Positions 1-60,823 of a stretch of 60,823 nucleotides of DNA are shown piece after piece (position 1 is the stretch's first letter; the number at the start of each line of letters is the position of its first letter). This DNA comes from Alphaproteobacteria bacterium MarineAlpha9_Bin6. GTDB taxonomy: Bacteria; Pseudomonadota; Alphaproteobacteria; UBA7887. The DNA is taken from assembly GCA_002937585.1 (NCBI GenBank), contig PTKE01000008.1, forward strand, positions 1-60,823, written 5' to 3'. The notes under the pieces were generated by a model, which was given only the letters and a program-made list of their open reading frames with translations, was not told the DNA's origin and made no database searches. A program made the position numbers and the translations under genes.

Positions 1-1141
1 GGTTTCAAATATACGACACCTTTAATAAGAAATTGCTTTTGCTAACGAACGAGCTCTCGTGTTACCGTGAGTATGGTCTTAGCTCGTTGGTCCAGGGGTC
101 TCAACAGCCAATTTACGTTCTGTAGTTGCTCAGCTAAGTAATGTCTTTCAGTTTTAGATCTCGCCATCCGTGCAACGCGGGTATGTTAATGAACATTAAC
201 TACAATTTTTAGAAGCGTGTTATTGTTTAACTCAACCATCTATCTTCCATCACTCTGACGCCAAGTGTAGACGTCTGGTATTAGGGGCTGGGCTATTTCT
301 TGATTAAATATGAGGCCTGGTTTTGGGTTTAAGTTTTAATTTGTTCTGCTATGTCGTTAATTTCAATAATTGACATAGCACACAGTTTAACTAGTGCAGG
401 AAAATTGTGCTCGGCTAATAGTTTGAGGTTATCTAGCAAAAAGTTTGATGGCTGGATTTAGCCAATCGAGTACCCGGATCTGTAGTTTGAGACACTCACC
501 GAGATTGCGGTCAAATACTCCTGGTGGGTCAAAGTGTTGAAGCCGACTGAGGACTAATGCTATTTGTGTTTGTTTGCAGCCAAGCTGGGCTGCTACGGCA
601 TCTACTTCTTCAGTCAAATAGCCTTCCTCATTAACCAAATCGATCAAATGCAGTCCAATCATATAATCAGTTTGATCAGTCACCTCGAAATTAAGCTGTT
701 CGCGTAAATGATCTTGGAGTGTCATGCTCCAACTAACAATGTTGAAGAGATTGTCGAAGTCGGTATGTTTCCTTTCCATAGCTACGTTTCCGATTACATC
801 GTGTTCCGGGCCATTATTGTGGTAGGTGGGGAATATAGTGTTAGCTGACGCATGGGACTTTTTAGTTTTTCACTGTCGCGAAGGTAGCTAGCGTCGTCCA
901 CTTTCAAATGATGATGCTTAAGATTTTTAAAATGAGGTTCGGTTTGTGATATCGGTGTGTCGGGTGGAACCCGATTAAGTGATGTTTCCATCTCAAGCAG
1001 CGGATTCCGTTCAAGTTCTTGGTCGATGAAAGCGCGTGGTTTTATATTATTTAACTGAAAAATCTCGATTGCTTGCCGTGGTTGCAGTGTCAGAATCAAG
1101 TATTGGCTAACGCGTTGCTGGAGTCGGGGCGCCAGGACCAC
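1..1141 (-). pseudogene. rpoN: decayed RNA polymerase sigma-54 factor, C-terminus off the window edge
   Basis: Reading the minus strand and switching frames recovers almost the whole sigma-54 order. Region I (activator-interacting, LQPRQAIEIFQLNN and ELERNPLLE) lies at 1141-794. The core-binding domain lies at about 800-429, followed by LLDNLKLLAEHNFPALVKLC, then LNPKPG, VELNNNTL and NWLLRPLDQRAKTIL near the left edge. It starts 11 bp after lptB, the usual place for rpoN. I count three frameshifts (about 794-830; in the A5 run at 438-442; near 331-337). I also count three in-frame stops: 240-242, where a conserved Trp is expected; 186-188, where Tyr is expected; and 42-44, where Gln is expected. 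The HTH and RpoN box would lie beyond base 1. Neighbouring genes are intact, so general sequencing error is unlikely. No functional sigma-54 can be made from this copy; a second rpoN elsewhere cannot be excluded. Confidence 0.88.
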
Positions 1142-1152
1142 AAGCCGTTACT

Positions 1153-1956
1153 TTACAAACTAAACTGGTCACCGAGATACACTTCGCGAACGCCCTCGTG
1201 TGCGACGATCTCGTCAGGCGATCCGTGCATTAGAACCATGCCTTCGTGCAAAATATATGCGCGGTCGACAATATCCAAGGTTTCGCGAACATTGTGCTCG
1301 GTAATTAGTACTCCTATGCCTCGGTTCTTAAGGTGCGAGACAAGAGTTCGAATTTCGCTGACAGCAATGGGGTCGATGCCGGCAAGTGGTTCGTCGAGTA
1401 GCATGAAGCTAGGTTGGGAGGCTAAGGCTCGGGCAATTTCAACTCGCCGTCGCTCGCCGCCAGATAGTGCAAGTGCAGGTGTGTGTCGCAGGTGAATGAC
1501 CGAAAACTCAGATAGTAAGTCTTCCAGCATCGCTTCGCGTTGTTCTCGAATTGGCTCCACAACCTCGAGAATAGCGCGAATATTGTCTTCTACTGACATC
1601 CCTCGGAAGATTGATGCTTCCTGAGGCAAATAGCCAATTCCGACTCTGGCACGGCGGTACATCGGCAAATCGGTGATGTCGTGCCCATCTAATGAAACAG
1701 TGCCATAATTTGCGGAGATTAGCCCGGTAATGACATAGAAACAGGTTGTTTTTCCGGCGCCGTTGGGTCCAAGGAGTCCCACTGCCTCCCCGCGCTGGAC
1801 CCCAAGACTTACGTCACGGAGCACGGGTCGTTTCTTGTACGTTTTGCCAATGTGCCGGACCACTAGGCCCATATTTTCTGTGGGAAGCTTTGGCCCGACC
1901 CCAACTATGTCAGTGTCCTTAGGAGGCGATGAAATTGATTTGGTCATCGCTACCAT
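1153..1956 (-). CDS. lptB: LPS export ABC transporter ATPase LptB
   Basis: This is the cytoplasmic ATPase that powers extraction of lipopolysaccharide from the inner membrane by LptB2FG. The 267-residue protein has Walker A GPNGAGKT at 63-70, the signature LSGGE at 164-168, Walker B FMLLDEP at 184-190 and the switch His at 221 (ITEHN). It has an extra ~25-residue N-terminal extension before the fold. AAGGA lies about 10 bp before the first ATG; an ATG three codons later (1947) is an alternative. It follows lptC-lptA on the same strand and precedes the broken rpoN, the standard alphaproteobacterial arrangement. Confidence 0.95.
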   Translation of the reverse strand: MVAMTKSISSPPKDTDIVGVGPKLPTENMGLVVRHIGKTYKKRPVLRDVSLGVQRGEAVGLLGPNGAGKTTCFYVITGLISANYGTVSLDGHDITDLPMYRRARVGIGYLPQEASIFRGMSVEDNIRAILEVVEPIREQREAMLEDLLSEFSVIHLRHTPALALSGGERRRVEIARALASQPSFMLLDEPLAGIDPIAVSEIRTLVSHLKNRGIGVLITEHNVRETLDIVDRAYILHEGMVLMHGSPDEIVAHEGVREVYLGDQFSL

Positions 1957-1983
1957 TATATTCGGTTCCTTTAACCATTATTG

Positions 1984-2514
1984 CTAATCTTGGCTTGGTC
2001 TAAAAATTGCCCGCACCCGCCCGTCACCCTTAGGTGATATAGTTGGCGTGGCGCCCTCTAGACGGCTACGGCCGGTCGTCAAATCCATGATTAACTTTTG
2101 GCCGTGCAGCACGTTGTCGCCCTGGGTCAACACCACAGAACCCACTAACACCACGATTTTCTTCTCCAAGTCGTAAGTCCCGGTTCCGCCGCGGGCAGTT
2201 TCTTTGGGTGTAGTGAGTATAACGTTTCCTTCGGCATTGATGCGACGGATCCGAGAGACCGCATTGGAATCTGTCAGTGGAGTTTCTGCCATGTAGGCGG
2301 TAAGGACGTGCGCGCTTAGCGTGTATCTGCCTTGTACTGCATCCGCATTGCCTCGTGCTATAGCGATTCTTTCGTCATTTAGCCACTCCATGCTATCGGC
2401 GGTAATTTCAATCGGTTCTTCGGAATCGTCTTCAAATTGGGCTAAGGCTGGCAGAGTCCCCAGTAAAAGCAACAAAACCCAACTCATTAGTAACGGTCGG
2501 TTAGGGATCTTCAT
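1984..2514 (-). CDS. lptA: LPS transport periplasmic protein LptA
   Basis: LptA forms the periplasmic bridge that carries lipopolysaccharide from LptC to the outer membrane. The 176-residue protein has a signal peptide (charged start MKIPNRP, hydrophobic LLLLLGTLPALAQ, cleavage near residue 25). An OstA-like beta-jellyroll follows, with PIEITADSMEW and the repeated TYDLEKKIVVLVGSVVLTQGDNVLHGQKLIMDL strands. Its ATG overlaps the lptC stop by four bases (ATGA), so the two are translationally coupled. lptB follows after a 27-bp gap. Confidence 0.93.
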   Translation of the reverse strand: MKIPNRPLLMSWVLLLLLGTLPALAQFEDDSEEPIEITADSMEWLNDERIAIARGNADAVQGRYTLSAHVLTAYMAETPLTDSNAVSRIRRINAEGNVILTTPKETARGGTGTYDLEKKIVVLVGSVVLTQGDNVLHGQKLIMDLTTGRSRLEGATPTISPKGDGRVRAIFRPSQD

Positions 2515-3179
2515 GGCGTAGTATCAATGGGGCCAGGATACAATACTAGCGTCGGACGTCCTGAGAAATGCAAAATATCCCCTTTGCGGGCATATTTAAA
2601 TCCATTTGCGTCTAGGAGTCCCCAAGGACCTTGGCCATGGACGGGCGAATCACTTTCAATAATGCCGCCGGCGAGATCAAATTGAGCGCTGTCGGTGTGC
2701 ATTTCAACGCCGTTATCGGCGTAAATACTCACTGCACCGCTCAGGGATAAAGTTTCAGTGTTTCGATCATATATGCCTTGTTCAGCATTGAGTGTTAGCC
2801 AGTCACCTTCGGCCACAGTAATATCTGCCGTGGGTTTTATCAGGAACACCTGTTCGCTCCCGTCGAGGGGACGCGTCGCTGACTCGGCCGTAACCGTGTA
2901 GCGCTGGTTTCGACTATCAACCCCAAAAAAGCGCGGGTTTAGCATCTCGTCTTGTCCGGAAAACTCAAAATCTTCGATTGAGTAGTCTAGGCGGAAGGCA
3001 GTAGTCGATGGGTTGAACCAGGACCAGCCTATGAGTGAAGTAAGCGCCAGCGCGGCAGCAGGCAACAACCATTTAAGCGTTTCTACACGCCTCCGATAGC
3101 TGACCTCCGCCCGCATTTGATCGCCGCTGGTGGGGCGGGTACGCCAGCGTTCAATCAGCTGTTGTCGATCAGTCCTCAC
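2511..3179 (-). CDS. lptC: LPS export protein LptC
   Basis: LptC is a bitopic inner-membrane protein that takes lipopolysaccharide from LptB2FG and passes it to LptA. The 222 residues begin with a cytoplasmic basic segment. One membrane helix follows at about 35-52 (WLLPAAALALTSLIGWSW). The rest is a periplasmic beta-jellyroll of the OstA type, with GVDSRNQRYTVTAESA and GAVSIYADNGVEMHTDSAQFDL. It overlaps lptA by 4 bp and lies 63 bp after kdsD. Sequence conservation in this family is low; the call leans on position, topology and the jellyroll pattern. Confidence 0.88.
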   Translation of the reverse strand: MRTDRQQLIERWRTRPTSGDQMRAEVSYRRRVETLKWLLPAAALALTSLIGWSWFNPSTTAFRLDYSIEDFEFSGQDEMLNPRFFGVDSRNQRYTVTAESATRPLDGSEQVFLIKPTADITVAEGDWLTLNAEQGIYDRNTETLSLSGAVSIYADNGVEMHTDSAQFDLAGGIIESDSPVHGQGPWGLLDANGFKYARKGDILHFSGRPTLVLYPGPIDTTP

Positions 3180-3242
3180 TCTGGCCTCTAGATATTTTGT
3201 TGGGGTCCATATGACGATCCCGCCAAATCTGACTCTGGGATA

Positions 3243-4235
3243 TTATGCTACTTCCGCCCGCAAGCAATCATGCATATGGATAATGCCTTGGGGTTCACCC
3301 TGTTCAGTCACGAATAAGCTGGTAATTGCACTTTCGTTCATTATCCACAATGCTTCTGCTGCCAATGCATTTGCGCGTATGACTTTGGGGGAAGGGGTCA
3401 TGACATCGCTAACCTCACGAACCAGCAGGTCGTTTGCCATGTGGCGGCGTAAATCGCCATCCGTGACAATCCCCACTAGTTGATTCCCATTGTCCGTTAC
3501 ACCAACGCACCCAAAGGCCTTACCGGTCATTGCGAGGATTGCCTCCGCCATGGACACTTTGTCCCGCACCAACGGCATGCTATCACCTGTATGCATGACT
3601 TCATTAACCGTGACTAAACGTTGCCCAATATTGCCGCCAGGATGCAATTCCTGGAACTTTGAGGATGTAAAGGACGCCCGCTCTAATAGTGCTACCGCCA
3701 TTGCGTCCCCAAGCGCTAGTGTCATGGTCGTTGATGTGGTGGGCGTTAAGCCCATGGGGCACGCCTCAGGACAATCCGGAAGTACGATCGCGATATCGGC
3801 GTTGTCACCCAGAGAACTATCTTCTTGTCCCACCACAGCAATCAAAGGAATATTGAAACGGCGCGTATACTGGATTATGTCACTTAATTCCGCTGTCTCA
3901 CCAGAGTTTGAAAGTGCGAGAACTGCATCCTGACGGGTGATCATGCCTAGATCACCATGGCTAGCCTCGGCAGGGTGCACAAAAAAGGACGGTGTGCCAG
4001 TCGAAGCCATAGTGGCCGCCAGTTTTCGGCCTATATGACCACTCTTTCCCATACCTGTAAAGACGACACGGCCCGTTATCCCAGATAGCCTTTCGACCGC
4101 CGTAGTGAAGCTTTCGCCTATTGCCTCTTCTAGCTTAAGCAAAGCGCGACCCTCGACTTCAAGCACGCGCCGTCCGACCATCAGGTCGGCATGTTTAACA
4201 CGCGATTCCCTACACGGCTTCTGGGCGGCTGTCAT
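3243..4235 (-). CDS. kdsD: arabinose-5-phosphate isomerase (KpsF/GutQ family)
   Basis: KdsD converts ribulose 5-phosphate to arabinose 5-phosphate, the first committed step of KDO synthesis for the LPS inner core. The 330-residue protein has an N-terminal SIS sugar-isomerase domain at about 40-180. It contains GMGKSGHIGRKLAATMASTG, HPAEASHGDLGMI and SNSGETAE. Two CBS domains follow at about 205-325. Length and domain order match the family. It leads into lptC, so KDO supply and LPS export are encoded together; kdsB is elsewhere in this window. Confidence 0.95.
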   Translation of the reverse strand: MTAAQKPCRESRVKHADLMVGRRVLEVEGRALLKLEEAIGESFTTAVERLSGITGRVVFTGMGKSGHIGRKLAATMASTGTPSFFVHPAEASHGDLGMITRQDAVLALSNSGETAELSDIIQYTRRFNIPLIAVVGQEDSSLGDNADIAIVLPDCPEACPMGLTPTTSTTMTLALGDAMAVALLERASFTSSKFQELHPGGNIGQRLVTVNEVMHTGDSMPLVRDKVSMAEAILAMTGKAFGCVGVTDNGNQLVGIVTDGDLRRHMANDLLVREVSDVMTPSPKVIRANALAAEALWIMNESAITSLFVTEQGEPQGIIHMHDCLRAEVA

Positions 4236-4428
4236 GTTGATGTCTGGGTCAGTCCCGTAACCACTCAGTTTAGTGAGATACCTGCTCCACCGTGAGTTGA
4301 CTAGATTTCAATGGTTATATCGCGATTTAGGTGGAAGGCTTTCATTTGCTAGTACTAACTATGCGCGATGCAAGTACAGACTTCAATGAAGTCATCGAAT
4401 GTCGACAGCTAAAGGCTCTAATGTCACA

Positions 4429-5040
4429 TTAATGAGTGAATATATCTTCGCTCCCCCAGCCAGCGAGATCGAGCCGAACACGGGTTGGCAGGAATGAAAA
4501 ACATTCTTGTGCGAGATCCTTACGACCCTCGCGCTCAAGCATCAGGTCTAATTTCTCCCGAAGTTGGTGTAGATGGCACACGTCAGCAGCGGCATAGTTT
4601 TGTTGTTTCGCTGTTAAAATCTTGGCACCCCAATCTGAACTCTGTTGTGTTTTGGAAAGTTCAAGGCCTAGGAGGTCCTGGCATAGTTCCTTGAGACTGT
4701 GGCGATCGGTGTAAGTGCGGACTAATTTCGATGCGATTTTGGTGCAATAAATCGGTGTACACCACACGTTTAGTCGTTCAAACAATACTGCTACGTCAAA
4801 TCGTGCAAAATGGAAGAGCTTGACCACTGCTCTGTCGGCCAGTAGCTGTTTTAGGTGTGGTGCGTCGTATCGTGGAGTGGGGAAATGAATCAAATGGGCA
4901 TCCCCATTACCTGCTGAAAGTTGAACCAAACACAGACGGTCACGTTTAACGTTGAGGCCCGTTGTCTCCGTATCGAGAGCGACAAAATCAGAAACCGATA
5001 GGTTCTTTGGGATGTCGTATTGGTGCAAGTGGATGGTCAT
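4429..5040 (-). CDS. rnd: ribonuclease D, short alphaproteobacterial form
   Basis: This is a 3'-5' exoribonuclease of the DEDD family, used in tRNA and stable RNA maturation. From the ATG at 5040 it is 203 residues. The DEDD residues are visible as FVALDTETTGLN near the N-terminus, the FHFARFDVAVL block, and YAAADVCHLHQL near the C-terminus. It lacks the HRDC domain of E. coli RNase D, as expected for the short alphaproteobacterial type, and ends with the common LAGWGSEDIFTH tail. An in-frame ATG at 5121 would add 27 residues that do not resemble the family. It lies just outside the tRNA-Leu island. Confidence 0.88.
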   Translation of the reverse strand: MTIHLHQYDIPKNLSVSDFVALDTETTGLNVKRDRLCLVQLSAGNGDAHLIHFPTPRYDAPHLKQLLADRAVVKLFHFARFDVAVLFERLNVWCTPIYCTKIASKLVRTYTDRHSLKELCQDLLGLELSKTQQSSDWGAKILTAKQQNYAAADVCHLHQLREKLDLMLEREGRKDLAQECFSFLPTRVRLDLAGWGSEDIFTH

Positions 5041-5124
5041 TTGGTTTGGTTCCCAGGGGTTATTGCCAGATTGCCCCAATTTCATGTTAAAAATGTTTAG
5101 TTTAAGTGCCGAGTTGGGCAATCT

Positions 5125-5190
5125 TTGGTGCCCAGGAGAAGACTCGAACTTCCACGACCGTTAAAGGTCACCGGCACCTGAAGCCGATGC
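5125..5190 (-). repeat. displaced 3' part of tRNA-Leu (left attachment site)
   Basis: These 66 bases match 10159-10224 (the 3' two-thirds of the intact tRNA-Leu, including CCA) at all but two positions, 5136/10170 and 5188/10222. Beyond 5190 the similarity stops, so the 5' acceptor strand and D arm are absent and no tRNA can form. In this copy the acceptor 3' strand pairs perfectly with the 5' strand of the intact gene. The copy now joined to the tRNA has a G.U wobble instead. That suggests this is the original chromosomal 3' end pushed aside by integration. Confidence 0.92.
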
Positions 5191-5704
5191 AGGCTGGAAG
5201 AGTGGAGTTTAGCTCAGCAACAATTTTACTTAAAACACCCCATTTGTTCTTTCCACTCAACGATTTGGAAACTCAGGTGAATCATAACAAGATGACGGAT
5301 AACTATCCAGATCCGATAATTTCCATGTTCTACTGGCCGGGATTTGGCCGGTGAGACTGGTTATGTAAAAAAGGTGTTAGTAACGTCTTATCCTTATTTC
5401 CTGATCTTTAATTCTTCTTTGTATTAATATTAATATCCTCTCCTCATAGGGCTAAAGAGGATGATATTTCCTACATATGTGGAACTGTCACACTAGGTAC
5501 TTTGAAGTCCTTACTGAGTTTGTCTTCTAAGGTATCCATTTCCCATGATGATTGGATCATCATTGTAAGGTCGATCATCCCTACCCAGAAAAACGGCCCT
5601 CTTGATAAATAGATAAATCAGGACAGGAGTATGTTGACCTCATACTTCCAGCCTCGTCATAGGTTCAGGACACAACAATAAGTGGCCGTAGAGTGTTTTT
5701 TTAT
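5191..5704. other. gene-free stretch at the left end of the island
   Basis: I see no convincing gene in this AT-rich stretch. It contains the left copy of a 24-bp inverted repeat (5368-5391) whose partner lies beside the integrase stop codon. It also has GATCATC-rich short repeats near 5545-5580. It could hold recombinase arm-binding sites. Confidence 0.5.
5368..5391 (+). repeat. left copy of 24-bp inverted repeat inside the island
   Basis: The 24 bases (A5, then GG-T-GTTAGTAACGTCTTAT) occur again, inverted, at 9071-9094 with one mismatch. Together the copies enclose the island cargo but not the integrase. Purpose unknown: recombinase accessory sites or the ends of an older insertion are both possible. 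Confidence 0.75.
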
Positions 5705-5854
5705 TTAATCCTCGTCGTTTTTTGGCACATCTTCGGACTCATCCGTGCTATCGGCCTTATTTGGTGCATTTTCAGGCTCGTTTGAATACTGACCTGCATA
5801 AACTGGTGAGGCAAACCACATCATCACGGCAATAACTAGAAGTACGAGCTTCAT
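5705..5854 (-). CDS. 49-residue exported acidic protein, unknown function
   Basis: A small gene of 49 codons. The ATG at 5854 lies six bases after a GGAGG Shine-Dalgarno sequence; the ATG at 5860 is directly abutted to it and less likely. Residues 1-20 form a textbook signal peptide (MKLVLLVIAVMMWFASPVYA) with cleavage before Gly21. The remaining ~29 residues are very acidic (DSTDESEDVPKNDED). I do not recognise a family. It is the last gene before the left attachment site, co-directional with the next small gene at 5928-6215 and possibly co-transcribed. Confidence 0.6.
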   Translation of the reverse strand: MKLVLLVIAVMMWFASPVYAGQYSNEPENAPNKADSTDESEDVPKNDED

Positions 5855-5927
5855 AACCATCCTCCATTTGTGCACGTAGATGCATTCGGTTCAGGGTACA
5901 GTAATCAACAGAGATTATGGGAGTTGT

Positions 5928-6215
5928 TTAGTCTTCCCATCCACATAGCACGGTCCAATTCCCATCAGATTTACCGTACCAACATGTCTTCATTTTACCA
6001 GTACTGGTGTTTATAACCCATGCCTTGCCTTGAGAATCGGCACCTATACCAGCCCATTCCCCATTCCCTGCAACACCACCTGCTTCCATGAGTTGTTGTA
6101 ATCGAGTTAGTTCTTCGATGAGTTCATCTGCTGCATTTAACCCATTCTGATTAGAAAAGAATATGGCACCAGCTATCAGTGCTGCTGCAATCACTATGGC
6201 CATTGGATAATTCAT
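5928..6215 (-). CDS. 95-residue membrane-anchored or exported protein, unknown function
   Basis: The ATG at 6215 is preceded by AGGAG at good spacing. The N-terminal ~20 residues (AIVIAAALIAGAIFF) form one hydrophobic helix, a signal anchor or signal peptide. A short amphipathic helix follows (ELIEELTRLQQLMEAGG). The Trp- and Gly-rich C-terminal half (NGEWAGIGADSQGKAWVINTSTGKMKTCWYG, ending LCGWED) contains two Cys that could form a disulfide. I know no family with this pattern. It is divergent from the HTH gene at 6354 with a promoter region between them. Confidence 0.65.
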   Translation of the reverse strand: MNYPMAIVIAAALIAGAIFFSNQNGLNAADELIEELTRLQQLMEAGGVAGNGEWAGIGADSQGKAWVINTSTGKMKTCWYGKSDGNWTVLCGWED

Positions 6216-6253
6216 TTTTCTCTCCTACCCACGTATCATTTTCGTCAAAAATA

Positions 6254-6262
6254 TGGTATAAT
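6254..6262 (+). promoter_or_regulatory. extended -10 promoter (TGG-TATAAT)
   Basis: A perfect TATAAT (6257-6262) with a TG extension lies ~90 bp before the HTH gene, between two divergent island genes. The -35 region is poor, as is usual for extended -10 promoters. Inferred from sequence only. Confidence 0.5.
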
Positions 6263-6353
6263 AGTACCTGTAAACACCTACACATTTTAGGTCTGAAAAC
6301 CGTTGGTTCTTACCGATCAACGGCCATTACTCATTTGGAAAAAGGAGAATAAT

Positions 6354-6557
6354 TTGCTGTATCAATACAACCCAAAATCATACTCAGTATCACAAGTATC
6401 CAAGCTCATTCGACGTAGTCCTTCTGTTGTTTATCGAATGATAAAATCAGGAGATCTTTACTCCCATGGGAGACCTGTACGAGTAAGCCATCAGGCCCTT
6501 CAGGATTGGGCTTTAAAACGTCTACCAGCCATTCCTAGACTCTTTGGCAGGGGATAG
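6354..6557 (+). CDS. small helix-turn-helix protein, excisionase-like
   Basis: From a TTG at 6354, six bases after a strong AAAGGAG, the product is 67 residues. The ordinary-looking earlier TTG at 6303 has no ribosome site. Residues ~8-55 read as a winged HTH of the MerR/excisionase (HTH_17) type: YSVSQVSKLIRRSPSVVYRMIKSGDL, then GRPVRVSHQALQDW. Such proteins bind next to DNA ends for excision or act as repressors. On an island with a tyrosine recombinase, a recombination directionality factor is the likeliest role, but a plain transcription regulator is possible. Confidence 0.7.
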   Translation: MLYQYNPKSYSVSQVSKLIRRSPSVVYRMIKSGDLYSHGRPVRVSHQALQDWALKRLPAIPRLFGRG

Positions 6558-6708
6558 GGCCCCACATTGCCTGTCTCTGAGTCGAATAGATGCACAACGG
6601 TTTTACCCCTGTAAAGGGCCAGATTGGGCATTTTAGCACCCTTATGATAAAATAGGCTCCGTTGGCACATGAGGCGTTGAAACACTGAGATCTCTTAGGA
6701 AGGAGTAA

Positions 6709-6954
6709 ATGGCCATGCCTTCATTTAGTCTCCACACGATGCTTGCCGCTATTTCAATTCTGTTTTTGACGGCAACTCCGTCGCTCAGTGGCGTCCTGTG
6801 CAACAAGGGTACCACTGCAGATTCAAAGCAAACTGTAGTTGCCCAACTTGAGGAAGATGCGAAAGACGATGGAATAATCGTACCTGCAATAGAAACCAAC
6901 GATCAGTCTTTCACGACTTCAAAAACTGATCCTGCTTCTTCCTCATCTCAATAA
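6709..6954 (+). CDS. 81-residue exported protein, unknown function
   Basis: AGGAG lies close before the ATG at 6709. Residues 1-27 look like a signal peptide (HTMLAAISILFLTATPSLSG). The mature part is small, polar and unstructured, with one Cys, an acidic middle (LEEDAKDDG) and a Ser-rich tail. No family recognised. It is the third exported small protein in the island and lies 120 bp before the Cache gene on the same strand. Confidence 0.55.
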   Translation: MAMPSFSLHTMLAAISILFLTATPSLSGVLCNKGTTADSKQTVVAQLEEDAKDDGIIVPAIETNDQSFTTSKTDPASSSSQ

Positions 6955-7074
6955 TCAAATCCTTCTGGTCGATGGTCTGGATCAGGCCTAAAACCCATGG
7001 GTCTGCACTTCCACATAGATCTGCTAAATTAAGCTGACCGTATGAGGAGCCGAATTAAGTTGGGGAGGGAAACC

Positions 7075-7539
7075 ATGAAAACCTTAAAAGCTCTAATTTT
7101 AGCTGCTGTGTGTTCCAGTTTTTTGGTCACAACATCCTTTGCAGAGGAATTTGGTACAAAAGAAGAAGCTGCAGCCTTATTAGAACGAGCTGTTGCACTA
7201 GTAAGAATAGATAAAAACAGAGCCTTGGATTTATTCACCTCAGGTGAAGGTGGACTGATACAGAAGGATTTGTACGTTTTCTGTTTTGCTCCTGATGGAA
7301 CAGTCATTGCTCATCCGAATATCGTTGGACTCAATACCTTTGATAATGATTTTGTGGATGTGCAAGGAACTCAACTTGGAGAAGCGTTGTTCAATGCTGC
7401 CAGAGCAGGTGGAATCGGAGAAGCTACTTATCAATATGAGAGACCTACCACGGGTTCAGACAAAGAATTTACGAAGACAGCCTTGATGACTCGAGTTGCC
7501 GGCATAGTTTGTGGAGTGGGTTATTACAATCCGGAATAG
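7075..7539 (+). CDS. exported single-Cache-domain protein
   Basis: The ATG at 7075 follows GGGAGGGAAACC, a strong ribosome site, and gives 154 residues; an upstream ATG at 7042 has no such site. A signal peptide (MKTLKALILAAVCSSFLVTTSFA) is followed by a single Cache (sCache_2-like) fold. It contains ALVRIDKNRALDLFTSGEGGL, DLYVFCFAPDGTVIAHPN, VGLNTFDNDF and ATYQYERPTTGS, ending with VCGVGYYNP. Cache domains usually sense small ligands outside the membrane as part of chemoreceptors or kinases. Here there is no membrane or signalling domain, so it is a free periplasmic ligand-binding protein. A rho-independent terminator follows. Confidence 0.8.
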   Translation: MKTLKALILAAVCSSFLVTTSFAEEFGTKEEAAALLERAVALVRIDKNRALDLFTSGEGGLIQKDLYVFCFAPDGTVIAHPNIVGLNTFDNDFVDVQGTQLGEALFNAARAGGIGEATYQYERPTTGSDKEFTKTALMTRVAGIVCGVGYYNPE

Positions 7540-7574
7540 CACCATGTAGAAATGCTGTTCCATAGAGACGAAAG

Positions 7575-7603
7575 GGAGACATTTCAGTGTGTCTCCTTTT
7601 TTT
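7575..7603 (+). terminator. rho-independent terminator after the Cache gene
   Basis: A 7-bp stem (GGAGACA 7575-7581 with TGTCTCC 7590-7596) and an 8-nt loop are followed by seven Ts. It ends transcription of the Cache gene. Confidence 0.85.
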
Positions 7604-7605
7604 GC

Positions 7606-8094
7606 AGGTGCGGAAATAAGGATAAGGCTATCAAGCGACAATCCAGTATCAGGATGATCCCGAAGAAATGAGCTAATTCAGATACGATTTTTACCCTTTT
7701 ATCGTATCTGCCACTCTCTCAAATCTGCCATAAGTCATTGGTTTTATTTCTACTTCTAGACCGTGACATATCTTGGGTATGGGAGGCCCCATATTAGCTT
7801 TTGTCACGGTTTTGGCTCCATCCCCTCCCTTATTCCTGCTGCAAAAAGCTTCAGGAATGTACATCGATAAACTCCTCCTCTGGTCCCTTATGCCAGGAAA
7901 CGTTAGCGATAGGTTAATGTTGTCCTTGTTTTTATCGGCTTATATGTCCATATAGGCCATATAAGGTCTTCGAGGCTTCGGCGTATCTTGCTTTGTCACG
8001 CCGACTAAAGCACCAATACTCCATGCAATTCGTTGAACTAGTAACCTTCCGTGAATGGCACGGAGGGCATAGATATTATGTAGAGGAATTATTA
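7606..8094 (+). other. non-coding region upstream of the cold-shock gene, with two inverted repeats
   Basis: I see no gene here. Two clear palindromes occur. CAGATACGAT at 7679-7688 pairs with ATCGTATCTG at 7701-7710 (10 bp perfect, 12-nt loop). CTTATATG at 7939-7946 pairs with CATATAAG at 7958-7965. Genes of the cspA family often have long structured leaders that act as thermosensors. The second palindrome, about 130 nt before the start codon, could be part of such a leader; the first could be an operator. Confidence 0.45.
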
Positions 8095-8304
8095 ATGGCT
8101 ACAGGAACCGTAAAGTGGTTCAACCCGGCTAAAGGTTTCGGATTTATTGAGCCTGACGGGGGTGGTGAAGATGCCTTCGTTCATATCTCCGCTGTCGAGC
8201 GGGCAGGTCTGTCCACTTTGCAGGAAGGTCAGAAGGTCAATTTTGAGATTCAGCCTGGCCGAAACGGTAAAAGTTCAGCCGAAAATCTTTCAATTTCTGA
8301 ATGA
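8095..8304 (+). CDS. cspA: cold-shock protein, CspA family
   Basis: A single-stranded nucleic-acid-binding protein that melts RNA structure. The 69-residue product begins [18 protein letters not shown], which holds RNP1 (KGFGFI); RNP2 is DAFVHISA. Length and fold match one OB domain. The ATG at 8095 has GAGGA upstream; the frame stays open to 7993 but that part lacks CspA similarity. A cold-shock gene as cargo of a tRNA island is unusual but not unique. A terminator follows directly. Confidence 0.92.
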
Positions 8305-8322
8305 TTCTCGTCTTGTGACGTT

Positions 8323-8355
8323 GAGGGCCTGCAGTGATGTGGGCCTTCTTTTTTT
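8323..8355 (+). terminator. rho-independent terminator after cspA
   Basis: GAGGGCC (8323-8329) pairs with GGCCTTC (8342-8348), with one G.U, followed by seven Ts. It is 18 bp after the cspA stop. Confidence 0.82.
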
Positions 8356-8512
8356 CAGCTGCTGACAGGCCTTCTTCTATCCCATCGAATCGGGAATTTA
8401 TTGTCTCCGACAGGCTCAAGTATATTAGATCTACTGCAATAACAGATAGCAAACCAGTCGGTTTTGTGGGTTGGAAATGTTTTTTCATTGCAGCCTGTAG
8501 ATGAGCCTATAG

Positions 8513-8896
8513 ATGCTCCGTAACCTGTTCCTATTTGTGCCGTTCCTGTTGCTGGTTCATGTGGCCAGTGCTGTGGCTTTGCCTGAATGCCCCGGCATTT
8601 ATGATCCCAATACTTGGCACAATTGTGAAGGCACCTACGAGCATGAGGATGCATTCCATTACGTAGGCGAATTCAAGCATGGAAAGTATCATGGTCAAGG
8701 CAGTAGCTCACGTATGGCAGGTGATAAATATGTTGGTGAATGGAAAGACGGTTACAGACACGGCCGTGGTGCGATGTTGCTGCCTTACGGAGACATTTGG
8801 GTAGGACAATGGAAGAGTGACAAATGGTTGAGCGGGGAAAAGTATACAAAAGGAGAAGTTCCTCCTGACATTACGGCTCTTTTCCATAAAGATTAG
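8513..8896 (+). CDS. exported MORN-repeat protein
   Basis: The 127-residue product has a signal peptide (LFLFVPFLLLVHVASAVA, cleavage near residue 22). Three MORN-type repeats follow at about 48-115: YVGEFKHGKYHGQG, YVGEWKDGYRHGRG and WVGQWKSDKW. A Cys pair (PECPG and HNCEG) lies just before them. MORN repeats form extended beta-hairpin ribbons; their bacterial roles are poorly defined. No strong ribosome site is visible. Another exported protein in the island cargo. Confidence 0.8.
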   Translation: MLRNLFLFVPFLLLVHVASAVALPECPGIYDPNTWHNCEGTYEHEDAFHYVGEFKHGKYHGQGSSSRMAGDKYVGEWKDGYRHGRGAMLLPYGDIWVGQWKSDKWLSGEKYTKGEVPPDITALFHKD

Positions 8897-8914
8897 TTCG
8901 GCAATGGTTCTGAA

Positions 8915-9067
8915 ATGCGAATAGTAAAGGCATCTACGAAATCTATTTCCCGTACAGAACTGGGTAAGAAAATAACAGACGGAACATTATTCCTGTCCTG
9001 CCTGATGACCTATGCACAGATTGAAAAGCTCAGAGCTGAGAAGGTGATGTTCTCAGATTTAGAATAG
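8915..9067 (+). CDS. possible 50-residue protein, unknown function
   Basis: An ATG-to-TAG frame of 50 codons between the MORN gene and the integrase end, running towards the integrase. The product starts MRIVKASTKSISRTELGK, is basic and Ser/Thr-rich at the N-terminus and helical after that. No ribosome site and no family recognised. It may be non-coding. Confidence 0.3.
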   Translation: MRIVKASTKSISRTELGKKITDGTLFLSCLMTYAQIEKLRAEKVMFSDLE

Positions 9068-9070
9068 AAA

Positions 9071-9094
9071 ATAAGACGTTACTAACCCCTTTTT
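9071..9094 (-). repeat. right copy of 24-bp inverted repeat inside the island
   Basis: Inverted partner of 5368-5391, with 23 of 24 bases identical. It ends two bases before the integrase stop codon. Confidence 0.75.
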
Positions 9095-9096
9095 CT

Positions 9097-10068
9097 CTAC
9101 TGCAATTTCCTAGCCAAATCCTCTGCCCGTAAATGGGTATATCTCTGCAGCATCTTTAAATCCTTGTGACCTGTAATAGCTGCTACTTCCATCATATTCA
9201 GACCTAATTCAAAAAATCTACTGGTAGCTTCATGTCTCAGGTCATGGAAATGAAGGTCTCGTAAGTCTGCTCGTTTCAATGACCTATCCCAGAGTCCTCT
9301 GAGAGCACTAATGGAAAGGGGGAACACAACACCAGAGATATCTCTTGGCAGTGCCTGTAGCTCATCCATAGCTCTTCTGGACAGTGGAACATCCCGTCCA
9401 TCCCCGTTCTTGGTCATGGGGAGATGAGCCCAGTTCTTATCCAGATGTACATGTTTCCATTCCAGAGAGAGTAATTCTCCTCGTCTCATTCCTGTTTCCA
9501 GTGCAACCACCACCAAAGGTTTAAACCAGTGGTTTTTCCTTTTCCCACACTCCTTTAGTAACTGCTCATATTCTCCATCAGCTAGTCGTCGATCTCTGGC
9601 CTTGTTTTCTGTGGGTTTCTTGACAGCGACAACAGGATTACTAGGCAGTTTGAAACCCCATTCTGTCGTGGCTGTCTTGATGACCAGTGAGAGGATGCTC
9701 AAATCCTTCACCACCGACGTTCCACATACAGTTTTCAGTCGGCTGTCCCTGAACTGGGCTACATGGTTTGAGTTGAGATTGGAGAGTCTGATGGTAGCTA
9801 TGTGTTGTTGGCATAGCTTGTTGAGACGAGATTGTTCTTGAGGTGCACCACGTTTAGCAGGTGTGACTTCCCTCCCATACCTGACCAGTAAATCCTGCAG
9901 AGTGCAGTCCTGATCCGGGGAAAGCAGCCCTAATTTCATGGCTCTTTCTGTTTTCTCTCCCCATATCCTTGCATCGGTCTTGGATTTGAAGATTTTTGAG
10001 ACATTGGGTAGATCACGGCATCGTATCCTGACACGATAGACACCATATTCTTTGGAAATAGACGGCAC
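9097..10068 (-). CDS. int: tyrosine recombinase / integrase of the tRNA-Leu island
   Basis: Catalyses site-specific integration and excision of the island at tRNA-Leu. A GTG at 10068, eight bases after GGAG, gives 323 residues; the ATG at 10113 would add an unsupported 15. The N-terminal SAM-like core-binding domain spans about 55-140 and the catalytic domain about 160-320. All catalytic residues are present: Arg ~195 (ETGMRRGEL), Lys ~220 (MTKNGDGR), His-x-x-Arg 275-278 (HDLRH), His ~301 (TGHKD) and Tyr ~310 (LQRYTHL). The gene starts 91 bp from the right attachment site, the usual position for island integrases. Confidence 0.95.
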   Translation of the reverse strand: MPSISKEYGVYRVRIRCRDLPNVSKIFKSKTDARIWGEKTERAMKLGLLSPDQDCTLQDLLVRYGREVTPAKRGAPQEQSRLNKLCQQHIATIRLSNLNSNHVAQFRDSRLKTVCGTSVVKDLSILSLVIKTATTEWGFKLPSNPVVAVKKPTENKARDRRLADGEYEQLLKECGKRKNHWFKPLVVVALETGMRRGELLSLEWKHVHLDKNWAHLPMTKNGDGRDVPLSRRAMDELQALPRDISGVVFPLSISALRGLWDRSLKRADLRDLHFHDLRHEATSRFFELGLNMMEVAAITGHKDLKMLQRYTHLRAEDLARKLQ

Positions 10069-10159
10069 TTTTTGTTCTCCTTGGCCTGTGAGTGGCCGGC
10101 AAGGAGTTTTCAAAAAGCTAAGAAGAATCGTCAGGTTGGTTCTAAGATATTGATAATAT

Positions 10160-10248
10160 TGGTGCCCAGAAGAAGACTCGAACTTCCACGACCGTTAAAG
10201 GTCACCGGCACCTGAAGCCGACGCGTCTACCAATTCCGCCACCTGGGC
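10160..10248 (-). tRNA. tRNA-Leu (CAG), CCA encoded
   Basis: The minus strand folds as a class II tRNA. Acceptor GCCCAGG pairs with TCTGGGC (one G.U); D arm GGCGGAATTGGTAGAC; anticodon loop TTCAGGT gives CAG; then a long variable arm, a T arm with TTCGAGT, discriminator A and CCA. Its 3' part (10160-10224) came with the island. The older 3' end lies at 5125-5190. Confidence 0.96.
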
Positions 10249-10389
10249 CTAGAAAACGCTGTCCGTACTCCGGGCCATGGGCGATGTCAACGTAGTTTCC
10301 CGTGGCGCATGTGCCAAGACTAGGCAATTATTAACCGCAACAAGCGTCTGGTGGACGTTGTCATTAGAATAATGGTGAAAGATAGAAAC

Positions 10390-11340
10390 ATGACCCCATC
10401 TCCCGTGACCGTGTTTGGCGGCGTTGGGTTTGTTGGTCGTTATATCGTTAAGGAGCTTGCTGAGGCTGGTGCGGCGGTACGTGTCGCTGTCCGACACCCT
10501 GAACGCGGTTTGTTTTTGAAGTCGATGGGGGAAGTTGGCCAAATCTCGTTGGTTAGAGCAAATATTTTAGACGAGGCAAGCGTTGTGGCAGCGGTGAGTG
10601 GGGTAGCAGCAGTAGTAAATACCGTTGGGATTTTGTTTGAACGTGGCCGTCAGCGTTTCGACGATATTCACTCTGAAGGCGCAAAGAGAATCGCCGTAGC
10701 CGCAAGGGCCAGCGGAGTCGAACGCATAATACATATTTCTGCGATTGGTGCAGACGGGCGCTCGCCTGCAAGATATGCAAGAAGCAAGGCAGCCGGTGAG
10801 GCTGCGATGAGGGAAAAGTTTCGTGATACGATAATTATTCGTCCGAGCGTGGTATTTGGAGCAGAGGACGATTTCTTCAACCGTTTTGCATTTTTGGCAC
10901 GGGTTTTTCCAGTCATGCCTCTACTCGCGGGGAAAACAAAGTTTCAGCCCATATATGTATCTGACCTTGCCAAGGCAGTGGTGGCCGCACTTAACAATTC
11001 CGACCTGGTCGGTGACACGTTCGAAATCGGTGGTCCGCAGGTCTATCAGTTTCGTGAGATGATGGAGCTCATTTTTGAACAAGTTGGTCGCAAACGAATA
11101 TTACTGCCACTGCCAATTGCTTTGGTTGCACCTCTAGCAGCTGTGCTTGAATGGTTACCAAAGCCCCCGATTACTCGTGATCAGCTGTGTTTTTTGAGGC
11201 GTGACAATGTGGTTGGGACAAACGTCAAAACCATTTCCGATCTTGGAATTCAAGCGACACCACTTGAGGTGGTGTTGCCGACTTATCTGGCGCGATTTAA
11301 GCTTGGCGGCAGCTACGATTCGAACGCGATGTCAGGCTAG
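10390..11340 (+). CDS. NAD(P)-binding SDR protein, NDUFA9-like (complex I assembly type)
   Basis: An atypical short-chain dehydrogenase/reductase of about 316 residues with the nucleotide-binding VTVFGGVGFVGRYIVKELA at the N-terminus. RIIHISAIGAD and RSKAAGEAAMRE carry the active-site-like Ser and K positions, and IIRPSVVFGAEDDFFNRFA follows. This pattern matches the NDUFA9 / complex I 39 kDa subunit-like family, often annotated as complex I NDUFA9 subunit family protein and thought to stabilise complex I or bind NADPH. Start chosen at the ATG just before the Rossmann motif (10372 is possible). The uppP neighbour is typical for alphaproteobacteria. Confidence 0.82.
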   Translation: MTPSPVTVFGGVGFVGRYIVKELAEAGAAVRVAVRHPERGLFLKSMGEVGQISLVRANILDEASVVAAVSGVAAVVNTVGILFERGRQRFDDIHSEGAKRIAVAARASGVERIIHISAIGADGRSPARYARSKAAGEAAMREKFRDTIIIRPSVVFGAEDDFFNRFAFLARVFPVMPLLAGKTKFQPIYVSDLAKAVVAALNNSDLVGDTFEIGGPQVYQFREMMELIFEQVGRKRILLPLPIALVAPLAAVLEWLPKPPITRDQLCFLRRDNVVGTNVKTISDLGIQATPLEVVLPTYLARFKLGGSYDSNAMSG

Positions 11341-11566
11341 CTCACAGGAACCTTTATGGGAGAATTGAGCTATTAATTATTTTTTGCTCGGCTCCTTCCG
11401 ACCTGATGTTCGGTTTTCGATGAATTGTGAATCGCCATTCGAAGTGTAAAAAATCAAGATGGGTGTAGGCGGGCCAAACCGTATATGTTTTTGGGTTGCG
11501 TGGGTTAGGCCAGGCCCACAGTAATGGGCATCAAAGCGTATAAAATCTAACTGCTTCTAACACAGT

Positions 11567-12379
11567 CTAAATGAGATTGCTGCTCCTATAGACCCACCAT
11601 AGTAGTCCTGTCCCAAGGGCCACGCGGTAGATTACGAACGGCATGTAACTCGCACGGCGTAACCATTCCATCATGAAAGTTATGGCGGCGTAGCTTGCTG
11701 CAAAGGATAGGATGGCGGACATTAAGGCCGCATGCGTCAATGCGGCTTCGCCTTGGGCCGCAATTTGGAATGCATTGAAGCCTCCTGCTGCGAAAACAAT
11801 TGGTATAGACAAGAGCATTGAAAAACGGGCGGCTTCCCGACGCTCGTATCCACACAACAGGGCGGCCGTGATCGTTACTCCTGCGCGGCTTGCGCCGGGT
11901 ATAAGCGCAAGGATTTGGGCTAAGCCAATTACAAGTGCATGACTAATGCTCATGTCTTTTGGGCTGTGGGAGGTGAACGTAAATCTGTCTGCCACCAGTA
12001 ATGCCATGGCCCCAGCTAACGTCGCCCAAGCAATAACCTCAACGTCACGAAATAAACCTGCGTTGAGATTGACTAATAAAGCCCCAATCAGGATTGTTGG
12101 AGTGGAGGCAACCGCCAGTAGTAGTGCCAGTCGACTGCCTGCATCTGGTCGCCAGCGCAAGGCAAGCAGGATGCCGCGGACTAGCTTGTACATATCTTGG
12201 CGGAAATAGACTATCACCGCGCCAAGACTTCCTAGGTGTGATGCGATATCAATGCTTAAGCCTTGGTCGGCCCAACCCGCCACAGCAGGGATCAACACAA
12301 GGTGGGCTGATGAACTAACCGGCAGAAACTCGGTTATGCCCTGTACCAAGGCGACAAGTAGGAGATGTGCTAATGTCAA
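11567..12379 (-). CDS. uppP: undecaprenyl-diphosphatase
   Basis: An integral membrane phosphatase that recycles undecaprenyl pyrophosphate to the monophosphate carrier for peptidoglycan, O-antigen and other surface glycans; overproduction gives bacitracin resistance. The 270-residue protein has the two family motifs, QGITEFLPVSSSAHL at about 14-28 and PGASRAG at about 160-166, and about seven to eight membrane helices. Length is normal. It converges with the NDUFA9-like gene. Confidence 0.95.
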   Translation of the reverse strand: MTLAHLLLVALVQGITEFLPVSSSAHLVLIPAVAGWADQGLSIDIASHLGSLGAVIVYFRQDMYKLVRGILLALRWRPDAGSRLALLLAVASTPTILIGALLVNLNAGLFRDVEVIAWATLAGAMALLVADRFTFTSHSPKDMSISHALVIGLAQILALIPGASRAGVTITAALLCGYERREAARFSMLLSIPIVFAAGGFNAFQIAAQGEAALTHAALMSAILSFAASYAAITFMMEWLRRASYMPFVIYRVALGTGLLWWVYRSSNLI

Positions 12380-12694
12380 TGGAAGTGGCGATGAACAGGC
12401 TTAGTGATAAATTGAAATTTGCGCACAGTTGGGGCCTCGTGTTTTTGATGGGATTGGAAATACAAGTCCATTATGGAGTAAATTGAACTTATGTTGTTCT
12501 ACTATTGGTAATTTCACAAACCCGTAGCTTTTTGGCTTTACAACAGCCAATTATGCGGACCTACAAATTAGTTCCGACCACCCCTGAATGGTCAAATGAG
12601 ACCTCGGTCAATCATCGTTATCTTTTTAGCGCTGAAACTACACAATGATGTGTGTTGATGTAGTTTGCTCTCAAAATTGGGTAAGCTTGCCTTG
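12380..12694. other. intergenic region between divergent uppP and GST genes
   Basis: About 315 bp with no convincing reading frame. It should hold the promoters of uppP (minus) and the GST gene (plus); I could not assign a convincing -35/-10 pair. Confidence 0.5.
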
Positions 12695-13360
12695 ATGCGT
12701 ACGGTCTATCACCTTCCACTGTCCCCGTTTAGCCGCAAGGTACGTCTGGTGCTGGGTGAAAAAAAACTCGCATTTGAGTTGCAAGTCGAGAATATTTGGC
12801 GTCGGCGTGAAGAGTTTCTTATCCTAAATCCAACTGGCCAAGTGCCAGTGTTGATTGATGATGGTTTGGTGGTCGCAGACTCAACAGCAATTTGCGAATA
12901 CCTTGAGGACGCGTACCCAACTCCTACTCTGATCGGAAAGACCCCTACGGCACGGGCTGAAGCGCGGAGATTAGCACTTTGGTTCGATTTAAAATTTGCT
13001 GGTGAAGTAACCTCCAACATTGCTTACGAAAAAATGACGAAACGTTTGCTCGGAGGAGGCGAACCTGACTCCGAGAGAATACGGGCAGGCAAAGACAACA
13101 TTCGTTATCATTTAGAGTATATTGAGTTTTTGACGGAGCGTCGAAATTGGTTGGCAGGCGATAATCTAACATGTGCCGATCTGGCTGCTGTTGCCCATTT
13201 ATCTGTGATTGATTATCTCGGCGACGTACCTTGGTCTGAGCACGTCAAGGCTAAGAATTGGTACGCGCGTCTAAAATCAAGGCCCAGCTTTCAGCCGCTG
13301 TTAACAGATCACGTTGCTGGTGTTTTGCCCCCAAAAACTTACGCTGATCTGGATTTCTGA
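12695..13360 (+). CDS. glutathione S-transferase family protein
   Basis: Soluble GST-fold protein of about 221 residues. The thioredoxin-like N-terminal domain has HLPLSPFSRKVRLVLGEK, the cis-Pro segment NPTGQVPVLID and the glutathione-binding DSTAICEYLE. The all-helical C-terminal domain has WLAGDNLTCADLAAVAHLSVIDYLGDV. The position usually holding the catalytic Ser or Cys is Ser in SPFSRK. The substrate is unknown. ATG at 12695 chosen because the fold starts directly after it; the frame extends to 12665. mscS-like and queG follow on the same strand. Confidence 0.88.
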   Translation: MRTVYHLPLSPFSRKVRLVLGEKKLAFELQVENIWRRREEFLILNPTGQVPVLIDDGLVVADSTAICEYLEDAYPTPTLIGKTPTARAEARRLALWFDLKFAGEVTSNIAYEKMTKRLLGGGEPDSERIRAGKDNIRYHLEYIEFLTERRNWLAGDNLTCADLAAVAHLSVIDYLGDVPWSEHVKAKNWYARLKSRPSFQPLLTDHVAGVLPPKTYADLDF

Positions 13361-13377
13361 ACTTTCTGGAGCTCGTG

Positions 13378-14616
13378 ATGACTGACATAGTCTCTGCCTT
13401 GGCCCAGTTATTTGACGTGGCGGTTGTCCGCACGTTGCTTGGTGGACTGCTGTTGTTGCTCGGTGCTGGCATTAGCTTCTTAGTTGCACGAAAGTTTGCC
13501 GTTACGATAGTCAGTCGAACAATAGCGCGAACCCGAACGCAGTGGGATGATGCGCTATCGAACCGAGGCGTATTCACTCAGGCTACTTACTTAGTGCCTG
13601 CGGTCGTCCTTTATTATGGACTTGCTTTCTTTCCAGGGTCCATTGACATGGTTGAGCGTGCGATTCTCGCCTATGTTGTGGTTAATCTTGTGATTGTAAC
13701 GAGCCGAATGTTGTCTGCTGGGGTCGATATCTATCAAACCTACCCAATCTCACACAGGCGCCCAATAAAGGGTTATATCCAGCTCGCTAATTTGGTGGTT
13801 TATGCGCTTGGTGGGGCGCTAGCGATCTGCACGCTCTTAGCAATCTCTCCTTGGGGAATACTCAGCGGTTTGGGTGCAATGACCGCGTTACTGATTCTGG
13901 TATTTCGCGACACCATTCTTTCTCTTATAGCGTCAGTACAGATTGCCGCTTACGACCTAGTCCGTCGTGGTGACTGGATAGAAATGCCTCAACTCGGCGT
14001 TGATGGGGATGTCATAGACGTTACGTTGCATACATTTCGGGTCCAGAACTGGGATAAGACGATTGTTACAGTTCCGACCCATAAGCTGATCGAAGATTCT
14101 TTTAAAAATTGGCGTGGCATGACTGAGTCAGGAGGTCGACGAATTAAACGTAGCATTCTTATTGATCAGACAAGTATCAAATTTTTGGACAAGGCCGCAT
14201 TGGATCGGCTGTCACAAATCAACCGACTTGAACCTTATCTGACTGGCAAACAGAAAGAACTTGCTGGAGACAATGCTGATTTAGGCAAAAATACGGACTT
14301 GCTGAATCGGCGTGCGCTCACCAACATTGGGACTTTTCGGGCGTATGTTGAGGCGTACCTGCGGGATAACTCTAAAATCCACCAGGGAATGACTTTTTTA
14401 GTTCGGCACTTACCAATATCACCCAACGGACTTCCTCTGGAAATCTATGTTTTCACCAACGATACCGAGTGGGGCCGGTACGAATCAATTCAGGCAGATA
14501 TTTTTGATCACTTGTTGGCAGCGTTGTCCACATTTGAACTGCGCGTGTTCCAGAATCCCACGGGTTTTGATATGCAGTGGATTGGTGGAACCTCTGCAGT
14601 GACTTTGGATAGTTGA
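13378..14616 (+). CDS. mechanosensitive ion channel, MscS family (YbdG/MscM-like)
   Basis: Inner-membrane tension-gated channel that releases solutes on hypo-osmotic shock. The 412-residue protein has four or five hydrophobic helices in the first ~175 residues (LLGGLLLLLGAGISFLVA; LVVYALGGALAICTLLAIS; LLILVFRDTILSLIASVQIAA). The MscS beta domain follows, with RRGDWIEMPQLGVDGDVIDVTLHTFRV and VPTHKLIEDSFKNW. A large C-terminal domain typical of the YbdG branch completes it. GGAG lies six bases before the ATG at 13378. Confidence 0.88.
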   Translation: MTDIVSALAQLFDVAVVRTLLGGLLLLLGAGISFLVARKFAVTIVSRTIARTRTQWDDALSNRGVFTQATYLVPAVVLYYGLAFFPGSIDMVERAILAYVVVNLVIVTSRMLSAGVDIYQTYPISHRRPIKGYIQLANLVVYALGGALAICTLLAISPWGILSGLGAMTALLILVFRDTILSLIASVQIAAYDLVRRGDWIEMPQLGVDGDVIDVTLHTFRVQNWDKTIVTVPTHKLIEDSFKNWRGMTESGGRRIKRSILIDQTSIKFLDKAALDRLSQINRLEPYLTGKQKELAGDNADLGKNTDLLNRRALTNIGTFRAYVEAYLRDNSKIHQGMTFLVRHLPISPNGLPLEIYVFTNDTEWGRYESIQADIFDHLLAALSTFELRVFQNPTGFDMQWIGGTSAVTLDS

Positions 14617-14712
14617 TAATGCGCATTGTTGCTGGAGAGCGTGCTTGGAGTCGAATAACAATTAGTTGCTAGCCTAATTAAAATCGATACGAGATTAAAT
14701 TATTCTGGAATC

Positions 14713-15843
14713 ATGACCCTAGTCAGTAAAATTCGGGACCGTGCGCTTTCGCTTGGGTTCGACGCTATCGGTTTTGCTGATCCGGAAGATGTCGGCCAGG
14801 CGGGGCGTAAACTTTCTGAATTCATAGCGCTTGGTAGGCATGGTGAGATGAAATGGATGACGAAGAAATTAGACCGTCGAAAAGATCCTAAGAAATTGTG
14901 GCCTGCAGTTCGTGGTGTAATTGTGGTTGCGGCTAATTATGGCCCCGAAACGGACCCCTTAGATGACCTTTCTAGGCGAAGCATCGGAACAATATCTGTC
15001 TACGCCCGCAATCGCGACTATCATAAGATTCTTAAGGGCCGACTCAAACAATTGGGCAATTGGATGTCGAGCTCGCTTGGTGGAAAGATCAAGGTGTTCG
15101 TCGATACAGCGCCAGTGATGGAAAAACCACTCGCGGAAGCAGCAGGGCTTGGTTGGCAGGGAAAGCACACCAACCTGGTTTCGCAGGAGTATGGGTCATG
15201 GTTGTTTTTAGGTGTTATTTTTACGACTTTTGAGGTGTCATCTGAGGAGACTATCGGAGATAGGTGTGGTTCTTGCCAACGTTGTCTAGATATTTGCCCA
15301 ACTCATGCGTTCCCTGCTCCCTATCAGCTCGATGCTCGCCGGTGTATTTCGTACCTGACCATTGAGCACAAAGGACAGATAGCAAGAGAGTTCCGTTCCG
15401 CAATGGGTAATCGAATATTTGGTTGCGATGACTGTCTGGCGGTTTGTCCATGGAATAAATTTGCGCGCGCAACACGGGAGATGAAATTAAGCGCCCGAGA
15501 AGACTTGCTTGCGCCAGACTTGTCGATGCTAGCGAGTCTCGATGACCAAGCATTTCGCACTCTCTTCGCAGGTTCTCCAATTAAGCGTCTGGGTCGGAAC
15601 CGTTTTGTTCGCAACGTATTAGTTGCGATAGGGAATAGCGCGAATCCTGCTTTGGCTAAAGCCGCCGCCGCGCGACTGGAGGACTCATCTCCCTTGGTTC
15701 GGGGCATGGCGGTTTGGGCTTGGCAGCAATTGGCCAAACCTGAAGAAATTGCAGGTCGTCGCAAGCAACATTTGTGCCAAGAGTCGGATTCTGCCGTGCG
15801 TGCCGAGTGGGGTCGAGAGCTTCCAACTGGTGAGGTCGAATGA
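14713..15843 (+). CDS. queG: epoxyqueuosine reductase
   Basis: Reduces epoxyqueuosine to queuosine in tRNA wobble positions, using cobalamin and two 4Fe-4S clusters. The 376-residue protein has the N-terminal cobalamin-binding domain (GFDAIGFADPED, VVAANYGPE). The 8-Cys ferredoxin part reads CGSCQRCLDICPTHAF and FGCDDCLAVCPWNKFA with CISYLTIEHKG between. A C-terminal HEAT-like domain follows. Normal length for QueG. Its place after GST and MscS genes fits alphaproteobacterial gene order. Confidence 0.94.
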   Translation: MTLVSKIRDRALSLGFDAIGFADPEDVGQAGRKLSEFIALGRHGEMKWMTKKLDRRKDPKKLWPAVRGVIVVAANYGPETDPLDDLSRRSIGTISVYARNRDYHKILKGRLKQLGNWMSSSLGGKIKVFVDTAPVMEKPLAEAAGLGWQGKHTNLVSQEYGSWLFLGVIFTTFEVSSEETIGDRCGSCQRCLDICPTHAFPAPYQLDARRCISYLTIEHKGQIAREFRSAMGNRIFGCDDCLAVCPWNKFARATREMKLSAREDLLAPDLSMLASLDDQAFRTLFAGSPIKRLGRNRFVRNVLVAIGNSANPALAKAAAARLEDSSPLVRGMAVWAWQQLAKPEEIAGRRKQHLCQESDSAVRAEWGRELPTGEVE

Positions 15844-16038
15844 CCGTTGGCCTCGGTTGGAGTGAATCTCTTAGTTTAGCTGGGCGGCCAGTTTCTTTTA
15901 TTGTCTGCACTGGTACGGAATCGACGGCACATCGAGCGTATGACGCGACGATAGACATTAACTTGATAGTCGTGTCCGGCACAGCCTAAGTTCTGATTTT
16001 TGGGCCTGGATGCATCACAAACAGGAAAGTTGAACGAC

Positions 16039-16929
16039 GTGCACAAGCGAGTCTCCAGACGACTGTTTGTTTTTGGATTGGGTTATGTTGCGACCGCCTT
16101 AGCAACTGTTCTCAAAGATGATGGTTGGCAGGTGGCGGGAACTTGCCGAAGTGAATCTCGGCGGGCTGCTCTGTCAGCGCTGGGGTTTGAGGCATGTCTA
16201 TTTAATGGCAGCCAGCCGATGGACAAGGTTGAACGGCAGATAGCCGCTTCTGATCACCTTTTATGTTCGATTCCTCCTGGGGAATCTGGTGATCCAGTGC
16301 TGACATGGCACGATGTTCACATTTCTAAAGCCAGCCAGATCCGTTGGATTGGATACCTGTCGACGACTGGAGTGTACGGCGATTGGAATGGAAAGGAGGT
16401 CAATGAAAGCTCGCCGGTACGACCAAGAAGTGACCGTGCTCGGCAAAGAGTAATAGCAGAGCGTGCTTGGCTTGCGCTCGGGAAGAACGTTGGCCACAAG
16501 GTGCATGTATTCCGTCTGGCCGGCATTTATGGGCCTAACCGCAACGTGATTGATCAGGTGCGTGCGGGAACCGCTCGGCGTATTGACAAGGCAGGCCACC
16601 TGTTTTCAAGAATTCATGTGGATGACATCGTTGCTACGTTGTGTACCTCAATTGCGTCGCCACGGCCCGGTGCGATTTACAATGTGTGTGACAATGAACC
16701 TGCGTCGCAGGCCGAAGTGGTGGCTCACGCTTGTACTTTACTAGATGTACCCATGCCTCGATTGATGCCATTTGAGGAAGTCGTGCAGGATATGTCGGAA
16801 ATGGCGCGGAGCTTCTGGGCGGACAATAAGCGGGTTAGCAATCGTTTGCTTCACGAAGAACTCGGCGTTGCTTTGTCTTATCCGAATTATCGTGAAGGTT
16901 TGGCCGCGCTAATTGGTGACGCCAAGTAA
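16039..16929 (+). CDS. NAD(P)-dependent epimerase/dehydratase family protein (YeeZ-like SDR)
   Basis: Extended or atypical SDR of about 296 residues from the GTG at 16039, which has AGGAAAG upstream. It has the nucleotide motif LFVFGLGYVATALATVLKDDGW, IGYLSTTGVYGDWNGKEVNE carrying the Ser and Tyr positions, RLAGIYGPNRNVIDQVRAG, FSRIHVDDIVATLCTS and IYNVCDNEPASQAEV. These match the YeeZ group, whose substrate is unknown; a nucleotide-sugar role is only a guess. A TTG at 16000 is an alternative start. A 195-bp gap from queG shows nothing recognisable. Confidence 0.82.
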   Translation: MHKRVSRRLFVFGLGYVATALATVLKDDGWQVAGTCRSESRRAALSALGFEACLFNGSQPMDKVERQIAASDHLLCSIPPGESGDPVLTWHDVHISKASQIRWIGYLSTTGVYGDWNGKEVNESSPVRPRSDRARQRVIAERAWLALGKNVGHKVHVFRLAGIYGPNRNVIDQVRAGTARRIDKAGHLFSRIHVDDIVATLCTSIASPRPGAIYNVCDNEPASQAEVVAHACTLLDVPMPRLMPFEEVVQDMSEMARSFWADNKRVSNRLLHEELGVALSYPNYREGLAALIGDAK

Positions 16930-17029
16930 GTTTTGATTAAGACGAATGCTGTATGTGGTTTCTTTGTCAGATGGGTGATGTCAATCGCCGACGAATGGGG
17001 ACGATGAAGGTGCGGCGGAATAGTATGGG

Positions 17030-17794
17030 TCAGTTGCGGCTACCTTTAATCAGGCCTATGACGGTCTCACGCAGGCGTGCAATGTCGTTTGCTCCGCTAA
17101 GACGGTGGTCTCCAGTTTTTACTAGGGTGACTTCCACGTCATTACTGATTAGTGCGGTCGCCAAATCGAGCGAATTTTGCCAGGGAACAGAATCGTCCCG
17201 GATTCCGTGCAGCAAGCGAACCGGACAGTCAAGTTCAACTGTGTGGTTCAGAAGCATGTGTTGTGCACCATCTTCTAACAAAGCACGGGTGTATGTGTAT
17301 GGTTCTTCAGCGTAGGGAGATTTAATTTTTATTAGACCATCACGATATACTGCGGCCAATTGTTCGTCGGTGAGTTCCTCTTCGAGCAGGCGCTGTGTGA
17401 AGTCGGCTGCTTGTGCGATTCCTATGAGGCCCTGAACACGTTTTTTACGCGCTAGTGCAACTAGCAGCATGATCCAGCCACCCATGCTAGACCCCACAAG
17501 GATTTGGGGGCCGTTAGTGACTGTATCGAACACTGTTAGGGCATCGTGAGTCCAGGCACTGATTGTGCCATTTTCGAAAAGTCCTCCGGACGCCCCATGT
17601 CCGCTGTAGTCAAAACGTAAGTAACTATGGCCAATTTCACGGCACAACTTTTCAAGAGATAAGGCTTTGGTGCCGGTCATGTCCGACATGTAGCCGCCAA
17701 AGAATATCACCCCTGGTGTTTTGCCATTGGTCCTTACATACGCTATTTGGTTTCCATGAGGGCCGGCGAGGCCGCCGGGAACGGGCTCTTGCAT
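17030..17794 (-). CDS. alpha/beta hydrolase, ABHD10-like
   Basis: Soluble serine hydrolase of 254 residues with the nucleophile elbow VGSSMGGWIMLL at about 105, an acid residue in LLHGIRDDSVPW at about 200 and the catalytic His in VKTGDHRLS at about 230. VIFFGGYMSDMTGTKALSLE and YLRFDYSGHGASGG match the small ABHD10-type group, whose members act on acyl-protein or glucuronide esters. The actual substrate is unknown. It lies tail to tail with the SDR gene and divergent from the glycosyltransferase gene. Confidence 0.8.
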   Translation of the reverse strand: MQEPVPGGLAGPHGNQIAYVRTNGKTPGVIFFGGYMSDMTGTKALSLEKLCREIGHSYLRFDYSGHGASGGLFENGTISAWTHDALTVFDTVTNGPQILVGSSMGGWIMLLVALARKKRVQGLIGIAQAADFTQRLLEEELTDEQLAAVYRDGLIKIKSPYAEEPYTYTRALLEDGAQHMLLNHTVELDCPVRLLHGIRDDSVPWQNSLDLATALISNDVEVTLVKTGDHRLSGANDIARLRETVIGLIKGSRN

Positions 17795-17865
17795 AGTGAG
17801 AATGTTTGTCCCGAGTCATATTTGTTAAAAAGGACCTACGCCAGAATGGTAACATTAGAACGTTG

Positions 17866-19029
17866 ATGATTGACAACAAGATATCTACACGAGTGGTGTT
17901 GCAGGTTTTACCGCATATGAATGCTGGCGGTCTCGTTCGTGGTGCTATTGATTCGGCGGCCGCCCAGGTTGGAGCTGGGTGGGCTGCTTTGGTAGCGTCG
18001 GAAGGTGGCCACGGTGTGCGTGAACTGGAGCGCGTGGGCGCGTATCACTTTCATCTTCCCCTAGCCAGTAAAAATCCGATTGTGATGTTCCGTAATGTGC
18101 GGCGTTTGCGGCGTCTTATCACAGAACACAAAATTGACATGCTTCACGCCCGTAGCCGCGCCCCAGCATGGAGCGCTCTTGCTGCCGCGCGCCAGTCCGG
18201 GGTCCCATTGATTACCACCTTCCACGGAACTTACAGCCATCGCTCGCGGCTGAAACGGCATTATAACAAAGTTATGACCCTCGGCGATGGGGTAATCTCG
18301 ATTTCCCAGCACATTGCAGACCATATCCGAGAGGTTTATGGCGTTAGCGATGATCGCATGCATGTGATCTATCGTGGCATTGATACAAATTTGTTTGATC
18401 CTGCCCGAGTGAGCGCTGAGCGTGTGGTAAACCTCGCTAATGACTGGAGGCTCGCCGATCCCATTCAGGTAATTATGATGCCGGGTCGATTGGCTAGATG
18501 GAAAGGACAAAAAGTTCTGATCGAGGCACTCGCGCGACTTGGACGACGTGATATTCGATGTTTGATCATAGGTGATGACCAGGGCCGTCATCGCTATAAG
18601 CGCGAACTAGAGGAGTTGATCAAGCGACGCGACCTCACGGACGTCATCTATCTTCCTGGACATTGTCGCGATATGCCAGCTGCCTACATGCTGTCAGATG
18701 TGGTGGTTTCTGCGTCAACCGAACCAGAAGCTTTTGGCAGAGTTATGGTAGAGGCGCAGGCAATGGGTCGACCGGTAGTAGCAAGCGATCACGGTGCCTC
18801 GCGTGAGACTATCATACATGGAAAAACTGGCTGGATGTTTCGACCAGGAGATCCGGAAGAACTAGCCGATGCCTTGCGGCACTCGCTTGCCCTGACTTCT
18901 GGTGAGCGAGAAAGGTTAGCGTATAACGCAATCTCCCATGTACGTCACCGCTTCACCGTCGAAAACATGCGGAATCGCACCATGACTGCTTACCGGGCAG
19001 TGCTAGCGCAAACTACTCTTGTGGACTGA
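17866..19029 (+). CDS. glycosyltransferase family 4 (probable LPS core)
   Basis: GT-B fold retaining glycosyltransferase, about 387 residues from the ATG at 17866. The acceptor-side N-terminal domain has LPHMNAGGLVRGAIDSA and LHARSRAPAWSALAAARQSG. The donor-binding C-terminal domain has MMPGRLARWKGQKVLIEAL and the GT4 signature EPEAFGRVMVEAQAMGRPVVASDHGASRE. The next gene, two bases downstream, is a GT9 heptosyltransferase-like enzyme. That pairing suggests LPS core assembly at the cytoplasmic face of the inner membrane. The sugar transferred is not predictable from the sequence. Confidence 0.88.
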   Translation: MIDNKISTRVVLQVLPHMNAGGLVRGAIDSAAAQVGAGWAALVASEGGHGVRELERVGAYHFHLPLASKNPIVMFRNVRRLRRLITEHKIDMLHARSRAPAWSALAAARQSGVPLITTFHGTYSHRSRLKRHYNKVMTLGDGVISISQHIADHIREVYGVSDDRMHVIYRGIDTNLFDPARVSAERVVNLANDWRLADPIQVIMMPGRLARWKGQKVLIEALARLGRRDIRCLIIGDDQGRHRYKRELEELIKRRDLTDVIYLPGHCRDMPAAYMLSDVVVSASTEPEAFGRVMVEAQAMGRPVVASDHGASRETIIHGKTGWMFRPGDPEELADALRHSLALTSGERERLAYNAISHVRHRFTVENMRNRTMTAYRAVLAQTTLVD

Positions 19030-19031
19030 GC

Positions 19032-19976
19032 ATGGTATCAAGGGTTCTGGTAATAAAGCTCGGTGCGTTGGGAGACTTTATTCAGGCGTGCGGGCCTTTC
19101 CAGGCGATCCGACGTTATCATACCAATGCCCACATCACACTTCTTACCACCTCTCGTTTTTCATCATTGGCTCGTAACAGTGGCTGGTTTGACGAAGTTT
19201 GGATAGACGACCAGCCCTCTTGGTATCAATTTAGTGACTGGCTGGCCCTCCGGCGTCGGCTAATTGAGGGACGGTTTAACCGTGTCTACGATCTACAGAC
19301 ATCGGATCGCTCGGGTTGGTATTTTCGTCAGTTTCCACGGCAAGAGCGTCCTGAGTGGTCGGGTATTGTCCGCGGTTGCTCACACCCACATGTTAATTCG
19401 CGGCGCGATTGTATGCATACAATCGACCGCCAGACCCAGCAGCTTCACATGGCCGGAATCGAAAAAGTGTCGGCCACAAACCTGGATTGGCTGGACGGAG
19501 ATATCACGGACTTTGATCTCCCCGCGCAATTTGCACTGTTAGTCCCGGGTGGCGCTAGCGGTCGAAAAGAAAAGCGTTGGCCATCATGTTGCTACGCGGG
19601 CCTGGCCCAACGATTGATGGGTTGTGGTATAGAGGTATGCCTGATTGGTGATGATTCAGAAGGCGATCTTCAACATTCCATTGCACTCGCCGCGCCAGGA
19701 GTTGTTGAGCTTGCTGGGAAGACCGATTTTCCCCAAATTGCAGCGCTGGCACGTTGCAGCCAGGTTGCGGTGGGAAACGACACTGGACCGATGCACATCA
19801 TTGCTTCTTGTGGAACGCCAACGGTAGTGCTATTCGGCAATGCCTCAAATCCGACTTTATGTGCTCCACGTGGCGCAAAAGTAATTATTGTAGAAGGAAA
19901 ACCGTACGGTCCAATCCAAAGTCTTCCCGTGATCTCTGTTTGGGAGGCTGTGCAAACGGTCAGGTCCGTCGCTTGA
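19032..19976 (+). CDS. glycosyltransferase family 9 (heptosyltransferase-like)
   Basis: GT9 enzymes transfer heptose from ADP-heptose to LPS inner core. The 314-residue protein shows RVLVIKLGALGDFIQACGPF at the N-terminus. The C-terminal donor site has LLVPGGASGRKEKRWP and VGNDTGPMHIIASCGTPTVVLFG. Length is slightly short but normal for alphaproteobacterial members. It starts two bases after the GT4 stop, so the two form one operon, and thrS follows 54 bp later. Whether it uses heptose here is inferred from family only. Confidence 0.88.
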   Translation: MVSRVLVIKLGALGDFIQACGPFQAIRRYHTNAHITLLTTSRFSSLARNSGWFDEVWIDDQPSWYQFSDWLALRRRLIEGRFNRVYDLQTSDRSGWYFRQFPRQERPEWSGIVRGCSHPHVNSRRDCMHTIDRQTQQLHMAGIEKVSATNLDWLDGDITDFDLPAQFALLVPGGASGRKEKRWPSCCYAGLAQRLMGCGIEVCLIGDDSEGDLQHSIALAAPGVVELAGKTDFPQIAALARCSQVAVGNDTGPMHIIASCGTPTVVLFGNASNPTLCAPRGAKVIIVEGKPYGPIQSLPVISVWEAVQTVRSVA

Positions 19977-20030
19977 CAGTCCATTCGAACATCCTCATTG
20001 TCCGCCGCCCCATCACGCACAGGGGCAAAC

Positions 20031-21965
20031 GTGTCTGAAGCGGTTAATCAAAATAATGTAGCTATCACGTTGCCGGACGGCACCGTCCGGCATTTTGTGA
20101 CAGGGGTTACCGCCGGTGAGGTAGCTGCTGATATCGGCCCCGGCTTGGCCAAGGCCGCTTTAGCGGCGCGAATCGACGATAAATTAGTCGATCTTTCTAC
20201 ACGAATTGAGTTCAATGCCGCCGTAAGTATCGTGACTGTAAAGGATGACGAAGCTCTTGAGCTGTTGCGTCATGATGCGGCTCATGTGCTTGCTGAGGCG
20301 GCCAAGGAGTTGTGGCCTGATATTCAGGTCACGATCGGTCCAGTCATCGAGAACGGATTTTATTATGATTTTGGGCGCGCAGATCCGTTCACCCCAAATG
20401 ACCTCGTCAATATGGAGCAACGGATGCGGGAAATTGTCTCGCGCGATGAGGAAATAACGCGGGAAGTGTGGAATCGAGAGTACGCGATCGAATTTTTTAC
20501 TTCGATTGGTGAGCAATATAAGGCCGAAATAGTGCGGGATCTACCGGAGAGCGAAGTTATCACAATATACAAACAAGGTGAGTTTGTGGATTTGTGCAGA
20601 GGTCCACATCTGCCATCAACTGGTAAACTTGGATCCAACTTTAAGCTGATGAAGATTGCGGGCGCCTATTGGCGGGGCGAGAGTCGGAACGAAATGTTGC
20701 AGCGGGTATACGGTACAGCGTGGGCCACCGAAAAGGAGCTAAAGCAATATTTGCATCGGCTTGACGAGGCCGAGCGTCGAGATCATAGGCGCTTGGGGCG
20801 CGAAATGGATCTGTTCCACATCCAAGAGGAGGCAACGGGCAGCGTATTCTGGCATGTCAAGGGCTGGACTCTGTATAGGGTTATTGAGTCATATATGCGC
20901 CGCCGGCTCGAGGGGGCGAGCTACGTTGAGGTGCGCACCCCTCAGTTGTTCGACCGTGTGTTGTGGGAAAAATCGGGCCATTGGGAAAAATTTTGTGAAC
21001 ACATGTTCACTTCTGAGTCAGAAGAACGCGTTCTTGCGCTTAAGCCAATGAACTGCCCAGGTCATGTGCAAATTTTCCGTCAGGGTCTGAAAAGTTACCG
21101 TGACTTGCCTCTGCGAATGGCGGAATTTGGTTGTTGCCACCGGAACGAACCTTCGGGAGCTCTTCATGGACTCATGCGGGTGCGGGCTTTTGTACAGGAC
21201 GATGCCCATATTTTTTGCACCGAGGATCAAGTCAACCAAGAAACTGCGGAATTTTGTGAACTGTTGATGAGTATATATCGCGATTTCGGTTTCACTGACG
21301 TGATCGTAAAATTCTGCGACCGGCCTGAAATGCGTGCTGGTGATGATGTAGTTTGGGATCGAGCCGAGCGGTCACTAAAGGATGCGTTAGATCAGACCGG
21401 ACTTGATTACGTCGCAAACCCCGGTGAGGGGGCATTTTATGGTCCAAAGCTGGATTTTGTGCTTCGTGATGCGATTGGGCGCGATTGGCAATGCGGGACC
21501 TGGCAAGTAGACTTTGTATTACCTGAAAGATTAGATGCCAGCTATGTAGGTGCGGACGGCGTAAAACGCCGGCCTGTGATGCTGCATCGCGCGATTTTAG
21601 GATCATTCGAGCGGTTTATTGGCATACTTATTGAACATTACGCGGGGCGTTTCCCGGTTTGGCTAGCTCCAATACAAGCGGTTGTTGCAACTATCACGAA
21701 TGAAAGTGACAGCTATGCGCTGAGGGTAAACGAAGCCCTTCAAGAAGCCGGCTTGCGGTCGGAGATTGACCTCCGCAATGAGACAATAAATTATAAGGTG
21801 CGAGAGCATACGTACGCGAAAATCCCAATGATACTGGTTGTTGGTGCCCGTGAGGCCGAACAAGGTACAGTCTCGTTACGTTGGCTGGGTGGCAAGAAAC
21901 AGGAAGTGCTTGCGCTCGATCAAGCTGTGGCTAATCTTTCAGATGCGGCGGCTGTGCCTGCTTGA
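20031..21965 (+). CDS. thrS: threonyl-tRNA synthetase
   Basis: Charges tRNA-Thr and edits Ser-tRNA-Thr. From the GTG at 20031 (AGGGG five bases upstream) it is 644 residues; the frame is open to 19998. Domains in order: TGS ([23 protein letters not shown]) about 8-70; editing/SAD domain with [10 protein letters not shown] and GPHLPSTG; class II catalytic core with the zinc ligands in MNCPGH, the motif 2 region ([23 protein letters not shown]) and [13 protein letters not shown]; then the anticodon-binding domain from about 540. First gene of the thrS-infC-rpmI-rplT-pheST cluster. Confidence 0.96.
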
Positions 21966-22080
21966 GCAAGACTCTAATCATGGACACGGTTGTTATGGGG
22001 GTATAATTGGGGGAGCGGCTTTTAAATTTTAACCTACTAATCTGCTGTATCTTTGCCGCCAGATAACGCGTGATAACAGA

Positions 22081-22096
22081 GGAGGATTGATAGATA
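22081..22096 (+). promoter_or_regulatory. Shine-Dalgarno and AUA start of infC
   Basis: GGAGG at 22081-22085 and ATA at 22094-22096 with eight bases between; an in-frame TAG immediately precedes the ATA. An ATT at 22086 is out of frame. IF-3 represses initiation at AUU/AUC/AUA-type codons, so this fixes translational feedback. Confidence 0.75.
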
Positions 22097-22630
22097 GCTA
22101 GATTCCATCAGCCCGTTCCGCCCGTTCGGGAGGGTCCCCGGGTTAATGACCAGATCGGCGTGACATCTGTCCGTTTGGTCGATGAAAATGGAGAGATGTT
22201 GGGAGTAGTACCAGTCCAGGATGCGCTTGAACGCGCTAAAGAGTCAGGCCTTGATTTGGTAGAAGTGTCGCCCAATGCTGCACCACCGGTTTGTAAAATT
22301 CTTGATTACGGTAAGTTCAAATATGAGGAGCAAAAGCGTGCTAATCAGGCTCGCAAGAAACAAAAAACTTTTGACGTCAAGGAAATCAAAATGAGGCCAG
22401 GGATTGACGATCACGATTACGACGTCAAGATGCGGGCGATTTCGAAATTTCTGGGCACTGGCGATAAGGTTAAGGTAACTATGCGGTTTCGGGGTCGTGA
22501 GATGGCTCACCAGGAAATAGGCATGGATGTCCTTATGAAGGTTAAAGGTGATCTAGACGAGATTGCTAAGGTGGAACAGATGCCGAGGCTAGAGGGCCGG
22601 CAGATGACCATGGTGGTAGCTCCTCGCTAG
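22094..22630 (+). CDS. infC: translation initiation factor IF-3, probable AUA start
   Basis: IF-3 binds the 30S subunit, prevents 70S association and checks start codons. Both domains are present: [23 protein letters not shown] with [24 protein letters not shown] (N-domain), and [21 protein letters not shown] with [15 protein letters not shown] (C-domain). No ATG, GTG or TTG lies at a sensible place. The in-frame codon after the upstream TAG (22091-22093) is ATA at 22094, eight bases after a perfect GGAGG (22081-22085). The resulting N-terminus ([18 protein letters not shown]) matches alphaproteobacterial IF-3 and gives the usual ~178 residues. Starting at the GTG at 22160 would cut conserved residues. 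Rare start codons in infC are known to allow autoregulation. Confidence 0.93.
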
Positions 22631-22749
22631 GTAGTGGGTGAGGGCAATACGCTTTTTGTGTGCTTGCAATGGTACGTGCGGCCCGGTATAAACCGGCGCT
22701 TCCTCGGCAAAAAACACCGGCTGGTGGCGGGTGATTGAATGAGCGGAAT

Positions 22750-22950
22750 ATGCCTAAGGTCAAGACAAAGTCGAGTGCTAAAAAACGGTTTACGCTAACC
22801 GCTACCGGTAAGGTTCGTATGAACCACGCTGGGAAGCGTCACGGTATGATCAAGCGGACTAAGAAATTTCTTCGCAACGCACGTCATTCAAGCATCATGG
22901 CAGCTCCGGATGCGCAGATTGTTAAACGGAATTTTCTCCGAAATGGTTAG
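22750..22950 (+). CDS. rpmI: 50S ribosomal protein L35
   Basis: A small basic protein of the large ribosomal subunit, 66 residues from ATG 22750: [20 protein letters not shown], then [21 protein letters not shown]. An in-frame ATG at 22735 would add five residues not seen in the family. It lies between infC and rplT, the near-universal order, with only nine bases to rplT. Confidence 0.95.
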
Positions 22951-22959
22951 GGGCTCCTG

Positions 22960-23322
22960 ATGTCACGGGTCAAACACGGCGTAACCAAGCATGCGCGCCA
23001 TAAAAAGGTGCTCAAGGCGGCAAAAGGCTATTATGGGCGACGCAAAAATACCATCAGAGCCGCTAATCAGGCGGTAGAAAAAGGTCTCCAGTACGCTTAT
23101 CGCGACCGGCGTAATCGCAAGAGAGCGTTTCGGGCGCTTTGGATTCAACGAATCAATGCTGGTGCACGCCTGCATGGACTCACCTATGGGCGGTTTATTC
23201 ACGGGCTTGACAAGGCCGGTGTCGAATTGGACCGTAAGGTTCTCGCTGATCTGGCTGTGACTGCGCCGGAATCATTTAAGGAGCTGATCGATCAAGCACA
23301 GGCAGCGTTAAAACCATCTTGA
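22960..23322 (+). CDS. rplT: 50S ribosomal protein L20
   Basis: Large-subunit assembly protein binding 23S rRNA, 120 residues. The start reads [30 protein letters not shown] and continues [23 protein letters not shown], all highly conserved in L20. It is coupled to rpmI. In many bacteria L20 represses its own operon; I see no clear L20-binding mimic here. Confidence 0.97.
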
Positions 23323-23370
23323 TCGGGAAACGGACAGCTATAAGCAGATAGAGATTACTGTCGTTGTCAG

Positions 23371-23451
23371 ATGGCTCGATCTCGCCCATTTGAACCTTAC
23401 GCGAGTATTTCCGTGGCGAGCACTCTCCTGTTTCGAAAGCACTTAGTTTAA
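23371..23451 (+). CDS. possible 26-codon leader ORF before pheS
   Basis: An ATG-to-TAA frame (begins MARSRPFEPYASISV, ends FRKHLV) finishing nine bases before the pheS ATG. pheS itself lacks a visible ribosome site, so coupling to this frame is possible. It has only two Phe codons and no strong ribosome site of its own, so a classical Phe attenuator is unlikely. Confidence 0.3.
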   Translation: MARSRPFEPYASISVASTLLFRKHLV

Positions 23452-23460
23452 AGTGCACCT

Positions 23461-24546
23461 ATGGAAGCCAAACAACAAAGCGATCAAGTTCAGGCAGAGT
23501 TTCTCGATGCCATTGAGACGGCATTGGATCTTACCGCGCTCGAAACTTTGCGCGTCTCGGTTTTGGGAAGGAAAGGGCGCCTAAGTGAGTTGATGCGCGG
23601 ACTCGGCGCACTAGAACCCGACCAGCGTCGGGCTGCGGGATTGGTATTCAATTTACTCAAGACGGAACTCGCCCAGGCAATCGAAACTAGGCGCGCCACG
23701 CTTGAATCTGAAGGATTGTTGGCTGAACTCTCGAAACAGGGAATAGATGTAACGGCGCCCGTGCGACCAGAGCAATCCGGAACAATTCATCCGGTGAACC
23801 AGGTGCTCGATGAGGTTACCGAAATTTTTGCCGATATGGGCTTTTCGGTGGCTGAAGGCCCAGATATCGAGACCGAATTTAACAACTTTACAGCGCTTAA
23901 CATTCCTCCCGAGCATCCAGCGCGGCAGATGCACGACACTTTTTATTTCCGCGAAAGAAGCGATGGCGACCGCCTGCTGCTAAGAACGCACACGTCGCCC
24001 GTGCAGATCCGAACCATGACGGCAGAGCCGCCGCCGCACCGCATTGTTATTCCTGGGCGCACTTATCGGCATGATTATGACATAACACATACCCCGATGT
24101 TTCATCAGCTAGAGGGCTTGGTAATTGATCGGGATATTCATATGGGTCACCTAAAGGGTTGTTTGACAGACTTTGTGCGCAGTTTTTTTGAGGTCGAAGA
24201 TCTACCCTTACGGTTTCGCCCTAGCTACTTTCCCTTCACCGAGCCATCTGCCGAGGTTGATATCGGTTGTTCGATAAAGGATGGAGCGAGACTTATTGGG
24301 GTCGGTGAGGAATGGATGGAGATATTGGGTTGCGGAATGGTCAATCCGCGTGTTTTGCATAATTGCGGGCTTGATCCTTCGGAATGGCAAGGGTTCGCGT
24401 TTGGTGTCGGAATCGATCGGATCGCAATGCTCAAATATGGAATCCGAGATTTGCGAGGTTTCTTCGATTGCGATTTGCGTTGGCTTAAAAATTATGGTTT
24501 CGCCGCCCTGGATTTGCCGACCATAGGTCAGGGCCTGAGCCGATGA
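23461..24546 (+). CDS. pheS: phenylalanyl-tRNA synthetase alpha subunit
   Basis: Catalytic subunit of the alpha2beta2 enzyme that charges tRNA-Phe. The 361 residues have an N-terminal coiled coil (about 1-95, with LSELMRGLGALEPDQRR) that contacts tRNA. The class II core follows, with HPARQMHDTFYF, LLRTHTSPVQIRTM, GRTYRHDYDITHTPMFHQLEGLVID and GFAFGVGIDRIAMLKYGI. Length is normal. Its stop overlaps the pheT start by four bases (ATGA), which couples the two subunits. Confidence 0.96.
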   Translation: MEAKQQSDQVQAEFLDAIETALDLTALETLRVSVLGRKGRLSELMRGLGALEPDQRRAAGLVFNLLKTELAQAIETRRATLESEGLLAELSKQGIDVTAPVRPEQSGTIHPVNQVLDEVTEIFADMGFSVAEGPDIETEFNNFTALNIPPEHPARQMHDTFYFRERSDGDRLLLRTHTSPVQIRTMTAEPPPHRIVIPGRTYRHDYDITHTPMFHQLEGLVIDRDIHMGHLKGCLTDFVRSFFEVEDLPLRFRPSYFPFTEPSAEVDIGCSIKDGARLIGVGEEWMEILGCGMVNPRVLHNCGLDPSEWQGFAFGVGIDRIAMLKYGIRDLRGFFDCDLRWLKNYGFAALDLPTIGQGLSR

Positions 24547-26960
24547 AATTTACTCTCGGTTGGTTAAAGGAGCACCTCAAGACTGAGGCCTCCCTCGATG
24601 AGATCGTCGAAACACTGACCATGGTTGGGCTCGAAGTAGAGGAGGTGGTGGATCGCGCTAAGGATTTGAAACCCTTTGTGGTGGGACATGTTACGAGTGT
24701 AACTGCCCATCCTAATGCGGACCGGCTGCAATTGTGTACGGTTGATACCGGGTCGGGGCAATTTGAAGTTGTATGTGGTGCTCCCAATGCACGCTCTGGC
24801 ATCAAAGGTGTGTTTGCTCCTATCGGGACTTACATACCAGGTGGAGGTTTTACTCTCGAGGAACGCACAATCAGAGGCGTCACCGGTCACGGCATGCTCT
24901 GTTCTGAGCGTGAGCTAGGCTTGAGCGAGAACAACGATTCTATCATCGAACTTGACACTGAAACGAAAGTTGGCGAGCCCTTCACATCTGTCTCTGGATT
25001 AGAAGATCCAGTAATCGACGTCGCGATTACCCCTAACCGGGGCGATTGCCTTGGGGTTTTTGGGATTGCACGTGACCTCGCCGCGTGCGGGCTAGGTTGC
25101 CTGACTACATCCGATCTCGTGCCGTTGCCAGGTAGTTTCAAAAGCCCGATAAACGTTGAACTTCGGTTTGATAAAAATTCCACAGAAGCGTGCCCCTTAT
25201 TCGTTGGCAGAATGATCCGGGGCCTGGTTAACAGAACGAGTCCGCCTTGGCTTCAACAACGTCTGGTTGCTGTGGGGTTGCGTCCTATCTCGGCATTGGT
25301 TGACATTACCAACTTAATTACGATCGATCGGGCCCGCCCCTTGCATGTATTCGATGCAGATAAATTGAAAGGGAATGTTCACGCTCGTCTCGCTAAGTCC
25401 GGAGAAAGTATAGAGGCGCTTAATGAGCAAACATACCAGCTTGATAGCCAAATGAACGTAATCTGTGATGACTTAGGCCCTGTTGCGCTTGGTGGCATTA
25501 TTGGTGGTGCTGCAACTGCCTGCACTAATGAAACTGTTAATGTGTTTCTTGAGGCTGCTTTATTCGACCCTATGCGAACTGCGAGGACTGGGCGCAAACT
25601 GAATATTGAGTCGGATGCTCGCTACCGTTTTGAACGTGGCGTTGATTGGGCTGGTGCAATGCCCGGCGTGGAATTCGCGACTAAACTGATTTTAGATTTA
25701 TGTGGTGGCCAGGCCAGCGATGTGGTCTCCGCAGGGGATGCACCTGTCGTTGCTGGCAAGATCAATTTCCGACCGGCGCGGATTCAGACGCTTGGTGGTC
25801 TAGAGGTGGCCCCAGACGACTGTGCTGAAATTCTTGGAAACCTTGGGTTTAGCTTTACGTGCGAAGGCGATACTTGGGCTGTTGCGTCGCCGTCATGGCG
25901 TAACGACATTGACGGGGAAGCGGATCTAGTCGAGGAAGTATTGCGGATCAAAGGTTATGATTCCATCCCCCCGGTTTCTGTATCTCGAGCGGGTTCTATT
26001 AAGCCGGCGCTGAGCCAGTTACAACGGCGGGTTCGACAAACGCGACGGTTGCTTGCTACGCGAGGACTTGACGAATGTGTGACCTGGTCGTTTCTCAGCG
26101 CTGATAAAGCCAAGATGTTTGGTGGCGGTCGAGACGAATTAAAGCTCGATAACCCAATTACCGAAGAGCATTCCGATATGCGTCCCTCTTTGTTACCCAA
26201 CCTGCTAACCGCTTCCGCACGAAACGCCGCGCGAGGGGTTAGCGATCTTGGGTTTTGTGAAGTCGGCCCACAATTTAAAGACGATACACCGAAGGGCCAA
26301 CAATGTGTGGCTTCTGGTGTTCGCATGGGTCACTTTGTGCCACGCGACTGGATAGCGACTGAGCGTATGGTAGATGCGTTCGATGCAAAAGCAGATGCGC
26401 TCGCGGTCGCGGTGGCACTAGGGGTTCCCAGAACCAGGATTAGTGTGACTAAGGATGCGCCGAGCTGGTACCATCCCGGTCGATCAGGAATTCTCAGACT
26501 GGGCCCAAAGCATGCGCTTGGTTGTTTTGGTGAACTTCACCCTTCGATTCTATCCAGTTTCGACCTTGCTGCTCCTATAGTTGGGTTTGAGGTTTTTTTG
26601 GAAAATATCCCGTTGTCTAAGGTGAAGGCCTCCAAGGCTCGTCCAGCTCCCGATAACTCGGTCCTTCCTGCAGTCGCACGTGATTTTGCGTTTCTAGTGC
26701 CTGATGAAGTAACGGCCGAAGTATTGCTGTGGGCAGTGCAATCGTTAAGCGGAAAGGACACTACGAAGGTTCTTTTTACTGGCACAACTTTGTTTGATAT
26801 TTACGTGGGCGATGAAGTGCCGAAGGGTATGAAGTCGATGGCTTTCAGCGTTACGATGCAACCGTTTAACACGACGCTCACTGAAGATGATATCCAACGT
26901 ATCTCGCAAGCGATTATTTCTAAGGTCATGAAGTCCACGGGCGGCGAACTTCGCGGTTAG
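24543..26960 (+). CDS. pheT: phenylalanyl-tRNA synthetase beta subunit
   Basis: The 805-residue partner of PheS. In order: an EMAP-II/OB tRNA-binding domain at about 39-150 (VVGHVTSVTAHPNADRLQLC); the B3/B4 editing domain at about 210-390; the B5 domain at about 400-475; a catalytic-like core near 490-680; and the C-terminal FDX-ACB anticodon domain ending MAFSVTMQPFNTTLTEDDIQ. Full length and intact. Last gene of the thrS-pheT cluster; lepA follows after 89 bp. Confidence 0.96.
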   Translation: MKFTLGWLKEHLKTEASLDEIVETLTMVGLEVEEVVDRAKDLKPFVVGHVTSVTAHPNADRLQLCTVDTGSGQFEVVCGAPNARSGIKGVFAPIGTYIPGGGFTLEERTIRGVTGHGMLCSERELGLSENNDSIIELDTETKVGEPFTSVSGLEDPVIDVAITPNRGDCLGVFGIARDLAACGLGCLTTSDLVPLPGSFKSPINVELRFDKNSTEACPLFVGRMIRGLVNRTSPPWLQQRLVAVGLRPISALVDITNLITIDRARPLHVFDADKLKGNVHARLAKSGESIEALNEQTYQLDSQMNVICDDLGPVALGGIIGGAATACTNETVNVFLEAALFDPMRTARTGRKLNIESDARYRFERGVDWAGAMPGVEFATKLILDLCGGQASDVVSAGDAPVVAGKINFRPARIQTLGGLEVAPDDCAEILGNLGFSFTCEGDTWAVASPSWRNDIDGEADLVEEVLRIKGYDSIPPVSVSRAGSIKPALSQLQRRVRQTRRLLATRGLDECVTWSFLSADKAKMFGGGRDELKLDNPITEEHSDMRPSLLPNLLTASARNAARGVSDLGFCEVGPQFKDDTPKGQQCVASGVRMGHFVPRDWIATERMVDAFDAKADALAVAVALGVPRTRISVTKDAPSWYHPGRSGILRLGPKHALGCFGELHPSILSSFDLAAPIVGFEVFLENIPLSKVKASKARPAPDNSVLPAVARDFAFLVPDEVTAEVLLWAVQSLSGKDTTKVLFTGTTLFDIYVGDEVPKGMKSMAFSVTMQPFNTTLTEDDIQRISQAIISKVMKSTGGELRG

Positions 26961-27049
26961 ACAAGGGACGGGGCTATTGAGAAGTTGTTCGCAGAAACTT
27001 AGCGGTGGTGACCTAAGTTCATGATCTATGCGTTGGCGCGAGGCGCACC

Positions 27050-28852
27050 ATGATTGATCTTTCCCATATCCGCAATTTTGCCATCATTGCTCATATTGAT
27101 CACGGTAAGTCGACACTCGCTGATCGACTGATTGAAAAGTGCGGAGGGCTTGAGGCCCGTGAAATGAAGGCGCAAGTGTTGGATTCGATGGATATCGAGC
27201 GCGAACGTGGCATTACAATTAAGGCCCAAGCAGTCCGTTTGGCTTACCAAGCATCGAATGGAGAGAACTACATATTAAATCTGATCGATACGCCGGGTCA
27301 CGTGGATTTCACCTATGAGGTAAGCCGCAGCTTAGCCGCGTGTGAGGGATCGCTCTTGGTGGTTGACGCAAGCCAAGGAGTTGAGGCGCAGACTCTTGCG
27401 AACGTCTATCAGGCAATTGATGCGAACCACGAAATTGTTCCGGTGTTGAATAAAATCGATCTGCCCGCCGCGGAACCGGCTCGTGTCCGACAGCAAATCG
27501 AGGAAGTGATTGGGCTCGATGCCACCGCTGCGGTCGAAACATCCGCCAAGACAGGGGAAGGCGTTGATGCTGTTCTTGCTGCCTTGGTGGAACGCCTTCC
27601 GTGTCCTCAGGGCAAATTAGATGCACCGTTAAAGGCGCTATTAGTCGATAGCCGGTATGACTCCTATCTTGGGGTAGTCGTGTTAGTTCGTGTGCATGAT
27701 GGTATTTTGCGGAAAGGACAGAAGGTTCGCTTTATGGCCACCGGCACCTCACACCAGATTGAGCAAGTGGGGATATTCACTCCAAAGGGCGTATTGGTTG
27801 ATCAGTTGGGGCCTGGGGAGGTAGGGTTTATCACTGCCGCTATCAAGACTGTAGCAGATACCCAAGTGGGCGATACTATCACCGATGAGCGAGCGCCGGC
27901 AGGGGCGGCTTTACCGGGTTTTAAACCCAGTGTGCCAGTGGTTTTCTGTGGTCTATATCCTTCGGACTCGGCCGATTACGAGAATTTACGTGACAGTCTT
28001 GGCAAACTTCGTCTCAATGATTCCAGCTTTCATTTTGAGCCAGAGAGTTCGCCGGCGCTCGGCTTGGGTTTTCGCTGCGGTTTTTTGGGGCTGTTACATT
28101 TAGAAATTGTTCAGCAGAGACTCGAACGGGAATTTAATCTCGACCTTGTTACCACCGCACCAAGCGTGATCTACAAGGTCCACCTCACCAATAATGAGGT
28201 ATGGGACCTCCACAATCCTGCTGATTTTCCCGACCCAGTACGGATTGATCATATTGACGAGCCTTGGATCAAGGCTACGATTATGGTGCCCGATCAATAC
28301 ATAGGTGCAGTGTTAGAGCTGTGTACCGACAGGCGTGGCTCACAAATTGATCTCACGTACGTGGGCAATCGAGCGATGGCGGTGTATCAGCTACCTCTGA
28401 ACGAGGTGGTATTCGATTTCAATGACCGCCTGAAATCTGTCAGCCGTGGCTACGCCAGTTTTGACTATCAATTGGACAATTATGAGACGAGCGATCTAGT
28501 CAAGGTAACGATGCTGGTGAATGGGGAGTCGGTTGATAGCCTTGCCTTCATGGTTCATCGCGAGAAAGCTGTTTCTAGGGGGCGAGCACTTTGCGAGCGG
28601 CTTAAATCACTCGTTCCCCGGCAGTTATTCAAGGTGGCGATTCAGGCTGCCATTGGTGGCAAAGTAATCGCCCGTGAAACAGTCAGTGCCTTGCGAAAAG
28701 ATGTCACTGCAAAATGTTATGGCGGCGATATTACCCGCAAACGTAAATTACTGGAAAAGCAAAAAGCTGGGAAAAAGCGGATGCGACAAGTTGGCAACGT
28801 GGAAATTCCCCAAGAAGCATTCCTTGCTGTGCTCCGGCTTGAAGATCGGTGA
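27050..28852 (+). CDS. lepA: elongation factor 4 (back-translocating GTPase)
   Basis: Ribosome-associated GTPase, 600 residues, matching the family length. It has G1 [14 protein letters not shown], the switch region [13 protein letters not shown]3 DTPGHVDF, G4 NKIDLP and G5 SAKTGEG. EF-G-like domains II, III and V follow. The LepA-specific C-terminal domain has [43 protein letters not shown]. Acts on the ribosome under ionic or cold stress. Confidence 0.97.
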
Positions 28853-29341
28853 CAAAATAGATTTTGGGGGTCTATGATTTTCTGTGTCCGCTTGAGGTGC
28901 GCAGCCATCCTACTCCAAGCGAAATGGCTATTGTCGTCGTAATACGAAGTCCCATAAAGAGTAGTTGAGAATCGGCAATATAAGTTCGGAATAGAGCCTC
29001 GGTGCGTCAGGATTGCGGTCGAGACGTCTCTCCATGAAAGATCGAATGCGGATCAGGCTGTTGGCATCAAGCATATACCAGAGCTCTGCCACCAATATGC
29101 ACTTCCAAAGTGACCGAAGAGAGCTGTCGTCGGGAAAAGTGCTAATAGGAAGTTAAACTTCTGTAGCGTGATGTTGGGTTAAAGCCGATTAGGTCGTGTG
29201 CAGGTCGCTCGAGCGGTTTGTAAAGTAGATGGTTTTAGAACGGAGACCGATCTATCAGGTTATTTGTAACTGGGTGCGGACTTGATGGACGCACCTGATT
29301 ATACTGGGTTCCCGGCGGGACCGCGGTGAGAGATCGGGTTT
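28853..29341. other. poor region between lepA and tRNA-Ser
   Basis: No established gene. On the minus strand, 29152-28928 is an open frame without an early start codon. It reads like protein (LVAELWYMLDANSLIRIRSF, MERRLDRNPDAPRLYSE) and is listed separately. The 180 bp before the tRNA show no clear structure. Confidence 0.45.
28928..29074 (-). CDS. possible 48-residue protein or gene remnant, unknown
   Basis: From the ATG at 29074 the frame gives MLDANSLIRIRSFMERRLDR and 28 further residues, ending WDFVLRRQ. The frame is open upstream to 29152 with plausible protein sequence but no start. Trp, Arg and Leu use looks coding-like. I recognise no family; it could be the tail of a lost gene. Confidence 0.25.
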   Translation of the reverse strand: MLDANSLIRIRSFMERRLDRNPDAPRLYSELILPILNYSLWDFVLRRQ

Positions 29342-29431
29342 GGAGGGGTGGCCGAGCGGCTTAAGGCGCACGCTTGGAAAGCGTGTGTGCGTTGACGCGT
29401 ACCGTGGGTTCGAATCCCACCCCCTCCGCCA
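29342..29431 (+). tRNA. tRNA-Ser (GGA), CCA encoded
   Basis: Class II tRNA. Acceptor GGAGGGG pairs with CCCCTCC; D arm TGGCCGAGCGGC; anticodon stem CACGC/GCGTG with loop TTGGAAA gives GGA; then a long variable arm, the T arm with TTCGAAT, discriminator G and CCA. Confidence 0.96.
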
Positions 29432-29859
29432 ATATCCTGGCTAATGCTGTTCGATCCGATGCATTAACCATTTGTTCTATATGGGATAATCTAGAATAAA
29501 GCACAATCCTATCCAATGATGTCCGGCTATATCCGGAATAAACGTGGTATGCAACGCGGTACGACCTATGCTGCAGAGCGAACACCTGTTCGATGAGCCC
29601 AATGCGAAGCGCGTATTGAAGCTTTCTGAGCCTTTGGTGAAGAAATACATGACTGTGACGCGAGGGAGTGGGTCCCACCATTCTCAGACTTCAGGACCAT
29701 GGGACGTGGACCCATACACCTGTTCACCGCTACCCAGTGTAGTGCATGTGCCACATGCCATGGATCCTGCTACAGGGACCAGAGTCATGTGCTACAGAAC
29801 GATTAGCTAGCTATATATCTCGTAGCGGCAGCCTTTCAAGAGCCCCACGTCTGGAGGCA
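29432..29859. other. region downstream of tRNA-Ser without a recognisable gene
   Basis: Short open frames on both strands give unnatural-looking protein. A palindrome-rich stretch lies near 29697-29720 (ATGGG and CCCAT arms around GTGG). I found no copy of the tRNA-Ser 3' end here, so no second attachment site is visible. Confidence 0.45.
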
Positions 29860-30340
29860 TCAATCCAATCCTGCTGTCGCGGTGCCATCCGAAGTGGCAA
29901 AATCAACCGTTGATGTCAGGTCCGTCCGCCCTCCCCGGGAGACCATGAACGAAGTCCTCCCAACTTCTTCCGCCACCCTAATATCCGTCGATGGCCGCTG
30001 CCGATTCAAGCCAGCCATGGGGACGGGCAAAGGCACAAAGTTATGACTCCTCGGATCTCTCCGTTCTTCTGGCAATTCCGGAACATAGCCGTTGAGCACA
30101 CCGATATGAGGTGAAGGAACAAAGTCAGCCTGGAAGTTTACGTTTACGGGCGTGAATTCGTACTCTCCCGAAAATCGGAACCACTCTTTCACCGCGCGTT
30201 CGTAGATAAGCAGTCCCTCTCCCTCCAGCGGTACTTCTTCATCGGGGGTTCCCTCCAACACATCATCTGCAACCGCAGCGATCACATCCGGGCCTCTGGG
30301 TGCTGGTGCGTGGTGGCTGCTCGATCTCAGGGATCGAAAA
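29860..30340 (-). pseudogene. truncated Calx-beta repeat protein fragment
   Basis: The minus-strand frame gives convincing protein from about PRGPDVIAAVADDVLEG to DIRVAEEVGRTSFMV, then STVDFATSDGTATAGLD. The last ~35 residues match the Calx-beta motif found in long surface or calcium-binding repeat proteins. It stops abruptly at 29860 in mid-motif. Upstream its open frame runs into the flavin reductase gene without a credible start. I read it as a piece of a larger gene cut at both ends. The rest of the segment (FSGEYEFTPVNVNFQ, NGYVPELPEERRDP) is unknown. Confidence 0.5.
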
Positions 30341-30841
30341 TTAACCCCCATAAAACACATTGTCACCGAGGTCCCGCATCCACAACGTGGCATCGTCCGC
30401 CCGGCCTTCGGGCTGCTTATTGACGTGAGCATCAACCACTTCGCCGACCACGATGTGATGGTCGCCCCTTTCCACGAGTTCTACGATATTGCACTCGACC
30501 GCGGCAGCCGCGTTCTCAAGCAGCGGAGCACCAGTACTGCCGTTGCGATAGGGTTCGCCTGAGATTTTTCCGTCGGTGACTTGCGCAGGCTTGAAAAACG
30601 CAAAGGCGGCCCCCTGTTGTCCTTTGCCTAAAATATTGAGGGCGAACGAGCCCGATTTTTTTGTTATTGCATAAGCCGCCGAGTCCGCCTTCATACCGAT
30701 CACGACAAGCGGCGGGTCGAAGGATGTTTGTGTAACCCAGTTCACCGTCGCCGCCGTGATGTCATCGCCATCCGTCGCAGTGAGAACATATATTCCGTAG
30801 GGGATCATCCTCAACGCTGTCTTTTTGTGGTCGGCTTCCAT
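30341..30841 (-). CDS. flavin reductase family protein (FMN-binding split barrel)
   Basis: NAD(P)H:flavin oxidoreductase-like protein of 166 residues. It has MIPYGIYVLTATDGDDITAATVNWVTQTSFDPPLVVIGMK, the flavin-binding stretch typical of the HpaC/flavoredoxin family, then SFALNILGKGQQ and VECNIVELVERGDHHIVVGEVVDA. The ATG at 30841 is 10 bases after GAGG; ATG 30850 is directly abutted. No partner monooxygenase is nearby, so the physiological role is unknown. Divergent from the aminopeptidase gene. Confidence 0.85.
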   Translation of the reverse strand: MEADHKKTALRMIPYGIYVLTATDGDDITAATVNWVTQTSFDPPLVVIGMKADSAAYAITKKSGSFALNILGKGQQGAAFAFFKPAQVTDGKISGEPYRNGSTGAPLLENAAAAVECNIVELVERGDHHIVVGEVVDAHVNKQPEGRADDATLWMRDLGDNVFYGG

Positions 30842-31325
30842 ATTTCCCATTCCTCTTTCAATCTGGCTCTGAACCAATGAAATGCGCCGTGCGCATACAG
30901 CGATGGTAACGTGCGCTATACGCGACGTAAATCCGCGAAACGCACTCCAACGCTTAACAACCAAACTATTTGGGTGTTTCTCGCTTTGTTGCTATAGGAA
31001 GCATGCCACGGTGCATAAGGTGAAGTTCAAATACCGCACCCATAAGGCGGGTTCTTCTTTGTTTTTCTTTCCTCTCGTTGATACCAACGATTCTTTTATT
31101 GAATCTTTTAGGCTCAAGGCAAGTTCCTCCCCGATTTTCTCTCCGGTGGCGGGGTTTGTTTGGTTTATATCACTCCGGCGTTTTTACACAGTCCATTCCA
31201 CACTGTACTATTTTGTCACGGTCGATGTTCCCTGGACTTTTGTGCACCTACGGAGTGGATTCGGCCGTATCGATTGTGAACTTTGCGATAAAGAAAACGG
31301 TGATATTTTTGAAAAGCCAACATGT
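30842..31325. other. intergenic region between divergent flavin reductase and aminopeptidase genes
   Basis: The frame of the aminopeptidase is open back to 30882 but this part has no family similarity. It is rich in Phe and Ser codons, with T-rich DNA, as in non-coding sequence. Promoters for both genes should be here. Confidence 0.5.
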
Positions 31326-32729
31326 ATGACTGAACCGAGCTTTAGCCTTATCGCTATGGACGACGCGAGTCATGAACCGATCCCAATCACTCTTGCAGTG
31401 GAGGAAACATGGCCGGCTTGGCGTGCGCAGGCAGGCACGTATACCAATACCTGGATTGACAGTGTCCAATTTCTCCCAAAAGCTGGGGAAACGTGTCTGG
31501 TTCCGGGGCCGGATGGCAGGCTCGCCAACGTTCTAGTGGGTGCTGGTAAGAAGCCGGATTTATGGAGTTTGGGCCGCTTACCATATCAGCTTCCACAAGG
31601 GGTATATGTGTTGGATGCTGAGTGTGGCAATGTTACCGCCATGGGCGGCATTTCGCTTGGTTGGGCTTTGGGTGCGTATCAATTCGCCCGTTACAAGGCC
31701 GCTACGCGGCCACCTGCAGAGCTTGTTGTGTCCGATGAAAATGCTCTTGCGGATGCGCGACGGCTGGCGAGCGCGACGTATCTAGTGCGGGATCTGATCA
31801 ACACGCCGGCTAGTGATATGGGGCCTGCTGAACTTACAGCTGTCGCCGAAGAGGTTGCTGCTGCAGGTGGAGCGGTGGTTAATGTCATCCTCGGTGAGGA
31901 TTTGATTGAGCATGGATATCCAACCATTCATGCAGTAGGCCGGGCGAGTGCACGCATGCCGCGTCTGATTGACTTACGCTGGGGACCCCCTAAAGCTCCG
32001 AGGGTCACACTGATTGGGAAGGGTGTCTGTTTCGACTCGGGTGGTCTCGACATTAAACCTGCCGACAATATGTTGTTAATGAAGAAAGATATGGGCGGCG
32101 CCGCCCATGTCCTTGCGCTGGCTCAGTCGGCAATGGAGCAGGAGCTAGAAATTCAGCTCAGGGTGCTGATTCCGGCAGTTGAGAACAGTATATCTAGCCG
32201 TGCGTTTCGGCCGGGTGATGTGATCCGGACTCGAGCCGGTAAAACGGTCGAAGTTGGCAATACCGATGCTGAGGGACGGCTAATTCTTTGTGATGCCTTG
32301 GCGGAAGCCGATTCAGAAGCTCCTGAGTTGATGATAGATATAGCGACGCTCACGGGTGCAGCCCGGATCGCAGTGGGGACCGACATAGCCGCAATGTTCA
32401 CCGACGATGAAGGGATTGCGGTGGAACTGAGTGACCAGGCGCAAACGCAACAGGACCCACTGTGGCGATTACCGATGTGGGATGGTTACAAAGACGATTT
32501 AGAAAGCGCTGTCGCCGATCTTAACAACGTCTCCAGCCATCGTTACGCGGGTGCAATCGGTGCAGCATTGTTTTTACGCGAGTTTGTTTCAGAAGAGCAC
32601 TCCTGGGTTCATTTCGACATTATGGGTTGGAACCCGAAAGACAGACCTGGTCGGTTAAAGGGCGGGGAGGCACTCGCATTGAGAGCGCTTGATGCCATGC
32701 TTGCAGCACGTTATCGCAAAACTTTCTGA
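31326..32729 (+). CDS. leucyl aminopeptidase family protein (M17, PepB-like)
   Basis: Cytosolic two-metal exopeptidase that trims N-terminal residues from peptides. From the ATG at 31326 it is 467 residues. The C-terminal catalytic half has VTLIGKGVCFDSGGLDIKPADNMLLMKKDMGGAA, which holds the Lys and Asp metal ligands, and the M17 signature NTDAEGRLILCDALA. The N-terminal domain is shorter than in PepA, as in the alphaproteobacterial PepB-like branch. It lies next to the Yej peptide importer cluster, so import and degradation of peptides may go together (inference). Confidence 0.92.
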   Translation: MTEPSFSLIAMDDASHEPIPITLAVEETWPAWRAQAGTYTNTWIDSVQFLPKAGETCLVPGPDGRLANVLVGAGKKPDLWSLGRLPYQLPQGVYVLDAECGNVTAMGGISLGWALGAYQFARYKAATRPPAELVVSDENALADARRLASATYLVRDLINTPASDMGPAELTAVAEEVAAAGGAVVNVILGEDLIEHGYPTIHAVGRASARMPRLIDLRWGPPKAPRVTLIGKGVCFDSGGLDIKPADNMLLMKKDMGGAAHVLALAQSAMEQELEIQLRVLIPAVENSISSRAFRPGDVIRTRAGKTVEVGNTDAEGRLILCDALAEADSEAPELMIDIATLTGAARIAVGTDIAAMFTDDEGIAVELSDQAQTQQDPLWRLPMWDGYKDDLESAVADLNNVSSHRYAGAIGAALFLREFVSEEHSWVHFDIMGWNPKDRPGRLKGGEALALRALDAMLAARYRKTF

Positions 32730-32771
32730 TTAGCTCAAAAGCGAGAATTGCTATGCGCAGACTTGCTGGTC

Positions 32772-33701
32772 TTAATAACCGATTTCTGGGTTGACTAGGT
32801 TTTGTGGTGGTTTTCCAGTCCGCACGAGTCTCAAATTGTTGATTACTTGAGTAGCGGCACTAGAGGCAACAGTTAGTGCTGCCAAATGTGGTGTCATAAC
32901 TATCTGAGGATGGGCCCAGAAGGAATGATCGGGTGGCAAAGGTTCTTCGTCGAATACATCAAGCCAGGCGCCTGATAAATGACCATTGTCAATGGCAGCG
33001 AGTAGATCCTCATCAACCAGGTGAGCACCTCGGGCGACATTGATCACATATGCCTCAGCGGGAAGAGCCGCAAACGCTTTTGCATTCAGGAGGCCGTGGG
33101 TTTTCGGTGTTAACGGTAACAGGCAGATTAAAATGTCGCTTGTTTGAAGGACCTCCGGGAAGCCTTCCGATCCGTGATAGGAAGTAAGACTTCCAGCCGA
33201 CCGCGGGGTGCGTGTCCAGACTGTAACGTTGAAGCCGAGATTGACCAGGGCGTTGCTGGCTGCTTGTCCCATATGGCCGAACCCAAGTAACCCAACACGG
33301 CTACGCCCGATGGGTACTGGCTGGATCACCTGCCAATCACCACTCAATTGGGCCCGTCGCAATTCATCGATGCGGCGGTGGCGGTTGAGCACCGCCAGCA
33401 CCACGTATTCGACCATTTGACGCGTTAGTTCGGTATCGACTAAGCGTGCAATGGGTACATTCTTGGGTAATCTGGGGTCCGTAAGCACGTGGTCGATACC
33501 GGCTCCAAGTGATTGGATGAGTTTCAAATTGGGTAACAATCCGAGTGCTCCCGCCGGATGATTCCAAACGAGCGCGACCTCTATCTCTGAGGGTTTTCCT
33601 AGGTCCGGCCAGATTTTAAATTCCAGTTCAGGCTCAAGGGATGCCAATGCCTCTTGCCAGTCACTTGGACTATCGTTTTTGCTGATAAACAAGAGCGCCA
33701 T
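32772..33701 (-). CDS. ghrA: glyoxylate/hydroxypyruvate reductase A family D-2-hydroxyacid dehydrogenase
   Basis: NAD(P)H-dependent reductase of 2-oxoacids, 309 residues. The nucleotide-binding RVGLLGFGHMGQAASNALVNLG starts near residue 133. The catalytic triad lies in INVARGAHLVDEDLLAAID (Arg), DVFDEEPLP (Glu) and MTPHLAALT (His). Similarity is to the GhrA branch; substrate preference cannot be read. It starts eight bases after the yejF stop, so it belongs to the yej operon. Confidence 0.87.
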   Translation of the reverse strand: MALLFISKNDSPSDWQEALASLEPELEFKIWPDLGKPSEIEVALVWNHPAGALGLLPNLKLIQSLGAGIDHVLTDPRLPKNVPIARLVDTELTRQMVEYVVLAVLNRHRRIDELRRAQLSGDWQVIQPVPIGRSRVGLLGFGHMGQAASNALVNLGFNVTVWTRTPRSAGSLTSYHGSEGFPEVLQTSDILICLLPLTPKTHGLLNAKAFAALPAEAYVINVARGAHLVDEDLLAAIDNGHLSGAWLDVFDEEPLPPDHSFWAHPQIVMTPHLAALTVASSAATQVINNLRLVRTGKPPQNLVNPEIGY

Positions 33702-33709
33702 TGATTGCC

Positions 33710-35332
33710 TTACATCGGTACCATGCCCGACTCGGTTGCTTTGATTGTGAAGGCTGCTGAGATCAAAGCCTTGGTGTAGTCGGTTTGTGGTGCGGAGAAT
33801 ATGTCTGCTGCAGGTCCGTGTTCTATAATTTTACCGTCTTTCATCACCAACACTTGATTCGCCAGCGCTCGGATCACACGTAAATCGTGGCTGATAAACA
33901 AGTAAGCTAAGCGATAACGGTCTTGGAGTGTTCGCAGGAGGTCCACGATTTGGGCCTGCACTGAAAGGTCCAGCGCTGAAGTGGGTTCGTCCAGAACCAG
34001 GAACCGAGGCTTGAGTATCATCGCCCGAGCGATAGAAATTCTCTGGCGTTGTCCGCCAGAAAACTCGTGAGGGTAGCGGTCCATATCATCGGAATTGAGA
34101 CCCACTTCTTCCAGGATATCGGCGACCAGTTTGCGTCGGGAAGGGACATCACCGCCGAGACCATGGACTGTTACACCTTCCTCCACAATTTGGCGCACTG
34201 ACATGCGAGGGCTCAAAGAACTAAAGGGGTCCTGGAATACAATTTGCATTTGGCGTCGGAGCGGCATTAGTTTTTTATTTTTCCAGTCCTGAATCTCTTT
34301 GTTGTCGAAGCGTATCCGTCCCGTGCTGGGAACCAGGCGCAGCAATGCCATGCCAAGCGTGGTCTTGCCCGACCCTGACTCTCCCACTACACCAAGGGTC
34401 TCGCCTTCGCGGACCGCAATTGTTACTCCGTCGACCGCTTTTACATGTCCAACCGTGCGACGCAAAACGCCACTTCGGATCGGGAACCAGACTTTTAAAT
34501 CTCTCGACTCCGCTACCACTGGCCGGGAAACGTCGGTGGTTGGTGGGTTTTCCCGTGGCTCAGCGGCGAGCAACATCTTGGTGTAGGTGTGGGCTGGTCT
34601 GTTGAATACTTTCTCCACAGGGCCGTCTTCCACCAACGCTCCCTGGGTCATTACACAAACCCTATGTGAGATATTACGCACGATTGTCAGGTCGTGAGTA
34701 ATTAACAGCATCGCCATTTCGAACTCACGCTGAAGCTCGCGGAGGAGTGCCAATATCTGTGCTTGGATGGTTACATCAAGGGCTGTCGTCGGCTCGTCTG
34801 CGATGAGGAGATCGGGTTCGTTCGCTAACGCCATCGCAATCATTACCCTCTGGCGTTGGCCTCCGGATAACTGATGTGGCCAGGCGTTGAGTCGGGACTC
34901 TGCTTCCGGCAGGCGTACCATTTTAAGGAGCTCGAGAGTGCGAGTGCGTGCTTGCCGGCGGGTTAGCCCTTTGTGAAGGACCAGTGTTTCGTTGATTTGC
35001 TTTTCAATGGTGTGTAACGGGTTCAGCGATGTCATTGGCTCTTGAAAGATCATTGAAATCCTGTCACCGCGGATTTGGTGCAGCTGTGCCTTGGATGCGC
35101 CTAGCATTTCAACATCATCAAATTGAATACTGCCATGCGGATGACGTGCGTGTGGATAAGGAAGTAGCTGTAATACGGATAAGGCGGTCACGGATTTTCC
35201 AGAACCGGACTCACCTACCAGCGCTACGGTTTCCCCTCGGTTTATGCTGAAGGAGATGTCGCGAACCGCTTCGATCAGGCGGCCTTCGACCTGAAATTCA
35301 ACTCCAAGATTGCGGATTTCGAGCAGGCTCAT
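33710..35332 (-). CDS. yejF: peptide ABC transporter ATPase, two fused ATPase domains
   Basis: Drives import of short peptides (microcin C in E. coli) through YejBE. The 540 residues hold two complete nucleotide-binding domains: Walker A GESGSGKS at about 37-44 with LSGGQRQR, and GESGSGKT at about 313-320 with FSGGQRQR. Each has a Walker B with DEPT, and [13 protein letters not shown] / [13 protein letters not shown] after it. Order in the operon is yejA-B-E-F-ghrA. Confidence 0.94.
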
Positions 35333-35349
35333 AGTTGTGTTTGTCCTCT

Positions 35350-36450
35350 TTAGACCAGAGTCTTTCGTGGATCAAAAGCATCACGAACCGCTTCTCCGAT
35401 AAATACCAACAAAGATAACATGAGGGACAATAAGAAGAAGCTGCTGAACCCGAGCCAGGGAGCGTGCAAGTTGTTCTTACCCTGGTTGAGTAGTTCACCA
35501 AGGGAAGGGGATCCAGGTGGGAGGCCAAAGCCCAGAAAATCTAGGGATGTTAGTACAGTCACGGAGCCCGTCAAAATGAAAGGCAGAAAAGTCAACGTAG
35601 ACACCATTGCATTTGGCAGCACATGACGAATCATGATTGTACGGTCGGATAGACCGAGCGCACGTGCGGCACGTACAAAATCGAAATTGCGTGCGCGTAG
35701 AAACTCGGCCCGCACTACACCAACCAACCCTATCCAGCTAAATAAGAGCATCAGTCCAAGAAGCCACCAGAAGTTGGGTTCGACTACGCTAGCTAAAATG
35801 ATCAGAAGATAAAGAATAGGTAAGCCAGACCAAATCTCGATGATTCTCTGGCCAATCAAGTCCACCCAGCCACCAAAATAGCCTTGCACGGCACCTACGA
35901 AAATCCCAATGATGGAGCCAAAGAACGTCAACACTAAACCAAACAATACAGAGATCCGAAAACCATAGATCAGACGGGCGACCACGTCCCGTGCCTGGTC
36001 GTCGGTACCCAGCCAGTTGCTACTACTAGGGGGAGAGGGGGCTGGGCGATGAAGGTGATAATTAATGGTGTTGAAACTGTAGGGAATCAGTGGCCACAAC
36101 ATCCATCCTTCACTTTCAATCAATTCACGCACAAAAGTATCGCGATAGTTTGCCTCGGTTTCGAAATCTCCACCGAATGCAGTTTCCGGATACGTTGCCA
36201 ACACTGGGACGTAATACTGTTCCTGAAATCGGATGAGCAATGGTTTGTCATTTGCAATGAACTCGGCAGGTAAACTGATTGCGAAAAGAATCAGAAAGAT
36301 CCAAAGACTCCAATATCCGCGGCGGTTGCAGCGGAAATTTGTTAATCGTCGACGGGCGAGCGGGGACAACGGAATCCGAAAAATGTGTGTGGCGGCCTTT
36401 GGTGTCACCGGCACGGCCTGTATCCGAGCTTTGGAGGGGTCACGTGCCAC
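35350..36450 (-). CDS. yejE: peptide ABC transporter permease
   Basis: Inner-membrane permease subunit, about 366 residues. A GTG at 36450 has GAGAGG six bases upstream and starts just after the yejB stop; an ATG at 36471 would overlap yejB by 20 bases. It has the N-terminal cytoplasmic segment and first helix (WSLWIFLILFAISLPAEF) followed by the YejE-type periplasmic loop (PLLIRFQEQYYVPVLATYPE). The BPD_transp domain follows, with the EAA loop in EFLRARNFDFVRAARALGLSDRTIMIRHVLPNA. Confidence 0.93.
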   Translation of the reverse strand: MARDPSKARIQAVPVTPKAATHIFRIPLSPLARRRLTNFRCNRRGYWSLWIFLILFAISLPAEFIANDKPLLIRFQEQYYVPVLATYPETAFGGDFETEANYRDTFVRELIESEGWMLWPLIPYSFNTINYHLHRPAPSPPSSSNWLGTDDQARDVVARLIYGFRISVLFGLVLTFFGSIIGIFVGAVQGYFGGWVDLIGQRIIEIWSGLPILYLLIILASVVEPNFWWLLGLMLLFSWIGLVGVVRAEFLRARNFDFVRAARALGLSDRTIMIRHVLPNAMVSTLTFLPFILTGSVTVLTSLDFLGFGLPPGSPSLGELLNQGKNNLHAPWLGFSSFFLLSLMLSLLVFIGEAVRDAFDPRKTLV

Positions 36451-36451
36451 C

Positions 36452-37558
36452 TCACACCTCTCTGCTATCAAAATCGATACGAGGATCGATAATCGTATAG
36501 GTGAGGTCGCCTATTAGCTGCATTACTAAGCCCAATAGAGTGAAGAAATAGAGGGAAGCAAACATTACCGGATAGTCGCGGTTGACGACGGCTTCGAAGC
36601 CAAGCAGGCCAAGGCCATCTAGCGAAAAAATGATCTCTGTCAGCAATGCGCCGGTAAATAAAATGCCGACGAATGCGCTTGGGAATCCCGCGATGACGAT
36701 AAGCATCGCATTACGAAACACATGGCCGAGCAGGACGCGTCGTTCTGTTAATCCCTTAGCTCGAGCGGTTACAACATATTGTTTGTTGATTTCTTCTAGG
36801 AACGAATTCTTAGTGAGGAGGGTCAGGGCCGCAAACCCGCCGATTACCATAGATAAAATTGGCAGTGCGAGGTGCCAAAAGTAGTCTGCGACGCGCTCAA
36901 GATAATTTAATTCGTTCCATCCCGGTGAGGTCAACCCTCGTAATGGGAACCAATCGAAATATCTCCCTCCGGAGAAAATCACGATTAGCAGGATCGCGAA
37001 CAGGAAGCTCGGAATAGCGTTGCCGATCACGACTACACTGGAACTCCAAAAATCAAACCGTGATCCGTCTCGTACGGCTTTCAGGATACCTAAGGGAATC
37101 GAAATCGTATAAATGAGTAGTGTTGTCCATAGACCCAGCGATATAGAGACGGGCATCTTGTCCAACACCAGATCGATCACACGTTGGTTGCGAAAGAAAC
37201 TTTCTCCAAAATCGAAGCGGATATAGTTACCGAGCATTTTTAGAAATCGCTTGTGCGCAGGCTTGTCAAAGCCATACATAACTTCGAGTTCTCTCAGAAA
37301 CGCTGGATCCAAACCTTGGGCGCCACGGTATTTGCTGCTGAGGCCGCCATCGTTTGCCGATTGCCGATTGCCCAAGGTCTCAGTTTGGTTGCTACTCGAA
37401 ATGCGAGCAGTCGCTTCGACCCCGGTGCCGGTATATCGCGAGATCAACTGTTCAATTGGGCCACCTGGCGCAGCTTGAATGACCAGAAAATTGATCAATA
37501 TTATGCCAAACAAAGTTGGAATGATCAGTAACAGCCGCCGGATGATGTAGGCGGTCAT
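36452..37558 (-). CDS. yejB: peptide ABC transporter permease
   Basis: Second permease subunit, 368 residues. It starts [24 protein letters not shown], the hallmark of DppB/YejB permeases. A long periplasmic loop (about 35-105) follows, then five more helices with the EAA motif in [30 protein letters not shown]. It lies 28 bp after yejA and directly before yejE. Confidence 0.94.
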
Positions 37559-37586
37559 GGTCGAGCTCGCTGGGGTACAGGATTAA

Positions 37587-39647
37587 TCAGGTTGGTCTTT
37601 TGGTGCGGCGGCGCAAGTAGAGCATGACGACAACGATCATAATACCAAGGAATGCAAGATAGATCATCGTGTCCCGCTCGGCTTGTGCAAATTCGTCGGG
37701 AGACGCACTGTTTGGTGCGCCATCATCGGTGTTACTGTCCCCTGACTCATTTTGGGCCGGGTCCGGTGCGTCAGTAGTGGTGTGGTTATTCGCTAATAGC
37801 AATTGGTGCTTTGGTTTGTCATACCACCACGTATTTGGGAAGGATATGCCATATTTAGGGGGCATCTCCGGTTTGCCAAACATGTTCCAATAGACGAAAC
37901 GAAAACTTTGAATATGCCAGTGCGGTACCACATAGTGGCTCCAGAGAAGCACTCGGTCTAGCGCTCGTGTGTGGGCTACGAGACTTTCCCGATCGGGTGC
38001 TGAGATTAGTGCTTCGACCAGCTCGTCAACCACGGAGTTTTTGACGCCAGCGAAATTTTGACTTCCGTGGAGATCAGCAAATTCCGATGTCCAGTAACCT
38101 CGTTGTTCGTTACCAGGGCTGAGAGACTGTCCACGAGCCACCACGATCACGTCAAAATCAAATTCATCAAGGCGATTTTGATATTGTGCCGTGTCCACGA
38201 TTCGTATCTTCCCATTAATCCCGAGCCGCGCCAGGTTTTGCACCATTGGGGCAACAATACGTTCGAATGCGGGCGAGACCAAAAGGAACTCGATCGTCAT
38301 TTTTGTACCATCCGGTCCAACTAGGGCGCCGTCTATCACTGTCCATCCGGCCGTTTCCAGTAACGCTCGCGCTGTCCGAAGGTTTTCTCGAATTTCGCCT
38401 GACCCATCAGTCGAGGGAGGATCGTATGCGGCAGTAAAAACTTCCTCCGGTATTCTGTCACGGTAACCTTCGAGTATTTTCTTTTCTTGTCCTTCGGGCA
38501 GACCCTGGGACGCTAGCTCCGTGTTTGAAAAGTAACTCTTGGTGCGGGTGTACTGGCCATAAAACAAGTTGGTGTTGGTCCATTCAAAATCAAAAGCATA
38601 CGCAAGTGCGCGCCGGACGAATGGGTCGGAAAATTTGGTACGGCGAGAGTTAAAGAAGAAGCCTTGCATGCCGGTCGGGCTCTCGTGTGGGATCAGTTCC
38701 TTGATCAGGTCGCCACTCTTCACCGATGGAATGTCATAGGCTGTGGCCCATTCTTTAGAAATATTTTCGGCACGAAAGTCGTATTCATGGGCTTTCAACG
38801 CCTCGATCGCTACAGTGGCATCGCGATAATAATCAAACTGAATTTGATTGAAGTTGTAACGCCCACGATTAACGGGCAAGTCCTTGCCCCAATATTCCCG
38901 GACTCTGCTGTAGGTAATCGAACGTCCGGCATCGAACGTCTCGATCCTGTATGGCCCACTGCCCAGCGGCGGTTCTAGCGTGGTTTGTGAGAAATCGCGA
39001 GTTTCCCAGTAATGTTTAGGTAGCACAGTGAACTGCCCCATGATTAATGGTAGCTCTCGGTTCACCCCGTCAGTAAAAGTAAATTTTATAGTCCGATCGC
39101 CAAGTTTCTCAACGATTTCTACGCTAGCATAATAGGAGCGATAGAAAGGATTCCCGGTTGTGGTCAGAAGCTCAAAACTGTAAATCACATCGTCAGCGGT
39201 GATGGGGACACCATCATGCCACTGTGCCTCGGGTCGCAAGGTGAACGTCACCCAACTTCGATCCTCAGGCATCTCAATCGTTTCGGCAAGTCGGCCATAT
39301 TCCGTGAATGGTTCGTCTTGGGAGCTTTCCAGTAGTCCGTCATAGATCATCGGCAAGCCGGCTGCTGGCAAGCCCTTAATGATGAAGGGATTAAAGCTGT
39401 CATATGTTCCAATGGCCGCAAGCCGAACATGTCCGCCCTTGGGGGCGTCTGGATTTACGTATTCGAAGTGAGTGAAATCAGCCCCATATTTAATATCGCC
39501 ATACATTGATAAGGCGTGCGAAGTAAGCGTTTCACTTTGCACTTGTGAGATAGTGGAGAATACTGCGTATAACAGGAAACTGAGCCCAGCTATGTACCTG
39601 TGGCACGGGAGAGTATTGTCTAAAACAATATTGCGTTTAAAGGCCAT
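37587..39647 (-). CDS. yejA: peptide-binding protein with added C-terminal membrane helix
   Basis: Solute-binding protein (SBP_bac_5 family) that delivers peptides to YejBEF. From the ATG at 39647 it has 686 residues. There is a signal peptide (YIAGLSFLLYAVFSTISQVQS), then the binding fold with HALSMYGDIKYGADFTHFEYVNPDAPKGG and AQWHDGVPITADDVIYSFELL. Unusually, a Ser/Asn/Asp-rich linker follows (TTTDAPDPAQNESGDSNTDDG, then APNSASPDEF). It ends in a membrane helix (MIYLAFLGIMIVVVMLYL) with a basic tail RRRTKRPT. The protein is thus probably anchored to the membrane at its C-terminus, unlike the free periplasmic E. coli YejA. Confidence 0.92.
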   Translation of the reverse strand: MAFKRNIVLDNTLPCHRYIAGLSFLLYAVFSTISQVQSETLTSHALSMYGDIKYGADFTHFEYVNPDAPKGGHVRLAAIGTYDSFNPFIIKGLPAAGLPMIYDGLLESSQDEPFTEYGRLAETIEMPEDRSWVTFTLRPEAQWHDGVPITADDVIYSFELLTTTGNPFYRSYYASVEIVEKLGDRTIKFTFTDGVNRELPLIMGQFTVLPKHYWETRDFSQTTLEPPLGSGPYRIETFDAGRSITYSRVREYWGKDLPVNRGRYNFNQIQFDYYRDATVAIEALKAHEYDFRAENISKEWATAYDIPSVKSGDLIKELIPHESPTGMQGFFFNSRRTKFSDPFVRRALAYAFDFEWTNTNLFYGQYTRTKSYFSNTELASQGLPEGQEKKILEGYRDRIPEEVFTAAYDPPSTDGSGEIRENLRTARALLETAGWTVIDGALVGPDGTKMTIEFLLVSPAFERIVAPMVQNLARLGINGKIRIVDTAQYQNRLDEFDFDVIVVARGQSLSPGNEQRGYWTSEFADLHGSQNFAGVKNSVVDELVEALISAPDRESLVAHTRALDRVLLWSHYVVPHWHIQSFRFVYWNMFGKPEMPPKYGISFPNTWWYDKPKHQLLLANNHTTTDAPDPAQNESGDSNTDDGAPNSASPDEFAQAERDTMIYLAFLGIMIVVVMLYLRRRTKRPT

Positions 39648-39810
39648 CCAATATCCTATCACGGACAGTGTCACCGAAAACGTTCTCCCGCTCTACGCGC
39701 GTGTTGATGTGGTTCGTCTATAGGAACTTTGTGTAGGGCTAAACGGAATTGGCGCTTATTGGTTGAAATTGGGTGCTCCTATTTCAAGCTTTATAGCACT
39801 TCAGCGCTAG

Positions 39811-40365
39811 CTACTCGGTTGGAAGCGCTATGGGGGTATCCGAAAGGGCGCGTAAATAAACAATCACATTTGCGCGTGCCGTGGGTTTTTTTATCCCGGG
39901 GAATGCCATCTTTGTACCGGGTGCATATGTTTTTGGTGAGGTCAGAAAACTATTAAGCGCGTCATAATCCCACGTGCCTCCAATATCAGTTAAGCTTGAG
40001 GAATAAGAAAAGCCGGACCTGGCCGCTTTAGCGCTCCCAGCAATATCCCAGAGGTTTGGGCCGATTTTATTAACACCATCTAACTCGAAAGTGTGACATG
40101 CGAGGCATTTCCTAGCGGTTTTTTTGCCGGCAGCTTGGTCGGCTGCTAGGAGGAGGCTGGGGAGGAGGCTGGGGAGCGATACGGTTTCGCTCGTTTGTGC
40201 CTGAGCCGAATGTTCAGTCACTATCCCACTCTCCACCAAGAATACTGGTGCGCTGTGGTTGTGGTGGGCCGGAAAAAGTGCATCACCAAAAATCTTGAGC
40301 ACCATTACGAACAGGGCGGTGGCCAAAAAAGCGCCTATCCACTTATTAAGTTCAACTGATGACAT
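39811..40365 (-). CDS. cycM: membrane-anchored cytochrome c, CycM type
   Basis: Electron carrier attached to the inner membrane, passing electrons from complex III to a terminal oxidase. From the ATG at 40365 the product has 184 residues. An uncleaved N-terminal helix (WIGAFLATALFVMVLKIFG) is followed by a linker and a class I cytochrome c domain. The haem site is KCLACHTF (CxxCH) near residue 90; the axial Met is probably in GTKMAFPGI. The C-terminal helix contains ARANVIVYLRAL. The start at 40383 is possible. Confidence 0.9.
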   Translation of the reverse strand: MSSVELNKWIGAFLATALFVMVLKIFGDALFPAHHNHSAPVFLVESGIVTEHSAQAQTSETVSLPSLLPSLLLAADQAAGKKTARKCLACHTFELDGVNKIGPNLWDIAGSAKAARSGFSYSSSLTDIGGTWDYDALNSFLTSPKTYAPGTKMAFPGIKKPTARANVIVYLRALSDTPIALPTE

Positions 40366-40495
40366 GGTTGACACGATCTTCAAAATTGGCTCACTGGTGG
40401 ACGTTAGCGGCTTTTTGCAGAACCGTGCAATACTTATAACTAGCTAAACTTTCCAGGACTACAATGGCCAGTGGCGCCCACCGAAGGAATTCGAT

Positions 40496-41254
40496 ATGGA
40501 GACGGTTTCGCGTACGATAGTTTTGATACCGTCCCGTCTCGCGTCAACGCGATTTCCGAGGAAGCCACTGGCTGAAGTCAGTGGCGAGGCGATGATTGTC
40601 CAAGTTTGGCGGCGTGCCGTGGCTTCTGGCGTTGGGACCGTCGTCGTTGCTTGTGGTGACGAAGAAATTGCGCAAGCGGTCCAGGCCGCAGGTGGGAGGG
40701 CTGTCATGACCCATCCAGGTCATCCATCGGGGTCGGATCGTATTTACGAGGCCTTGGAAATACTGGATCCTGAACGGACCGTTGAGCGGATTGTAAATCT
40801 GCAAGGAGACCTACCTACCATCGAACCCGTTGCGATCCGTAAAGTTCTTGAACCACTTAGCGATCGGAAAGTTGATATTGCCACTCTTGCGGCTGAAATA
40901 ACTGATCCGGATGAGCGCAACGACCCTAACGTTGTAAAGGTGGTTGCTGCGTTGGGGGAAGATATCGACGTTGCGCAGGCCCTTTATTTTACACGGGCTA
41001 CTGCCCCTGCTGGAGATGGTCCGCTGTGGCACCATATTGGGTTGTACGCATATCAACGCGCTGCGTTAGAAACATTCGTTGCGTTGCCGCCGAGTAAATT
41101 GGAACAGCGTGAACGGCTTGAACAATTGCGTGCGCTCGAGGCTGGTTTGAGAATTGATGTAGCGCGCGTTGAAATGGCTCCCCTTGGTGTAGATACGCCG
41201 GCTGACCTTGATCGAGCGCGTCAGTTACTTAAATCAGATGACACTTTGAGGTAG
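40496..41254 (+). CDS. kdsB: 3-deoxy-manno-octulosonate cytidylyltransferase
   Basis: Activates KDO as CMP-KDO for LPS inner core synthesis. The 252-residue protein has the nucleotide-binding IPSRLASTRFPRKPLAEVSG at the N-terminus, MTHPGHPSGSDRIYEAL, IVNLQGDLPTIEP and LYFTRATAP, then HIGLYAYQRAALETFVALP and LEQRERLEQLRALEAG. Full length. It overlaps the pheA region (TAG then ATG two bases later). It complements kdsD at 3243-4235. Confidence 0.95.
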   Translation: METVSRTIVLIPSRLASTRFPRKPLAEVSGEAMIVQVWRRAVASGVGTVVVACGDEEIAQAVQAAGGRAVMTHPGHPSGSDRIYEALEILDPERTVERIVNLQGDLPTIEPVAIRKVLEPLSDRKVDIATLAAEITDPDERNDPNVVKVVAALGEDIDVAQALYFTRATAPAGDGPLWHHIGLYAYQRAALETFVALPPSKLEQRERLEQLRALEAGLRIDVARVEMAPLGVDTPADLDRARQLLKSDDTLR

Positions 41255-41256
41255 TG

Positions 41257-42123
41257 ATGGGCGAAGATTTCCGCACGAATATAGCCTTTCAAGGGATTCC
41301 AGGCGCTTACTCTAACATGGCGTGCCTGGCGGCTTATCCTGAAATGACTCCGCTCCCATGTCCGACCTTCGAGGATACCTTTATGGCGGTGACGGAACGG
41401 CGTGCTGCATTGGCAATGATTCCAATTGAAAATTCAATCGCAGGGCGTGTAGCGGATATTCACCATCTACTTCCTAAATCCGGTCTGCATGTCATTGCTG
41501 AGCATTTCCAAGGCGTAAATCATCATTTGCTTGCGCAACGGGGTGCGACCTTGGAGGGTATCACACAGGTTCACAGTCATATCCACGCGCTTGCGCAATG
41601 TCGGACGGTCATTCGTGAATTGGGATTGGATGCACGGGTCGCTGCTGATACAGCGGGTTCAGCGGCCGAGATTGCGTCGCGGCGAGACCCAAGCCAGGCT
41701 GCAATCGCTTCACTCCTTGCGGCGGAAATTTACGACCTGGAGGTTCTGCGTGAGAAGATTGAGGATTCAGCTCATAACACTACTAGATTTGTAATTATGG
41801 CGGAGGAGCCAGCCGACCCTGATCCTGCTGACGGGCCGGTAATCACTACTTTTGTGTTTAAGGTCCGGAATATACCTGCTGCCCTTTATAAGGCGCTTGG
41901 TGGGTTTGCGACCAATGGTATCAACATGTTGAAGTTGGAGAGCTATTTGGAGGATGAGTCTTTTACGTCAGCGCAATTTTACGCGGACGTAGAAGGACAC
42001 CCGGATGAAACGGCGCTTCGACTTGCATTGGAGGAACTAGGGTTCTTTTCGCGGACGGTAAATATTTTAGGAGTATACGCCGCTGATACCTATCGCCACC
42101 GATCTTCCTCTGGGCGTGAATAA
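41257..42123 (+). CDS. pheA: prephenate dehydratase
   Basis: Converts prephenate to phenylpyruvate in phenylalanine synthesis. The 288-residue protein has the catalytic domain with IAFQGIPGAYSNMACLAAYP, AMIPIENSIAGRVADIHHLL and the conserved Thr-Arg-Phe in NTTRFVIMAEE. A C-terminal ACT regulatory domain follows, with GALY-like AALYKALGGFATNGINMLKLESYL and an ESRP-like LESYLED. No chorismate mutase domain. Coupled to kdsB, the usual alphaproteobacterial pairing. Confidence 0.94.
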   Translation: MGEDFRTNIAFQGIPGAYSNMACLAAYPEMTPLPCPTFEDTFMAVTERRAALAMIPIENSIAGRVADIHHLLPKSGLHVIAEHFQGVNHHLLAQRGATLEGITQVHSHIHALAQCRTVIRELGLDARVAADTAGSAAEIASRRDPSQAAIASLLAAEIYDLEVLREKIEDSAHNTTRFVIMAEEPADPDPADGPVITTFVFKVRNIPAALYKALGGFATNGINMLKLESYLEDESFTSAQFYADVEGHPDETALRLALEELGFFSRTVNILGVYAADTYRHRSSSGRE

Positions 42124-42129
42124 TCTCGT

Positions 42130-43056
42130 TTACGCTACGGCGCTATTATATAGCCAGTCATCAATCAGACGCCGTGCAATCGAATCGCGACGCGGCAGGC
42201 GAAATGTTTCATCCTCAGGTGAGTTCCGTAGCTGTTCCCGGGAAAACCAGTCTGCGGTTTCCAGTTCGTCGGTATTCACGGTTAGAGTTTTGCTGGCGGC
42301 GCGGGCATAAAACCCAACCATCAGGGAAGATGGAAACGGCCATGGCTGTGAATGCTGATAGATTGGTGTTGCCGATAATTTAACTCCTGCTTCCTCTTGG
42401 AGTTCCCGAATTACCGTCTCTTCGAGGCTTTCTCCTGGTTCTAAAAAGCCGGCAAGTGTTGACCGCATACCTTTGGGCCAAACCTTTTGGCGTCCGAGCA
42501 GGCAATCATTGTCATGCACCACAAGGACGATAACTGCTGGATCCGTGCGTGGGAAATGGTCCATGCCACATTCGGAGTAAGTGCACTTACGGACATGGCC
42601 CGCCTCCGCATGTTCAGTTGGGTGCCCGCATGCTCCACAAAATAGATTACGTCGATTCCAGAAGGCTACGGCGCGTGCAAATGCCATCACCGAGCTATCG
42701 TCTCTAGTGAGTAAGGGTCCTACGGATCGGAGATCAACGAAACGGTCGTGTTTAGCGAACAATGTGTGGTCGCTCGGCGCCGTAAGATGTGAGACATCAA
42801 CAGCGAAATGGGCATTTCCGTCGCGTACACCGAGGAGAATCCAGTTCGCGCAGTCGGACAGTAATTCTTGCGCTGCGTTACCGGAATGCCAGACTGGTGT
42901 TGGATGATCATCACCGACCACCTGATGCTTATCACGCCACAACGCGAGCACGCGGCTCGACGGGTCGGCCCGTAAACGCGCCAATTCGTCCTTGTCGCGA
43001 CGCAACGAGTCGTCACGCGTCAATGGGACGTCGGCGTAGTAGTTTGGGCGCATCAT
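42130..43056 (-). CDS. nudC: NADH pyrophosphatase / NAD-RNA decapping hydrolase
   Basis: Nudix enzyme that splits NADH and removes NAD caps from RNA. About 308 residues. The Zn ribbon has Cys at CGACGHPTE and KCTYSECGMDHFPR. The Nudix box is GFLEPGESLEETVIRELQEEAG, and the NudC-specific SQPWPFPSSLM motif follows. ATG at 43056 or 43053 is likely; the frame extends to 43077. It converges on pheA with a six-base gap. Confidence 0.92.
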   Translation of the reverse strand: MMRPNYYADVPLTRDDSLRRDKDELARLRADPSSRVLALWRDKHQVVGDDHPTPVWHSGNAAQELLSDCANWILLGVRDGNAHFAVDVSHLTAPSDHTLFAKHDRFVDLRSVGPLLTRDDSSVMAFARAVAFWNRRNLFCGACGHPTEHAEAGHVRKCTYSECGMDHFPRTDPAVIVLVVHDNDCLLGRQKVWPKGMRSTLAGFLEPGESLEETVIRELQEEAGVKLSATPIYQHSQPWPFPSSLMVGFYARAASKTLTVNTDELETADWFSREQLRNSPEDETFRLPRRDSIARRLIDDWLYNSAVA

Positions 43057-43153
43057 AGCGCGTGCAAATTTGCACACGCTTGCACAGGAAGCAAATTACT
43101 TGATTTTCATGCACCCTAATGGCTCGCTGCGTGAAAGCTGTTATACTGTGGAT

Positions 43154-43246
43154 GGGAGTTCGGTGGTGGGCGAATCGCTCGCCAATCCGGTCAGGTCCGG
43201 AAGGAAGCAGCCGTAACGAGATATGGTTCGGGTTGCCGCCGGCTCC
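43154..43246 (+). ncRNA. ffs: signal recognition particle RNA, small bacterial type
   Basis: The universal SRP domain IV core is present: GGTCAGGTCCGGAAGGAAGC, then AGCC, near 43189-43212. Flanking arms pair as a long hairpin (CGGTGG near 43161 with CCGCCG near 43236; GGAG near 43155 with CTCC near 43243), with T-rich DNA after. It lies just before dnaX, its usual alphaproteobacterial place. Exact ends are uncertain by a few bases. Confidence 0.93.
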
Positions 43247-43334
43247 TTATTTTAGCCTCAAGCGGGGGTTCGTTTTCACTTCGGTCAACGGCTTGATTTC
43301 ACCAGATAATTCCGTGGTGACAGGGAGGGGCTCT

Positions 43335-45023
43335 TTGGAGCACGGCTATCAGGTGCTGGCGCGCAGATATCGGCCCGGCCGGTTCTCTGATCTAATAGGC
43401 CAAGATGCCATGGTGCGGACGCTTACTAATGCGTTCGTCAGTGGTAGGCTGGCGCATGCATTCTTGCTGACTGGCGTGCGTGGTGTGGGGAAAACCACAA
43501 CTGCTCGAATTATTGCCCGCGCCCTCAACTGTACCAATACTGATAACGGAGATAATGGGTCTAAAATTGAGCCATGTGGGTCGTGTGAGAACTGTACCGC
43601 GATTAGTAACGGTTCGCATGTGGATGTGCTCGAAATGGACGCCGCTAGTCGCACTGGCGTGGATGATATTCGTGAATTAATTGATGGTGTGCGCTATTTG
43701 CCCACTTACGGGCGATACAAGGTGTATATCATTGACGAAGTGCACATGCTGTCGGTGAACGCGTTTAGCGCTTTGCTGAAGACACTAGAAGAACCGCCAC
43801 CTCGAGTTACATTCATCTTCGCTACTACTGAGGTGCGAAAGATTCCAGTCACGGTTATCTCACGTTGCCAACGTTTTGACCTGCGTCGCGTCGATACTGA
43901 AATCCTAACATCACATTTCACCAAAATAGCCGGAGCAGAAGGCTCTAACTTCGATACTCAAGCGCTAGCCCTAATCGTTCGTGCCGCCGATGGCTCGGTT
44001 CGCGATGGATTGTCGTTGCTGGACCAAGCCATTAGTCACGCCAATGGCGACATCGTCAGCATCGAACTGGTTCGTGAAATGATAGGGCTTGCTGATCAGG
44101 CACGAGTATTTGATTTATTAGAAGAAGTGCTGAAAGGAGAAATTGGTCCGGCTCTAAGTCAACTGAATGAGCAATACCAAGCCGGCGCAGAACCATTGGT
44201 GGTAGTCCAGGATCTCTTAACGATCACACATTGGCTGACCCGGCTCAAGCTTGACCCAGACTCGATTGACTTAGTGGGTCCACCGGGAGTTGATGTTGCG
44301 CGTGGTAGGGAGATGGCTGACAAGCTTGGAATGGCTGATCTTACCCGCGTATGGCAGATGTTGCTTAAGGGCCACAATGAGGTTGGGCTCGCAACCTCCC
44401 CATTAGAGGCTACAGAAATGCTGTTGGTGCGCCTTGCTTTCGTCGCCGATTTGCCTAGCCCCGCTGACTTGGTTCGTAAGCTAACGGAGGAGGGTTCCTC
44501 TTCCCACGTGCCGAAAGAAATACCCGCAGATAGTGTTTCCGATTCAGATAATCAAACGGTTGCTGTGCTGACTAATAAGTCGACAATAATTTCCACCGAA
44601 CCTGCTCCGGAGTTGGAAACTATTGCGTTACCATCAAATTTTGCGGCAGCGGTGCGAATGTTTGCTGATCACGGGAAAATGAGGCTTTACACTAATCTCC
44701 AGGACCATGTGCACTTGGTTCGCTTCGAGCCAGGTAGGATAGAACTCCGCTTAGGAGAAAGTGCTCCAAATCATTTGGCGAGTAATTTGGGGAAATACTT
44801 GCATGAATGGACGGGCCGACGCTGGGTGGTGGCGGTCTCCGATAGAGTCGGTGAATCGACACTGGCTGAGCAGGAGTTAGCGCAGGAACATCAGCGAAAA
44901 ACAGAGGCCGCCCAAGATCCGGCAGTACGTGCGCTTTTGGATGCCTTTCCAGGAGCTGAAATTAAGCGGGTCCGTAACCGCGGGGGGCGCAAACCGACCG
45001 AAATGGAAGAGAACAGCACATGA
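43335..45023 (+). CDS. dnaX: DNA polymerase III gamma/tau subunit
   Basis: Clamp-loader ATPase that couples the replicative polymerases. I place the start at TTG 43335, six bases after GGAGG, giving 562 residues beginning EHGYQVLARRYRPGRFSDLIGQ after Met. The GTG at 43317 is an alternative. The frame is open to 43119 but that part runs through the SRP RNA. Walker A is GVRGVGKTT; four Cys zinc residues lie in LNCTNTDNG, EPCGSCENCTA; Walker B is IIDEVHML; sensor 1 is FATTE. The C-terminal tau part is short but ends with the DnaE-binding-like segment. Confidence 0.93.
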   Translation: MEHGYQVLARRYRPGRFSDLIGQDAMVRTLTNAFVSGRLAHAFLLTGVRGVGKTTTARIIARALNCTNTDNGDNGSKIEPCGSCENCTAISNGSHVDVLEMDAASRTGVDDIRELIDGVRYLPTYGRYKVYIIDEVHMLSVNAFSALLKTLEEPPPRVTFIFATTEVRKIPVTVISRCQRFDLRRVDTEILTSHFTKIAGAEGSNFDTQALALIVRAADGSVRDGLSLLDQAISHANGDIVSIELVREMIGLADQARVFDLLEEVLKGEIGPALSQLNEQYQAGAEPLVVVQDLLTITHWLTRLKLDPDSIDLVGPPGVDVARGREMADKLGMADLTRVWQMLLKGHNEVGLATSPLEATEMLLVRLAFVADLPSPADLVRKLTEEGSSSHVPKEIPADSVSDSDNQTVAVLTNKSTIISTEPAPELETIALPSNFAAAVRMFADHGKMRLYTNLQDHVHLVRFEPGRIELRLGESAPNHLASNLGKYLHEWTGRRWVVAVSDRVGESTLAEQELAQEHQRKTEAAQDPAVRALLDAFPGAEIKRVRNRGGRKPTEMEENST

Positions 45024-45340
45024 AAAATCTTGGTCAATTGATGAAGCAGGCCCAGGCTATGCAAAGCAAGATGTCAGAACTCCAAGGCAAGATGTCGGAT
45101 GCCGAGGTTGAGGGTTCGTCGGGTGCTGGCATGGTGACGGCTACGGTGAATGGCAAAGGCGAACTCAAACGCCTTTCAATAGATCCAAAATTGGTTGATC
45201 CAGGAGAGGTGGAGGTGCTCGAGGACCTGATTGTAGCCGCGTTTGCCACAGCGAAACGGCGTGCTGAGGCCCAGTTCGAAGAAGAGATGAAAGCGATGAC
45301 CGGCGGTTTGCCTATTCCGCCTGGGATGAAATTGTTTTGA
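45020..45340 (+). CDS. ybaB: nucleoid-associated protein, YbaB/EbfC family
   Basis: Small DNA-binding dimer, 106 residues. The N-terminal helix is MKNLGQLMKQAQAMQSKMSELQ; then GTGTGAGMVTATVNGKGEL-type strands (here GSSGAGMVTATVNGKGELK) and LEDLIVAAFATAKRRAEAQ, ending with the conserved GLPIPPGMKLF. ATGA overlap with the dnaX stop; recR follows 41 bp later. Confidence 0.96.
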   Translation: MKNLGQLMKQAQAMQSKMSELQGKMSDAEVEGSSGAGMVTATVNGKGELKRLSIDPKLVDPGEVEVLEDLIVAAFATAKRRAEAQFEEEMKAMTGGLPIPPGMKLF

Positions 45341-45381
45341 CGGTATCCGTTTTAAAGACCTGTCGAGGTTCGTAGGTCGTT

Positions 45382-45975
45382 ATGACCGGATCAGAAATCG
45401 AGCGTCTTGTCCAAATGCTGGCGCGCTTGCCTGGTCTAGGGCCGCGGTCTGGTCGCCGGGCGGCTCTCGCGTTGCTCGAGAAGCGTGAAACCTTACTGAA
45501 ACCGTTGATTGCAGTTTTGGAAAATGTTGAGAGCGCTGTGATTGCGTGTGGGAGATGTGGCAATCTAGATGCAACCGATCCATGCGCGCTGTGTGTTAAC
45601 ACCAAGCGTGATGGCAGCAAGTTGTGCGTGGTGGAAAATATTGCGAGTTTGTGGGCTCTTGAAGGCGCAGGAGTTTTCTCGGGCCGATATCATGTGTTGG
45701 GCGGGGTTCTGTCGCCCCTGGATGGTGTGGCGCCTGATGACTTGTCGATTTCTAGTTTAGTGTCACGTGCTGCGGAGAGTGATGTTCGTGAAGTTATTTT
45801 AGCCCTGAGCGCTACCGTTGAGGGCCAAACAACCGCACATTATTTGGTTGATAGATTGGCCAGCTCGGACGTCGTGATCACGAAGCTCGCCCATGGGGTG
45901 CCGATTGGAGGTGAACTTGATTATCTCGATGATGGTACTCTAGGCGCAGCTTTACAAGCGCGACGCCCGGCGTGA
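45382..45975 (+). CDS. recR: recombination mediator RecR
   Basis: Works with RecF and RecO to load RecA on gapped DNA. The 197-residue protein has a helix-hairpin-helix ([19 protein letters not shown]), a Cys4 zinc finger ([16 protein letters not shown]), the Toprim domain with [26 protein letters not shown], and the C-terminal Walker B-like segment with VTKLAHGVP-type sequence. Normal length. Confidence 0.96.
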
Positions 45976-46106
45976 CTTACGAAAACATTAACATTGTGAT
46001 TTACGAACGCGCGCAGAGCATGTAGTGGTCGGCTAGGCGGGCCATAGGGGCCGACACGGCTTAAGAACGTGTTTGGTGCGGTTGAATATTTTGTACGGGA
46101 ATGAAG

Positions 46107-46625
46107 ATGAATTCTGAAAGCTTACGAGAACTCCAAGCTCCATTTAAAGAACGTTACAAACATAGCCCGGAGGCAGCCTTAATAACGCTGCGGGCTCAAG
46201 GCAACATCGATGATTCAGGTGTTGCTTGCACCGTTGAATCTGGCGACGCATTAATTGAGGCAGGCCTCCATCCCTCAGCGGGCGGGAGCGGGCTGCAGGC
46301 TTGTTCTGGTGATATGCTGCTACAAGCCCTGTGCGCTTGTGCCGGCGTGACCCTACGTGCCGTCGCGACTGCGCTTAAAATCCCTATCAAAGGGGGTTCC
46401 GTGCACGCGTCCGGCATTCTTGATATGCGCGGTACACTGGGTGTTGTAAGCGAGGCTCCGGTCGGCTTTAAGAATATCGATCTTTCTTTTGATCTTAATA
46501 CCGAAGCGACGGAAGAAGAGCTCGCACTTCTAATGAAACTCACGGAGCGGTATTGCGTCGTTTTTCAGACCCTAACCGGCAATCCCAAGTTAACCATCGC
46601 ACAAAAGTCTACGGGTAACGGCTGA
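46107..46625 (+). CDS. OsmC family protein
   Basis: OsmC-like thiol peroxidase or reductase fold, about 172 residues. It has LQACSGDMLLQALCACAGVTLRAVATAL with the first catalytic-type Cys, and LTERYCVVFQTLTGNPKL with the second Cys. These two residues reduce organic hydroperoxides in the family. The extra Cys-Ala-Cys in the helix is notable. ATG 46107 preferred over 46101 because of spacing. A hairpin (GTCGGC arms near 46028-46056) lies upstream, probably the end of the recR transcript. Confidence 0.85.
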   Translation: MNSESLRELQAPFKERYKHSPEAALITLRAQGNIDDSGVACTVESGDALIEAGLHPSAGGSGLQACSGDMLLQALCACAGVTLRAVATALKIPIKGGSVHASGILDMRGTLGVVSEAPVGFKNIDLSFDLNTEATEEELALLMKLTERYCVVFQTLTGNPKLTIAQKSTGNG

Positions 46626-46665
46626 GCTTTCTAGGAACAAAGAGTGTAAGCCGTGTCACAGTGCA

Positions 46666-47886
46666 TTAGCCACCTGAATGGAGAAGCCAATTTTTGCTAG
46701 TGAGGCCTCCGGCTTTTTTAGGCGGATGAGCACGCAACGCTTCTTCGTTAGGCTCAGTGCCCCAACCTGGTTTGTCCGTTATTATAAGGTGGCCGTCCTT
46801 TATAATTGGCAAATCGGTAAAGAGTTCTTGGTCCCAAGGCAGCCGGTCAATGTCAATCTCCATGATCCGCAGATTTGGCACAGCGGCGGCGAAGTGCGCA
46901 TTCATCATAGTGGACAGGTGACCGTAAAAATTATGTGGTGCGATATTTACTTCGTGGGCTTCCGCCGCCGCTGCGATCTTCATTGATTGCCAGACACCGT
47001 TCCACACAGCATCAACGATCGCAACATCCACTGCTTCTTCTCGCAAATACGGTAGAAACTCTCGCAGCCCAAGAAGGGTCTCGCAGGAACTTATGGGAAG
47101 TTGGCTTTGACGTCGAATGAGGGCAAGTGCATGCGGGTTGCGGCTATCTATCTCAACCCAGAAAATGTCGTGATCGGAAATTTCCCGAAGTATTTTCAGG
47201 TATCCTTCTGTTTTAGCATTGAAGTTTAGGTCGAGCAGTATGTCCATGTCAGGGCCTGCGCCATCGCGAAAGGCCTCAAGGTGAGCTGAGATGTTGCGGA
47301 GGATTTTTCGGTCAATATTGAGTTCGGGTAAAAATGGTCTACCAAAACCAGGCCCCCAGCCGCGCGCGGTTCCATTCTCGTAAATGAAAATGTTGGTTTT
47401 GAGGCCGGTAAAGCCTTTACCGTGTACCTCAGCACCCATAGCTTTTACGTCATCAAGGCTGTGAATTGCAGGCGGGTACACGTCAGGATGGACAATCCGC
47501 CAGGTAGCGCAGTGGGACCAGTAAACGCGAATGGACCCTCTTATCTTGCCGCCGAGTAGGGCATAGCAGGGAATGCCAAGTCGTTTCGCCTTGGCGTCGA
47601 GCAGGGCGTTTTCGATAGCGCCTAGACCTTGGGCGATGACACCGCTAGCGGCTGGTCGGGTGCAAGCGAATAGATCTGCGTAGATGCGTTCATGATCTTC
47701 GACCTGCTGGCCGATTACCCGTTCTGCGACGCTTCTGATTACAGTTCCAACGCCGGGCGAGCCAAATCCCTCGTCGTATTCGCTCCAGCCTATGAAGCCA
47801 TCTTCGGTGACCAGTTTGACGAAGTGGTAATTCCGCCAGCCAGCGTCGCAACTGAGCGTTTCAATCGAAGCGACCTTCATCCTCAT
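46666..47886 (-). CDS. mandelate racemase/muconate lactonizing enzyme family protein (sugar-acid dehydratase-like)
   Basis: Enolase-superfamily enzyme of 406 residues. The N-terminal capping domain ([23 protein letters not shown]) is followed by the barrel with KTN, then metal ligands in [12 protein letters not shown] (Asp), FWVEID (Glu) and SSCETL (Glu). The general-base His lies in [13 protein letters not shown]. This fits acid-sugar dehydratases (galactonate or related), but substrate cannot be read. Its ATG overlaps the glpK stop by four bases, so it is co-translated with glycerol kinase, an unusual pairing. Confidence 0.85.
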
Positions 47887-49427
47887 ACTCCCTCGTTTGG
47901 GCTGCAGATAATTGATTTTTCGTCTGTCGCCTTATTTTCGTAGCGATTTAACGTGCGTCCAACCGCTGCTCTCCAACCCGCCAAACGTTTGTTGCGTTCA
48001 ACCGGTGTAATCGCTGGTTCGAAATACGATTCTTGGCGCCAAATTCGTGTGATATCATCAAGTGACCCAAAAATCCCGGCTTGTAACCCGGCCAGGCACG
48101 CGGCACCAAGCGCGGTTGTTTCCATAACGACTGGTCGCTCGATGCTTATATCCAAAATATTTGCAAGATATTGCAGGAGCCAGTCATTCTTGGTCATTCC
48201 ACCGTCCACACGAAGGTTTACGGCATCAATACCATCCTTGGCCATCGCTGCAAGGAGGTCCGCGGTTTGATAACAAGATGCTTCAAGCGCAGCGCGAGCG
48301 ATTTCAGCACGTCCGGTGGAGCGTGTGAGTCCGACTATTGCACCCCGTGCTGTCGGATCCCAATATGGCGCACCTAAACCTGTGAAGGCAGGAACAAAAT
48401 AGACATCCCCTGTATCCTCTATCAGCCTCGCAAGCCTTTCGGTTTCGGCAGCTTCGGTGATGATATTGAGGTCATCTCGGAGCCATTGAATTGCGGCGCC
48501 CGCGACAAAGATCGATCCCTCAAGCGCGTAGGTTGTTTGCCCCGACAGTCGATATGCGATGGTAGTCAAAAGGCGGTTGGATGACTTGACGGCTTTTTGT
48601 CCGGTGTTGACAAGTAGAAAACAACCGGTCCCATAGGTGCTTTTAGCTGCCCCGGGCGTGAAACAGCATTGCCCGATTGTTGCGGCTTGCTGATCTCCGG
48701 CAATTCCCAAAATCGGGATTGGGCGCCCGAATATTGCGGGATTGGTCTCCCCGAAACGGAAAGCTGAATCACAGACTTTAGGCAAACAAGCGCGTGGTAC
48801 TGCAAATAAGTGTAGAAGGTCCTCGTCCCATTGGTGGCTGTGGATATTGAACAGGCTGGTGCGGCTTGCGTTGGTTGCATCGGTCGCATGTACTTTCCCA
48901 GCAGTTAAGTGCCACAGCAAAAAAGAATCGATCGTGCCAAATAAAATAGAACCGGCTTCGGCTTGAGCACGGCTACCCTCTACATGGTCGAGGATCCACG
49001 CTATTTTGGTTGCGGAAAAGTAGGGGTCTAGCAGGAGACCTGTCTTCGCTTGGATTTCTTCTTCAACACCCAATTCTCGCAATTGGTCGCATGTTTCCGT
49101 TGTGCGGCGATCCTGCCACACGATTGCATTGTGGACCGGGGTCCCCGTCCTTCGGTTCCAAAGGACAGTAGTTTCGCGCTGGTTGGCAATACCGATAGCT
49201 ACGACCCTGCCACCCTTCGATTCAGCTGCCTCAAATGTACGTTTTGAAACATCAAATGTGGTGCGCCAGATCTCGTCCGGGTCATGTTCTACCCAGCCGT
49301 CCTTAGGGTAGATCTGAGGTAATTCGCTTTGCGCTGAGGCAACGATCCCGCCGAAGGAGTCAAAGGCGATTGCTCGGCTCGTCGTTGTCCCTTGATCGAT
49401 TGCTAGGAGGAGTGAATTGTCGTCCAT
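47883..49427 (-). CDS. glpK: glycerol kinase (FGGY family)
   Basis: Phosphorylates glycerol to glycerol 3-phosphate. From the ATG at 49427, 514 residues: [21 protein letters not shown] at the N-terminus, [59 protein letters not shown] and [19 protein letters not shown]. These are classic GlpK motifs, including the glycerol-binding RET and WQDRR segments. Other FGGY sugar kinases are less likely given these motifs. No glpD, glpF or regulator is nearby; the enolase-like gene is coupled to it. Confidence 0.92.
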
Positions 49428-49585
49428 AAAACCTGCACGCATTCCTATCAAGTTCGCGGCAAAGCACTCGCGTCGGGACTATCCTAAGCGTGGATATATC
49501 CCAACAGCAATGGGCACAGCACCTCCCGCCGCAGCTGCATGTTTCCTATGACGTACTTCAAGGTAACGTGCGTAACTTGGTGTGC

Positions 49586-49906
49586 CTAATCCGTGCAAGA
49601 AAAGGTATTGGTGACGCTGAACTGAATTCGAATTTTCGAGGTTTGGACTGCGCATACGGCCCGGCATTTGGCTGTGGTAGCATCCAACGCGGACAGGTAC
49701 CAAGAGCCATCGTATTGAACCGGATAAGTCTCAAAACAACCGGTTTCGCCCTCCTGAAGGGTAATGTGTTCGCCGGCGCATGTTCCCTCATCCCTTTCGA
49801 GGAAAAATGTTACCCCGGGGTGCACCCAGGCGACCTCAAATTGGTTGTCAATACAAACAACGTCACCTGCCGCACGAACTATCGCTGGATTCGAAAGCCC
49901 TCCCAA
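49586..49906 (-). CDS. possible Cys-rich exported protein, unknown function
   Basis: Between glpK and acs a minus-strand frame reads as a small exported protein. KKIVGVLVVLGGLSNPAIVRAAG looks like a signal peptide. A mature part with six Cys follows (VVCID, EGTCAG, TGCFE, KCRAVC, SCTD). The frame from 49906 starts at TTG inside the presumed signal peptide. The Lys-Lys start lies upstream near 49932 with no ATG, GTG or TTG, so either a rare start is used or the gene is damaged. It begins next to the acs stop. Confidence 0.45.
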   Translation of the reverse strand: MGGLSNPAIVRAAGDVVCIDNQFEVAWVHPGVTFFLERDEGTCAGEHITLQEGETGCFETYPVQYDGSWYLSALDATTAKCRAVCAVQTSKIRIQFSVTNTFSCTD

Positions 49907-49952
49907 AACAACGAGGACACCTACAATTTTTTTACATTCTGGCGACAGCTGG

Positions 49953-51893
49953 TCACCTGTTCATCCGGTTTTCGACTAAGTCTTCCACGACGGAGGGATC
50001 GGCCAGGGTTGACGTGTCGCCAAGGCTGTCGTGCTCGTTCGCAGCTATTTTGCGCAGAATCCGTCGCATGATTTTGCCGGAACGGGTTTTGGGAAGCCCT
50101 GGTGACCATTGAATCCAGTCCGGGGAGGCAATTGGGCCAATTTCTTTGCGTACCCACTGGATAAGTTCGATACGTAACTCTTCCGATGGTTTTTCATCTG
50201 AATTGAGCGTGACATACGCGTAAATACCTTGGCCCTTGATGTCGTGGGGTGCGCCGACTACAGCAGCCTCAGCAATTTTCTGGTGGGCTACGAGTGCGCT
50301 CTCGACTTCTGCTGTTCCCATACGGTGCCCCGATACATTGATCACGTCATCGACGCGGCCGGTTATCCAGTAAAAGCCATCCTCGTCGCGACGGCAGCCG
50401 TCTCCGGTGAAGTATAAATTATCGTATGTCGCAAAATAAGTTTCGATAAAGCGCTCGTGATCTCCGAACACGGTGCGCATTTGTCCAGGCCACGATTCTG
50501 CGATGCAAAGGTTGCCTTCACAGGCGCCTTCCAGCGTTTTGCCATCATTGTCAACGATCACCGGTTGTATGCCAAAAAATGGCCGTGTCGCTGAGCCGGG
50601 TTTGAGTTGGGTGGCTCCCGGCAGAGGCGTGATCAAAATGCCGCCCGTTTCAGTTTGCCACCAAGTATCCACGATTGGGCAACGGCCTTCGCCAACTACA
50701 TTGTAATACCAAAGCCAGGCTTCCGGATTGATAGGTTCTCCCACTGTCCCCAAAATCCTCAAGCTGCTGCGGCTCGTTTTCTTTACTGGTCCTGTGCCTT
50801 CACGCATGAGCGCACGAATCGCAGTTGGCGCCGTGTAAAAGATTGTGACGTTGTGTTTGTCGCACACTTGCCAAAAACGAGAGGCGTCGGGATAGTTAGG
50901 AAGTCCCTCGAACATCAACGTCGTCGCGCCATTCGCTAAGGGGCCGTACACGATGTAACTGTGGCCAGTGACCCAGCCGACATCCGCCGTACACCAATAA
51001 ATGTCGTCTGAGTGATAGTCGAACACTAGGTGGTGGGTTAGAGCCGCATAGAGTAAATAACCACCGGTCGTGTGCAAGACTCCCTTGGGCTTTCCCGTTG
51101 ATCCGGAGGTGTAAAGAATGAATAGAGGGTCTTCCGCGTCCATTGGCTCTGGTCTGCAATCAGCCGGCACGCTTAACGCTTCTTCATGCCACCAAAAATC
51201 GCGGTCCTTGACCCAATCTATCTCGTTGCCCGTCCGTTGAACAACCAACACGGTGTTGCAGTCGGGACATCGTTCAAGCGCTTTGTCAGCATTGGCTTTC
51301 AGCGGAATAATACGTTCCCCTCTAACCCCCTCATCGGCTGTAATTAAAAACGACGATTTGCAGTCGATGATCCGATTCGCCAGCGAGTCAGGTGAAAAAC
51401 CTCCAAAGACCACTGAATGAATCGCGCCGATCCGGGTGCAGGCAAGCATTGCATAAGCTGCCTCAGGTACCATTGGCATATAAATCGTAACGCGATCACC
51501 CTTCTTTACTCCGTGCTTCTTGAGCACGTTGGCCATTTGGCAAACTAACTTTTTGAGTTCGGCGTACGATACGCTTTTGTCTACGGCCGGATCATCACCT
51601 TCCCAGATGATGGCAGTCCGATTTGGGGTCTTGGTAGCATGGCGATCGATACAATTGGCGCTAACATTAAGTCTGCCGCCCTTGAACCATTTGATTGAAA
51701 CGTCATTACGTTGAAAGCTGGTTTCCTTGACCGTTTGCCAAGGCTCTATCCAGTCGATCCGTTGAGCCTGTTCCGCCCAAAAACCTTCGGGATCATCCAG
51801 CGATTGTCGATATAATCGCTGGTAAGTGGCGTCATCGATATTGGCTGTCTTCGATATTGCTTCAGGGACGGGGTAGATTAACTTCTCTGACAT
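49953..51893 (-). CDS. acs: acetyl-CoA synthetase
   Basis: Makes acetyl-CoA from acetate, ATP and CoA through acetyl-AMP. Full-length 646 residues: ACS N-terminal domain ([19 protein letters not shown]), ATP motif [62 protein letters not shown], and the C-terminal [15 protein letters not shown]. The Lys in that last motif is the usual site of inhibitory acetylation. Ends next to the small exported ORF; stands alone upstream. Confidence 0.96.
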
Positions 51894-51961
51894 TACTGCA
51901 TTCTCCCGGCTCTGTTATTTGCTGGCACGCAATTAATTATCCCGTCATTTTTCAGTTGCGT

Positions 51962-52306
51962 CTACTGTGGTGGTGCTTCGAGGACCACCGTGCCATTAAC
52001 TATTCGTATTGGGAGTGACGTCAATGCATCACCTCGGCATGGCCCCCACACACATTCACCGGTTTCGATTTCAAAACGAGCACCATGGTTGGCGCACTGG
52101 ATCAATCCCGCATCCTTATTCATAAACCGACCAGGCACGAAATCGAGTGTGATATGCAAATGTGGGCAATCGTTAACATAGCAGTAAGCCTGCGTTCCTC
52201 GGCGAACAACAAATCCTCCCGTACCGTTTAATCTTCCGTCAACGCTGTCGAAGGCCCGCGCATCTCCATCCACAATGTCGGCGAGTTGGCACAAAATCCG
52301 GCCCAT
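51962..52306 (-). CDS. Rieske 2Fe-2S domain protein
   Basis: A 114-residue single-domain Rieske protein with NDCPHLHITLDF (Cys-x-His) and LIQCANHGARFEIETGECVWGPC (Cys-x-x-His), the two cluster-binding boxes. It is NirD- or ferredoxin-like, of the kind that hands electrons to oxygenases or stands alone. No oxygenase is nearby. The start lies three bases after the EVE gene stop, so the two are co-transcribed. Confidence 0.9.
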   Translation of the reverse strand: MGRILCQLADIVDGDARAFDSVDGRLNGTGGFVVRRGTQAYCYVNDCPHLHITLDFVPGRFMNKDAGLIQCANHGARFEIETGECVWGPCRGDALTSLPIRIVNGTVVLEAPPQ

Positions 52307-52309
52307 GCT

Positions 52310-52723
52310 TCACGTCTTCATGCCGGCCATTTTGCAAAGAATTTTCCAATGTGTGGCTGCAATCGGCAGAACTGACAGGCGCGATTGTCTGACCAGCGCG
52401 AGATCCTCAAGTTTTGATTCAGTTTTGATTTGGGCCAATGTGACGAAGCGGGTGACTGGTGCGAGCGGTTTGACGTCTACCATCCCGAAACGCCCTGAAG
52501 CATCGGTATGATCAGGATAATATTCGCGTGTTACCTCCATCACTCCGACAATTTGTTTCTCGGTGACAGAATGGTACAAGAAGGCCTTTTCGCCTTTCTT
52601 CATTTTCTTCATATTGTTGGCAGCTTGGTAGTTACGCACTCCGTCCCAATATGTTGATCCGTCCCTTACCAGATCGTCCCACGAATAGGCTCCAGGTTCT
52701 GATTTCATCAACCAATAGGCCAT
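52310..52723 (-). CDS. EVE domain protein (thymocyte nuclear protein 1-like)
   Basis: A 137-residue protein that is all EVE domain, a PUA-related fold that binds modified bases. It has AYWLMKSEPGAYSWDDLVRDG, WDGVRNYQAANNMKKMKKGEKAFLYHS, VGVMEVTREYYPDHTDASGRFGMVDVKPL and LRLVRQSRLSVLPI-type sequence. The role in bacteria is unclear, possibly modified DNA or RNA recognition. Operon with the Rieske gene and divergent from dapE. Confidence 0.93.
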   Translation of the reverse strand: MAYWLMKSEPGAYSWDDLVRDGSTYWDGVRNYQAANNMKKMKKGEKAFLYHSVTEKQIVGVMEVTREYYPDHTDASGRFGMVDVKPLAPVTRFVTLAQIKTESKLEDLALVRQSRLSVLPIAATHWKILCKMAGMKT

Positions 52724-52846
52724 AGTTGAGTGCTCCGGAATCTTCAGTACACGGATAATAGTCCAGCTAAGGTACTGAAAAAAGCCTTTGGTTGATCCAA
52801 TTTAGAACCTGTGTCACTCAACCAACCAGATCGAGGCGAGGAAGGC

Positions 52847-54019
52847 GTGGCCGCTGTATTTGATATTGTTGAGTTAACTCGAGCGCTGATCAAGTGCCCG
52901 AGTGTAACACCGGCGGACGCGGGAGCGCTCGACGTACTCCAAAGAGTCTTGGAAGGATTAGACTTTGTCTGTTATCGCCTGCCTTTTGGTGTGGATGGCC
53001 CAGAGAAAGTTGACAACCTGTATGCCCGATTAGGTACCAGAAGTCCGAAGTTCTGTTACGCTGGCCACACAGATGTGGTGCCGACAGGCCATGTCAAAGA
53101 TTGGTCACACGCTCCCTTTGAGGCTTCGGTGGAAGACGGCCTTATTTACGGCAGGGGTGCTGTGGATATGAAGGGTGCGATCGCCGCATTCTTGGGCGCA
53201 GTCGAACGTTTTCAAAAGCAGTTGTCAGCTAGCGCAAAAAGAGTGCCTGGCTCTATTAGTTTGTTGCTCACTGGAGACGAGGAAGGCGCAGCGATCAATG
53301 GCACTAAGAAGATGCTCGATTGGTTAATTGCACGGGGTGAAACCTTTGACCATTGCCTGGTCGGAGAGCCAACCAATCCTGAGCAACTCGGAGACATGAT
53401 CAAAATTGGCCGACGTGGCAGCCTGAACGCGCGGGTCACAGTTAAAGGGGTGCAGGGGCACGTTGCATACTCTGATGGCGTTGTTAGTCCAGTCCACCGC
53501 CTAGTCAAGCTCCTCTCAGCACTCGAAAGTCACCCGCTCGATGGTGGAACAGAAGATTTTGAACCGTCAAACCTAGAGATTACCAGCATCGATATTGGAA
53601 ACGAGGCGACAAACATTATCCCCCCTAGTGCAGATGCCCGGTTCAACATACGGTTTAATGACTGTCATGATGGCGCCAGCCTTAGTAAATGGATTAGGGG
53701 CCTGTGTGATTTCTATGCAAAAGATTATGACCTCGATATTGACGTTTCGGGTGAGGCATTTCTAACGTCACCTGGGAAATTGAGTGACATTGTCAGCGCA
53801 GCAGTTGCGAAAGTAACTGGGTCGATCCCGATTCTGTCCACGTCAGGTGGCACATCGGATGCGCGTTTCATCAAGGACGTGTGTCCGGTTGTCGAGTTTG
53901 GCTTGATTAGCCGTACTATGCATAAGGTGGATGAATGCGTCGCTATCTCTGACCTTGAGTTGTTGTCAGATATTTATCTCACTATTCTCGATCAATATTT
54001 TTTGAAAGTTAGGAAATGA
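52847..54019 (+). CDS. dapE: succinyl-diaminopimelate desuccinylase
   Basis: Zinc enzyme of lysine and meso-diaminopimelate synthesis, needed for peptidoglycan. About 390 residues from the GTG at 52847 (GAGG five bases upstream); the GTG at 52811 is an alternative. Metal and catalytic positions are visible in FCYAGHTDVVPTG, GRGAVDMKGAIAAFLGAVE and LLLTGDEEGAAINGTKKML. STSGGTSDARFIKDVCPVVEFGL and MHKVDECV follow. Overlaps the next gene by four bases. Confidence 0.95.
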   Translation: MAAVFDIVELTRALIKCPSVTPADAGALDVLQRVLEGLDFVCYRLPFGVDGPEKVDNLYARLGTRSPKFCYAGHTDVVPTGHVKDWSHAPFEASVEDGLIYGRGAVDMKGAIAAFLGAVERFQKQLSASAKRVPGSISLLLTGDEEGAAINGTKKMLDWLIARGETFDHCLVGEPTNPEQLGDMIKIGRRGSLNARVTVKGVQGHVAYSDGVVSPVHRLVKLLSALESHPLDGGTEDFEPSNLEITSIDIGNEATNIIPPSADARFNIRFNDCHDGASLSKWIRGLCDFYAKDYDLDIDVSGEAFLTSPGKLSDIVSAAVAKVTGSIPILSTSGGTSDARFIKDVCPVVEFGLISRTMHKVDECVAISDLELLSDIYLTILDQYFLKVRK

Positions 54020-54573
54020 TTCCGCCCCGTACTGAGATTATGGCCTCTCTCTTCGGTGCGTGGTGTCTAATTAGATTCGATCCACGCGGACTTAATTATT
54101 TCAACCACACCGTGGACGGCTTTTGGCGTTCGTTCTTCGCAGCGGTGATAGCTTTGCCGTTGTTTTTGACTCTAAGCATCATACACACACATGGGGTAGA
54201 AGCGGGACGGTCCATTAGCACCAGCATTCATTTATTACGTTATGCGCTAGGTTGGATCGTGTTCCCGGTGGTTATGGTGATTTTAGCACGGCTTCTGGGC
54301 CGCACAGGTCATTATGCGAGTTATATCATTGCCGTTAATTGGATGGCGGCACCTCAGTGGGCTTTGGTGTTGGCTGCAAGCTCTGTTGGAATGGCGCTCG
54401 GTGGGACGGCTGGCGACCTGGTTCCAATGTTGTTGTTAGTGTTGCTACTCTGCTACGACTTCTTTATCACGCGGCTAGCTCTCGACATCGGTATCGGCAA
54501 GACGGTCTTAGTGGTGACCATCGGAGTGCTGCTCGGCGTTGTTTTGGACGCGTTAATATTGCGCCTAGGTTAG
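54016..54573 (+). CDS. conserved-looking integral membrane protein, unknown function
   Basis: A 185-residue protein with five to six membrane helices (FFAAVIALPLFLTLSIIHTHG; LGWIVFPVVMVILARLLG; YIIAVNWMAAPQWALVLAASSVG; LVPMLLLVLLLCYDFFI; VLVVTIGVLLGVVLDALIL). The pattern resembles Yip1-like small membrane proteins, but I cannot assign a family. Its ATG overlaps the dapE stop, so it is translated with dapE. It converges on truA. Confidence 0.75.
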   Translation: MIPPRTEIMASLFGAWCLIRFDPRGLNYFNHTVDGFWRSFFAAVIALPLFLTLSIIHTHGVEAGRSISTSIHLLRYALGWIVFPVVMVILARLLGRTGHYASYIIAVNWMAAPQWALVLAASSVGMALGGTAGDLVPMLLLVLLLCYDFFITRLALDIGIGKTVLVVTIGVLLGVVLDALILRLG

Positions 54574-54723
54574 AGAGAGTGCAGCTGATCCAGAGCTGCA
54601 ACTCGGCCGGATGTGACTGCGTCAAACTCATAATGCCTAATACAGCAAATCTACCGGTACGACAATTACACTTGAGCGGTCAAAGTAAAATGACCAGCAA
54701 CCATGGCTAATTCTACGTTTGCA

Positions 54724-55464
54724 TCAATCGTACCCGATTGCAAACAGATAGAGGCCGTCTGGTGGGGCGCAAGGGCCAGCACTTTCTCGATTGCGGGCAG
54801 CTAAAATGGTGGCAACGTGATCTGGTAAAATTTTACCCTCTCCAACCATGACGAGCGTGCCAACGATATTTCGGACCTGCCGGTGAAGAAACGATCGTGC
54901 CTGGGTTATGATATTTACGTGTTCTCCTGTTCGCACTGACTCGAGCGAATCGAGGGTTTTTACAGGGGACTTGGCTTGGCATTCGGAGGCGCGAAAACTA
55001 GTGAAATCGTGCCGCCCAATTAGATGTTTGCCTGCTGCTAGCATTGCCGCTTCGTCAAGCGGATGCGTCACCAGCCAAGCCCTTCCGCGTTCCACCGTCA
55101 AAGGCGTGCGCCGATTGACAATGACATAGTGATAAACTCGTTTGGTGGCTGAAAATCGCGCGTGGAATCTGTCATCGACTCGTTCAACATCAAGCACCGC
55201 AATCGGTGCCGGACGAAGGTGGGCATTCAGCGCGTCGCGTACGGTATCTTCCGTATAGGTGTGTGGCAAATCCAAATGCACGACTTGGCCAAGTGCGTGG
55301 ACGCCAGAATCGGTGCGCCCTGCCGCCATGCACTCTATCTGTGAGCCACAAAAGTTAAGTGCTGCTGTTTGAAGTGCTACTTGCACGGAAGGCCCGTTGT
55401 CCTGTTGTTGCCATCCAACAAAATCGGTTCCGTCATATTCGATTGTAAGTTTGTAACGCGGCAT
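54724..55464 (-). CDS. truA: tRNA pseudouridine(38-40) synthase
   Basis: Makes pseudouridine at positions 38, 39 and 40 in tRNA anticodon stems. From the ATG at 55464 it has 246 residues starting MPRYKLTIEYDGTDFVGWQQQ. The catalytic Asp is in AAGRTDSGVHALGQVVHLDL. Further motifs are VYHYVIVNRRTP, HDFTSFRASECQAKSPVKTL and SFLHRQVRNIVGTLVMVGEGK. The frame extends upstream into fmt (55590) but that is not TruA-like. Eight bases after the fmt stop; last gene of def-fmt-truA. Confidence 0.95.
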   Translation of the reverse strand: MPRYKLTIEYDGTDFVGWQQQDNGPSVQVALQTAALNFCGSQIECMAAGRTDSGVHALGQVVHLDLPHTYTEDTVRDALNAHLRPAPIAVLDVERVDDRFHARFSATKRVYHYVIVNRRTPLTVERGRAWLVTHPLDEAAMLAAGKHLIGRHDFTSFRASECQAKSPVKTLDSLESVRTGEHVNIITQARSFLHRQVRNIVGTLVMVGEGKILPDHVATILAARNRESAGPCAPPDGLYLFAIGYD

Positions 55465-55471
55465 TTCGTCA

Positions 55472-56398
55472 TCACCCAAGCTGTGTGCCAGGGGGAATGG
55501 GTGTGCCACGAAGCGCCTCGGAAGTCGACATCGGCCTGCGGCCTGGTCGTTGGACCTTGCTCGGTTGTATCGCCCCTGCTGCGCAGGCAACTGTTAGTTG
55601 ATCATCGAGCACATAGCCTGGCTTGGTTCTTGACGGCGCTGATTTAACTGTTGCGGAGAGTACCTTCCAGCGTTCACCTGCAAAAGTGAAATGCGCCCCC
55701 GGACGTGGGCTTAACCCGCGCACCTGGCACTCAAGTTCTATACTAGGCCGATGCCAGTCTAGCCGTTCATCTTCGGCACTCAGGCGGGAGGCATAAGTGG
55801 CACCACTCTCTGGCTGCGGCATTTCGAGAATATTGCCGGCCTCCATCTTCTCGAGAGTTTCGACGATCATCTCAGCACCTACTTTCGCTAGACGGTCGTG
55901 AAGTCTTCCGGCATCATCTGAGCCAATGCATATTTCGTGTTGCGCAAGGATAGGTCCGGTATCTAGACCTTTATCCATGTGCATGATTGTGATTCCCGTC
56001 ACCCTGTCGCAAGCCATAATTGAACGTTGAATTGGAGCTGCGCCGCGCCAGCGGGGTAACAGTGAGGCATGAATGTTGATACAGCCAAGACGAGGTGCTT
56101 CTAGAACTGCCTTCGGCAATATCAAACCGTACGCTGCAACTACCGCTACATCGGGGGCCAATGATAGGAACGATTGCGTTTCGTGAATGTCCTTTAAGGT
56201 TTTTGGCGTCCTCGATTGAACATTGCGTGCCTTCGCCGCCTCGATCATTGGGCCATTGCGCGACGTCCGGCCTCGCCCTGCAGGGCGAGGTGGCTGACTG
56301 TAGACACAAAGTGGCTCGTGGCCAGCAGTAATCATCGCGTCAAAAGCCGGTAAAGCGAAAATGGGGGTCCCCATGAACACAAATTTGAGCGGGGTCAT
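55472..56398 (-). CDS. fmt: methionyl-tRNA formyltransferase
   Basis: Formylates initiator Met-tRNA. The 308-residue protein has KFVFMGTPIFALPAFDAMI, VAAYGLILPKAVLEAPRLGCINIHASLLPRWRGAAPIQRSI with the conserved Asn-His, and TGITIMHMDKGLDTGPILAQ. These are the folate-dependent catalytic domain, and a C-terminal OB-like domain follows from about 205. Full length; 141 bp after def. Confidence 0.95.
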   Translation of the reverse strand: MTPLKFVFMGTPIFALPAFDAMITAGHEPLCVYSQPPRPAGRGRTSRNGPMIEAAKARNVQSRTPKTLKDIHETQSFLSLAPDVAVVAAYGLILPKAVLEAPRLGCINIHASLLPRWRGAAPIQRSIMACDRVTGITIMHMDKGLDTGPILAQHEICIGSDDAGRLHDRLAKVGAEMIVETLEKMEAGNILEMPQPESGATYASRLSAEDERLDWHRPSIELECQVRGLSPRPGAHFTFAGERWKVLSATVKSAPSRTKPGYVLDDQLTVACAAGAIQPSKVQRPGRRPMSTSEALRGTPIPPGTQLG

Positions 56399-56539
56399 TC
56401 AGGTTTAGATCTATCGCAAAGTTTGGGGTGAGTTAGGTACATACGTCGCTCATAGCACCTAATCGGGGTCTTGGGGGGATTAGCATTCGCTGGGGGATAT
56501 AAGGTTCCCAAGCCCATTCTAGCAATCTAACTAAGGAAT

Positions 56540-57073
56540 TTAAATTGGACTTTGGATAGCATTGCCATCGGCACGACGCATTTTGGAAAGTCTTCTCAGA
56601 ATCATGTCACGCTTTAGCCGGGACAAATGGTCCACAAATAAGCGCCCATCGAGATGGTCCATTTCGTGTTGAAGGCAAGCGGAAAGCGCCCCTGAGACCT
56701 CAATTTTGCGGGTAACGTTGTCCGGATCTATGTAGCGTACGGACGCGCTTTCTGGCCGCTTGATCTCTGCAAACTGACTTGGCAGGGATAGGCAGCCCTC
56801 TTCGTTAGATTTGAGTTCGTTCGAGATCCAAACAAGCTCTGGGTTGACGACCCGGAGTGGTGTTGGTGGCGACCCCTCTCGGGCAAGGTCAATTACCAGA
56901 ACTCTCTTGGCGACGCCGACTTGGGGTGCTGAAAGGCCAATGCCAGGTGCGGCATACATAGTGTCAAGCAGGTCGTCCATGAGCTTACGTATCCCGTCGT
57001 CAACCTCGTCAACTGGCTCAGCCGTTATTTTCAGACGTGGATCCGGCGCAATTATGATCGGTAGTTTTGCCAT
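56540..57073 (-). CDS. def: peptide deformylase
   Basis: Removes the formyl group from nascent proteins. The 177 residues carry all three motifs: PGIGLSAPQVG at about 46-56 (motif 1), EGCLSLP at about 93-99 (motif 2, with the metal Cys) and LQHEMDHLDGRLF at about 135-147 (motif 3, two metal His and the catalytic Glu). Start of the def-fmt-truA cluster; divergent from the rmuC remnant. Confidence 0.96.
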   Translation of the reverse strand: MAKLPIIIAPDPRLKITAEPVDEVDDGIRKLMDDLLDTMYAAPGIGLSAPQVGVAKRVLVIDLAREGSPPTPLRVVNPELVWISNELKSNEEGCLSLPSQFAEIKRPESASVRYIDPDNVTRKIEVSGALSACLQHEMDHLDGRLFVDHLSRLKRDMILRRLSKMRRADGNAIQSPI

Positions 57074-57197
57074 AGTATTTTATTATTGGAGTGGCAGAGC
57101 CAAAATTGGATTGAGCATCAAACTGTTAGGGCCCAGTGCTAAAAGCGCCAAGTTTCCCTTCGAAAGAAATTACAGCAAGTCGTGATAAACCAATTAC

Positions 57198-57588
57198 ATG
57201 GATGGCTTCTCTTCTCTCATTGTTTTGCAGGGCCTTGGGTTGATGGCTATATCTGGTGTGGCAGTGCTTATGTTTTTTTTGGTTACGCGCAGCTGGTGAT
57301 CAAGCGCAAACGTTAATTGGCAGGCAGGCTGAATTAAGCGGCCAACTGGGCTAAATTGCGAACGAGGCCGCGATGCGTAATGATGGTGCTAGTTTAGACG
57401 AAAGAATTGAAAAATTACAATGTCACTTTGAACTCGCGTCTGACTACAGCCGCTAAAACTGCATTTCAACTGAGCAGGTGATCCGGCAAGCCACACGAAT
57501 TGAGGGAGTCGAAATGGGTGAGGACAGCATCGAAGAAGTTTCGCCGGATTCGACCAATCCTGGCCAAACCATAACCTCAGGATAAAGG
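57198..57588 (+). pseudogene. rmuC: probable remnant of a DNA recombination protein RmuC gene
   Basis: An ATG at 57198 opens a 34-codon frame with an N-terminal membrane helix (QGLGLMAISGVAVLMFFLV) that stops at a TGA after a run of eight Ts. The neighbouring frames continue as RmuC-like coiled coil. DQAQTLIGRQAELSGQLG, a TAA, then IANEAAMRNDGASLDERIEKL appear in one frame, and LTTAAKTAFQLSR in another. The conserved nuclease-like C-terminal domain is absent. rmuC beside def on the opposite strand is common in alphaproteobacteria. Taken together I read it as a shattered, shortened rmuC. Similarity is by eye and weak. Confidence 0.45.
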
Positions 57589-58788
57589 ATGTCCGTACCC
57601 GGAGTGTCGAATTCACATCAATTCAATCGTCGAGCTGTACTGCAAGGTGCCTCCGCGAGTGCAGCCTGTGTCGCCTTGAGCCGAAAGGCGCCGGCGTTGG
57701 CTCAGAGTGGCGCAGTGCGGATAGGTGTGCTGTTGCCCTTAACAGGTGAGGCGGATGTGATTGCGGCCCAAACAAGTGCGGGTATACAAGCAGGAGTGGA
57801 AAAACTTAATGCTGATGGCGGTGTGCTCGGACGCTCGGTTGAAGCCGTTTATCGGGATTCGGAGGGGCATCCAAACAACCTCGCCCAGCACTGTCGTGAC
57901 TTGGTCAAGAACGAAGGGGTGGTCGGTGTAATTGGGCCATTTATTGCGGCAGGCAGGAAATTTGCTGCGCGTCACGTGAGTGAACTAGGCGTTCCGTTGG
58001 TCAGTGCCACAAATCATGAAGGAGGCTTCTGTCATCCTAACTTGTTCACACTAGGCCCAACCCCAGCGCAAGATGTGTCTCCATTGATTGAGTATGTCGA
58101 TGGTGGCGCAGGGCGGAATTATTTTTTGGTTGGATCCTATCCGAGCTGGCAGAATTCCATGTTTCGGCAGTCTCGGTTTCGAATCGGTGATCAAGGAGGT
58201 CACGTGTTGGGCCAGGCGTTGACTGATGTGGGGGAAATGCAATTTGAGCCGGTACTCCGATGGATCGCTGATACTGATGCTGATGTTGTGCTTTATTGTG
58301 TTCCACGATCGAACGGCCCACTTTTCATAAAACGAGCTAAGCAGATGGGATTATTGGGGCGGCTAACGTTCGCCTGGATAGGGTTCAATGAGACCCATCA
58401 TGCGGTATTGTCGTCTGAGGAGCGTGAGCGTGTGGTTACCTGCTCTTCTTTCGTGATGTCGGACAGAACAACGGGTGTGCGCGAGTTTGTTGAACGCGTA
58501 CAAAGGGTGCACGGGGCAGATTTCCCCGTGACCTATTACGCGCACAATCATTCTAGCGCCGTGGCCGCCCTTGGTGAGGCCTGGATCCAAGCGGGTGAGG
58601 CCTCAGGATACGCAGCCATCGCGACTCTGCCCGGTCTTAGTTTCAACGGCGCCAACGGGTCAATGACAATCAACGCTGCGAGTCATCACAGCACTCTCAA
58701 CTTAGTAATCGCAAAGGGTGGTGAGAAAGAGCTTGAGGTCGTGAAACGTCTGGGGTCCGTTGGTGCGGCTGCCGGTTGCACTGTGTAG
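57589..58788 (+). CDS. ABC transporter substrate-binding protein, Tat-exported (urea/amide or branched-chain amino acid type)
   Basis: Periplasmic type 1 binding protein of 399 residues. The N-terminus has a twin-arginine signal (NRRAVLQGASASAACVALSRK, then APALAQ). The Peripla_BP_6-like fold follows, with VRIGVLLPLTGEADVIAAQTSAGIQAGVEKLNADGGVLG and DSEGHPNNLAQHCRDLVKNEGVVGVIGP. It resembles the UrtA/FmdD/AmiC group. No permease or ATPase genes are nearby, so it either works with a distant transporter or acts as a sensor protein. AGGATAAAGG precedes the ATG. Confidence 0.87.
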   Translation: MSVPGVSNSHQFNRRAVLQGASASAACVALSRKAPALAQSGAVRIGVLLPLTGEADVIAAQTSAGIQAGVEKLNADGGVLGRSVEAVYRDSEGHPNNLAQHCRDLVKNEGVVGVIGPFIAAGRKFAARHVSELGVPLVSATNHEGGFCHPNLFTLGPTPAQDVSPLIEYVDGGAGRNYFLVGSYPSWQNSMFRQSRFRIGDQGGHVLGQALTDVGEMQFEPVLRWIADTDADVVLYCVPRSNGPLFIKRAKQMGLLGRLTFAWIGFNETHHAVLSSEERERVVTCSSFVMSDRTTGVREFVERVQRVHGADFPVTYYAHNHSSAVAALGEAWIQAGEASGYAAIATLPGLSFNGANGSMTINAASHHSTLNLVIAKGGEKELEVVKRLGSVGAAAGCTV

Positions 58789-58897
58789 TTGTGGGAGGGC
58801 ATATACAGAGGGAAGCTAATGTATCGTAGCAATTCCTATAAATCATTGGGGGATGCACAACAAAGCTAATACCGAGGCGACGACGGTTTCCGTGTTG

Positions 58898-60061
58898 TTA
58901 TTGATTTCTCTTTAGGGGTTGGCAATACGCTCTACGCGCTTCCAGCACGGAACACAGCGCCTTGGCTTTGTTGAGGGTGGAGAATGGGCCGACTTCTATA
59001 CGGTAAAAAGCACCCTTTCTTGGAAGAATGATTTTGGAGATTTCCATTCGGACGCTGCGCAGCGCCGCATGATGATCAATGAGAAGTTGATCCCATCCGG
59101 CCTCCGCTTGCTTGATTTTCTGGTAGGAAGCAAGATGAGCCATAAACACGGTTCCGAACACGCGTCTCTCATCGGCCCCATTTCGCGATGACTGGGAATT
59201 TGGGGATCCTCGATCAAGCGTCATTGAAGATAGTTCAATGTTCGGAGAGACTGGCATAGGTAGCGTTGGTCCGGTTACATCTTCTGTGAGGTGTGCAGCA
59301 TCGGTGATCGCACCTCGGAGCCTTAACAGTGCATCTACAGCTCGATCATGGTCTTGCTGAGCTGCTTCTTGGTACCAATTAAGTGATGTCTCAAGATTTT
59401 GCTTCACCCCGTTACCAAGCTCGTAGGCGCGACCGAGATCAAATTGCGCTTCCGCCACGCCGAGCGCGGCAGCACGTTCAAACCAACGAATTGCTTCGGA
59501 GCTATTCGTGCGGTCACCGCGGCCGATCGCATAAGTTGCTCCAAGTGGATAACGTTCGCTCACTTCCCATTGCTGAGCGGCCTTGGTGTACCACGCTGCT
59601 GCTGCTGCGAAATCTTGTGGAACCCCGCGACCCTGTTCGTAAAGCTGTGCGAGTCTGGCTTGAGCTGCTGCGTTGCCTTTATTGGCAGCACTTATGTATA
59701 GATTGGCAGCCCGTATATTGCTCGGCGCGTTTGGCGCCCCGGTTTCAAACATTTGTCCGAGGAGGAACATGGCTAACGGGTCACCTTGTTCAACCGCTCT
59801 TCGGTACCATTTTTTTGCTTTGGCGCGGTTTCTTTGTACTCCGTCGCCTAACTCATAGCGTTGACCAAGCGCAGTCTGGGCACTGGCGTCGCCCGCTTCA
59901 ACCATCTCCATTAGTTTTTTAGTTTCCTGGTTGCGTGTCCAAAACGCTTCTTCAAACAGTTGAGTGCAGCCACCCAGTGCAAACGTCACGAAACATATAA
60001 CAGCGCAGCACGATCGGCTCAGCCCGTCAGTTGTATTTGATATGAAATACCAATTCACCAT
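58898..60061 (-). CDS. Sel1-repeat lipoprotein with C-terminal SPOR-like domain
   Basis: From the ATG at 60061 the 387-residue protein has a lipoprotein signal (CAVICFVTFALGGC, lipobox LGGC). It then has about five to six Sel1 (TPR-like) repeats of ~36 residues, such as AQTALGQRYELGDGVQRNRAKAKKWYRRA and AQARLAQLYEQGRGVPQDFAAAAAWYTKA. A low-complexity linker and a C-terminal SPOR-like segment follow (FYRIEVGPFSTLNKAKALCSVLEARRAYC), which would bind denuded peptidoglycan. Probably an envelope scaffold; partners unknown. The frame extends upstream to 60160 without support. Confidence 0.85.
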   Translation of the reverse strand: MVNWYFISNTTDGLSRSCCAVICFVTFALGGCTQLFEEAFWTRNQETKKLMEMVEAGDASAQTALGQRYELGDGVQRNRAKAKKWYRRAVEQGDPLAMFLLGQMFETGAPNAPSNIRAANLYISAANKGNAAAQARLAQLYEQGRGVPQDFAAAAAWYTKAAQQWEVSERYPLGATYAIGRGDRTNSSEAIRWFERAAALGVAEAQFDLGRAYELGNGVKQNLETSLNWYQEAAQQDHDRAVDALLRLRGAITDAAHLTEDVTGPTLPMPVSPNIELSSMTLDRGSPNSQSSRNGADERRVFGTVFMAHLASYQKIKQAEAGWDQLLIDHHAALRSVRMEISKIILPRKGAFYRIEVGPFSTLNKAKALCSVLEARRAYCQPLKRNQ

Positions 60062-60268
60062 CACGCATCTGCGCCGTGGGGCTCCAGTGACAGCCGTTTC
60101 ACGACCGGGCTCTCGATGTTGCCTAAGTGTATCGTCAGAACAGACTATACATCTATTCATCTAAAGACCTTGGAGGATTAAATTTTGCGACGAGCCGGGG
60201 GGAATTCAAATTTTTAACTCCCCTACTGTTGCGTAACCGTGGCCACTAGTCCTATTGTTCGGCCCCGT

Positions 60269-60575
60269 GCCGCCTTAGCTCAGTTGGCAGAGCATCGCAT
60301 TCGTATAGATTGATAGTCTGTCTATGCGTCCCTCTTGGGAAATCAGGAGGTGAAAAGGTCGCTAAAACGGGGAACCCTAAACAGGTAATGCTGTTGGCAA
60401 TCCCGTGCTAGCCTCGTTGGAGGCGAGTGTAGAGACTTTACACGACCCACCTAAGGCCTCCGAGGCTAGGGTGAAGAGAAAGTCCAGACCACAAACATCC
60501 CATTTGGGATGGCAACGAAAGTTGTAGTTGGCAAGAATGCGGGGGTCGTGTGTTCGAGTCACACAGGCGGCACCA
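60269..60575 (+). tRNA. tRNA-Thr (CGU) interrupted by a group I intron
   Basis: 5' exon 60269-60304 and 3' exon 60536-60575. Joined, they give a perfect 76-nt tRNA: acceptor GCCGCCT with AGGCGGC; D arm GCTC/GAGC; anticodon stem TCGCA with TGCGG around loop TTCGTAA (anticodon CGT); T stem GTGTG/CACAC with TTCGAGT; discriminator A and encoded CCA. Without splicing the anticodon loop cannot form. The break is between U36 and A37, directly after the anticodon. Confidence 0.95.
60305..60535 (+). ncRNA. group I self-splicing intron (IC3-like) in tRNA-Thr
   Basis: 231 nt, no ORF. Visible pairings: P1 60302-60309 with 60321-60328, which places U36.G at the 5' splice site; P2 60331-60336 with 60345-60350; P3 60357-60361 with 60443-60447; P4 60367-60371 with 60402-60406; P5 60380-60384 with 60391-60395; P6 60411-60415 with 60420-60424; P7 60434-60438 (GACUU) with 60480-60484 (AAGUC); P8 around 60449-60470; P9 60496-60501 with 60506-60511. 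The last base is G (60535). Core stretches GTGTAGAGACT and CCCACCTAAGGC match what I remember of the Azoarcus tRNA-Ile intron, so subgroup IC3. The small size suggests an active ribozyme without its own homing gene. Confidence 0.94.
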
Positions 60576-60638
60576 ATTTTATATGCAAGCAAAAATGTTA
60601 GTAATAAAGCTACTTTAGAAAATTTCTCATCTCCGTAC

Positions 60639-60681
60639 TGAGTTACAATATCTCTAAAATGAGTTACAAATTGATTTACAA
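60639..60681 (+). repeat. three direct repeats downstream of tRNA-Thr
   Basis: TGAGTTACAA at 60639-60648 and again at 60660-60669 (21 bp apart, two helix turns), and TGATTTACAA at 60672-60681. They sit in AT-rich DNA 64 bp after the tRNA 3' end. They could be regulator or recombinase arm sites. Confidence 0.5.
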
Positions 60682-60823
60682 TAACGGTGTTAGGCATGGA
60701 TACGACATGACATCATCCCCCTCATCCGTGTTCATCATCAATCTAACATGAGCAGATGAAGGCGGCGGCGATGACATCCTGAAAGTTAGTTGTCTTGCCA
60801 AGAAATGTTCTGAGTCTCCCTTA

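Follow-up and report, generated by a model that had tools for sequence, protein, structure and literature searches.

A candidate IC3-type group I intron in an alphaproteobacterial tRNA-Thr(CGU) gene, with a guide sequence matched to its host

Which bacterial tRNAs are known to carry group I introns?

The bacterial tRNA genes known to host group I introns are those for Leu(UAA), fMet, Ile(CAU) and Arg(CCU), and it has long been asked how group I introns without an open reading frame (ORF) come to enter new tRNA genes. Part of this list of hosts agrees with two published accounts (PMC8450103 and PMC4033280). Here we describe an intron in a gene for tRNA-Thr(CGU), found in a 60,823-nucleotide stretch of DNA from a marine alphaproteobacterium, which we call the window; the intron is an ordinary IC3-type element in kind, and it is the host tRNA that appears to be new. 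The preliminary description of this DNA had suggested as much, and indeed full-text searches of 5.39 million open papers gave no bacterial tRNA-Thr group I intron. One paper that describes further cyanobacterial tRNAs as hosts of group I introns (PMC5733544) we do not count as prior art, because its introns, at 22-49 nt, are too short for a group I core.

What does the split gene look like?

Positions 60269-60575 of the window (plus strand, as are all intron features below) make up a complete tRNA-Thr(CGU) gene, interrupted between U36 and A37 by a 231-nt intron at 60305-60535, directly after anticodon position 36. The 5' exon (60269-60304) ends on the anticodon CGU, with position 36 its last base, and the 3' exon (60536-60575) includes an encoded CCA; joined, they read GCCGCCTTAGCTCAGTTGGCAGAGCATCGCATTCGT followed by AATGCGGGGGTCGTGTGTTCGAGTCACACAGGCGGCACCA, and all four tRNA helices are fully paired, so that the perfect tRNA claimed at the outset is borne out. 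ARAGORN with introns allowed agrees on both the tRNA and the insertion point, calling tRNA-Thr(cgt) i(37,231), whereas ARAGORN in its default mode (introns off) and Rfam both miss the split gene. This is of practical consequence: standard tRNA finders and the RF00028 cut-off pass over such genes, and the genome would be read as having no tRNA-Thr(CGU).

The gene is the single match to tRNA-Thr(CGU) in its genome, with no second copy detected, and it is therefore useful only if spliced. The tRNA-Thr(GGU) of the same genome is intronless, and the draft, which has an incomplete set of tRNAs, yielded no tRNA-Thr(UGU). A minus-strand ORF at 60377-60697, which overlaps the intron and the 3' exon, was taken as a chance occurrence; the intron itself has no ORF. 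Elsewhere in the window, 43157-43248 (plus strand) matches the bacterial small SRP RNA (RF00169, 54.3 bits).

Is it really a group I intron?

The helices P1 to P9, P7 among them, can be drawn as the preliminary description had it, and they now rest on alignments. P1 joins exon CGU and intron AUAGA (60302-60309) to UCUAUGCG (60321-60328), which contains the internal guide sequence GCG at 60326-60328, located by the guide survey described below and by the Thr(CGU) alignment. It is eight base pairs long, as claimed, with its U.G exactly at the exon end, and this pair, U60304 with G60326, is invariant in 14/14 Thr(CGU) introns; likewise the final base of the 5' exon is U (60304), and that of the intron, the omega G (60535), is invariant in alignment A4. 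P2 is a hairpin at 60331-60350, with two-sided changes in 7/7 pairs. P3 is formed by GGUCG (60357-60361) and CGACC (60443-60447), and all 5/5 of its pairs are swapped as a unit between the two clades of Thr introns. The segment 60367-60406 holds P4 (60367-60372 with 60401-60406) around a short P5 (60376-60377 with 60396-60397) and no P5abc, and is followed within 60407-60428 by P6 (60407-60409 with 60426-60428) and P6a (60411-60415 with 60420-60424). The guanosine-binding helix P7 pairs GACUU (60434-60438) with AAGUC (60480-60484), and P8 with its extension, placed by alignment, occupies 60448-60473. Finally, P9.0 (60489-60491 with 60529-60531) encloses P9 (60496-60500 with 60507-60511) and P9.1 (60513-60516 with 60521-60524), the whole spanning 60489-60531.

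Across the 14 Thr(CGU) pre-tRNAs, the full structure of 77 pairs (tRNA arms plus P1-P9.1, and including the P3/P7 pseudoknot) is paired in 98.3% of 1055 cells, with two-sided changes in 36/77 pairs against a mean of 21.6 in shuffles, while slid versions pair in 34-42% of cells. The five pairs of P3, together with P4, P6 and P7, are paired in 100% of cells. Much the same holds for the core, P3-P8 with P7, in 17 introns from three host types: 98.0% paired, 16 of the 30 pairs altered on both sides where shuffles give 11.7, and 27-46% of cells paired in slid versions. The innermost pair of P7 co-varies across hosts as U-A, A-U or G-C. It should be borne in mind that relatedness among the introns is left in the slid controls, which fall far below the observed pairing, and is not removed by the shuffles. 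Anatomy, conservation, co-variation and the matching of guide to host are all demonstrated at the level of sequence.

Rfam's general group I model, RF00028, is a less helpful witness. Although an RF00028 match above threshold at 60305-60535 had been set as a test, the intron scores 24.1 bits (E=3.3e-4, end-to-end, in a 361-base search) against a curated cut-off of 50, and at the gathering score no match was returned in the whole window, nor was one reported in a 2.8-kb search. The model does match 7/8 sibling loci, with scores of 35.8 and 46.4 for Arg(CCU), 33.9 for Leu(UAA), 34.5 for Thr(GGU), 25.0 for Lys, and 31.2 and 51.4 for introns of CAU tRNAs, the last of these (L190) being the only sibling above 50. 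The cut-off is uninformative here, because siblings from Arg(CCU) and Leu(UAA), both classical hosts, fall below it as well, and we therefore trained a covariance model, R2, on 20 tRNA-Leu, -Arg and -Lys introns, with no tRNA-Thr intron among them. With R2 the window intron reaches 94.8 bits (E=7e-21), the model's only match both in the 60.8-kb window and in the 2.38-Mb assembly; coming from a model so trained, this single strong match is more than chance would give. The layout is that of subgroup IC3 in alignments A2, A4 and A5 (a short P5 without P5abc, no helix insertions in P3-P8, an anticodon-loop host), and we call the intron IC3-type on the grounds of this layout and of its similarity to Arg and Leu introns. 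Core, R2 and layout all speak for the original proposal of an IC3 intron in tRNA-Thr(CGU).

Could the gene nevertheless be a dying pseudogene, with an intron that no longer splices? The low RF00028 score and a weak P10 might be read that way, but the helices are all intact and kept by compensatory changes across species, the tRNA is perfect and the copy is the only one found. Moreover, a true decayed copy looks different: in L122 (G017:C1:2943187-2943333), the second copy of a tRNA-Leu(UAA) intron in another genome (G017), P7 is broken and the 3' half of the tRNA is degraded, while an intact copy (L112) lies elsewhere in that genome. We consider a pseudogene very improbable. It is more far-fetched still to suppose a protein-spliced bulge-helix-bulge intron, or a chimera of the assembly; the insertion does lie near 37/38, the canonical position of protein-spliced tRNA introns according to general knowledge and PMC4033280, but the host is a bacterium, the group I core is complete, and the same insertion recurs in five more assemblies of the family and on eight other alphaproteobacterial contigs.

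How might it splice?

The comparisons make us very confident that this is a small, ORF-less IC3-type group I intron of tRNA-Thr(CGU), predicted to be excised to give the mature tRNA, and one of a family that would have changed hosts through its guide bases. It is probably self-splicing, and we infer catalysis and splicing in the cell along the following lines. The pre-tRNA would fold the intron core, whereupon a guanosine held in P7 would attack after U36, presented as a U.G pair in P1 by the guide GCG. The freed 3'-OH of U36 would then attack after omega G60535, held by P9.0 and the re-formed anticodon arm, to yield mature tRNA-Thr(CGU). P10 can form only 1 bp in the clade of the window intron, where the remaining Thr(CGU) introns have 2-3 bp and most Arg(CCU) introns 2-4 bp, so the second step would have to rely on other contacts.

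How far do such introns reach?

The preliminary description had proposed looking for the same intron in other alphaproteobacterial tRNA-Thr genes, and it is there, in five relatives and eight others. The relatives (G001-G005) belong to the same genus or family as the window and have a gene 81-92% identical to it, while two further members of the family (G006 and G007) have an uninterrupted tRNA-Thr(CGU); the second set, of eight introns, comes from other alphaproteobacteria. The locus is syntenic in near relatives, with a SEL1-like protein in G002-G004 and a deformylase nearby. About 170 bases from the intron-bearing gene of G005 (L006) lies a truncated duplicate of the tRNA-Thr 5' end (G005:C1:108601-108632), a possible trace of integration or duplication.

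In a pattern scan across 84,980 species genomes, which may leave out records very near the window, at least 12 species have a Thr(CGU) intron, every one alphaproteobacterial by its record title, among them Rhodospirillaceae MAGs, MarineAlpha3_Bin6, MarineAlpha9_Bin7 and a Caenispirillum bisanense MAG; the figure is a lower bound because the pattern demands a fixed core motif and spacing. Most of the 76 stretches that the scan returned were discarded, each being a tRNA-Thr without an intron and with a chance match after it, and L069, an archaeal gene whose intron measures 95 nt, was excluded as belonging to another type.

In addition, a second model, R1, whose training includes Thr introns, was run on two overlapping samples and gave matches in 49/385 alphaproteobacterial genomes and 42/399 genomes of the phylum. 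Since ARAGORN's intron mode misreads anticodons in several relatives (four Thr(CGU) genes, for instance, come out as Ile(gat)), hosts were assigned by explicit rules for the spliced exons: U before the intron, G at its end, a 7-base loop with U33, and paired stems. By these rules, which are our own and under which Lys and Leu split positions could be off by one, 100 introns were scored, mostly in Leu(UAA) and Arg(CCU) and a few without a host; further hosts are Thr(CGU) (14), Lys(UUU) (7), Thr(GGU) (5), CAU tRNAs (4), Lys(CUU) (3), Leu(CAA) (3) and Arg(UCU) (1). Thr(CGU) is thus not the sole addition to the Leu(UAA), Met, Ile and Arg hosts listed in the preliminary description, Thr(GGU), Lys(UUU), Lys(CUU), Leu(CAA) and Arg(UCU) being others.

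Several of these deserve mention in their own right. Thr(GGU) introns, after U36 and with guide GCC, sit in alphaproteobacterial families other than the window's (L148, L149, L153, L157 and L160, with L155 at a contig end). Introns of Lys(UUU) and Lys(CUU) (L117-L119, L129, L131, L140, L146, L158, L159 and L162) mostly have the guide GGAG in common, whichever the isoacceptor, and L123, L150, L154 and L172 are introns with this core whose hosts are tRNA-Leu(CAA), where the insertion precedes the anticodon, and tRNA-Arg(UCU).

How does an intron come to fit its host?

What makes the family so attractive is that it forms a clean natural series, in which the core and the type of site are alike and the guide varies with the host. 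In the 86 introns whose P2 loop could be located, we scored a guide as complementary when the bases just before P2 could form a U.G and two Watson-Crick pairs with the 5' exon. The guide complements its own 5' exon in 80/86 introns and the exons of other hosts in 19% of 5372 pairings; the remaining six belong to Lys(UUU) and Arg(UCU), whose exons could pair with the observed guides through an extra G.U. The guides themselves are GCG in Thr(CGU), GCC in Thr(GGU), GGG in Arg(CCU), GAG in Leu(UAA) and mostly GGAG in Lys; some automatic picks of the guide are wrong for introns of Arg and Thr(GGU). Because guides track the host 5' exon in this way, the earlier proposal of spread by re-pairing of the guide is well supported, while the jump from the Ile or Arg position that it implied is unproven, since the window clade moves in the tree with the treatment of helix P3.

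Host-matched guides suggest how such introns may move between tRNAs. The family would have reached different tRNAs by changing two or three P1 guide bases to pair with a new 5' exon, at new sites always with a U preceding the intron, and the route to a new host, we infer, would be reverse-splicing or recombination. The guides of Arg(CCU) and Thr(CGU), GGG and GCG, are one base apart, which makes host switching between them directly testable by mutation. Arg introns have an AUU before the guide that pairs with the 3' exon as P10, as do most introns of the second Thr(CGU) group; the window clade is without it, and its P1 has five additional pairs that compensating changes preserve in L006 and L111.

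Where did the Thr(CGU) introns come from?

The window clade itself is firmly supported (100/100). With all core columns included, it joins introns of Lys(UUU/CUU), Leu(CAA) and Arg(UCU) at 97/93, rising to 100/99 with the P9 region, and one might therefore imagine two lineages entering tRNA-Thr(CGU), the window clade from a Lys-like intron and the second clade from an Arg(CCU)/Leu-like one, a reading to which the extended 8-bp P1 and weak P10 of the window clade, against the short P1 and mostly 3-bp P10 of the other, lend some colour. However, the Lys join vanishes once the co-varying P3 columns are removed, whereupon the two Thr clades and a single Arg(CCU) intron (L125) form one group at 98/86, their next neighbours being an Arg(CCU) intron (L120) and a Leu(UAA) intron (L121) from the window's own family, both weakly placed. 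We reject the Lys affinity as unreliable because it depends on those columns. In addition, a single Thr clade is never rejected by the AU test (p 0.35, 0.45 and 0.49), which does not prove one either, and CGUC after the guide and a U-A pair in P7 are common to both clades. Two entries seem to us rather unlikely.

We are inclined instead towards a single Thr(CGU) lineage with its relatives among Arg/Leu introns, because co-changing paired columns are counted twice by the tree model. A fuller scenario is one that we put forward tentatively, as somewhat short of an even prospect. A Thr(CGU) intron would have arisen from an Arg(CCU) one, or the reverse, through one guide base (AUUGGG to AUUGCG) at the shared U36/AA site; the window lineage would then have lengthened P1, nearly lost P10 and exchanged P3, within a largely undescribed alphaproteobacterial radiation spread by guide switching and not by homing endonucleases.

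How does it compare with its described relatives?

The Agrobacterium-type IC3 introns of tRNA-Arg(CCU), of which we found alphaproteobacterial examples in L114, L115 and L125, share the site after U36, the core, the U.G of P1, the omega G and the want of an ORF, but differ in host and in guide (GGG, not GCG), and have neither the 8-bp P1 nor the near absence of P10 seen in the window clade. The Azoarcus-type tRNA-Ile(CAU) intron is also IC3, small, ORF-less and placed after U36 (L190, with its 51.4 bits, is a CAU example), but its host tRNA, its guide and much of its peripheral helices are different. Introns of Lys(UUU/CUU), Thr(GGU), Leu(CAA) and Arg(UCU) are alike in matching the same core model, R1, and in having a guide fitted to the host; they differ in that host, Lys and Leu(CAA) also in insertion position, and most Lys guides are GGAG. 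Finally, the tRNA-Leu(UAA) introns of cyanobacteria, plastids and proteobacteria have the same IC3 core, and by identity one of them (L126) comes nearer to the window clade than any other single non-Thr intron (0.71 over about 168 columns), although they are inserted after U34, two positions earlier, and are guided by GAG.
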